Assembly (NCBI GenBank): GCA_003152995.1 | Contig: PMBR01000134.1 | Span: 1-41,325 of the forward strand | DNA: 41,325 nucleotides | Direction of reading: 5' to 3' | From: Chloroflexota bacterium | GTDB lineage: Bacteria; Chloroflexota; Limnocylindria; Limnocylindrales; CSP1-4 | Part shown: positions 1 through 41,325 of the stretch, piece after piece | Position numbering within the stretch: position 1 is the stretch's first letter | How the letters are laid out: the number at the start of each line of letters is the position of its first letter | The notes under the pieces: model-generated | What the model was told of the DNA's origin: nothing | What the model saw: the letters and a program-made list of their open reading frames with translations, nothing else | The model's database searches: none | Program-made: the position numbers and the translations under genes

Positions 1-1
1 T

Positions 2-859
2 CCGAAGCCGGCCGCGAGTCCGAAGCGGGCCGCGAGGCCCAGATCGACCTCGCGCCGCGCCAGACCGTCGCCCGAGCAGGTTGCGCGCGCCTGGGCCCGC
101 AAGCTCGATGCCAAACGCCCCGGCCTCGTCGCCTTCGTCCTCGATCGCCTCGCCGAGGCCAACGGCCGGCCGGCCTGGCAGCCCCGCCTCGACCCCGTCA
201 GCGAGCTGGTACTTACGATCCTGTCCGCCAACAGTGCCGACATCAACGCCGAGGTCGCCTTCGAGGCGCTCCGAACCGCGTATCCGTCCGGCCCGATCCT
301 CGCCGCCGCATCGGAGCCGCGCGCACTGCCGGGCTGGGGCGGCCGCGGCCTGCCGGACCTGGCCCCGCCCAATTGGTCGGCCGTGGAAGTCGCGCCACTG
401 CCCGAGCTGACAGACGTCATCCGTCCCGGCGGCCTGGCCAACCAGAAGGCGCCGCGAATCCCGGCCGCACTGAGCGCGCTGCGGGCCAACGGCGGCAGTT
501 ACTCATTGGAATTCCTGCGCGGGAAGCCGCCGCTCGAGGCGCGCAATTGGCTGGCCGCGATACCCGGCATCGGCAAGAAGACCGCCTCCGTTGTGCTGCT
601 GTTCAGCTTCGGGACGCCGCTGATGCCTGTGGACCGCCACGTCCTGCGCGTGAGCCAGCGCATCGGCCTGATCCCGCCCAAGTCGGACCCGGACCTGGCT
701 CACGACCTGTACCTGGCGATGCTGGCGCCCGAGCAGATGTACGAGGCCCACGTCTCGCTGATCACCCACGGCCGTCGAACCTGCCACGCCCAGCGCCCCG
801 ACTGCGAGCATTGCCCCGTGGCTCCGCGCTGCCGCTTCTTCGACTCCAGGGCGGAGTAG
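2..859 (+). CDS. Endonuclease III-like HhH-GPD DNA glycosylase with 4Fe-4S loop (5' end outside window)
   Basis: The frame stays open from base 2 (..DPVSELVLTILSANSADINAEVAFEALRTAYP..) into the listed ORF 383-859. HhH motif IPGIGKKTASVV, catalytic-type VDRHV, and C-x6-C-x2-C-x5-C at the C terminus. Confidence 0.9.
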   Translation, partial: PKPAASPKRAARPRSTSRRARPSPEQVARAWARKLDAKRPGLVAFVLDRLAEANGRPAWQPRLDPVSELVLTILSANSADINAEVAFEALRTAYPSGPILAAASEPRALPGWGGRGLPDLAPPNWSAVEVAPLPELTDVIRPGGLANQKAPRIPAALSALRANGGSYSLEFLRGKPPLEARNWLAAIPGIGKKTASVVLLFSFGTPLMPVDRHVLRVSQRIGLIPPKSDPDLAHDLYLAMLAPEQMYEAHVSLITHGRRTCHAQRPDCEHCPVAPRCRFFDSRAE

Positions 860-860
860 G

Positions 861-1685
861 TCAAGGGCCGACCGGGGGCTGCGATTCAGATCGTCGCCGG
901 CCGGTCGGCGCGAGGAAGCCGACAGCAAGCACGGCCGCGATCGCCGCAGGAATAGGCCACGCATATCCCGGCGGACCCAGCTGAACCGCGGACATCAGCG
1001 CCAGCCCGACTCCGATAAGCAGTGCCAGCGGCCCCGGCGATCCGCGCCAGATGAACAGCCCGAACCCGATGCACGGGAGCGCGTAGTAGAGGATGAAAGC
1101 AGGAGCCACGAAGACGATCAGACCTTCGAGGCCAGGCGGCGGGTCAGCGGCCGCCCGCGCCCACAGGTACCCGAAGAAGGCGGCAGCTCCGATCCCCCAG
1201 ACGAAGAGCCCGAAGCCGCCGATCGATCTCAGCGTCGGGGCCAGCCGCCTCAGCGGCGCCATTGCCGGGCGCACGCGGTCCTTCTTCGGTGGTCGGAGAA
1301 CCGCACGGACGCTCGGCCGCTCGAGGTAGCGGATGGGGGCCAGGAGCACGAAACCCGCCAGCCCGATCTGGACCGCGCCTATGTAGATGAGCAGCGGAGC
1401 GAAGGCGAAGACGGCGACCACCGAGACGGCTGCAAGCACGAACAGAGCCTTCAGCCACGCAATCGGCCAGGCGTAACCGCGACTCAGGCCGGCGCCGGCG
1501 ACGGTCGTGCCGAGGGCGAACCCACCGAATACCAGCAGCGTTAGCGCCGCGGCCGGGCCCATCGCCAGGGCGGCCACGGCGACGCAGATCAGACCGATCG
1601 AACCAGCGCACATCAGCAGATACGCCAGCAGCCGCACGCCGAGCGGCGGAATCGTCTGTGTCGGGGTCGGTCGATCGAGAGCCAA
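861..1685 (-). CDS. Multi-pass membrane protein of unknown function
   Basis: Minus-strand ORF with several hydrophobic segments. A TTG start at 1685 has GGAGGAGG just upstream; the longer listed ORF start (2045) would run into the neighbouring gene. Confidence 0.65.
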   Translation of the reverse strand: MALDRPTPTQTIPPLGVRLLAYLLMCAGSIGLICVAVAALAMGPAAALTLLVFGGFALGTTVAGAGLSRGYAWPIAWLKALFVLAAVSVVAVFAFAPLLIYIGAVQIGLAGFVLLAPIRYLERPSVRAVLRPPKKDRVRPAMAPLRRLAPTLRSIGGFGLFVWGIGAAAFFGYLWARAAADPPPGLEGLIVFVAPAFILYYALPCIGFGLFIWRGSPGPLALLIGVGLALMSAVQLGPPGYAWPIPAAIAAVLAVGFLAPTGRRRSESQPPVGP

Positions 1686-1863
1686 GGCGCCTCCTCCTGG
1701 TCTGCATCGGATCGTGCGCCCTGCGCCGGCCATCCAGTATCGCCCAGCCGACAGCCGGGGCGCGGCGGCCTGGAGGATCCTCACGCCGCCGCCGGCGGCC
1801 GACTCGACTCGCGCCGCCGCCCGGCGGCCGGCTGGGGCTCGCGAGGGCCGCGCCCCATGTGAA

Positions 1864-1891
1864 GAGGCGGGACGATCGCTCGTCCCGCCTC
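1864..1891 (-). terminator. Hairpin downstream of the giant secreted protein gene
   Basis: 12-bp perfect stem GAGGCGGGACGA / TCGTCCCGCCTC with a 4-nt loop, ~25 bp after the stop at 1916. Only a weak T tract. Confidence 0.55.
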
Positions 1892-1915
1892 GTTCGGTTC
1901 TGCGATGAGCTGCGA

Positions 1916-4900
1916 TCAGCTCGGAGTGCGCAGGCGGATGCGGATGTCGCCGCCGCCGGCAGTGTCGTCGCGCCAGCCGAGGTAGACCCTGGTCGTGGAA
2001 GCGAAGAGGGTCGGGCGGTATGAGGCGCCCGTCTGGTCGCTCCACTTCTCGGCCGGACCGCAGCGCGTGACCGAGCTCGTGCCCGAGCCGGCCTCACATT
2101 GCGCGCCCCAGATGGCGGAGGTTGAGCGGGTGTCGTCCCAGCCGACGATGACGCCGCCGTCGGCCTTGACCGCGAGGGCGAGACCGGTGGCGGGCTTGGC
2201 CGAGGAGTCGCTGACCTGGACGCTCGCGTTCCAGGTGGTGCCGTTGCGGTTGACGACCCGGACGGCGGCGTTGGTCGAGCGACCGTCGAGATAGGCCACG
2301 ACGGGCGAGTTGGCTGAAGTGAGTCCGATGCGCGGGCTCTTGTCGAGAGAGGAGGCACCGGAGTCGTCGCTGACCTTGGTGTTTGTCGACCAGGCGGTCG
2401 CGGTCGGACCGAGAGAGGCGGTGTAGATGTCGCCGCCGCCGGTCCGATTGTCCTGCCAGGCCGCCCAGGCCGTGCCGTCGGAGGCGACCGCAACGTCTGG
2501 TGCCGCCTTCACGGCCGAGGTATTGGAAGTGGTGATGTTGTAGTTGGTCGACCACGTCGTCGAGCCTGAGGGCAGGCGCGCCGAGTAGATGTTGACCTGG
2601 CTGCTGCGGGCGTCATACCAGACCGCCACCGCAATTCCGGCCGAACTCACCGAGATGCGCGGGCTGCTCTGGATCGCGGTCGCGGTGTCGCTGTTGACCT
2701 TGATGTTCGCGCTCCAGGTCGTGCCGGTGCGCTTGGCGAAGTAGATGTCGGTGTTGGTCGAGCCGTTGCGATCGTCGGCCCAGACGACGTAGAGGTTGCC
2801 CGAGCCATCGATGGCGATCGAAGGCGTGCGCTGGCCGGTCGTGCCGGTGTCGGAGTTGAGCCTGGTCTCGGCCGCCCAGACCCCGGTGGTCGGGTTGCGC
2901 GAGCTGAAGTAGATGTCGGTGTTGCCGTTTCGGCTGTCCTCCCAGACCGCGTAGACCGTGCCGTCGGAACCGACGACGAAGCTCGCGTTGTCCTGGAGAG
3001 CAGTTCCGGTGTCGGTGTTGACCTTTGCGCCGGCGGCCCAGCTGATCGAGCGAACCGAACTCTTGGGCGTCACGGTCGAAGCCGGCGGGTTGGCGGCGGC
3101 GCCCTCGCGGTTGCCGGCCTTATCGACCGCGACCGTCAGGACGTCGTAGATACCGGCACCCGAGCCGAAGGTGAGCGTGAAGCTGCCCGAAGCCGTCGCG
3201 CTGGTGCCGCCCGAGGTCCAGGCGCCGGGGGTTGCCCCGTCGCCGGTCTTGTAGCGATACCAGAACTCGACGCTCGCGAGCCCGCTGCCGTTGGTGTTGT
3301 CCGAGGCCGTGTAGGCGATCGAGATACTCGCCGCCGAACTGGTCGAAGGCGGTGCCGTGATGGTCGATGTCGGCGCGGTCGAGTCGAGAACGGTCGATGC
3401 GTCCGCAGCCGACGGTGCGGCCTCGGCGTTTGTGGCCGCGTCGGTGGCGATTGTGTAGAACTGGTATGTGCCGGCGCCTGAACTCAGCGTCACGGCGAAC
3501 GTGCCGCTGGTTGCCGAGCTGGTCGCGGTCGCGACCTTGGTCCAGGCGGACCAGGTAGTCGAGCCGGCGACTTCGTAGCGCTGGTACAGATCGACCTTGG
3601 AGAGACCCGAGCCACCGGTGTTATCGGCGGCCGTGTATGGCACCGACAGGGCCGTGGCGTTGACCACCGCCGGAAGGGCTCCGGCTGCCGAAGTGGGTGC
3701 CGTTGTGTCGAGGACGGTGAACGTGTCGGCGCTCGCGGGGGCAGCCTCGCGGTTGCCCGCAGCATCGATGCCGATCGTATAGAACTCGTAGCGGCCCGCG
3801 CCGCTCGAGAGGGTCACGCTGATCGGCGAGGTCGTCGCCGTGGTGAGCTTCGCCCAGGTGGTGAACGTCGTGCCCCCGGCGGCCTCGAAGCGCTGCCAGA
3901 GTTCGACCGAGGCGACGCCCGTGCCGCCGGTATCGGTTGCGGTGTAGGGGACAGACAGTGCCGTGGTCTTGGTGCCGCCGGCGAGAGTGCTGGCGGCCGA
4001 GACAGGTGCCGTGGTGTCGAGGACCGTGAACGCGTCGGCGACGGATGGCGCGGCCTCGCGGTTGCCCGCTGCGTCGACGGCGATCGTGTAGAACTCGTAG
4101 CGGCCGTCGCCGCTGCCCAGAGTCACCGCTATCGGCGAGGCCGTGGCGGTCGCGACCTTGGCCCAGGCGGAGAAGGTCGTGCTGCCGGCAGCTTCGAAGC
4201 GCTGCCAGAGTTCGACCGAGCTCAAGCCGGAGCCGTTGGTGTTGTCCGACGCCGTGTAGGTGACCGAGACGCTCGTGCCGGTTCGCGGCGTGGTCAGAGA
4301 CCCTGCCGCAGACGTCGGCGCGGTGGTATCGAGGACCGTGAAGGCATCGGCCGAGGCCGGGGCGGCTTCACGGCCGCCGCTTGGACTGACGCCGATCGAG
4401 TAGAACTCGCAGCGGCCGGGGCCACTGGAGAGCGTAACGCTGAAGGTGCCGCTGCTCGCGGAGCTGGTCACCGTCGCTACCTTGGCCCACGCGGACCAGG
4501 TAGTGGAACCCGCGGGCTGGCATCGCTGCCAGAGCTCGACGCTGCTGACGGCGCCTCCGGTGACCGTGTAGGGAACGCTGAGTGCGGTCGAGTGAACCGC
4601 GCGCGCCAGCGGTCCCGCGACGGTAAGCGGCACCGTGGTGTCGCGCACGGTGAATGCGTCGGCACTTGCGGGTGCGGCCTCGCGGTTGCCCACGAGATCG
4701 ATGCCGACGGTGTAGAACTCGTACCGTCCGTCGGCCGTGGTTGCCACGGTGAACGGCGAGGCCGTCCCGGTCGCCAGCAGCGCCCAGGCACCCATCGAGC
4801 CACCGGCAGGCTGGAAGCGCTGCCAGAGCTCGACGCTGGTGACGCCGGAGCCGTTGGTATCGGTCGCGGTGTAGGCCACGCTGATGCTCGACGCGGTCGT

Positions 4901-7900
4901 CGTGGCCGGCAGGGCGCCCGCCGAACTGACGGGCGGAGTGGAGTCGAGGATCGTCGAGGCATCCGCGCTCGCGGGCGCGGCCTCGGCGTTGCCTGCGACG
5001 TCGGTGCCCAGAGTGCGGAACTCGTATGACCCGTCCGAGCCCAGAGTGATCGGGATCGTCCCGCTCGCCGCCGGGTTGGTGACCGTGGCCACTGTCGTCC
5101 ACGAACCGAAGCTCGTGCCTCCGGCGGCCTTGAAGCGGTCCTGGAGCTGCAGGCTGGCCACGCCCGAGCCGTTGGCGTCGCTAGCGGTGAACGGGACGTT
5201 CTGGGCTTTGACGTTGACCCGGGCCGGCATGGCCCCGGTCGCCGTCACCGGCGCCGTCCGGTCGAGAACCGTCCAGCAGTCGGCGACAGCCGGAGCGGTC
5301 TCCCAGTTGCCGGCCTGGTCGTAGGCGGCCGTGTAGAACTCGTACCGCCCATCGTTGCTGGGCAGGGTCATCGCGATCGGCGAAGTAGTGGCGGATGTGA
5401 CGGACGTCCAGTCCGACCATGTGGTCGATCCGGCCGCCTGGAACCGGCGGTACAGGTAGACCCCTTGAAGGCCGGTCCCGTTCGCGTTGTCGCTCGCCGT
5501 GTAGGGAATGGAGATTGACCTGGACTTGACCGCGGCAGCAAGTGGCCCGGCCGTCGAGGTCGGCGCCACCGTGTCGAGGGTCAGAACCGTATCGGCCGTC
5601 GCCGGAGGAGCCTCGCGGTTGCCCGCGGCGTCGATGGCAATGCTGTAGAACTGGTATGTGCCGTCACCGGAGTCGAAGGCCAGGGTGAAGTTGCCATATG
5701 GCTGCGTATCGGCCAGCTTCCAAACCGTGAACGTCGAAGACGCGGGCGGCGCATAGCGCCACCAGAGTTCGACGTTGGCCACTCCTGACGAGGAGTCGCT
5801 GGAGTCGGCATAGAGGCTGAAGGAGTTCTTCTCCGAGGTCGCGATGGTGGCCGGCGACGTCGCCGAGGCGGGCGCCGTCGTGTCCCGGATGATCGACGCA
5901 TCGGGCAAATCCGGGGCGGCTTCTCGCGTGCCGGCGACCGTGTCGACCGCGATGGTGTAGAGCTGATAGGTTCCTTCGCCCTGGGCGAGCGGCGCCGTCA
6001 GGGTACCCGGAGCGGTGGCCGTCGCGACCTTCGTCCAGGGCCCGTTGGGCGCGAGGCGCTCCCACAACTCGACCGAGCCGGAGCCCGACGCGAATTCGGC
6101 CGTGTAAGGAACCGTCGCCGAAGCCTGGTTGGTAGCGGCGGGGGCGCCGACCACCGAAGAGCTGGGGTCGTTGCCCGTCGTGTAGTGCGTTGCCGCGCTC
6201 GTCTGGGGCGATCCCGCCTGGTAGTTGCCGGCATAGTCGCTGACCGTGGTTGCGAACTCGTAGAAGCCCTCACCTTGCGTCAGGGTCACATCCGCCGAAG
6301 TGGCCGGCGCAAAGACCATGGCCGGGATTTGCCATGAACTCCAGGCTGCGTCCTGGTTGGCGCGATACCGGCTCCAAACGTCGATCGCCTCGACGCCGGA
6401 GCCCAGTCCGTCCGAAGTCGTGAACGGGATTGTGATCGTCGATGACGAAGTGCGCGCGGCAATCGGACCCGCAGAGGATGTCGGACGCGTACTGTCACCT
6501 ATCACCACCGCGTCGGCGGTGTCCGGTGGCAACTCGCGAGCGCCGGAGGCGGATACCGCGATCGAGTAGAACTCGTATTTGCCCTCGGGTCCGATGGTGA
6601 AGGGCACCTCGTCGCCCTGGGCAGCCGACCCGACCATGGCCCAGGCCGTGAAGTTGGTCGAGCCATTGGGGGCGTACCGCTCCCAGAGCTCGTACGGCAT
6701 GTTGCTCTCGACCGACAGGTAGAGCACGCCTGGGCGTTGCCCAACCGGGGCGTAGACGACGTGCGACTCCGGAAGGGGGCCGAAATAGGTGCTCGCTTCG
6801 GGTTCAGTCGGCCATGGCTCGGCGTTCCCGATCGCGTCGACTGCGCTCGACGCGAACTGGTAGTAGCCCTCGCCCTTCCAGAAGTCGAAGGAAAGGGCGC
6901 CGCCCGGCTGGCAGTTCCCGGCCGAATTCCAATCCGGCCATGGATCGGCCTCGTGCCCGATCCATCGCCACCAGACTCCGACGCTGACGGCTCCGCTGCC
7001 TGCGTCCGAAGCCTGACATTGGATGTCATATGGTGTCGTCGACACCGTCGTGGGCAAGGCACCCACGGTGGACGTCGGTGGTGTGTGGTCGAGCAGCACC
7101 GTCGCGTCCGCGGTTGCGGGCGGATCCTCGCTGGCCCCAAGGCTGTCGACTGCGATCGTATAGAACTCGTAGCGGCCTTCGAGTTCAAGGTTCAGCGGTA
7201 TCGGCCAGGTGTCGGTCGTTAGCTTCTTGGACCATGCGCCGAACGAGTCAGAGCCTGCCGGTTCGAAGCGCTGCCACAGTTCCACCGAGCCGGTGCCGGA
7301 CGGATATGCCGCCGTGTACTGGAGCGAGATCGATCCCGAAATGACCTCGGGGTTCTGGAGTGGGAGGACCTGAGACTCGAGCACCGGGGCGGTCTGGTCC
7401 AGGATCGTCCTGGCGTCCGGCTTGGTGCCCCACCATAGGCCTTCGCAACAAGGAACCCATTCACGGTTCCCCGCCAAATCTGTACCGATCGTGTAGAAGG
7501 CGTACTCGCCGGGGCCCTGATCTAGCGAGATGGTGAACGGCGATGTGGTGCCGGACGCCACAAGCTGGTAGTCGTGGAGCGGGCCGCCCTCCCACAGCTC
7601 CACGCTCGTGATCCCGGAGCCGCCACCGTCGGACGAGGCGAAGGGCACTCGGAGCGTCGTGCTCGACACCTTTGCCGGCAGCAGGAAGGTGTTGGTGGAC
7701 GGCGCATAGCGGTCGTACATAGTTGAGGCATCAGCGACGACCGGGGCGGCCTCGTGCTGGTCGGCATTGTCAATGCCTATGCTGTAGAACTCGTACCTCC
7801 CATCCATATTCGACAGCGACATATTGAAGGATGCCGACGGAGCATTCTGGTAACAGACTTGCCACGTAGACCATGCCGCAGAGCCAAAGGCCTGGTATCT

Positions 7901-10900
7901 GCACCAGATGTCGACCTGGGAGATGCCGTTGCCGTTGTCTGTCGCGGTGTAGGACATGGGTATGAACCAGTCATCACCGTTCCACGTGGGCGGGAGCGGG
8001 TTCACCCGCGTTATCGGCTCAGTACCAGGTGGTGGGGCAAACACCACGGAGGCGTCGGCCACAGCAGGAGCCGCCTCGGCGTTGCCAGAGGCATCCACGG
8101 CTGTGGTGTAGAACTCGTAGGTGCCATCGCCCTGAGCTAGGTCAACCTGAACGGGCGACGCAACCGCGCCGATGATGGTCCAGGGCCCAAACGTCGTGTC
8201 CGGCGGGCTCTTGAATCGCTTCCACAGGTAAACCTGAGCGACTGAGTCGTTGTCTGACGCCGTGTAGGCAACGGACAGAGTGCGGCTCCCCACGTTCGCC
8301 GGCAGCGCGTTGACCGACGAGACTGGGGGCGTAGTGTCGAAGGCAACGCGTCCGATCGATCGATACTGTGTCGCCGTGTTGCCGGCAGCGTCTCGGACCT
8401 CGACGTAGATGTCGTGGTTGCCGAGTCCGGCCGAGAGGTCGAACGTCGAATGTTCCTGATACGGCAGCCAGGTTGCCTGAGCCAGCGCGTCGGCGCTCTC
8501 TGCGATCCGCATCCCAGCCAGGGGCTCGCTGGAACTCGTGACCCACACGTCGGCATGGTCCAATTGCGTCTGCACAGTGCCGCCATCGAGTGTGACTACG
8601 AAATCAGGCGGAGTGACATCGTCGGCGACCGTGATCGGGGCGACCTTTACAACTGGACCGACGGCCCCGTTGGATCCGACCAGCGTGGCATCGTAGGTGT
8701 AGACGCCAGCCGGCAGGGGACCATCCTGCTGGACCGTGGTGCCGACAGCAACGGAACTCGTCACCACTGTCCCATTACTGTCTGTGCGGTGAATGATGAT
8801 CTGGCCAGAAGTGGCGCTTGTGGCCAGGTTGACCTTTACGATGCCGCCATCAGCTGGTACCGGAGCAATCCCCAAAGAGCCGAGCGCAGCGTCATCATTC
8901 GGAGAGAGCGGATCCAACCCGCGCGCGACTTCGGATCCATCCGCCTCGCCGCCGCCGTCTGTGTCGGGGCTGGTCGGATTGGTCCCGGCTGCAAGTTCCT
9001 GGGCCAGCGTCAGGCCGTCGCCATCGGCATCGGTTGCGCCGTCAGACGGATCGAGCGGGTTGGTGCCCAGATAGGCTTCTGCCTGGTTCGTGATCCCGTC
9101 GTTGTCCGAGTCCACCCCGGCCGCGAGCGTCACGCTGGTGGACGAAGTCAACGTGAATGGTTGCGAGTGGTTGTCGGTACCCGTGGCCGTCAGGTCGACC
9201 TGATAAGTGCCAGCGAGCCCGGTTCCCCAGACATTGGCTCCGTACGTACCGTCATCTTGCGACGGATCATCGGCCATGCCATCGTCCGGGATTGCGAAAC
9301 GCCGAACCTTCCCAGAAGGGTCGGTGATAGCTGCGACAACCTGAGAATTCGTGATCGCCCTGGAATCGTCGGACACGGTACCCGTGATCCCGAATGGCAT
9401 TCCCGCGTCGCCCCGCGGAGTAACGCTGAACGACAGACCGGGTGCTCCCTGGGCCATTGAAGTGAGCTTGGCCGACTTCTTTGCGACCAGAGGCTTGGGG
9501 CCCGGAGGTGGGGCCGTCGTCCCTGACGTGACGGTAATGTCGTAAGTTGTGCGTCCTATCGTGTTGATGCCGTCGCCAGCCACCAGCACGACCGCGAGTG
9601 CGTTGTTGGTTGCGCTCGGGTCGGTCGGTCTGACGACTCGGGTGATTCCAGTCCCGCCGAGATCTGTGGTGGTGATGACGTAGTTGGTAGGGGTGCCGGC
9701 GAAGCCGTCCACGTGGCTTCCGGTCCGATCCCAGCGGATGGGGACGAGGGCAACGTGCGCGTCCTCCGCTATTGGATGGCCGGCACTAGAGATCCGCACA
9801 GACACCCAGGTATTCCCGGTCGGAACCGCGTAAAGCAGAACCTCCCCCTGCGTGTCCTCGATGGTCCGCGTCACCGTGGCAGATTGCGTGGTGAGTAGAT
9901 CGCCGTTCGACCCGCCTCGTATGTTCAAGTCCGAGAGCCCATCCTGGGACTTGTACTCACACGAGCCATTCCAACAGCTGTCGAGCAGGGCCGTAACATA
10001 GAAGTCCCGCAGCCAATCCTCGACGTTCGCCTTAGGCGGGCCGCTGGGAGGGTTGATCGCCGCGGAAACCCTTCCGAGCGGGGTGGGAGAGTTGAGCTCG
10101 GCTGCAATCGCGGCCAGGAGTTTCGCCAGCGATTGCTTGTTCGTTGAGACGATGGTTGACTTGGCAAGCCGCTCGGCAAAGTACTGGAGAATTGCGCCGG
10201 AATCGTAGCTCGTGCCCCCGACGAGCGGAGACTCCGTGTCAATGTGAGCGAGCGAGTAGCCGTTGAGCAAGTCCTGCGTCGCCTGCCAGTAAGTGCCGAA
10301 GTCCGTCCCTCTGTAGCTATCCCACTCACCGGGGCCAGTGAACAGGTCCATGGCCGCGGTTGCTGAACTTTCGATGAGAGTTCCGGAACTGACCTTGTAG
10401 TCAAGCCCAATCTGGGGCCAAGCCCAGAGCCCGTCTTGGACGATGTGCCAGAACTCATGGTCGATGGTGGTGGACCAGATATTGGCAAGCACGGGCAAGG
10501 CTGCGTCACCCGGAATCCAGGTCCTGGCCCAATCCCTGAACCATTCCTCATAGTTGGACTGTTGCAATAGGACGAGCCCCGGCGCTGGCGTGTAGCCCGA
10601 ACTGTTGCCGCAAACCTGTAAGACCGTGCCGGACAACCCATAACACAGGTCGGTCCGAATTTCGATCGTGACGGTGTCGGGCGGCGCCCATCCCGTGAAG
10701 CCCGCAGCGTTGAGGAGATCGGTGTAGTTCTGGAGAGCCGCATCGCCGCGGACCTGAATCTCCCTCGCAATCTCGGCGGCAATCACGGAGTGCTTAGTAA
10801 GGGTCTGCAGGGTCGGGCTCACAAGACCGTCCGGGTGGTATTTGACCTCGACGTGCTTGCCAGCCGCCTTGGGCAGCGTGACCCAATTCGTGTCGGCGTC

Positions 10901-12091
10901 GGCCCAATGACTCTGCCGATACCCGAAGAAGTATGTGAATGGAAGCCCCTGGGCGTGGTCGCTATAGCTGCCATTGGAATTCGAATCAGAAGGCACGGCG
11001 ATCGAATAGGCCGAGACTGCCTGCGACTTCAGGTAGTCGAGGGCATTCTGCCGGCCGTTCTGCATGCCGTAGAAGAGGGTGAATGCCGTCTGCCCGCCCG
11101 GGGCGAGTAGTCCGAGATCGAAGTCGAAGAGCGCGCCGTCGTCGAGCGGGCCCCTGCCTGCGTTGTCCTGGAATTCGCCTGAGATGAGACTCACGCCTCC
11201 GCTGGGTTGGACGATGAGTGGGTTCGCCGACGAGAACCCGTCGTTGCTCATGTTCAGAACAGTCGTATCTATCTGAGAAGCGTCGCCGTCGACGGGCCGC
11301 TTCATGGCCGTGACGTACTCGCTAAAGGGAGTGGGCGAGGCGTCCCAGTCCATGACGCGCCTATAGACGGCACGTTCGGTACTCGTTGCTGTGTTCTTGA
11401 CGGTCACGTCAATCTGGAACGTCGTCTGATTGATCGCGTGGAACGCATGCGTCACCGTGAAGAAGGGCGTAGACGTTCCCGAATCCGCAACGTCCACGAC
11501 GGAGGTCGCCGATTGTGGGTGATCGGATCCGTCGTTTTGCCAGCTCTTGACGGTCATGTTGGTTGAAGTGCCACCGTCATCCCAGCTTGCCCATCCACTC
11601 ACCGAAGTCGACGTGTCGGCGATGCCCCAGCCTTCGCACTGACACCCAGGCGCAAGCACATCCAGCGACGACGGGTTGGTGACCTGACTATCGCCGGCAA
11701 GGCCGACCCACGACCCGTTTGATTGGACGTTGATATTGCCTTCGGGATTGACCCCAAGTCGGAAGCGTGAGAAAGGCGTGTACAGGACCACGCCGTCTGG
11801 GCTCGGATCTCTTGTCGGCACATACGCGGCGGCTGCCGAAGCGTCCGTCCCCTTGGCTGCGGTGGCGGCCTTTTCTCTAGCGGTGGGGCCGGTGGTGTTG
11901 GGAGACGCGCCGAGCGTTCCGGTCTTGGTATCGGGCGACGCGCCCGGCGTTCCGGGCTTGGTGTCGGGCGACGCGCTCGGTCTTGCGCTACCAGTGTCGG
12001 GAGACGCTGCCGATGTGGGCAGGGCGACAGATCCGATCAGCAAGATGGCTGTTGTGATCGCGACCAAAGCACGGCGCGTGACGGAACCCAT
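1916..12091 (-). CDS. Giant secreted multidomain protein: signal peptide, HEXXH domain, Ca-binding type-3-like repeats, ~17 Ig-like repeats, C-terminal BNR/sialidase-like propeller
   Basis: ATG at 12091 with GGAGGAGG upstream. Signal peptide MGSVTRRALVAITTAILLIGSVALPTSAA. HEFWHIVQ motif, DSDNDGITNQAEAYLGTNPLDPSD-type motifs, repeated YEFYTIAVDAAGNREAAP units, and repeated WxDxRxGxxDIY motifs at the C terminus. Confidence 0.9.
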   Translation of the reverse strand: MGSVTRRALVAITTAILLIGSVALPTSAASPDTGSARPSASPDTKPGTPGASPDTKTGTLGASPNTTGPTAREKAATAAKGTDASAAAAYVPTRDPSPDGVVLYTPFSRFRLGVNPEGNINVQSNGSWVGLAGDSQVTNPSSLDVLAPGCQCEGWGIADTSTSVSGWASWDDGGTSTNMTVKSWQNDGSDHPQSATSVVDVADSGTSTPFFTVTHAFHAINQTTFQIDVTVKNTATSTERAVYRRVMDWDASPTPFSEYVTAMKRPVDGDASQIDTTVLNMSNDGFSSANPLIVQPSGGVSLISGEFQDNAGRGPLDDGALFDFDLGLLAPGGQTAFTLFYGMQNGRQNALDYLKSQAVSAYSIAVPSDSNSNGSYSDHAQGLPFTYFFGYRQSHWADADTNWVTLPKAAGKHVEVKYHPDGLVSPTLQTLTKHSVIAAEIAREIQVRGDAALQNYTDLLNAAGFTGWAPPDTVTIEIRTDLCYGLSGTVLQVCGNSSGYTPAPGLVLLQQSNYEEWFRDWARTWIPGDAALPVLANIWSTTIDHEFWHIVQDGLWAWPQIGLDYKVSSGTLIESSATAAMDLFTGPGEWDSYRGTDFGTYWQATQDLLNGYSLAHIDTESPLVGGTSYDSGAILQYFAERLAKSTIVSTNKQSLAKLLAAIAAELNSPTPLGRVSAAINPPSGPPKANVEDWLRDFYVTALLDSCWNGSCEYKSQDGLSDLNIRGGSNGDLLTTQSATVTRTIEDTQGEVLLYAVPTGNTWVSVRISSAGHPIAEDAHVALVPIRWDRTGSHVDGFAGTPTNYVITTTDLGGTGITRVVRPTDPSATNNALAVVLVAGDGINTIGRTTYDITVTSGTTAPPPGPKPLVAKKSAKLTSMAQGAPGLSFSVTPRGDAGMPFGITGTVSDDSRAITNSQVVAAITDPSGKVRRFAIPDDGMADDPSQDDGTYGANVWGTGLAGTYQVDLTATGTDNHSQPFTLTSSTSVTLAAGVDSDNDGITNQAEAYLGTNPLDPSDGATDADGDGLTLAQELAAGTNPTSPDTDGGGEADGSEVARGLDPLSPNDDAALGSLGIAPVPADGGIVKVNLATSATSGQIIIHRTDSNGTVVTSSVAVGTTVQQDGPLPAGVYTYDATLVGSNGAVGPVVKVAPITVADDVTPPDFVVTLDGGTVQTQLDHADVWVTSSSEPLAGMRIAESADALAQATWLPYQEHSTFDLSAGLGNHDIYVEVRDAAGNTATQYRSIGRVAFDTTPPVSSVNALPANVGSRTLSVAYTASDNDSVAQVYLWKRFKSPPDTTFGPWTIIGAVASPVQVDLAQGDGTYEFYTTAVDASGNAEAAPAVADASVVFAPPPGTEPITRVNPLPPTWNGDDWFIPMSYTATDNGNGISQVDIWCRYQAFGSAAWSTWQVCYQNAPSASFNMSLSNMDGRYEFYSIGIDNADQHEAAPVVADASTMYDRYAPSTNTFLLPAKVSSTTLRVPFASSDGGGSGITSVELWEGGPLHDYQLVASGTTSPFTISLDQGPGEYAFYTIGTDLAGNREWVPCCEGLWWGTKPDARTILDQTAPVLESQVLPLQNPEVISGSISLQYTAAYPSGTGSVELWQRFEPAGSDSFGAWSKKLTTDTWPIPLNLELEGRYEFYTIAVDSLGASEDPPATADATVLLDHTPPTSTVGALPTTVSTTPYDIQCQASDAGSGAVSVGVWWRWIGHEADPWPDWNSAGNCQPGGALSFDFWKGEGYYQFASSAVDAIGNAEPWPTEPEASTYFGPLPESHVVYAPVGQRPGVLYLSVESNMPYELWERYAPNGSTNFTAWAMVGSAAQGDEVPFTIGPEGKYEFYSIAVSASGARELPPDTADAVVIGDSTRPTSSAGPIAARTSSSTITIPFTTSDGLGSGVEAIDVWSRYRANQDAAWSSWQIPAMVFAPATSADVTLTQGEGFYEFATTVSDYAGNYQAGSPQTSAATHYTTGNDPSSSVVGAPAATNQASATVPYTAEFASGSGSVELWERLAPNGPWTKVATATAPGTLTAPLAQGEGTYQLYTIAVDTVAGTREAAPDLPDASIIRDTTAPASATSPATIATSEKNSFSLYADSSDSSSGVANVELWWRYAPPASSTFTVWKLADTQPYGNFTLAFDSGDGTYQFYSIAIDAAGNREAPPATADTVLTLDTVAPTSTAGPLAAAVKSRSISIPYTASDNANGTGLQGVYLYRRFQAAGSTTWSDWTSVTSATTSPIAMTLPSNDGRYEFYTAAYDQAGNWETAPAVADCWTVLDRTAPVTATGAMPARVNVKAQNVPFTASDANGSGVASLQLQDRFKAAGGTSFGSWTTVATVTNPAASGTIPITLGSDGSYEFRTLGTDVAGNAEAAPASADASTILDSTPPVSSAGALPATTTASSISVAYTATDTNGSGVTSVELWQRFQPAGGSMGAWALLATGTASPFTVATTADGRYEFYTVGIDLVGNREAAPASADAFTVRDTTVPLTVAGPLARAVHSTALSVPYTVTGGAVSSVELWQRCQPAGSTTWSAWAKVATVTSSASSGTFSVTLSSGPGRCEFYSIGVSPSGGREAAPASADAFTVLDTTAPTSAAGSLTTPRTGTSVSVTYTASDNTNGSGLSSVELWQRFEAAGSTTFSAWAKVATATASPIAVTLGSGDGRYEFYTIAVDAAGNREAAPSVADAFTVLDTTAPVSAASTLAGGTKTTALSVPYTATDTGGTGVASVELWQRFEAAGGTTFTTWAKLTTATTSPISVTLSSGAGRYEFYTIGIDAAGNREAAPASADTFTVLDTTAPTSAAGALPAVVNATALSVPYTAADNTGGSGLSKVDLYQRYEVAGSTTWSAWTKVATATSSATSGTFAVTLSSGAGTYQFYTIATDAATNAEAAPSAADASTVLDSTAPTSTITAPPSTSSAASISIAYTASDNTNGSGLASVEFWYRYKTGDGATPGAWTSGGTSATASGSFTLTFGSGAGIYDVLTVAVDKAGNREGAAANPPASTVTPKSSVRSISWAAGAKVNTDTGTALQDNASFVVGSDGTVYAVWEDSRNGNTDIYFSSRNPTTGVWAAETRLNSDTGTTGQRTPSIAIDGSGNLYVVWADDRNGSTNTDIYFAKRTGTTWSANIKVNSDTATAIQSSPRISVSSAGIAVAVWYDARSSQVNIYSARLPSGSTTWSTNYNITTSNTSAVKAAPDVAVASDGTAWAAWQDNRTGGGDIYTASLGPTATAWSTNTKVSDDSGASSLDKSPRIGLTSANSPVVAYLDGRSTNAAVRVVNRNGTTWNASVQVSDSSAKPATGLALAVKADGGVIVGWDDTRSTSAIWGAQCEAGSGTSSVTRCGPAEKWSDQTGASYRPTLFASTTRVYLGWRDDTAGGGDIRIRLRTPS
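3067..8335 (-). repeat. ~17 tandem in-frame repeats of ~310 bp (~103 aa) encoding Ig-like domains
   Basis: Consensus DTTAPTSAAGxLxxxxxxxxxSVPYTASDNxxGSGLxSVELWQRFxxAGSTTWSAWxKVATxTSSPIxVTLSSGxGRYEFYTIAVDAAGNREAAPxxADAFTVLD recurs in register. Confidence 0.9.
11898..12010 (-). repeat. Short tandem repeat encoding Ser/Pro/Asp/Thr-rich linker (ASPDTKxGxxG)
   Basis: ASPDTGSARPSASPDTKPGTPGASPDTKTGTLGASPNTTGP directly after the signal peptide. Confidence 0.8.
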
Positions 12092-12224
12092 TCCAATCCT
12101 CCTCCTACCGGGTCGGGCCCGGCAGCACAGCCAGACAACCAGCCCACTCTTCCTTGCCCACCGCCGGGGCATGCAACCCATAGCGGCAATGTGTACGGTC
12201 TCCTCAGGGGACCGTCGCCAGGTG

Positions 12225-12770
12225 CTAGGGGTGCAGCTTCCCCCACTCGATCTCGCCGCGGTCGGTTGCGCAGAAGCTCATCGGCGGCATGTTGCCCTCT
12301 GGGGCCGTCCACGCCAGGCGTCCGTCGACCATCAGGGGGGCCGGGCTGGCGCTGTAGCCGGTGGCCTTAGGCAGCTCGATGCCTGTCATGAACAGGATCG
12401 AGTCGCCCATGTCCCACGCGATCGGATTGTTGCTCGGGGCGTCATACGCCTCCCAGCAGCCATTTCCCAAGGGCGCCAGCGCCGCGGCAAAACCACCGTC
12501 GGTGGTCCCGGCCACCAGCAGCCAGCCCTGGTTGTCGTAGGTCCGGCCGAAGTCCTTGGACCCGCTGGCGTGCGGCAGATCGATCGTACGACCGTCCACG
12601 AGATGCGAATGAAACCCGGTCGCATCGAAATCCGTCCGGGCGACGACGCCCACGATCGTTGGCCGAAGGGGCTGTGGAGGGTCGGGATAGTTCCTGGCAG
12701 AACTGAAGCAGCCCTGAACACAGAGTGCAGCTACCGACAAGGAGACAAGAAGTCTCAGCCCTGGTCTCAT
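12225..12770 (-). CDS. Lipoprotein of unknown family, copy A
   Basis: MRPGLRLLVSLSVAALCVQGC has a lipobox-like end. Conserved core LGNGCWEAY..WDMGDSILFMTGIEL..MSFCATDRGEIEWGK is shared with copy B. An upstream GTG in frame is also possible. Confidence 0.8.
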   Translation of the reverse strand: MRPGLRLLVSLSVAALCVQGCFSSARNYPDPPQPLRPTIVGVVARTDFDATGFHSHLVDGRTIDLPHASGSKDFGRTYDNQGWLLVAGTTDGGFAAALAPLGNGCWEAYDAPSNNPIAWDMGDSILFMTGIELPKATGYSASPAPLMVDGRLAWTAPEGNMPPMSFCATDRGEIEWGKLHP

Positions 12771-12965
12771 AGGCGCCACACCGGTAACAACCCTCGTCCC
12801 TCCTCGCCCGCTGCGAACTCTGTGCTCGACGGAGTCTGCTTGCCCGGAGAACACAATCAAATACGCACAGTGACCAATCCATGCGGTGGCCGGCGACCCG
12901 TCCCGAGGCGCCCAACCTATGCTCGCCACAATCCGGGCGCTCCGGCGGGGAGACACGAAGCGCCA

Positions 12966-13040
12966 ATGACCGAGCCGTCGGGGCGGCGGATCGTCTCCGG
13001 CGTCGAGCACAGGCGCGCCAGGTTCCGTGGTTCGAGGTGA
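12966..13040 (+). pseudogene. Truncated remnant resembling the 5' end of the response-regulator gene at 13895
   Basis: CCTATGCTCGCCACAATCCGGGCGCTCCGGCGGGGAGACACGAAGCGCCAATGACCGAGCC.. aligns with CCTATACTCGCCACAAATCAGGCGCACTGGCGGGGAGGCACGAAGCTCGAATGATCGAGCC.. at the intact gene. Translation MTEPSGRRIVSG.. versus MIEPRAQRILLV.., then a stop at 13040. Confidence 0.6.
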
Positions 13041-13146
13041 GGGATGCTTCGGTCCGGGGCGCTGCTGCCGACTCGGATCTCACCTGCGGAGGTGCTGCTT
13101 CACGGGCGATATTCCGGTTCGTTATCCAGACGAACAGTCCCGGGGG

Positions 13147-13695
13147 TTACTGCAGCGGCTTGCCCCATTCGATCTCGCCCCGGTCGTTCGCACAGAAACT
13201 CATCGGGGGGGCGCCGTCGCCCTCCGGGACCGTCCATGCCTGGCGTCCGTCCACCAGGTGTGGGGCTGGGCTGACTTGATAGTCGGCGGCTTTGGAGAGT
13301 TCGATGCCGGTCATGAACAGGATCGAGTCGCCCATGTCCCAGACGATCGGATTACTGCTCGGGCCGACATACGCCTCCCAGCAGCCATTCCCGAGGGAGG
13401 AGAGTGGCGTTTCAAAACCACCACCGGCGGTCCCTGCTAGCAGGAGTGTGCCCTTGTCCTCGAGGCCTCCACCGATGAGCTTGAAGGTACCGTTCTGCGG
13501 AAGATCGATCACTCGACCGTCGACAAGGTGCGCGTGATATCCGGACGCATCTTGCGTTGTCTCAGCGATGACACCGACGGTCGTTGGTTGGAGTGGCAGT
13601 GGTGGGTTGGGGTAATGCCTGGCAAACAGCGCGCAGCCCTGCACGGCCAGCGCCAATGTCAACATAGCGGCCGTGAGTCTCAGGATCGGTCTCAT
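13147..13695 (-). CDS. Lipoprotein of unknown family, copy B (paralogue of 12225-12770)
   Basis: MRPILRLTAAMLTLALAVQGC lipobox-like end, with the same conserved core as copy A. Confidence 0.8.
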   Translation of the reverse strand: MRPILRLTAAMLTLALAVQGCALFARHYPNPPLPLQPTTVGVIAETTQDASGYHAHLVDGRVIDLPQNGTFKLIGGGLEDKGTLLLAGTAGGGFETPLSSLGNGCWEAYVGPSSNPIVWDMGDSILFMTGIELSKAADYQVSPAPHLVDGRQAWTVPEGDGAPPMSFCANDRGEIEWGKPLQ

Positions 13696-13894
13696 GGGCG
13701 CCACCACGGCCAAAGCAATCCCTCTTCTCCTCTCACGTGCTCCGCGCATGCCGGAGTTTGCTTGTCGAACGCATGCCGTCAAATACGCAAGTTGACCTGC
13801 AGCGCGGCGACTCGGGGACACCGACCCGCCACTCCACTCCCCCACCTATACTCGCCACAAATCAGGCGCACTGGCGGGGAGGCACGAAGCTCGA

Positions 13895-14602
13895 ATGATC
13901 GAGCCACGGGCACAACGGATCCTGCTCGTCGACGACGACCCACATCTTCGCGTCGTGCTGGCCGAGCAGCTCCGCGACGACGGCTTCGAGGTTGCCACGG
14001 CGCGCGACGGGCAAGAGGCGCTACGCCGCCTGGATGCCGGCTGGCCGGATCTGATCCTGCTGGACCTGATGATGCCGCGCATCGACGGCCTCGCTTTGGC
14101 GCGCCAGATCAAGGCCGAGGCTGACCTGCCGATCATCGTCCTATCGGCCATCGACACGGCCGACAGCAAAGCCCATCTGCTCAACGAGGTCGCGGAGGAC
14201 TACGTCGCCAAGCCGTACCACTACCCCGAGTTGCGGGCCCGGATCCAGCGCGTTCTGCGACGGTTGGGCGACCGCATCCCACGCCAGTCGCTGGTGCTCG
14301 GGCCAAACCTCACGCTCGACCTTCACCGCCGTGCGGCGACGGTGGCCGGAACCGAAGTCCAGCTCACGCCGACCGAATCGCGGCTGCTCCACGCCCTGGC
14401 AGCCAATCTCGGCGAGATCGTCACGACGGACACGCTGCTTGCCCGCGGCTGGGCCGAAACCGAGGAGGCCGACGCGTCGTACGTCTGGGTTTCGATGCGC
14501 CGGCTGCGACAGAAGGTCGAGGTCGATCCGGGCAAGCCGGTCCATCTGCTGACCGTTCGAGGCGTCGGATACCGCCTGGTCGCGAGCCGTGACGACGCCT
14601 GA
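13895..14602 (+). CDS. OmpR/PhoB-family response regulator
   Basis: Receiver domain (RILLVDDDPHLR, LILLDLMMPRIDG, AKPYHYPEL) plus winged-helix C terminus (LTPTESRLLHALAANLGEIVTTDTLLARGW..VSMRRLRQKVEVDP..VRGVGYRL). Confidence 0.95.
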   Translation: MIEPRAQRILLVDDDPHLRVVLAEQLRDDGFEVATARDGQEALRRLDAGWPDLILLDLMMPRIDGLALARQIKAEADLPIIVLSAIDTADSKAHLLNEVAEDYVAKPYHYPELRARIQRVLRRLGDRIPRQSLVLGPNLTLDLHRRAATVAGTEVQLTPTESRLLHALAANLGEIVTTDTLLARGWAETEEADASYVWVSMRRLRQKVEVDPGKPVHLLTVRGVGYRLVASRDDA

Positions 14603-16139
14603 ACAGCCGGCGGCCGAAGCCGACCGAACTGTCGAAGCCGACCGAACGGCCGAAGCCGACCGAACGGCCGAAGCCGACCGAACGGCCGAAGCCGCGGCCG
14701 AAGGCCCGGCGCAAGAGCCGGCCCGAGGTCGCGGCTTCGAACTGCCATTTCGCGTCCTGCTCACGATCGGCATCATGGTCGCGGCGGTCTTGCCGCTCGG
14801 GGTCTTCGGCAGCCTCGAAATCGCGGCAGGTTGGGAGAGCGACGAGCGGGCCGTTGTCAGCCTCTTTGCCCTGGCGATCGCCGGGGCCGGCTTCTTCGGG
14901 CTGCTGGCCGCATATGTCGTCGTGGCCAGCCTGACCGTGCCGCTCCGCCGCATCACAACTGCCGTGGAGCGCGTCGCCGCCGGCGAGTCCAGCCCGCCGA
15001 TCCACCTCACCGGCGACGACGAGCTGGCGCGCCTGGCGGAGAGTCACAACCGCATCGCCGCGGACCGGCAGCGCCGCAACGCCGAGCTTGCCGCACTCCT
15101 GGCCGCGATCGCGGCCTACGCCCCGAGCCAGGGAGTGGAGCCGCTCGTAGCCCAGGTCGACCGCGACGCCCGCCAGATCTACGGCCTGATCGACTGCCAG
15201 GTGCGACTCGGCAGCGCCGACGCAATCGCCCTCGAGGAGAAGGTCCCCGGCGACCCATGCCCGGTTCGCGCCGACATCCGTGCCGGGGCCGAAACCCTGG
15301 GCGTGCTCACCGGCCACGTGCCGGCGACCCGCAACTGGGAGCGCGCCGACCAGGACCTCCTCGAACTCTTCGCCAGCGAAGTCGGAGTGGCCCTCCGCAA
15401 CGCCGAGTTGTTCGGCCGCATCGAGAGCCAGAACGCTCAGCTGCGCGAACTCGACGCCGCCAAGGACGAGTTCCTGCGCGGCGTCAGCCACAACCTGCAG
15501 ACGCCGCTGACCAGCATCCGCGCCTACGTGGAGCAACTCCGATCCTCCACCACGGACGCGGAGACCGACCGCCGCCTGGCGATCGTGGCGGAGCAGTCGA
15601 GCCGTCTCACGCGGCTCGTCCGCCAGCTGCTGACCGTCACGCGCCTCGAGGCCGGAGTGCTGCGCGCCGAACCCGAGGTGATCGCCCTGGCGCCCCGCAT
15701 CCGGCGCGCCTGGGAAGCGCTCAACGCGACCGGTGCCACCTTTGAGTTGACCGACGATGCCCGCGGCTGGTTGGCAGTGGCTGACCCGGATCAGCTCGAC
15801 CAGGTGCTGTGGGCGCTCCTGGACAACGCCGTGAAATACGGCGGAAGCGAGGGCAAAGTCGAGGTGGCCGTTCGCGTCGACGACACGCTCGATCGGATCG
15901 AGGTCACGATCGCCGACGACGGCCCCGGGATCTGCGAAGTCGACCGAGCGCGGCTCTTCGCCCGCTTCACGCGGGGCGCGGGCCAGCCCAGCGGGGAGGG
16001 CACCGGACTCGGACTGTACGTCTCGCGCCAGCTCCTGCGGGCGATGGGCGGCGAACTCCGGTTGGAGCCGGCCCAGGCCGACCGCGGCGCTGCCTTTACT
16101 CTTTCGCTGCCGGGGGAACCGCCCGCCGACGAGGGCTGA
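14589..16139 (+). CDS. Membrane sensor histidine kinase (HAMP, GAF-like, HisKA, HATPase)
   Basis: GTG start overlaps the RR stop by 14 bp. Two TM segments, H-box VSHNLQTPLTSIR, N/G boxes (LLDNAVKYGG, ADDGPGI, GEGTGLGLYVSRQLL). Confidence 0.93.
   Translation: MTTPEQPAAEADRTVEADRTAEADRTAEADRTAEAAAEGPAQEPARGRGFELPFRVLLTIGIMVAAVLPLGVFGSLEIAAGWESDERAVVSLFALAIAGAGFFGLLAAYVVVASLTVPLRRITTAVERVAAGESSPPIHLTGDDELARLAESHNRIAADRQRRNAELAALLAAIAAYAPSQGVEPLVAQVDRDARQIYGLIDCQVRLGSADAIALEEKVPGDPCPVRADIRAGAETLGVLTGHVPATRNWERADQDLLELFASEVGVALRNAELFGRIESQNAQLRELDAAKDEFLRGVSHNLQTPLTSIRAYVEQLRSSTTDAETDRRLAIVAEQSSRLTRLVRQLLTVTRLEAGVLRAEPEVIALAPRIRRAWEALNATGATFELTDDARGWLAVADPDQLDQVLWALLDNAVKYGGSEGKVEVAVRVDDTLDRIEVTIADDGPGICEVDRARLFARFTRGAGQPSGEGTGLGLYVSRQLLRAMGGELRLEPAQADRGAAFTLSLPGEPPADEG
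14616..14687 (+). repeat. 4 x 18-bp tandem repeat (GAAGCCGACCGAACGGCC) inside the kinase N terminus
   Basis: Direct reading; encodes EADRTV-EADRTA-EADRTA-EADRTA. Confidence 0.95.
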
Positions 16140-16432
16140 GCCGCCCAGTCGATCGGAGCCGGCGATTGGGTTGTGCCAGCTCTCCACGGGTCCCACGCGC
16201 GGTCCGCCGTCCAACGTAGCGCAGGATACGGTCGCTGGATTGCCACGAGCGGGGAATTTCGGATTCGGCTCGGCCTGCCCAGAATTGATCGCCCGGGGAG
16301 ACCGTGCCGGCGCGGGTCGGTTCAACGGGCGCTTCGGCGGCGGCCGTCTCGGACTCAGATCTGCCGCCGGACCGCCGATAACTAGGACGGATGCTTCGGT
16401 CGCATCTCCTTGGCGCTACTCAGGAAAGGGCG

Positions 16433-17263
16433 ATGAGCGGTAGACCGGGTTTCTTCGGAGGCATCAGGCCGAGCGACGCGCCGGAGCGCGGCGCCGACTT
16501 CGGCTTCGGCTCCGAGGGCCGCGACGGCACGCCGGTCATTCGTCTGGGCGACCCACGACCGAGTCGAAACGACGGCGGGTTCGGCGGCACGCCCGGCTTC
16601 GATCCCATCTGGGGAACGCTCGGCCCGCCGGTGGCGCAGGCGAGCGATCCGTGGAGGGCGCCGTCCGAGGATGTCGAAGACGGGCCCATCGTCGACGTCG
16701 AGATCTTCGGCGACGGCTTCCAGATCCAGGGCCAGATCTGCACCGGGCAATTCCCTCGCCTGAGCGACTGGCTGAACATGCAGCAGGGGTTCATCCAGGT
16801 CCAGGAAGGGTCGCTCGCCCACCTCGGCCATGGCAACCTGCCCGATCCGGACCATCAGAAGGGCACGCTCTGGGTGCGCCTGAGCCAGATCGTCATGGTC
16901 GTGGAGCACACGGTGATGGCCGCGCCTCGCCCGGGCGCTCCGGTCGTCCAGAAAGAGCGCCGCAAAGCCACGATCGTGACGCCGGGTTACAGCATGCGCG
17001 GCAATCTCCACGTCCACTCGTATGGCTCGATGAAGCAGTTCCTCGAGTCGCCGGACCCGCACTTCATACCGGTCACGGAACTGACGATGCGCTGGATAAA
17101 CGACCCGGCCCTGGTCAGCCGTTTCCCGTTCGCCCTCGTCAACCGCGAGCAGCTGATCTCCCTGCTGGACGAGCCCGCCACTCCCGCGGGCGAGGGGTCT
17201 CAGGCCGGCGCGGACCCCGAGTCTTCGGACGTATCAGATCACCGCAGGTGGGGCGCCGCCTGA
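16433..17263 (+). CDS. Conserved-looking protein of unknown function
   Basis: ATG at 16433 preceded by AGGAAAGGG. Ordered central region (IVDVEIFGDGFQIQGQICTGQFPRLSDWLN..GTLWVRLSQIVMVVEHT) and disordered ends; no family recognised. Confidence 0.7.
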   Translation: MSGRPGFFGGIRPSDAPERGADFGFGSEGRDGTPVIRLGDPRPSRNDGGFGGTPGFDPIWGTLGPPVAQASDPWRAPSEDVEDGPIVDVEIFGDGFQIQGQICTGQFPRLSDWLNMQQGFIQVQEGSLAHLGHGNLPDPDHQKGTLWVRLSQIVMVVEHTVMAAPRPGAPVVQKERRKATIVTPGYSMRGNLHVHSYGSMKQFLESPDPHFIPVTELTMRWINDPALVSRFPFALVNREQLISLLDEPATPAGEGSQAGADPESSDVSDHRRWGAA

Positions 17264-17304
17264 CCCGAGGCTGTGCCAGCGGCGAATGGGGCGCCTGCAG
17301 CCCC

Positions 17305-18120
17305 TCAACGCCGGGGTTGCGTGGGCAGTTGCCGCCGTACCTGGACCACTCGCTCCATATCGAGATCGGCCACGACCACGCCCGGGCCGTCCGGCGCCTG
17401 CGCGGTCACGACGCCCCACGGATCGACGACCATGCTGCGGCCGTGGGTCGGCACTCCGCCGCCGATGCCGCACTGCGCCGGCGCGATGACGAAGGCGCCG
17501 TTCTCGATCGCGCGGGCGCGCAGCAGCACTTCCCAGTGGTCCCGACCCGTAGCCTCGGTGAAGTTGGCGGGCACTGCCAGCACCACCGCCCCCGCGGCCG
17601 TCATCTGACGGTAGAGCTCCGGAAAGCGGAGATCGAAGCAGATGCTGAGGCCGATTCTCACGTCGGCCTCCTGGGCGACGCCCTGCATCACCGCAACGAC
17701 ACCTTCGCTTCCGGGGGTTGTGCGTCCCGACTCTCGGTCCGATGGACCGTCATCGATCGAAACGTCGAACAGATGCTGCTTTCGGTATGTCGCGGAAATC
17801 TGGCCGGCCGGGTCGAGCAGGACCGACGTGTTGTACGGCCGCTGCGGATCGGCCGAGCGTTCCGCGAGGCTGCCGAGGAGGATCCACGTGTCGAGCGATC
17901 TGGCCAAGTCGGCGAAGGGCTCGGTCGTCGGGCCGGGCAACTCCGCGGCGGATTCCCGCCACCCGGCCGCGGGACCTCGATACAGGAACATCTCCGGCAA
18001 CGCGACCAGCTGCGGGCGCAGCTCGCCGGCCTCCATTACCAGTGCGATCGCCCGCTCAACGTTCGCGGCCACGTCCTGATCGGCTGCGAGCTGGATCAGC
18101 GCTACTCGTAGGCGGCTCAT
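17305..18120 (-). CDS. Carbon-nitrogen hydrolase (nitrilase superfamily)
   Basis: Glu-Lys-Cys landmarks LVALPEMFLY, YRKQHLFD, LSICFDLRFPELYR. Confidence 0.92.
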   Translation of the reverse strand: MSRLRVALIQLAADQDVAANVERAIALVMEAGELRPQLVALPEMFLYRGPAAGWRESAAELPGPTTEPFADLARSLDTWILLGSLAERSADPQRPYNTSVLLDPAGQISATYRKQHLFDVSIDDGPSDRESGRTTPGSEGVVAVMQGVAQEADVRIGLSICFDLRFPELYRQMTAAGAVVLAVPANFTEATGRDHWEVLLRARAIENGAFVIAPAQCGIGGGVPTHGRSMVVDPWGVVTAQAPDGPGVVVADLDMERVVQVRRQLPTQPRR

Positions 18121-18209
18121 TGGTGCTCCACTCCGCGATCGCGGTGTCGTGTCGCCGGCCGATGCCGGTCTGCCGGGGTCGATGGTACGCTGCCCTTGAG
18201 GAGGCTTCC

Positions 18210-18776
18210 ATGGCCAGCCCGAGTCGCGCCGATGCGTGGCAGCTCCTGACGGAATGGACGCCGAGCGAGGCGCTCCGCAAGCACGGTCTCGCGGTCGAGG
18301 CGACAGTTTCGTGGTACGCCGCGAACCGCTTCGCCATCGCCGGGCCCGAACTCGAGATCTGGAGCATCGCCGGCCTGCTCCACGACTTCGACTACGAACG
18401 ATTTCCCGAAACTCACCCCATGCGCGGCGCCGACGAGCTGCGTCGCCTCGGCTACCCCGAGGTCGCAGTCGAAGCCGTCCTGGGCCACGGCGACCACACC
18501 GGCGTCCCCCGCACAAGCCTTCTCGCGAAGACCGTCTACGCCTGCGACGAGCTTTCTGGTTTCGTGATCGCGGTGACGTACGTTCGGCCGAACCGCAGCC
18601 TCGACGAAGTGGACCCGCGGGCCGTGGTCAAGAAGATGAAGGACAAAGGCTTCGCTCGACAGGTTCCCCGCGACCAGCTGCTGCGCGGCGCCGAGGACCT
18701 CGGGGTCGCATTCGAGGAACACGTCGCGAACGTGGTGGCCGGTCTGCGGACCATCCGGGAAACGCTCGGCCTGTAG
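18210..18776 (+). CDS. HD-domain hydrolase
   Basis: SIAGLLHDFDYERFPETHPMRGAD and VLGHGDHTG; GAGGAGG ribosome-binding site upstream; divergent from the nitrilase. Confidence 0.85.
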   Translation: MASPSRADAWQLLTEWTPSEALRKHGLAVEATVSWYAANRFAIAGPELEIWSIAGLLHDFDYERFPETHPMRGADELRRLGYPEVAVEAVLGHGDHTGVPRTSLLAKTVYACDELSGFVIAVTYVRPNRSLDEVDPRAVVKKMKDKGFARQVPRDQLLRGAEDLGVAFEEHVANVVAGLRTIRETLGL

Positions 18777-18965
18777 GTCCCCGTTGGTCATGACGACCCG
18801 CAGCGCGACAAGTTCGGCTGCCCACCCGCGGGTCTGCCGGGCGCCTCCAACCGGCACATCGAACCAGTCTCCCTGCGATCCTCTCGGGACGAACCCCGGC
18901 ACTTGAAACGTCGGCCGGGTGCGGGGCCGCCTTGAGCGGCGCGTAGCGGTTGGGGCCGGCGGCCG

Positions 18966-19013
18966 GGCGGGGCAAGACGGCGGCGGGGCAAGACGGCGGC
19001 GGGGCGCGACGGG
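18966..19013. repeat. 3 x 16-bp tandem repeat GGCGGGGCAAGACGGC
   Basis: Two exact units plus one diverged (GGCGGGGCGCGACGGG), directly 3' of the gene ending at 19017. Confidence 0.9.
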
Positions 19014-19016
19014 CGG

Positions 19017-19532
19017 TCAGGCGCTGTCGGTGACGACCCGCACCCCCGGGAAGGCCGAGGCTTCGTCGTCGCTGGCGCGGACCCAATCGATCAGGTCCCG
19101 GTTCACGATCAAAGTCCCCACATCGCGCAGCGTCAGTGCCCCGCGTGTGGCAAACCCGAGTGTGGCGTCCGACAGTGGGATCATCGGACCATTCGCCGTC
19201 AGAAATGGCAGCGGCATCTGACCGGGCGTGGCGTGCAGCAGTCCCAACGCGCTGTAGGGGCCGATCTGGACCTGCAGCCGGTGGCGCACGGTCTGGATGC
19301 GACGCGTCCCCTCTCCTCGACCACCGGAGGTTTCGACCGCATAGAGAATCGAACGCTCGACCTCGCCGTCGCCGAGGTTTACGACCGTCTCGTCGTCGAA
19401 GGTCTCGACGTAGGCCTCGCGCAGGACGACGGACTCCGTGCGATTAAGGAGGTCCGTGAGACGTTCGCTACCGCACTCGACATAGCCGATGAGGCGGCGA
19501 CCAAGGGCGTACCCGATGAACGGGACGAGCAC
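19017..19532 (-). CDS. Hypothetical protein
   Basis: GTG at 19532 preceded by AGTAGGAG; ordered coding-like sequence; no family recognised. Confidence 0.6.
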   Translation of the reverse strand: MLVPFIGYALGRRLIGYVECGSERLTDLLNRTESVVLREAYVETFDDETVVNLGDGEVERSILYAVETSGGRGEGTRRIQTVRHRLQVQIGPYSALGLLHATPGQMPLPFLTANGPMIPLSDATLGFATRGALTLRDVGTLIVNRDLIDWVRASDDEASAFPGVRVVTDSA

Positions 19533-19706
19533 GGAGGCTCCTACTGCTCGAAGCGGCGGGCTCTGCAAAGCCAACAGAAACGATGCCGGCAGGTTACCGC
19601 GACCCCTCGGCCCCACCACTCCCACATAAGTACGGGTGGGGCTTGCGCGCACCGCGGGGCACAGGCGACCATTGAATAGGTCCTGCCCCTTCCGCTCTCG
19701 TCCGCC

Positions 19707-20762
19707 TCACCCGTTGCGCAGGCTGCTGGTGTTGACGACTTCGAAGTTGGCGCCCGTCAGGGTCTGCAAACGGTGAAGCTGGTCGTCGTTCCAGTGCGTG
19801 CTCGGCTCGCCGGTGATGTACCACGGGGAGCCGTTGTCGGCCAGGATCATTCCGTAGTGCTTGAGCGCGATCAGCACGACTTGCGCCTGGGGCCCGAAGC
19901 CGGATATGTCGAACGAGGCCTTGAGACGGACGCGCAGCCCCATCGGCGGAAGGGTCGAACAGGTGGGGGCGGTCAGATGGCGGGCCGGGTAGATGTATCC
20001 GCAGGTGCGCGGTGCGGTGAATCGGATGGCGTGGCTGATGACGCCGGTCTGCACCTGGCTGTAGAGGACCAGCCCCGGCAGGATAGGTAGCCCGGCCGCG
20101 TCTGCGCTGGTCCAGCCGGCGGGTCGCAGAGCGTTCGACCAGAGGTTCCAGGTCGCTCCCGAACCCGCGTGCCAAACGGAGCCCGACTTGCTGACGTCGT
20201 AGAGCTCGTACAACCGGCAAGCTCCCCTGTCGACCAACAGCATGTGGCGGTCGGACCCCTTCTCGATCTTGGGGTTCGCCGGTATTGGATAGAGAACGGG
20301 ATCCGACTCGGAGGCGTAGTCGAAGCTGACCCTGTACTTGGGCGTGCTTGAAGTGACCAGGTTGTACGGAATGCCGTCGCCGATGGCGTCGAAGTCCGGA
20401 TGCAGGTAGGCGGTCAGGCCGATGGCCTTGACCATGGCTGCCGAATTGGCGGCGACCGGCAGCTTCGAGATGTCCTTGTTCCAGACGTTCGAGTGCAGGA
20501 AATCCGGGCACGGGATCGGGCTGGCCGCCGGCGTGCTGGCCGCGACCGCCTGTGCGACGGCGCTTGGATCGGTGCCGGGGCTGTCTGACCCGGGCGCCAA
20601 CCAGCCGGCGTCATAGCCCGCCCCGTCGAGGCCGCCGGCCGACGCACCGGCGACTCCCGTAAAGCCCGCCGCCGGCGGACCGCCCTGAACGGCGACGAGG
20701 GTAAAGACGAGCAGACCGGCCGCGGCGGCCATCAGCAGCGGGAACGGATGAGGTGGTCTCAT
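19707..20762 (-). CDS. Secreted protein of unknown function
   Basis: N-terminal signal/TM segment, a small-residue linker, then an ordered domain (FLHSNVWNKDISKLPV..DRHMLLVDRGACRLYELYD..GWTSADAAGLPILPGLV). Confidence 0.8.
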   Translation of the reverse strand: MRPPHPFPLLMAAAAGLLVFTLVAVQGGPPAAGFTGVAGASAGGLDGAGYDAGWLAPGSDSPGTDPSAVAQAVAASTPAASPIPCPDFLHSNVWNKDISKLPVAANSAAMVKAIGLTAYLHPDFDAIGDGIPYNLVTSSTPKYRVSFDYASESDPVLYPIPANPKIEKGSDRHMLLVDRGACRLYELYDVSKSGSVWHAGSGATWNLWSNALRPAGWTSADAAGLPILPGLVLYSQVQTGVISHAIRFTAPRTCGYIYPARHLTAPTCSTLPPMGLRVRLKASFDISGFGPQAQVVLIALKHYGMILADNGSPWYITGEPSTHWNDDQLHRLQTLTGANFEVVNTSSLRNG

Positions 20763-20944
20763 GTGTCGATCCTACGAGTATCGACGCCCGGCGGGCCACG
20801 CCTTTCGTCCCGGTCGGCCGGAGCCTTCCGTACGAGCCCCGACAAACGGTCGTTCCGGCCGCCCGGCCTGATAATGGCCTGGCCTACTGCTCGAGCGATC
20901 GGCCCGCCGCCACGGCCGCCGCGCTTGCAGCCCACCGAGAGTCC

Positions 20945-22105
20945 ATGAACGACACGATCCCGCAGATGCGACCACAGGCAAAGTGGGTCGCATTCAGTTA
21001 TCTCGCCGTGTGGAGCTATCTGCTCTATGGGCTTGGCAACGCCACGCCCTACCTTCGGGACGACCTGCGACTGAGTTCCTTCGAGGCAGGCCTGCATGCG
21101 TCCGCACTGGCAGTTGGCATTCTGGTCGCGGGCGCGACCGCCGATATCATCGGCCGAAGGGCGGGCCACAGCCGGCTGTTCGACCTTTCGGCCGCCTACT
21201 TCACTGGCGCGATTGCCATGATTGTGCTGGCCCCGACGTTGCCGGTCTCTTTGTGCGGAGCTTTCCTGTTAGGCCTGGGCGGCGGCACGGTGAGCACTCA
21301 CGTCAACGTTCAGTTGAGCCGTTTCGGCCAGGCGCAGAGCAGGATTCTCCTATCACAGGCGAACGCCTTTTCGATGATCACGGCCGCGGCAGCGCCCGTC
21401 GCAATCGGGCTGGCGGTTGCGTTCCTGCAACTCTGGCGTGTCGCCATGTTGTTGCCCATCGTGGCGGTGTTCGGCCTCACGGCGCTTCGACCCCGCGCCG
21501 AACGCGACTCCGCGGACGTCCACGCGCCGAACACCAGTCTGCCGCGCGCCTACTGGATTGCCTGGCTGCTGATCGTGATCGGCGTCGCGATCGAGTTCTC
21601 GTTCGTCTGCTGGGGCTCCACGATCGTGATGCTCCGGACGGGAATTTCCAACGCCGACGCCACTTTGCTGGCCAGCCTTTTCGTGGTGGGTATGTTCGCC
21701 ATCAGGACGGTCGTCGGCAGCGGCGTCGGCGCGGATCGCTCCCCGTTCGTGCTGCTGGCCGGGGGCCTGGTCGTGGTTCTGGCCGGCGCGAGCCTCACCT
21801 GGATCTCCACGACGCCCGTTCTGTCTGCGCTGGGGCTCTTCCTGGGCGGATGCGGCGTGGCAAGCCTGTGGCCGGTGGGTGTGACGATCGCCCTGCACAC
21901 CGCGGGGGTGAACCAGCTCCAGGCGGCCGCCCGCGCAACGTTCGGCGCCGGGCTCGCCATTCTGATCGCCCCCGCCGCGCTTGGACTCGCCGGTGACGCG
22001 GTCGGCGTCGTGGCGGCCTGGCCTCTGATCATGGGCGTGGCCTTGTGCGGGCTCGGGGTTGTGGCCGTGGCCCAGCGGACCCAGCAGCCGCGGCCCTTCG
22101 CCTAG
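20945..22105 (+). CDS. Major facilitator superfamily transporter
   Basis: About 12 hydrophobic segments; MFS-like ATADIIGRRAGHSRLFD loop after TM2. ATG at 20945 chosen because upstream residues are low-complexity. Confidence 0.85.
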   Translation: MNDTIPQMRPQAKWVAFSYLAVWSYLLYGLGNATPYLRDDLRLSSFEAGLHASALAVGILVAGATADIIGRRAGHSRLFDLSAAYFTGAIAMIVLAPTLPVSLCGAFLLGLGGGTVSTHVNVQLSRFGQAQSRILLSQANAFSMITAAAAPVAIGLAVAFLQLWRVAMLLPIVAVFGLTALRPRAERDSADVHAPNTSLPRAYWIAWLLIVIGVAIEFSFVCWGSTIVMLRTGISNADATLLASLFVVGMFAIRTVVGSGVGADRSPFVLLAGGLVVVLAGASLTWISTTPVLSALGLFLGGCGVASLWPVGVTIALHTAGVNQLQAAARATFGAGLAILIAPAALGLAGDAVGVVAAWPLIMGVALCGLGVVAVAQRTQQPRPFA

Positions 22106-22276
22106 ACGTCTAGCTCCCTGCGCCGCACCGGGGTCGTCGACGGTCGAGGCAGGGCGGCCGCTCGGGGTCTACCGGGCCATCCGGCCTCGGGCCCTTTGGC
22201 CCTTGCCCTACGAAATGGTCCATGGCTAGCCTGTCGGCGAAGCGGCGGGCTAGCCGCGTGGCTTCGAGGAGGGCGG

Positions 22277-24598
22277 ATGATGCTCGCGACTTGCGCGGGT
22301 TGCGGTCGGCCTGTGAGGGCGACTGCTGCGTTCTGCGCCAACTGTGGATCGGCCGTGCGGCGCACGTGCTCACAGTGCGGAGGCCTGGTCAGCGCCGGGG
22401 CAACCTGGTGCGGCAGCTGCGGGTCGGAGGTCGGCGTTTCTCCCGTCGCGCCTATCCCTGCGAGGGTCCAGCCGGCCCCAGTCTCACCCGTCGCGCCCTG
22501 GACACCGGCCGCGGCGGCTCCGAGGCGGCGCGGCCGCGCCCTGCCGGCCGTTCTCCTGGCCATTCTGGTCGTCGCGGCCGTGGTCGCCGGCGGCATCGTG
22601 GTCCTTCGCCCGGGTGCCGCGGCCGTAGCAACGCCGGTCATGGCGGACGGCCACCTCGACTCGATGGACGTGACCCCGCCCGACCCCGAGCAGGGTGACG
22701 TCCCGCCGGCCGACGTGACGAAGCCCATCACGGGCCACCTGACTCTCGGGGCAGCGACGCATCTGGCGACCAAGACGATCGGCACCGCAGGCGGCACGGT
22801 GGCGGCGCAAGGCCTCGAGATCCAGGTCCCCAACGGCACCGTCGCGGCGGATACGAAGTTCGACATCAAGCAGATGCCGATCACCGGCAACGGATTCAGC
22901 CGCCTCGTGACGGCGATCACGCCGTTGTACCTGGTCGACGACGGTGGCGCAGCGCTGGCCCAGCCGGTGACGGTCAAGCTGCCGGCCACGATCCCGGCCG
23001 GCGCCACGGCCATGGCGTTTTCGTATGACGACGCCTCGGGCACGATCACGCCGCTCATACCGTTGGCCCATGACGCCACGACCCTGACGGTAGGCGCCAC
23101 CCACTTCTCGGGTTTGTTCGCCGGTCTCCTCGACGTGGCCGGAGTGTCGACCACGGTCGACTCGGGCTTCCGGCCCGGCAAAGACGACTGGGAGTTCCCG
23201 AACATGGGCTCGTACGTCGCGGTCGGCGGCCACTGCGAGGGCCAGAGCACCACCGCTATTTGGTACTACGTCACCCAGCACCTCGGCGATGGCGCGCCGT
23301 CGCTCAACGGCCTTTACGACAACAACGGCGCGGCGGTCAAGACGCCGGACCTGTGGACTGACGACTCTCAGGGATACCGGTTCGTCTCGAGCGTCCACAA
23401 CGATCCGGTCGCCGCCCTGAATACCTACCTCTTCTTCCGAAACATGTGGGACAACCCGGACGATCGGACGGCCTATGACGCGTTTTGGGCGGCGATGGCT
23501 CTAACCGGCGAGCCGCAGCTAATAAGGATCAGCTCGGCGCCGGGCGACGGTGGGCACACGATGATCGTCTATCGCGTTACGGCGGACCGGCTCTTCATCG
23601 CCGACCCCAACTATCCGGGTCGCCTGCGCACGATCCACTACGACGACGCGACCGGCAAATTCGGCCCGTATGCCTCGGGCGACAATGCGGCCAACATCGC
23701 CGCAAATGGCGTCAAGGTGTACACCCGGTTCGCCTACGTTCCCTGGCAGACATCCCACTCCGACGCCGCGATCTCGGCGCACTGGGCCGAGTTCCAGGAC
23801 GGCACGGCCGGCGACGCCATCTTCCCAACGTACGACCTCGATGCGCTGGCCGGGCAGGATGAGAACGGCAACGATGTCTGGGATCCGCTCGTCGACGGCT
23901 ACCAGACGTCGGAGGCACAGCTCACGATCCGCATCAGCGACCCTCGAAAGGTCGACAACGTGCGGATGAAGGTCTACCGCGACACTTCCTCCGTGATGGC
24001 GGCCCCAGCCGGCCGGCTCGTCACGATCCAGCTCAAGGCCGGCTCGAACGCATTGGGCATCCTCGAGCAGGGTGCTCAGCCCGCCTGGACCACATGGATG
24101 TACGACGACTTCGTGCGGTTAAACGTCATCAACGGCGAAGCGGCGACGCTCAAGTTCGACCCTGCCACGTTGAAGGACGGGCAGGTCGACGTGGGCATGA
24201 GCTTCGGGGTCACCGCGACTGGGATCCCGGCCACGGCGAAATCCGTCAGCTTCTCGTGGAACTTCGGCGACGGGGTTGTCTCCGAGGATCCGTTCGACGC
24301 CCCTTACGATGACCCACAGGAGTCGCTGGCCAACCACGCGTTCTCGGACGAGGGCGCCCACACGGTCACCGTGACCCTGTACGACACGACGGGTACCACG
24401 CGCGTGGCGCTGGCTCGAGCAAGGTGGACCGTCCAGATCATCGCGGCCTCGCCGAGCCCAACCCAGCTGGCAAGTCCGTCCGCCACGGCGAGCCCCATCA
24501 CTGTGGGCACTCTTCCGCCGTGCGAGCCGGCAGACTCCGTGTATTGCATCCTTCAGAACCACAATCGCAGCGACGAAGGCGGTCCGCCTCAGCCGTAG
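22277..24598 (+). CDS. Double zinc ribbon - TM - ZU5-like - papain-like peptidase-like - PKD-like protein
   Basis: CAGC..FCANCG and CSQC..WCGSCG ribbons, TM ALPAVLLAILVVAAVVAGGIVVL, GGTVAAQGLEIQVPNGTV, GGHCEGQSTTAIWYY/GGHTMIVYRV/IADPNYPG, then WNFGDGVVSEDP..HAFSDEGAHTVTVTLYD. Confidence 0.75.
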   Translation: MMLATCAGCGRPVRATAAFCANCGSAVRRTCSQCGGLVSAGATWCGSCGSEVGVSPVAPIPARVQPAPVSPVAPWTPAAAAPRRRGRALPAVLLAILVVAAVVAGGIVVLRPGAAAVATPVMADGHLDSMDVTPPDPEQGDVPPADVTKPITGHLTLGAATHLATKTIGTAGGTVAAQGLEIQVPNGTVAADTKFDIKQMPITGNGFSRLVTAITPLYLVDDGGAALAQPVTVKLPATIPAGATAMAFSYDDASGTITPLIPLAHDATTLTVGATHFSGLFAGLLDVAGVSTTVDSGFRPGKDDWEFPNMGSYVAVGGHCEGQSTTAIWYYVTQHLGDGAPSLNGLYDNNGAAVKTPDLWTDDSQGYRFVSSVHNDPVAALNTYLFFRNMWDNPDDRTAYDAFWAAMALTGEPQLIRISSAPGDGGHTMIVYRVTADRLFIADPNYPGRLRTIHYDDATGKFGPYASGDNAANIAANGVKVYTRFAYVPWQTSHSDAAISAHWAEFQDGTAGDAIFPTYDLDALAGQDENGNDVWDPLVDGYQTSEAQLTIRISDPRKVDNVRMKVYRDTSSVMAAPAGRLVTIQLKAGSNALGILEQGAQPAWTTWMYDDFVRLNVINGEAATLKFDPATLKDGQVDVGMSFGVTATGIPATAKSVSFSWNFGDGVVSEDPFDAPYDDPQESLANHAFSDEGAHTVTVTLYDTTGTTRVALARARWTVQIIAASPSPTQLASPSATASPITVGTLPPCEPADSVYCILQNHNRSDEGGPPQP

Positions 24599-24631
24599 CG
24601 TGGCCTGTCAGACTGCGCTTGGGCGACGCAG

Positions 24632-24668
24632 GTTCCGTCACAGACCGACGAAAGTTACGTCACAGACC
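24632..24668 (+). promoter_or_regulatory. Two direct 15-mers GTT(C/A)CGTCACAGACC with 22-bp start-to-start spacing; possible operator
   Basis: 24632-24646 and 24654-24668 match at 14/15 positions, ~90-125 bp before the ATG at 24757. Confidence 0.5.
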
Positions 24669-24756
24669 ATCGCCGCGATGCGGAATGACTTACTGAACAG
24701 ATACGGGATGGATTGCGGCGCCGCCAGGGCGCGCCGGGATGAGGTAGGAGACGCAA

Positions 24757-26355
24757 ATGAGCGGTTCTGACGAGGAAACGCTGCCGACGTGCCCGAACGG
24801 CCATCCGGCCGTGTTCGCAGGGCAGCGTTTCTGCGAGGTCTGTCGCATGCCCATCGGGCCGGCTGAAGTCGCATCAGAGCCGGTCGTCCCGCCCCCGCCT
24901 CCGCCGCCCGCCTTCGCGCCGCTGTCAGAGCCGGTCGTCGCGCCCCCGCCTCCGCCGCCCGCCTTCGCGCCGCTGTCAGAGCCGGTCGTCGCGGGGCCCG
25001 TCGGCCGCAAAGGTAGCCGCTCCCAGCTGCCGATCCTGCTCGGCCTCGTCGTCTGCCTGGTCCTGGCGGCAGGCGCCGCTTTCGTCGTCGTCGGTCACCC
25101 GTTCGGCGGCGGCGCCACCTCGCCATCTCCCTCCACGGGCGAGGTCCTGACATCGCCGGACGTGACGGCGACCGCCACCACGGATGTGTCCCAGATCGCT
25201 ACGGCGACGCCGGAGTCCACCCCGGAGTCCACCGTTGCTCCGACTTCGACTGCCACCTCGGGCCTACCTGCCGGTCCTGCAAAGTGGGTCGCGGCAGGGT
25301 CTCTACATGCAGCCCGCGGCTCCACTCGGCTGCTGGTTCTCACGGACGGTCGCGCCCTCGTCGTCGGCGACGACAACTTCTGCGAACCGGGCCCGGCTTA
25401 TGACTCGAGCATGGCCACCGAGATCTGGGAGGCGAACAAGTGGGCTCTGACCGGAAGCCTCAACTCGCCCCGCGATGACTTCACAGCCCAGTCGTTGGCG
25501 AACGACCAGGTGCTCGTGGTCGGCGGCACGAATGTCGACACCATCTCCTTCTCGAGCACGAAGATCTGGAGTTCCAAGACTGGTACTTGGAGCGACTCGG
25601 GGCTCCTCGCGACAGCTCGCTCCTTTCCTGCGTCGGCCCTGCTCAAGGACGGCAGGGTCATTGTCATCGGCGGCGAGTATGTGAAGGATCCGGTCAACAC
25701 GACCCTCGCCGGCGCTGAAGTCTTCAGCCCGGCGACCGGCAAATGGACCAAGACGGGCTTGCTCAAGGTGGCCCGCAGCTCGGCCATGGCAGTGACGCTG
25801 TCCGACGGACGCGTTCTGGTCGCCGGCGGCTACACGGCCAAGAGCGCCCTGGCCGATTCCGAGATCTGGGATTCTGCGACCGGCGCATGGACGAGCGTCG
25901 GCGCCACCCCGATCTGGGGTGGAAGCATTCTCGTGCCGCTGTCGGACGGCGGAGCGCTGCTGGCCGGTGGCCAGGATTCGAACCTCAAGGGAGTCACTAC
26001 CGCGTACAGATTCGACCCGAAGACTGACAAGTGGGTGCCTTCCGCGAAGATGCTGACGGCGGCGTTCGACCGAGTCGCGGTGGTGCTGGCGAACGGCAAG
26101 GTACTCGTGGCCGGCGGTTTGCCCGGGAATCATAAAGCGGCGACAGCCGCCGCGGAGGTCTTCGATCCCGTGACCGGGACCTGGGCCGCCACGGCGCCGA
26201 TGCCGTCGGCTCGCGAGCAGTCGAAGGGCGTCCTTCTGCCGGACGGCTCGGTACTGATCGCCGGCGGCGACGCCGGTTACTCCCAGCCGCCAAGCACTCC
26301 GTGGTGCCCCAAATCGATCACCGACACGCTGCGCTACATTCCTGCGGTGCCCTGA
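24757..26355 (+). CDS. Zinc-ribbon-like N terminus, Pro-rich linker, TM, extracellular Kelch-type propeller
   Basis: CPNGH..FCEVC, TM LPILLGLVVCLVLAAGAAFVVV, repeated DGRVLVAGGYT..AEVFDPVTGTW motifs. Confidence 0.85.
   Translation: MSGSDEETLPTCPNGHPAVFAGQRFCEVCRMPIGPAEVASEPVVPPPPPPPAFAPLSEPVVAPPPPPPAFAPLSEPVVAGPVGRKGSRSQLPILLGLVVCLVLAAGAAFVVVGHPFGGGATSPSPSTGEVLTSPDVTATATTDVSQIATATPESTPESTVAPTSTATSGLPAGPAKWVAAGSLHAARGSTRLLVLTDGRALVVGDDNFCEPGPAYDSSMATEIWEANKWALTGSLNSPRDDFTAQSLANDQVLVVGGTNVDTISFSSTKIWSSKTGTWSDSGLLATARSFPASALLKDGRVIVIGGEYVKDPVNTTLAGAEVFSPATGKWTKTGLLKVARSSAMAVTLSDGRVLVAGGYTAKSALADSEIWDSATGAWTSVGATPIWGGSILVPLSDGGALLAGGQDSNLKGVTTAYRFDPKTDKWVPSAKMLTAAFDRVAVVLANGKVLVAGGLPGNHKAATAAAEVFDPVTGTWAATAPMPSAREQSKGVLLPDGSVLIAGGDAGYSQPPSTPWCPKSITDTLRYIPAVP
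24874..24990 (+). repeat. 51-bp tandem repeat (2 full + 1 partial) encoding SEPVVAPPPPPPAFAPL
   Basis: Units start at 24874, 24925 and 24976; nearly identical. Confidence 0.95.
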
Positions 26356-26463
26356 TCGACTCCGGCGGCATTGGAGCCGTCGGACGGCGATCGAGCCGCG
26401 GGCGAGGCGGCAGCCGAGACGGGTTGGCAGACCGAAAGGGCAGCCAACCGCCGCCCTCTGCAG

Positions 26464-27186
26464 CTAGAACGTCCGCGAGTAGAGCGCGTATCGGTAGTCG
26501 ACCACGAGCCCGTGGTGCTCGGCCAGCAGCTCGTCGGCCAGGTTCGGCGGGAACTCGAGCCGCACCACCCGCTCGAGATCCGCGCGGCCCGCGAAGCGCC
26601 ACTCGGACTGGATTCTGGTCAGGGCGAATCCAGCATCGCGCCAGAACTCCTCGACATCGTCTGGATTCCGTCCGCCGTCGAGTTCTGCGCGACGCAGCCA
26701 CGACGCGAACGTGCCGCTGCGGAGGTCGTTGTCGATGACGAACGCCGTTCCGCCTGGCCGTAGCACGCGCGCCATCTCACCGACGCCACGTTCGGAGTCA
26801 GGTCCCCAGAAGTAGGCGAATCGCGCGTGGACGATGTCGACCGAGGCGTCGCGAAGGGGGATCGACTCGGCCGAGCCAACGAGCACCGAAGCGTTCAGAA
26901 CGCCGAGCCGGGCGCATCGAGCCATCGCCATGAGCCGCGACTGGTCGTGTGGCTCGACCGCGAACACGTGCCGCGCGGTCGCCGCAAAGGCGGGCACGTG
27001 ATAGCCGGTCCCGGCTCCGAGATCGACGAGATCACGCCCCGCCCAGTCGGCGATATTGCGCATGGCGTCCTCGATCCGCCCTTCCGGATCGACCGCTCGG
27101 TTCTCGATCTCGTAGGTCTCCGGATCGCTCTGAATATTCAGCGATGGATGGACACCGGGCAGCCAGTCGCGAGAAGGCGTCGTCAT
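26464..27186 (-). CDS. Class I SAM-dependent methyltransferase
   Basis: VDLGAGTGYHVPAFAATARHVFAVEPH, DASVDIVHARFAYFW, EMARVLRPGGTAFVIDND. Confidence 0.92.
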   Translation of the reverse strand: MTTPSRDWLPGVHPSLNIQSDPETYEIENRAVDPEGRIEDAMRNIADWAGRDLVDLGAGTGYHVPAFAATARHVFAVEPHDQSRLMAMARCARLGVLNASVLVGSAESIPLRDASVDIVHARFAYFWGPDSERGVGEMARVLRPGGTAFVIDNDLRSGTFASWLRRAELDGGRNPDDVEEFWRDAGFALTRIQSEWRFAGRADLERVVRLEFPPNLADELLAEHHGLVVDYRYALYSRTF

Positions 27187-27353
27187 GCAGGCGATTCTGA
27201 CGCAACCCCGGGCGGGCCGTTATCGCGTCGACGATTGTCGGGAAGGCGCGGGGTGGGGGAGTCGAGCCTGGGTCGCCAACCGCCGGAACCCGTCGCCGTC
27301 GCCGATCAAGGCTGCCGACGCGGCCCGAGAGGACGCGCCTGCGGCAAGGGGAG

Positions 27354-27428
27354 TGGAGCCGCCTCAGGGACTCGAACCCTGGACCTGTTGTTTACGAAAC
27401 AACTGCTCTACCACTGAGCTAAGGCGGC
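27354..27428 (-). tRNA. tRNA-Thr (anticodon CGT), CCA encoded
   Basis: Minus strand GCCGCCTTAGCTCAGTGGTAGAGCAGTTGTTTCGTAAACAACAGGTCCAGGGTTCGAGTCCCTGAGGCGGCTCCA folds as a cloverleaf; anticodon-loop TTCGTAA. Confidence 0.95.
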
Positions 27429-27556
27429 GCGAGCGGGATGGTATCACGACCGCTCGACGCCATCGAACCTCGCGACGCCGGAGCGAGTCCAGTAAGCGAG
27501 TAATCGTGGCCTGATTGGGGGGAGCTTTGGACTGCTCCGGTGGGTAGGATGTGCGC

Positions 27557-29704
27557 ATGAAGATCCCCGCCCGGCTCCGCTCGTTCATTTGGCCCGCGTT
27601 CCTGGCCGGAGCGCTGTTGCTGCTGGTTGCCCCGGCCGCCCTGGCCCAGCCCCCGAAGCTGACGGATCAGGTCACGGACCAGACCGGAACCATTGGGTCG
27701 GGCAAGGCGGCGGTCGAGGATTCGCTCGCCAATCTGCTCGATAGAGCCAACGTCCAGCTATGGGTCGTCTTCGTCTCGACCACCGACGGCAGCACGGCGC
27801 AGGACTTCGCGCGCTCGACCTACGAATCCAACGGCCTGGGCGGGAACGACATGGTTCTGCTGGTTGCGGTGAACGACCACCGCTACGGCTGGTGGGAGGA
27901 CACTCGAGCTGGGTCGAGCGACACCGGCAACGCCACCGGCCTCCCCGGAACCACGATCGACTCCCTGGGCAGCGACAACCTGGACCCGAGCTTCAAGCAG
28001 GGCGACTACTCGGGGGGTGTCGTCAACTTCGCCAACGCGCTCCAGCAGGCCGTGGTATCGGGTTCGAAACCTTCCGCGGTGGCCACGGGCACCGGCAGCT
28101 CAGCGCCGGGCGGCACGACCTCGTCCGGCGGCGATCTCGGCGGCCTCCTGCTCTTCCTGGGCGTGATTCTCGTATTCATCGGTGTGGTCGTCGTCATCGT
28201 GCGGCTGCGGGCGTGGCGGTTGTCCCACCTCAGCGCGGAAGAGCGCGACAGGCAGACCGGCGACCTGGCGCGTCAGGCCAACAAGCTTCTGGTCGACACG
28301 GACGACGCCATCACTGCGGCCAAGCAGGAGCTCGGCTTCGCCCAGGCCGAGTTCTCGGACGCCGACTGCGCGCCCTTCGCGACCGCCCTCGACAAGGCCC
28401 AGGACGAACTCAAGCAGGCGTTCACGCTGCGCCAGCAGCTCGACGATGCCACGCCTGAGGATCCGCCGACCAAGATCCAGATGTACAACTCGATCATCGC
28501 CCACTGTCAGACGGCGGGCGCCGTGATCGACGAGCAGCACAAGCGACTGCAGGCGCTGCGCGACCTGGAGAAGACCGCTCCGGCGGCCCTCGCGAGTCTG
28601 GACAAGGCGATCGACGATCTGCAGGCGCGGCTGCCGGCGATCAACGCGGCGATGCAGACCCTCTCGGGCTACGCGCCGGCGAGCTGGGCTTCGGTCAAGG
28701 GCAACCCCGAGGAGGCCGACAAGCGCGGCGCCTTTGCCGAGGATCAGATCAGGAAGGGCAAGGCCGCGCTGGCACAAACGCCCCCGAACAACGTCGACGC
28801 GGCCAGTGCGGCGCGGGCGGCCCAGGAATCCGTTGCCCAGGCCAACCAACTCCTCGACGCGGTCGAGACCCAAGCCACGGCTCTCGAGGACGCGCGGTCG
28901 AAACTGGCCGGTGAGCTGGCCGCGGCGCAGGCGGACATCGAGGCGGCCAAAGCCGCTGCCAATGCCGCTGCGAATGCCGGGGCGGCCGATCCGACGCTCG
29001 CCGGTCAGCTGGCCCAGGCCACGACCCTTCTCGCGCAGGTACAGGCCCAGGCCGCGGCCGCGCCGCCGGATCCGATCGCGGCTCTCAAGGCCGCGCAGAG
29101 TGCGCACGCGACGGCCGACACGGTCCTCGCCGGCGAGCGCGAGGCCTCGGAACAGAAGGCTCGCAACCAGGCCGCCTTCACCGCCGCGCGAGTGTCGGCT
29201 GCCTCGAGCATCGCCCAGGCCGACGGCTTCCTGACCGCCCGGCGCAGCGCCATCGGGACCTCGGCCCGCACCCGGCTGGTGGAAGCCCAACGCCATCTCG
29301 CGCAGGCGGACGCGATGGCCTCGACGGACCTGGCCGGCGCCGCCAACGAAGCACGCACGGCCGACAGCATGGCCGACGATGCCTACAGCCAGGCCCAGTC
29401 GGACTTCGGCGGACTGGGCGGTGGCGGCGGAATGGGCGGCGGCTACGGCCCGGGCGGGGGCGGCGGTTCGAACCTGGCCGGCTCGATCCTGGGCGGAATC
29501 ATCGGCGGTGTCATTGCCGGCGGCGGACGCCGCGGCGGTGGCTTCGGCGGTGGCTTCGGCGGCACGCCGTGGGGTTCCGGCGGCGGATGGACCGGCGGCG
29601 GTGGCGGCGGATTCGGAGGCTTCGGCGGCGGTGGCCACGGAGGTGGCGGCGGCTGGAGCGGAGGTGGTGGTGGCGGTGGCCACGGAGGCGGCGGCGGCTG
29701 GTAG
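27557..29704 (+). CDS. TPM-domain membrane protein with Ala-rich coiled-coil region and Gly-rich tail
   Basis: Signal peptide, then VTDQTGTIGSGKAAVEDSLANLLDRANVQLWVVFVSTTDG..NGLGGNDMVLLVAVNDHRYGWWE, TM, long helical region, Gly-rich C terminus. Confidence 0.88.
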   Translation: MKIPARLRSFIWPAFLAGALLLLVAPAALAQPPKLTDQVTDQTGTIGSGKAAVEDSLANLLDRANVQLWVVFVSTTDGSTAQDFARSTYESNGLGGNDMVLLVAVNDHRYGWWEDTRAGSSDTGNATGLPGTTIDSLGSDNLDPSFKQGDYSGGVVNFANALQQAVVSGSKPSAVATGTGSSAPGGTTSSGGDLGGLLLFLGVILVFIGVVVVIVRLRAWRLSHLSAEERDRQTGDLARQANKLLVDTDDAITAAKQELGFAQAEFSDADCAPFATALDKAQDELKQAFTLRQQLDDATPEDPPTKIQMYNSIIAHCQTAGAVIDEQHKRLQALRDLEKTAPAALASLDKAIDDLQARLPAINAAMQTLSGYAPASWASVKGNPEEADKRGAFAEDQIRKGKAALAQTPPNNVDAASAARAAQESVAQANQLLDAVETQATALEDARSKLAGELAAAQADIEAAKAAANAAANAGAADPTLAGQLAQATTLLAQVQAQAAAAPPDPIAALKAAQSAHATADTVLAGEREASEQKARNQAAFTAARVSAASSIAQADGFLTARRSAIGTSARTRLVEAQRHLAQADAMASTDLAGAANEARTADSMADDAYSQAQSDFGGLGGGGGMGGGYGPGGGGGSNLAGSILGGIIGGVIAGGGRRGGGFGGGFGGTPWGSGGGWTGGGGGGFGGFGGGGHGGGGGWSGGGGGGGHGGGGGW

Positions 29705-29779
29705 AACTCGCGGCCTCAGCACCTGCGGCGCATAGACTTACGTTCAACAGTCCAGACGATTTGAAGGGAGATCCAATCG

Positions 29780-30493
29780 ATGGCTCAGACGACGATCCTC
29801 GGGCGTGTCGGACAGCTGCTTCGGGCGAATATCAACTCCATGCTCGATGGCGCCGAAGACCCGGAGAAGATGCTCGACCAGCTGGTTCGGGACTTCACCA
29901 ACAACATGAGCGATGCGGAGGACGCAGTCGCCCAGACCATCGGCAACCTGCGCATGGTCCAGGACGATGCAAAGGAAGCCCACGACGCCGCAATCGACTG
30001 GGGCAACAAGGCTGCCGTCGCATCCAAGAAGGCCGACGAATTGCGAGCGGCCGGCAGCACCTCCGACGCCGACAAGTTCGACAGCCTGGCCAAGCTGGCG
30101 CTTGGTCGCCAGATCAGTTTCGAGACCCAGGGCCAGACCTTCGACACTCAAATCGCGCAGCAATCCGCGCTGGTCGACCAGCTCAAGGACGGCCTCAACA
30201 AGATGGCCGTGCGGCGTGATGAGCTGGTCCAGAAGCGCGACGAGCTGGTCGCTCGGGCCAAGATGGCGAAGGCCCAGACGCAGGTTCAGACGACGCTCAA
30301 GAACGTGTCCGTCATGGACCCGACGAGCGAACTGAGCCAGTACGAGGACAAGGTCCGGCACCAGGAGGCGATGGCCCAGGGCCTGGCCGAGGTGAACGCC
30401 AACTCCGTCGACGACCAGTTTGCGTCGCTACAGGGCGACGAGGACTCAGCCGAAGTGGATGCTCGGCTGGCGGCCCTCAAGGCGGCCAAGTAG
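29780..30493 (+). CDS. pspA: PspA/IM30 family protein
   Basis: ILGRVGQLLRANINSMLDGAEDPEKMLDQLVRDF.. followed by coiled-coil throughout; length 237 aa. Confidence 0.93.
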   Translation: MAQTTILGRVGQLLRANINSMLDGAEDPEKMLDQLVRDFTNNMSDAEDAVAQTIGNLRMVQDDAKEAHDAAIDWGNKAAVASKKADELRAAGSTSDADKFDSLAKLALGRQISFETQGQTFDTQIAQQSALVDQLKDGLNKMAVRRDELVQKRDELVARAKMAKAQTQVQTTLKNVSVMDPTSELSQYEDKVRHQEAMAQGLAEVNANSVDDQFASLQGDEDSAEVDARLAALKAAK

Positions 30494-30525
30494 GTCGTAG
30501 CCGCACCCGTATCGTCCCGATTTCC

Positions 30526-30550
30526 GACGGGGCAGGTCGTCTGCCCCGTC
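30526..30550 (+). terminator. Hairpin downstream of pspA
   Basis: Perfect 10-bp stem GACGGGGCAG / CTGCCCCGTC with a 5-nt loop; no clear T tract. Confidence 0.5.
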
Positions 30551-30556
30551 CGGCGG

Positions 30557-30841
30557 TCAGCGGGTCGCGGCCAGCGAGCGGAGCGCGGCTGCCTCGCCTG
30601 TCAGAACCCCGGCCCGCCACTCCAGGTATTGGGCGTGGCGAGTCAGCTCGTCAGGCGAGGCGTCGGCCGTCGTCCTCGTCGCCTCGGCGCCGCGGCAGTC
30701 CTGCGGGAGCTCACCACTGTCGTGGATTGGAATGAACGCCGGCGCGTCCGCGCCGACCGGTTCGGCGGCGGGCGCCTCTCCGCCCATGGCCTGGGCGATT
30801 GCCTCTTCGAGGTGCTGTTCCTTCAACTCTGCAACGTCCAT
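30557..30841 (-). CDS. Small hypothetical protein
   Basis: 94-aa ORF MDVAELKEQHLEEAIAQAMGGEAP..; fills an otherwise empty interval. Confidence 0.45.
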   Translation of the reverse strand: MDVAELKEQHLEEAIAQAMGGEAPAAEPVGADAPAFIPIHDSGELPQDCRGAEATRTTADASPDELTRHAQYLEWRAGVLTGEAAALRSLAATR

Positions 30842-31024
30842 CTTCGTCTCCCTGACGCTCGCCGTGATGCCGGGCCAATGGCGAACGGTCCTTCAGATGG
30901 CGCGGCCTGGTCCCCAGACTGCGCTTGCGGAGCCGACGGCGAGAGGATGGAAACCCTCGGTGTCATCGCCGAGTGAGATATGGTCGGGTGAGCGTGGCGC
31001 CGCGGCCAGCTCGCGACCGCCTGG

Positions 31025-31633
31025 CTAGCGATCTCCCTCGATCCAGCCCTGCCGTTGGGCCACGCGTACCAGCGAGGTCCGGCTCGTCACGTCGTAGCGG
31101 TCGAACATCCGCCGGAGCTGGCTCTCGACCGTCTTCACTCGAAGGGACAGGCGTTCGGCGATCTCGGAGTTGGCCTGGCCTTCGGCTACCAGCGCCAGGA
31201 TTTGGGCCTCGCGCGGCGTCGGCGGGCGTAGCGCCGTACGCACGGCTCGGCGGACGTCGTCGGGGAAGGCCGTGCCTCCGGCGGCAACCGACCGCACGGC
31301 CTTGAGGACCTGCTCGATCGTGGCCATTTTCGAGAGGTAGCCTTTCGCCCCGTGTTCGACTGCGGCGACGTAGTAGCTCGGGTACGAGTACGCGCTCAGC
31401 ATGATGAATGCCGGGCCGGGTGTGTGACGGGCGAGAACCTCGAGGCCGTCCACGGTCCCCGCCAGCCGGATGTCGCACAGGATGACGTCGGGCGATTGCG
31501 TTTGGATCAGGCGATCGGCGGAGACGCTGTCCGGCGCCGTCCCGACAACGGTCACGTCGAGTTCGCCCCGCAGAAGAGCCGCGAGCCCTTCGGCGATGGC
31601 GGGATGATCCTCGATGATCGCGAGCCGGATCAC
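31025..31633 (-). CDS. NarL/FixJ-family response regulator
   Basis: Receiver (RLAIIEDHPAIAEGL, VILCDIRL, GYLSK) plus LuxR-type HTH (LTPREAQILALVAEGQANSEIAERLSLRVKTVESQLRRMF pattern). GTG start overlaps the upstream stop (GTGA). Confidence 0.92.
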   Translation of the reverse strand: MIRLAIIEDHPAIAEGLAALLRGELDVTVVGTAPDSVSADRLIQTQSPDVILCDIRLAGTVDGLEVLARHTPGPAFIMLSAYSYPSYYVAAVEHGAKGYLSKMATIEQVLKAVRSVAAGGTAFPDDVRRAVRTALRPPTPREAQILALVAEGQANSEIAERLSLRVKTVESQLRRMFDRYDVTSRTSLVRVAQRQGWIEGDR

Positions 31634-34600
31634 GTTCCAGCCTTGGCCGCCGGGTGCGCTACCCGAGCCTTGGATTTGCCGAGTGGGAGTCGTACGACGA
31701 TCGTCGTTCCTTCAGCCAGGCTCGACTCGGCTTCGATCGTTCCGCCGTGCGCGGTCACTATCTCGCGCGCGAGGTAGAGCCCGAGACCGAGCCCCGCCGA
31801 CGGCTTGTGGCCGAGCCGCGTATAGGGTTGGAACAGCAACGGCATCAAGCTCGGGGCGATCCCGGGGCCGTGGTCGCAGACTTCCACGACGGCGACCGAG
31901 CCGGTCCGACGCACTGTTACGTCTATGGTCGGCGACGTGGCCGCGTGCTCGACGGCGTTTGCGAGAAGATTGGCGAACACCTGCCCCAGACGACCGGCAT
32001 CCGCCTGGATGAGTATCGGCCCGGGAGGCGGAGAAACCCGGATCTCGGGGGCCTTCGGTAGTGCTTCGGCGACCTCGACGGCATCGTGCACGACCTCGAG
32101 GAGATTGATCGGCGCGAGGGATAGCTGAAATCGACCGGCCTGGATGCGGCTCACGTCGAAGAGGCGTTCGATGAGCACCCCGATGTTCCTGGTCTGGACG
32201 AGGGCCCGGTCCGTATAGGTTCGGGCCTGCGCCGAACTGGTTGGGCCGAGGTTGCGCTCCACGAGCTGGAGGTATCCGTGGAGGGCGGCCACCGGGGTTT
32301 TGAGCTCGTGGCCCGCGGCGGCCATCAACCGCTCCAGGCTCAGCCGCATCGTCCGCTCGGACAGATCGCGGATCGCGATTACCCCGCCCCAGGTCCGGTC
32401 CTCGGCGGTCAGCGGCTCTGCCACGGCCTCGAACCAACGACGCTTTCCCCCCGGCCTGGCCACCGCGAACTCCATCCGGAATCGTTCCCCCCGGGCGGCG
32501 CGCTGCTGCGGCCGGTCGGCCGGCGGAATCGGGAGGCCGGCGGCGTCCTCGGACTCGATCTCGGCATCGCCACCGAAGAGCCGATCGTACGCGTCGTTGG
32601 TCGCCACGATCCGGCCTTCATGGTCGACCGCCACGACCGCATCGCCGAGGCTGGCCATGATCGATTGGAGGCGATCGTGCTCCTCCTGGAGGCTCAGCCT
32701 CTGCTGCTCGAGCGCCACCGTCTGGACACTGAGTTCCTCGGTGCGCGTGGCCAGGTCTTCGTTCGCGACTCGCAGCTCCTCGACGCTCGCCGTCAGCTCC
32801 TCGTTGAGGGTTTCGAGTTCTTCGTTTGTGGCCTGGAACTCCTCGTTTACAGTTTCAACTTCCTCGCGAGTGGCCTGCGCGTCCTCGCTGGCCAGAAGCA
32901 TCGCTTCGTTGCCGACCCGAAGCTCGGCGACCAGAGCCGTCAGCTCCTCGTTCGCTCGAAGGAGCCGGCCGTTCGTCGCAACCGCCTTGTCGAGTCGCTG
33001 CTTCGTCCGGATCTCGGCGCGGCGTTCTTGTTCCGGCCTCGTCACGTCCGTCAGTTCGACGACGACGCCTTCGATGGCATGCGTCTCGACACGGTAGGGG
33101 CGGACCGTGGCTGCCACGAAATGGGCCGTCTCGCTGGCGGCATCGGTGGGCTCGACCTCGAACACGGCTGAGGTGGTCTTGCCGCTCAGCGCGGCATCGA
33201 TCGCGGCACGGATCGCGCTGGGCGGAAGAACCTCCGCGAGGTGGATGAAATCCTGGTCGTAGGCGGTTCCGTGGATCCCGAGCATTTGGCGTGCCGCGGA
33301 GTTGATGCGCACGATGTAATAGCGCGGATCGACCACAACGATGCCGACACTAAGGTCGAGGAGCAGGCTATCCGCCGACGACGACGAGTCCGCCACGCGC
33401 TGCACGTCGCGATGCGTCACTCGGATGGCCTTGTCGAGCTGGGATTCTCCGCTCCGGCGCAGGCGTAGCAGGGCGGGTCGCATCGGTGGCATCGCGTAGT
33501 TCCCAGGCAGCCGCCGGTAGACTCGCAGATGTCCTTGCTCCGTCTCGAATGGCTCCGGCAGGGCCATGACCGTCTCGGAAGGCCCAAGCGCCAAGCGACC
33601 GCCGGGCCGTAACGAGAATGCGAAAGTCTCGAGCGCGATCCGCTGCATTGCCGTGTTGAAGTAGATCAGGACGTTCCGGCAGAGGAGTAGATCGATCCGA
33701 GGGAATGGCGCTCGCTCGCCGAGATCGTGCTCGCCGAAGACCATGAGGGCACGTAGCCGTTTGGCGACCTCGTAGCCGCCGTCCGATTTCAGGAAGTAGC
33801 GGTCCCGAGCGCCTGCAGGCAAGCCCTTGAGGGCGGTCGGCGGATAAATCCCCCGGCGGGCGAAGGCGACCCCCTCACGGTCGATGTCTGTCGCGAAGAT
33901 CCTGATGTCCGGCCACGGGTGATCCTCGCCGAGCGCTTCGGCCACGATGATGGCCAGGGAATACGCCTCCTCGCCGGTCGAGCAACCGGCCGACCAGAGG
34001 CGCACTTCCCGCCGATCTCGCCTGGCCTCCGCGATCAACTCGGGCAGGACGTGTTCGCGCAGGTAGTCGAAGAGCTTTGGGTCCCGGAAGAACTCAGTGA
34101 CCTTGATCAGAAGGCTGTTGACCAGTCGCGCGTATTCCTCTGGGTCGGACTCCAGATAGGCCGCATAGCCGCCCAGCGTGGGATGGGCTGTGGCATTCAT
34201 GCGGCCGCGTAGCCGCCGCATGATCGTGGCCGGCTTGTAGCTGCCGAAATCTATGCCGCTTCGCTCGTGGATCCGTTCCAGGAGCTCGCGGAGCTCTTCG
34301 TGGTCGGACCCGTCCGCCGGTCGATTGCCGGCCGCCAGGAGGTCGCACAGGACCGATCCGATCGAATCGAGATCCGCCGTCGCGTCTACCAGGGACGGAG
34401 CGATCGAGCTCGGCATGGAGGGGAACATCGCCGTCGCGGGGTTCTCGATGACGACCGTTCCGCCGGCCTGCTTGACGTGCCAGGCGCCCGCGGATCCGTC
34501 GGATCCGCTGCCCGTGAGGATCACTGCGATGAGCCCGGGACCGAAGACGGTGGCCGCACTCTCGAACAGCACGTCGATGGAGGGCGCGACGGCACCGGGC

Positions 34601-35067
34601 CTGGCCGCGCTGAGTCGGAGGTCACCGTGGCTGATCTCCACCAGCCGGTTCGATGGGACGACGAAGATCACGCCGTCCTCCAGGGCCTCCCGCTCCTCGA
34701 CGACTCGGACGGGCAGCGTGGCATGGCGGGCGAGGATTTCGTGCAGGTGGCTCGGGCGGCGCGGGTCCAGATGCTGCGCGATCACGACCGGCGCCGGGAA
34801 GTCGGCCGGCAGGCTCGCCACGAGGCGCGAGAGCGCCTCGATCCCGCCCGCCGATGACCCGATCACCACGAGCTGAGATTCCGTTGGAACCGCCGATGCC
34901 GTCAAGATGTCCCCATTATGGTGCGCGGCCGGAAAGGAATGGGCCCGAGATCGCGGCGGGTCCGCTGGCGAAGCCTGCGCCGATCTCATCAGGCGCTGCA
35001 CCTGGCTCAGCTGCAGCCCGGCCTCCGCGGCTATTAGCCCAAACGATTCCGCGCACAGGGTTTTCAT
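31630..35067 (-). CDS. CheB methylesterase - CheR methyltransferase - PAS - histidine kinase fusion
   Basis: CheB: VVIGSSAGGIEALS, IAQHLDP, ILTGSGSDGSAG. CheR: SLLIKVTEFFRDPKLFDYL, VRLWSAGCSTGEEAYSLA. Long coiled coil, PAS, AGHELKTPVAALHGYLQLVE, GPGIAPS..GLGLGLYLAREIV. The start is one of several possible. Confidence 0.93.
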   Translation of the reverse strand: MKTLCAESFGLIAAEAGLQLSQVQRLMRSAQASPADPPRSRAHSFPAAHHNGDILTASAVPTESQLVVIGSSAGGIEALSRLVASLPADFPAPVVIAQHLDPRRPSHLHEILARHATLPVRVVEEREALEDGVIFVVPSNRLVEISHGDLRLSAARPGAVAPSIDVLFESAATVFGPGLIAVILTGSGSDGSAGAWHVKQAGGTVVIENPATAMFPSMPSSIAPSLVDATADLDSIGSVLCDLLAAGNRPADGSDHEELRELLERIHERSGIDFGSYKPATIMRRLRGRMNATAHPTLGGYAAYLESDPEEYARLVNSLLIKVTEFFRDPKLFDYLREHVLPELIAEARRDRREVRLWSAGCSTGEEAYSLAIIVAEALGEDHPWPDIRIFATDIDREGVAFARRGIYPPTALKGLPAGARDRYFLKSDGGYEVAKRLRALMVFGEHDLGERAPFPRIDLLLCRNVLIYFNTAMQRIALETFAFSLRPGGRLALGPSETVMALPEPFETEQGHLRVYRRLPGNYAMPPMRPALLRLRRSGESQLDKAIRVTHRDVQRVADSSSSADSLLLDLSVGIVVVDPRYYIVRINSAARQMLGIHGTAYDQDFIHLAEVLPPSAIRAAIDAALSGKTTSAVFEVEPTDAASETAHFVAATVRPYRVETHAIEGVVVELTDVTRPEQERRAEIRTKQRLDKAVATNGRLLRANEELTALVAELRVGNEAMLLASEDAQATREEVETVNEEFQATNEELETLNEELTASVEELRVANEDLATRTEELSVQTVALEQQRLSLQEEHDRLQSIMASLGDAVVAVDHEGRIVATNDAYDRLFGGDAEIESEDAAGLPIPPADRPQQRAARGERFRMEFAVARPGGKRRWFEAVAEPLTAEDRTWGGVIAIRDLSERTMRLSLERLMAAAGHELKTPVAALHGYLQLVERNLGPTSSAQARTYTDRALVQTRNIGVLIERLFDVSRIQAGRFQLSLAPINLLEVVHDAVEVAEALPKAPEIRVSPPPGPILIQADAGRLGQVFANLLANAVEHAATSPTIDVTVRRTGSVAVVEVCDHGPGIAPSLMPLLFQPYTRLGHKPSAGLGLGLYLAREIVTAHGGTIEAESSLAEGTTIVVRLPLGKSKARVAHPAAKAGT

Positions 35068-35102
35068 CCTCGCGCGACGCCCCGCGCCCGGTCCAGCATC
35101 GA
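35058..35102 (+). promoter_or_regulatory. Bipartite element GGGTTTTCATCCTCGCGCGA-N12-GGTCCA-N2-ATCG, copy 1 (upstream of 35260 gene)
   Basis: Exact 20-bp match plus a second conserved block at identical spacing to 36252-36296. Confidence 0.5.
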
Positions 35103-35259
35103 ACCGTTGCCATGGGCGCACATGAAAAGGCCATGGCGATGGATCGAGTCGACCGTAGCGTCGCAATTCAGTTACCCGCGGTGGCGCCGGGCCAACAGAC
35201 GGCACGGACGGACAGTCGCGGCACCACTGGCTACGACGCCTGCCTTTAGGGGTGCTTCT

Positions 35260-36099
35260 ATGAATCGTTCGCCAGCGTTCCTGTTCCGGGGCCTCGTCGC
35301 CCTTGTGCTGTTGGTGCCCGTGTCACTGGTCACAACCTTGCCCGCGGCCGCTGCGACGACGATCGCCGCGACGACGACGTGCGGCAACGCTGTCGACAAT
35401 ACGGGCGGTCTCGGCGCTATCTGCGAGGTCACCGTCGTCAACACGATCACCGCCAGCGGCGGATCCGCGAGCGTCACGGTCCGCGAGTGCCACGGCGCCG
35501 CGGGTGCCCCGACGGCGGCTTGCTCGACGAAGACGACCATCCTGACCAAGCCGGTCACCGCAGTGACTCAGTGCAACAACTCGATCAACGGCGGCGGCGG
35601 CACCCTCCGCTGCAGCGTCAAGGTCACGAGCAACTTCTACGGCGGAAGCCCAAGCGCGTCGCCCGCCACGGGGGCAGCGACGATGGTCGTCTCCGTCAAC
35701 CAGTGCGTCGGTTCCGGCGCCAGCGGCATCGTCGGCCAGACGATCAAATGTGACCCATTTCCGGCGAACACAACCGGCGCGGCGATCACCCAGTGCAACC
35801 GTTCGGCCAATGGCGGGACGCTAGTCGGCCTGACCTGCACCGCCACGGGCACGATGGCCTCGGGCCATGTCGTCACGATCCATCAGTGCAACGACTCGGC
35901 CAATGGCGGCGGATCCCTGGTCATCTGCTCCGCCAGCCTGGTCAACACCGCCGTCAACGGCACGCCACCGCCCACCGCTACGGTCACCACTGGCTCGAGC
36001 GACAACTCGGCGCCGCTGTTGCCGCTGCTGGTCCTGCTCGCCTCGGGCGGCCTTGGTGCGGCGGTCGTCATGGCGCGGCGTCGGAGCATGTACCGCTAG
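35260..36099 (+). CDS. Secreted/anchored protein with Cys-paired QCNxSxNGG repeats and C-terminal TM
   Basis: ATG at 35260. Signal peptide, four TCGNAVDN/QCNNSINGG/QCNRSANGG/QCNDSANGG blocks each followed by a second Cys, C-terminal LLPLLVLLASGGLGAAVVMARRRSMYR. Confidence 0.85.
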   Translation: MNRSPAFLFRGLVALVLLVPVSLVTTLPAAAATTIAATTTCGNAVDNTGGLGAICEVTVVNTITASGGSASVTVRECHGAAGAPTAACSTKTTILTKPVTAVTQCNNSINGGGGTLRCSVKVTSNFYGGSPSASPATGAATMVVSVNQCVGSGASGIVGQTIKCDPFPANTTGAAITQCNRSANGGTLVGLTCTATGTMASGHVVTIHQCNDSANGGGSLVICSASLVNTAVNGTPPPTATVTTGSSDNSAPLLPLLVLLASGGLGAAVVMARRRSMYR

Positions 36100-36142
36100 G
36101 CGGACTCGGGTCGCTATGGGGCGACCAAAGCTGACTTGCCAG

Positions 36143-36174
36143 GATCGACGGGCCGCGTTCCCGGCCCGTCGATC
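36143..36174 (+). terminator. Hairpin downstream of the Cys-repeat protein gene
   Basis: 13-bp perfect stem GATCGACGGGCCG / CGGCCCGTCGATC. Confidence 0.6.
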
Positions 36175-36251
36175 TACTTGAGCCGGGGAAGCCCCGCCGA
36201 CGGCCCCCCGAATCGGACTGCCGGAGCTCACACGCGACATCTCTGCGTCGC

Positions 36252-36296
36252 GGGTTTTCATCCTCGCGCGATATCAGGTCGCTGGTCCACTATCGG
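36252..36296 (+). promoter_or_regulatory. Bipartite element, copy 2 (upstream of the yggT-like gene)
   Basis: Same 20-mer, same N12 spacing, GGTCCA and ATCG blocks as 35058-35102. Confidence 0.5.
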
Positions 36297-36376
36297 ATCA
36301 CGACCACGGATCGAAGGCCCCACCGGCTTGATAGCCGGATGCAGGTTCATCGTCCGCTGCCGGGAAGTAGACCACC

Positions 36377-36790
36377 GTGACTATTCAGGATCAGCGGAGC
36401 GTCACCACCGACGCGCCGACCACCACCGAGTCCGGTGGCTTGAGCAACCGGACCACAACCAGTCGTCGGGTCGACGTCCGGCCCAGCAACAACGAGACGA
36501 CCCGCCGCATCGTCGTCCTCGTCTTCGGTCTGATCCAAATCGTGATCGGCCTGCGAATCCTCTTGCTGCTGCTGGACGCTCGAACGGGCAATCTGCTTGT
36601 CTCAATCATCAACAACGTTGGCGGCCTCCTGGCCGCGCCGTTCCAGGGAATCCTGCGCATAAGCGCTGTTTCCTCCGGCGGCTCCGTGCTCGATGTCGCC
36701 GCAGTCGTCGCTCTCGTCGGCTGGACAATCATCGAACTGATCGTGATCTGGAGCCTCGGTATCTTCCGGCACGAACCCTCACTCGCCTGA
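36377..36790 (+). CDS. YggT-family integral membrane protein
   Basis: IVVLVFGLIQIVIGLRILLLLL..NNVGGLLAAPFQGIL..VLDVAAVVALVGWTIIELIVIW. Confidence 0.75.
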   Translation: MTIQDQRSVTTDAPTTTESGGLSNRTTTSRRVDVRPSNNETTRRIVVLVFGLIQIVIGLRILLLLLDARTGNLLVSIINNVGGLLAAPFQGILRISAVSSGGSVLDVAAVVALVGWTIIELIVIWSLGIFRHEPSLA

Positions 36791-36862
36791 TCAACCCCGC
36801 CCAAGCACGCAGTGCTCGCCGACCGGCTTCCGGATGGCGCCTGCTAAGAAAGAAGGACTTCC

Positions 36863-37150
36863 ATGGATATTCCTCAGATGACACTCGTTACGTGGGTCGT
36901 CGTCGGTGCGATCGCCGGCTTCCTCGCCAGCGTCATTACCGGCTCCCGTGAGGGCCTGGTGATGATGATCGTCCTCGGAATCGTGGGCGCGGTCGTAGGC
37001 GGATGGCTCGCGATCGACGTCTTCCACATCTCCGGCGTGACCGGCGTCAACGTGAATAGCATCGTCGTCGCCGTCATCGGCGCGCTCATCGTCGTCTTCG
37101 TCGTCGGAAGCCTCGGCACCCGGCGCGGCGGGTACGGCTGGCGAAGCTAA
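36863..37150 (+). CDS. GlsB/YeaQ/YmgE-family stress membrane protein
   Basis: WVVVGAIAGFLASVITG..GLVMMIVLGIVGAVVGGWLA..IVVAVIGALIVVFVVG. Confidence 0.85.
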   Translation: MDIPQMTLVTWVVVGAIAGFLASVITGSREGLVMMIVLGIVGAVVGGWLAIDVFHISGVTGVNVNSIVVAVIGALIVVFVVGSLGTRRGGYGWRS

Positions 37151-37197
37151 CCCGAGGAACGCTCCTAGAGCACTCGCCTCGTTCTGACAAACGCCAC

Positions 37198-37229
37198 GCA
37201 GGATCGGCTCCTCTCCGGGCCGATCCTGC
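37198..37229 (+). terminator. Rho-independent-like terminator
   Basis: 11-bp perfect stem GCAGGATCGGC / GCCGATCCTGC followed by TCTTTCTGTT. Confidence 0.75.
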
Positions 37230-37418
37230 TCTTTCTGTTGGCAAATCCAAAGGTGAACGCCGCTCGGGGATGCAGGGGCTGAAGCCCTGTGTGCTCGGCG
37301 AAGCGAGCGCGTCGCGTGCTCCCGTCCCGGACGTCAATCTCATCCACCGACGGCCCCTCCGCTGCCCTACAGTGAAGGGGCCGCCACGTCTGCCGAGCGG
37401 CCATCAGGAGAGGACGCG

Positions 37419-38126
37419 ATGCATACGGACTACATCCCGAAGTTGCTCCCGACCTCAGTGGACGAAGGGCAAGGCCCAGGCGTCCAGTTCCGCACGGATG
37501 GGGAACTGGTCCCGATGCTCACAATGGAACTCGACGGCTCGATGCCGGTCTACTTCGAGCACCACATCCTGCTCTGGAAGACGCCGAGTCTCGAGATCGG
37601 AATGCACACGATGAAGGGCGCCTTCAAGAGGGCGATCGCCGGCATGCCGGTCTTCATGACCGAGGCCAAGGGCGCCGGACAGATCGCGTTCAGCCGGGAC
37701 GGCGTCGGCCACGTCTTCCATCTCAACCTGGCCCCGGGCCAGACCGTCGAAGTCCGCGAGCACCAGTTCCTGGCCGCGACCGCGAACGTGGACTACAGCT
37801 TCCGCCGGCTCCGAGGCGTCGGAAACATGCTCTTCGGTGGCACGGGCATCTTCATCGACACCTTCGCCGGCGGCCAGGGCGGCGGCACGGTCTGGTTGCA
37901 CGGTTACGGCAACGTCTTCGAACGGGTTCTGGGGCCGGGCGAGGCCTTCGATGTCGAGCCGGGCGGTTGGGTCTACAAAGATCCGACCGTGGGCATGGAG
38001 ATCAAGATGGTCGGCCTGCGGATGGGCATCCTGGGCGGCTCGGGCAACCTGATCTTCAACCGCTTCACCGGCCCCGGCCGGATCGGCATCCAGAGCATGT
38101 ATCTCCACATGCCGACGGAGGATTAG
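37419..38126 (+). CDS. AIM24-family protein
   Basis: LDGSMPVYFEHHILLWKTP..GGTGIFIDTFAGGQGGGTVWLHGYGNVFERVLGPGEAFDVEPGGWVYKD..GLRMGILGG. Confidence 0.85.
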   Translation: MHTDYIPKLLPTSVDEGQGPGVQFRTDGELVPMLTMELDGSMPVYFEHHILLWKTPSLEIGMHTMKGAFKRAIAGMPVFMTEAKGAGQIAFSRDGVGHVFHLNLAPGQTVEVREHQFLAATANVDYSFRRLRGVGNMLFGGTGIFIDTFAGGQGGGTVWLHGYGNVFERVLGPGEAFDVEPGGWVYKDPTVGMEIKMVGLRMGILGGSGNLIFNRFTGPGRIGIQSMYLHMPTED

Positions 38127-38152
38127 GCCGCGCCACGACACCGCTGAGAATC

Positions 38153-38184
38153 GAACGGCCGCCGGGTTTTCCCGGCGGCCGTTC
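38153..38184. terminator. Strong, possibly bidirectional terminator
   Basis: 14-bp perfect stem GAACGGCCGCCGGG-TTTT-CCCGGCGGCCGTTC followed by TCTTT. Confidence 0.8.
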
Positions 38185-38190
38185 TCTTTG

Positions 38191-38246
38191 GCGAAGGGCT
38201 GTCAGCGAAGGGCTGTCAGCGAGGGGTTGTCAGCGAGGGGCTGTCA
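38191..38246. repeat. 4 x 14-bp tandem repeat GCGA(A/G)GGG(C/T)TGTCA
   Basis: Direct reading; overlaps the stop codon of the YceI gene. Confidence 0.95.
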
Positions 38247-38816
38247 GGCTGCGGAGCCGACCGCGACCTTGGGGGCCGCGACCTCGACCGGGACGGCGGC
38301 CTGCACGGCGGCCACGTCGATCGAGATCTTGATCTCGTCGCCGACGAGAACTCCGCCACTCTCGAGGACGCCGTTCCACGTCAGGCCCCACGCCTTGCGG
38401 CTGATCTTGGTTGATGCGGAGAAGCCCGCGCGACGTCCACCCTGGAGATTTGCCACTACGCCGCCGATCTCTGCGTCGAGCGTTACGGGCCGTGTCTCGC
38501 CTCGGATCGTCAGGTCGCCCTCGATCTTGTAGCTCTCGCCATCCCGCTCGATGTGCGTGCTACGGAACACGAGCTCCGGATACACGATCGCATCGAAGAA
38601 ATCCGCGCTCCGGAGGTGCGCATCGCGAGCCTCCATGCCCGTTTCGATGCTCGATGCGTCAATATGCGCCTCGACCGTCGAGCGTTCCGGGTTGGCCTCG
38701 TCGAAGTCCACGGCCACGCTGAACTTGCGGAACTGGCCGCGAACGGTTGTAACCATCATGTGTTTGACCGCGAACTCGATCTGCGAATGGGCTGGGTCCA
38801 GGTTCCAGGTGTTCAT
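38244..38816 (-). CDS. YceI-family protein
   Basis: WNLDPAHSQIEFAVKHMMVTTVRGQFRKF..DAHLRSADFFDAIVYPELVFRST..GDLTIRGETRPVTL. Confidence 0.93.
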   Translation of the reverse strand: MNTWNLDPAHSQIEFAVKHMMVTTVRGQFRKFSVAVDFDEANPERSTVEAHIDASSIETGMEARDAHLRSADFFDAIVYPELVFRSTHIERDGESYKIEGDLTIRGETRPVTLDAEIGGVVANLQGGRRAGFSASTKISRKAWGLTWNGVLESGGVLVGDEIKISIDVAAVQAAVPVEVAAPKVAVGSAA

Positions 38817-38872
38817 CCTGTAACTCCTATTTTCGTGCTCACGTGGACCCCGTCTCGGATCGTTCACTAAGC

Positions 38873-38892
38873 AACTAAGTGCTATAGTAGTT
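38873..38892. promoter_or_regulatory. Imperfect palindrome in the yceI/marR divergent promoter region; candidate MarR operator
   Basis: AACTAAGTGCTATAGTAGTT: outer AACTA/TAGTT arms; an ACTAAG copy also lies just upstream; AT-rich island in GC-rich DNA. Confidence 0.45.
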
Positions 38893-38935
38893 GAGCGCGC
38901 AAGAATACGCAAGCAGGCATTGGCAGGAGCAGTCC

Positions 38936-39466
38936 ATGGATCAGCAAGTCAACAGGCCGGAGAACATCGGCCCACCGGCAGCCAAGGGTGTCGCCGGCAT
39001 GGCGGGCTTACCGCAGGAGCTGGTGGCCTCCGTTCTCGATCCGGTCGAGCAGCGGGCATGGCGGGCCTTTCTTTCCCGACACGCTCGCGTGGCCCGCCGG
39101 CTCGAGGCGGATCTGATGGCGCGACACGATCTGCCGCTGGCCGAGTTCGATGTCTTGTTCCAGCTCGGCATGGCCGAAGGCCGGCGACTGCGCATGAACG
39201 AATTGGCGGATCGAGTTCTGCTCAGCCGAGCCGGTATCACCCGCCTCGTCGACAGGCTCGTCGCCGATGGCCTGGTCAGTCGAATGAAGTGCGCGTCCGA
39301 TGCACGCGGCTATTACGCGGTCCTGATGCCGGCCGGCGTAGCCTGTCTGCTCGAGGCCACTCCCGGCCATATGGCGGCGGTCCGGCGCTTCTTCCTCGAA
39401 TCGTTCACCGCGCCCGAGCTCGAGACGCTGGCCGAGCTGCTGGAGCGCGGGCAACCGCTGGATTGA
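38936..39466 (+). CDS. MarR-family transcriptional regulator
   Basis: LPLAEFDVLFQLGMAEGRRLRMNELADRVLLSRAGITRLVDRLVADGLVSRMKCASDARGYYAVLMPAG. Confidence 0.93.
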   Translation: MDQQVNRPENIGPPAAKGVAGMAGLPQELVASVLDPVEQRAWRAFLSRHARVARRLEADLMARHDLPLAEFDVLFQLGMAEGRRLRMNELADRVLLSRAGITRLVDRLVADGLVSRMKCASDARGYYAVLMPAGVACLLEATPGHMAAVRRFFLESFTAPELETLAELLERGQPLD

Positions 39467-39496
39467 TACCCGGCGTCTAGGCGCTATCGTTCGGCC

Positions 39497-40822
39497 ATGC
39501 CAACGCGCAGCGAGATCGTCGAGGTCTCCGGCAGGCAAGTCGCCATCACCAACCCGGACAAGGTCTTCTTCGCCGGTCCGGGCTATACCAAACGCGATCT
39601 CGTCGGCTATTACATGGCCGTGGCCGACGGTGCGCTCACGGGCGCTGCCGGACGGCCGATGGCGCTCAAGCGCTACGTCAACGGCGCCGACGGCGAGTTC
39701 TTCTTCCAGAAACGCGCCCCCGAATCGAGGCCGGACTGGCTCAGGACGGTGGAGCTGTCGTTCCCGTCCGGTCGGACGGCCGACGAGGTCGTCATCGATG
39801 ACGCGGCCGGGCTGGCGTGGATCGTGAACCTCGGCTGCCTGGACCTCAACCCACACGCGATTCGGGCCGACGATCTCGATCACCCCGACGAGTTGCGAGT
39901 GGATCTGGACCCGATGCCGGGCGTGCCGTGGGACGACATCCGGCGGGTTGCGGTGGTCGCACGCGAAGTGCTCGTCGACGTGGGTCTCGTCGGCTGGCCC
40001 AAGACGTCCGGTTCGCGCGGCATCCACGTCAACGTTCGGATCGAGCGCTGCTGGTCGTTTGATCAGGTCAGGCGTGCCGCGCTCGCTCTAGCGCGCGAGG
40101 TGGAGCGTCGTGCGCCCGAGATCGCCACGAGCAAGTGGTGGAAGGAAGAGCGCCACGGCGTCTTCCTCGACTACAACCAGAACGCCAAGGATCGGACGGT
40201 CGCGTCGGCCTACTCGGTGCGACCGGTGCCCGACGCGCGCGTCTCGGCGCCGGTGACCTGGGACGAGCTGCCGGCATGCGAGCTCGGCGATTTCACGATC
40301 GAGACGATGCCGGGGCGGTTTGCTCGCGTCGGAGATCCGGCGGCCGGAATGGACGATGCGGTGGGGTCGCTGGAGCGCTTGCTGGAGTTGTCGGCACGGC
40401 AGGAGAAGGGCGGCCAGGGCGACGCGCCGTGGCCGCCGCACTACGCAAAGGCGGCCGGCGAGCCTCCACGGGTCATGCCTTCGCGGGCACGGAAGGACAG
40501 CGGGGCGGGGGAGGCCGGCCCGGGGCCGCAAGCCGGCGGCGGCCCGAGCCCCACAGGCCGCCGAGCGTCGACCAAACCGCTCGTGGAGATCGCGCGTGCG
40601 GCCACGCGGGAGGAGGCGCTGGCCGGCTTCGAGCGCTGGAAGTCGCGTCACGCCGGGGTTGCCGCCCACCTGGAGCCGGCCGACCTGCTCGTCGACTCGA
40701 TGCGCGGCCGCTTCACGCTGTGGTACCGGATTCGCGTCAACCTCGAGCACGTACCGCCGGCCGAGCGCCCGCCGCAAGAGCCGCTGGACGCGGACTACGA
40801 CCCCTGGTCGGCGGCCCGCTGA
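39497..40822 (+). CDS. ligD: Stand-alone LigD-type NHEJ polymerase/primase domain protein with C-terminal extension
   Basis: ITNPDKVFF..TKRDLVGYYMAVAD, WIVNLGCLDLNPHAIRADDLDHPDELRVDLDPMPG, KTSGSRGIHVNVRI, FLDYNQNAKDRTVASAYSVRPVPDARVSAPVTWDEL. Confidence 0.93.
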   Translation: MPTRSEIVEVSGRQVAITNPDKVFFAGPGYTKRDLVGYYMAVADGALTGAAGRPMALKRYVNGADGEFFFQKRAPESRPDWLRTVELSFPSGRTADEVVIDDAAGLAWIVNLGCLDLNPHAIRADDLDHPDELRVDLDPMPGVPWDDIRRVAVVAREVLVDVGLVGWPKTSGSRGIHVNVRIERCWSFDQVRRAALALAREVERRAPEIATSKWWKEERHGVFLDYNQNAKDRTVASAYSVRPVPDARVSAPVTWDELPACELGDFTIETMPGRFARVGDPAAGMDDAVGSLERLLELSARQEKGGQGDAPWPPHYAKAAGEPPRVMPSRARKDSGAGEAGPGPQAGGGPSPTGRRASTKPLVEIARAATREEALAGFERWKSRHAGVAAHLEPADLLVDSMRGRFTLWYRIRVNLEHVPPAERPPQEPLDADYDPWSAAR

Positions 40823-40875
40823 TCGCGGTTGTTCTCAGTCCGCCGCTCCGATCCCGCCCGTTCATCCACCACGTC

Positions 40876-41325
40876 CTACCGCCCGAAGATCTCCGTGAGC
40901 TCGAACGGCGCGGTCGACTCGAGCTGGTCGTAGCGGCAGTCCGAGGGGCGTTTGTCGGGGCGCCAGCGCCGGAAGGAAGTGGCGTGGCGGAAGCGATCGC
41001 CCTGGAGGTGGTCATAAGCGACCTCGCAGACGCGCTCGGCTCGCAGCGGCTCCCACGTCAGGTCGCGGTCTCGGTTCCAGCGGCTCGTTGCGCCGGGCAG
41101 GCGCTGGCCTGACTCGCGAGCGGCGGCCTCCCATTGCGCCCATTCGGCCCAGGGGTGCCCGGCGAGCGCGTTCTCGCGCAGCGGCGCCAGCTCTTCGACC
41201 AGCTGCCGTCGCTTATCCACAGTGAAGCTGGCGGTGATTCCGACATGGTTCAACCGGCCCGTATCGTCGAAAAGCCCCAGCAGGAGCGAGCCGACCAGAG
41301 TTCCCGGTCCGTTCTTGTGCCATCG
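40876..41325 (-). CDS. ATP-dependent DNA ligase, C-terminal (OB-fold) part; 5' end outside window
   Basis: The frame stays open to the window edge: RWHKNGPGTLVGSLLLGLFDDTGRLNHVGITASFT..EVAYDHLQGDRFRHATSFRRWRPDKRPSDC. Confidence 0.88.
   Translation of the reverse strand, partial: RWHKNGPGTLVGSLLLGLFDDTGRLNHVGITASFTVDKRRQLVEELAPLRENALAGHPWAEWAQWEAAARESGQRLPGATSRWNRDRDLTWEPLRAERVCEVAYDHLQGDRFRHATSFRRWRPDKRPSDCRYDQLESTAPFELTEIFGR

Follow-up and report, generated by a model that had tools for sequence, protein, structure and literature searches.

The region between nth and a two-component operon of an uncultured soil Chloroflexi bacterium carries two tandem lipoprotein genes, LipA (copy A) and LipB (copy B). 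Upstream of LipB stands the divergent response-regulator gene (RR), while upstream of LipA there is only a short open reading frame that resembles the RR start. This arrangement raises the question of how much DNA the two copies have in common, and whether, as the original prediction proposed, the lipoprotein gene was duplicated together with the whole divergent promoter and the first codons of RR. We addressed it within the window (the whole 41,325-nt stretch of DNA analyzed here) and by comparison with relatives, which are Chloroflexi MAGs, mostly from fens. The features of the locus are listed in Table 1.

Table 1. Positions of the features discussed in the text, numbered from the first nucleotide of the window.
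Feature	Position	Strand	Basis or remark
nth (endonuclease III), conserved left anchor	2..856	plus	named from C-terminal Fe-S motif
Membrane-protein gene (approximate ends), directly divergent from RR in sisters	861..1740	minus	homology to L042/L044
~3,400-aa secreted repeat protein with TSP3 repeats, between membrane-protein gene and LipA	1916..12181	minus	ORF
LipA (copy A), 181-aa lipoprotein	12225..12770	minus	translation; identity to LipB
Candidate LipA promoter TTGATT-N17-AGACTC	12832..12860	minus	comparison with copy B only
Copy A relic of RR promoter/leader: -10 TATGCT 12918-12923, SD GGCGGGGAG	12911..12965	plus	identity to B; profile match
RR stub ORF MTEPSGRRIVSGVEHRRARFRGSR	12966..13040	plus	identity to RR start
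Junction of the two units	13007..13146	none	no detectable homology to RR, HK or DNA downstream of LipA
LipB (copy B), 182-aa lipoprotein	13147..13695	minus	translation
Candidate LipB promoter TTGACG-N17-AAACTC	13754..13782	minus	comparison with copy A
Native RR promoter/leader, CCCCACCTATACTCG..GGCGGGGAGGCACGAAGC	13840..13894	plus	CCTATACTC upstream of all 18 RR orthologs of the genus
RR, OmpR/PhoB-type response regulator (Response_reg + Trans_reg_C)	13895..14602	plus	Pfam
HK, histidine kinase (HAMP, HisKA, HATPase_c)	14589..16139	plus	Pfam; after RR in relatives

Homology of the two units extends from the lipoprotein genes into the RR start

LipA and LipB are paralogs, as had been predicted, with 65% amino acid and 71.5% nucleotide identity over the coding sequence (394 of 551 alignment columns identical, z 35 against dinucleotide shuffles). 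With a dN of 0.26 and a dS of 0.79, dN/dS is about 0.32; both genes are therefore under purifying selection and have been kept as proteins. By eye, each N-terminus has a hydrophobic stretch followed by LCVQGC in LipA or LAVQGC in LipB, read in LipA as a putative signal peptide with a lipobox-like VQG-C. A structure model of LipB from the single sequence was poor, while the model from the alignment (pLDDT 81) was mostly beta and had no PDB match at E<=0.001.

Local alignment revealed collinear, head-to-tail homology without a break between 12211-13006 in unit A and 13134-13935 in unit B. Identity drops to background at both ends, which lie at about 12211/13134 on the left and about 12992-13006/13921-13935 on the right, decay limiting the resolution. 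The upstream DNA is homologous as well as the coding sequence: the intergenic regions are identical in 142 of 212 columns including 30 gaps (67%, z 14 against dinucleotide shuffles), the lipoprotein-proximal part in 97 of 127 ungapped columns, and the RR leader in 45 of 55 positions, free of gaps. Over the 96 nt that span the RR -10, Shine-Dalgarno sequence and start, 72 positions are identical in ungapped comparison (null 28 +/- 4; maximum 44 of 2000), and 27 of the first 41 nt of RR coding sequence are identical, a match that 0 of 5000 shuffles equaled. Past about 13006 the identity is that of background (6/30 for 13011-13040). The homology thus reaches 9-14 codons into RR and then ends; it is not confined to the lipoprotein coding part, and the motifs quoted in the original prediction are found in the sequence as written.

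Each unit has a similarly placed candidate promoter directed toward its lipoprotein gene. The box common to both, TTGAYN-N17-ARACTC, read from just the two aligned copies and giving no match in a sigma-70 consensus scan, lies at a similar distance in each, its -10 preceding the lipoprotein start by about 60 nt. Alignment, shuffle tests and a profile match described below support the view that the entire divergent promoter was part of the duplicated unit, along with the beginning of RR. The further proposal that both lipoproteins inherited the same control region holds at the level of sequence, although no regulator site is identifiable in it; across the genus, no conserved operator was found upstream of the RR -10, only the RR -10, SD and start being conserved.

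The native RR leader and the stub at copy A

RR contains a receiver domain (Response_reg, E 4e-29) and a winged-helix DNA-binding domain (Trans_reg_C, E 3e-21), and orthologs more than 80% identical are present in 18 of the 20 other genus genomes searched. They have in common a compact leader, CCTATACTC...GGGGAG...ATG, regardless of the DNA further upstream; CCTATACTC precedes 18 of 18 orthologs, at a longer distance in one (G007). Because this core persists throughout the genus irrespective of the upstream sequence, the RR leader of copy B is, on comparative grounds, the native one. The first 15 RR codons (13895-13939) match those of G002 (L045) at every nucleotide, while RR as a whole is closer to those of G003 and G014, and the RR start may possibly be a recombination patch. 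Near the N-terminus of HK, an 18-bp tandem repeat (14611-14700) encodes EADRTA-type repeats that likely form a length-variable linker.

When the RR leader was modeled as a profile from the relatives and copy B, leaving out copy A, the profile matched the stub at 12911-12992 (E 3.1e-7); the stub is therefore a piece of the start of the neighboring RR and not a chance likeness. Among the loci examined the profile found no other stub, with only true RRs otherwise scoring below E 0.1, and neither the remaining lipoprotein loci nor the remaining nth-RR gaps contained an RR stub. The predicted open reading frame MTEPSGRRIVSGVEHRRARFRGSR, ending at 13040, is present, and only its codons 1-9, at most about 14, derive from RR.

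The -10 of the stub reads TATGCT where the genus has TATACT. The stub leader matches the clade majority in 45 of 53 columns, compared with 47/55 and 48/56 for the real leaders of G009 and G014, whereas codons 1-9 match in 18 of 26, compared with 21-26 of 26-27 in real RRs. The difference in retention between leader and codons does not reach significance (Fisher p 0.14); relative to a neutral expectation of 0.66-0.70, our rough estimate from half the 4-fold distance, the leader gives p 0.002-0.01. That the stub promoter and leader fit the genus better than its coding part is a possible hint of retained function. If the promoter were live, its transcript would run toward the lipB 3' end and be antisense to that gene. 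We think it quite unlikely that the stub is in this sense not dead, with its RR promoter and leader producing an antisense RNA to lipB (or else a second RR transcript with a long leader), so that the duplication would have rewired the pair, or with its leader kept as a shared lipoprotein operator. Searches for structured RNA in the stub gave no Rfam match and a fold z of +0.43, a sigma-70 consensus scan gave no match, and two terminator-like matches were found in 1.9 kb where 0.9 were expected.

Origin of the second unit

In the sisters the gene order is nth, membrane-protein gene, RR-HK, and in L042 and L044 the gap holds the membrane gene divergent from RR. The window retains nth and the membrane gene, with 74-75% identity to L042/L044 over 33-1647 and homology to about 1647; here about 12 kb separate the membrane gene from the RR promoter and hold the ~3,400-aa repeat protein, LipA, the stub and LipB. 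No lipoprotein occurs at the corresponding sister locus, and the repeat protein was not found in the relatives' loci examined. Its ORF includes many copies of an ~85-aa 'VELWQRF..' module, has a GC content below that of the flanks, and contains three 33-bp direct repeats (11893-11991) in an N-terminal SPDTK/R-rich part.

The best explanation, and in our judgment probably the correct one, is a local tandem duplication that broke inside RR. In an ancestor of this Chloroflexi lineage, a lipoprotein gene would have stood divergent from the conserved RR-HK operon of OmpR type. Tandem duplication of about 0.93 kb, ending just past the lipoprotein stop codon on one side and about 9-14 codons into RR on the other, would then have copied the lipoprotein gene, the control region shared by the divergent pair, and the beginning of RR. 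Unit B, which adjoins RR, would still drive the intact RR-HK, while the distal unit A would have kept a functional lipoprotein gene and control region as its RR stub decayed. We infer a single duplication event with its breakpoint inside RR, after which both copies would be expressed from the inherited promoter.

In the family tree LipA and LipB form a sister pair (support 81/84). A tree of the 84-nt leader places the stub in a clade with B and its sisters with weak support (82/63), the pairing of A with B receiving 49/0. Identity at 4-fold sites is 0.50 (33/66) between LipA and LipB, compared with 0.66-0.71 for nth/HK between this genome and L042/L044. At face value, on 66 sites, this is suggestive of a duplication that predates the split from sisters lacking it, which would mean that the sisters lost it, that the whole segment was imported, or that the lipoproteins evolved faster. 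A single-copy ortholog of LipA/B at the locus was found in none of the 107 genomes of the family, for which loss or incomplete MAGs may account.

The apparent age also fits a xenologous unit A, in which an insertion brought a lipoprotein gene and RR-start segment of a related species to lie beside a native divergent pair. The slot is indeed variable among species, the nth-RR gap being 76-1446 bp in relatives and about 13 kb here; GC over 7-14 kb is 0.60-0.65 compared with about 0.69 in the flanks; and the stub is equally close to G005, G003 and B. We nevertheless consider this origin rather unlikely, since the two lipoproteins pair with each other in the family tree, the leader tree shows no separation between the stub and B, and no donor was found.

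A second alternative leads to an identical end state: the duplication would have covered the entire lipoprotein-RR(-HK) unit, and a later deletion would have removed all but the start of the second RR-HK. The age of the pair would leave time for such a deletion, yet two events are required, the intermediate occurs in none of the genomes examined, and 13007-13146 contains no remnant of RR or HK above shuffles. We regard this course as unlikely. The junction also showed no homology to the large ORF or to sequence downstream of LipA. The prediction that the duplication itself broke inside RR is the simplest reading, the 140 nt past the stub containing no detectable RR or HK remnant; alternatively, the full RR may have been duplicated and then deleted, or decay may hide a break anywhere up to about 13133. 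Chance or convergent likeness of GC-rich promoter regions, in keeping with the GC-rich setting and with an own-genome search in which the stub found no further copy and only a spurious 20-nt match inside a sensor-kinase gene, is hardly credible and is refuted by the shuffle z-scores (14 intergenic, 35 coding) and the profile E of 3e-7.

The lipoprotein family and the divergent slot

LipA and LipB belong to an undescribed family, with no named counterpart in the libraries searched: neither Pfam, NCBIfam nor PDB gave a match. Its motifs (alignment A1) are GCWEAW..AWDMGDSILF..G.ELPKA, and several members have a lipobox-like N-terminus, the cysteine being absent from one (G016:C96). The family is scattered, with 21 loci, 9 of them strong, in 12 of the 107 genomes of the taxonomic family; a scan of the genome contigs with LipB revealed no relatives.

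Members recur upstream of the orthologous RR. In G008 the divergent slot holds two in tandem (G008:C132:17178-17708 and 17880-18143; L051), with no RR stub between them. In G013 (L054) a 332-aa membrane-anchored protein occupies it, at 1180 to 182 nt upstream of the RR start; the C-terminal half of this protein is one distant family member (hhalign 90%, E 1.4e-6). The closest relative of LipA/B in the family tree is not the G008 slot member; it is a G013:C151 gene located away from RR, and family members therefore seem to have moved into the slot on more than one occasion. This repeated occupancy suggests a possible functional link of the lipoprotein family to the two-component operon and makes such a regulatory link a testable idea.

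The duplication is well supported and ordinary in kind, and the searches tried found no literature on the same configuration. In an uncultured lineage, it clearly illustrates the copying of a gene along with its entire divergent control region, by which an orphan regulator promoter was left behind. The locus also shows that the stretch from nth to the conserved two-component operon is a variable slot, which holds members of the undescribed family in at least three species, and it is this family and its recurrence in the slot that might interest specialists.

Like other OmpR/PhoB-family regulators with a divergent neighbor, RR combines Response_reg and Trans_reg_C domains, is followed by HK and has a divergent partner upstream; it differs in that no operator is conserved upstream of the RR -10 and in that the partner varies among species of one genus. 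In comparison with ordinary tandem duplications with illegitimate breakpoints, the locus likewise shows copies arranged head to tail, a flanking gene present once intact and once truncated, and later divergence and decay. Nothing differs in kind; the truncated part is here a promoter and start codon, and the distal copy carries an orphan promoter aimed at the 3' end of the proximal gene.
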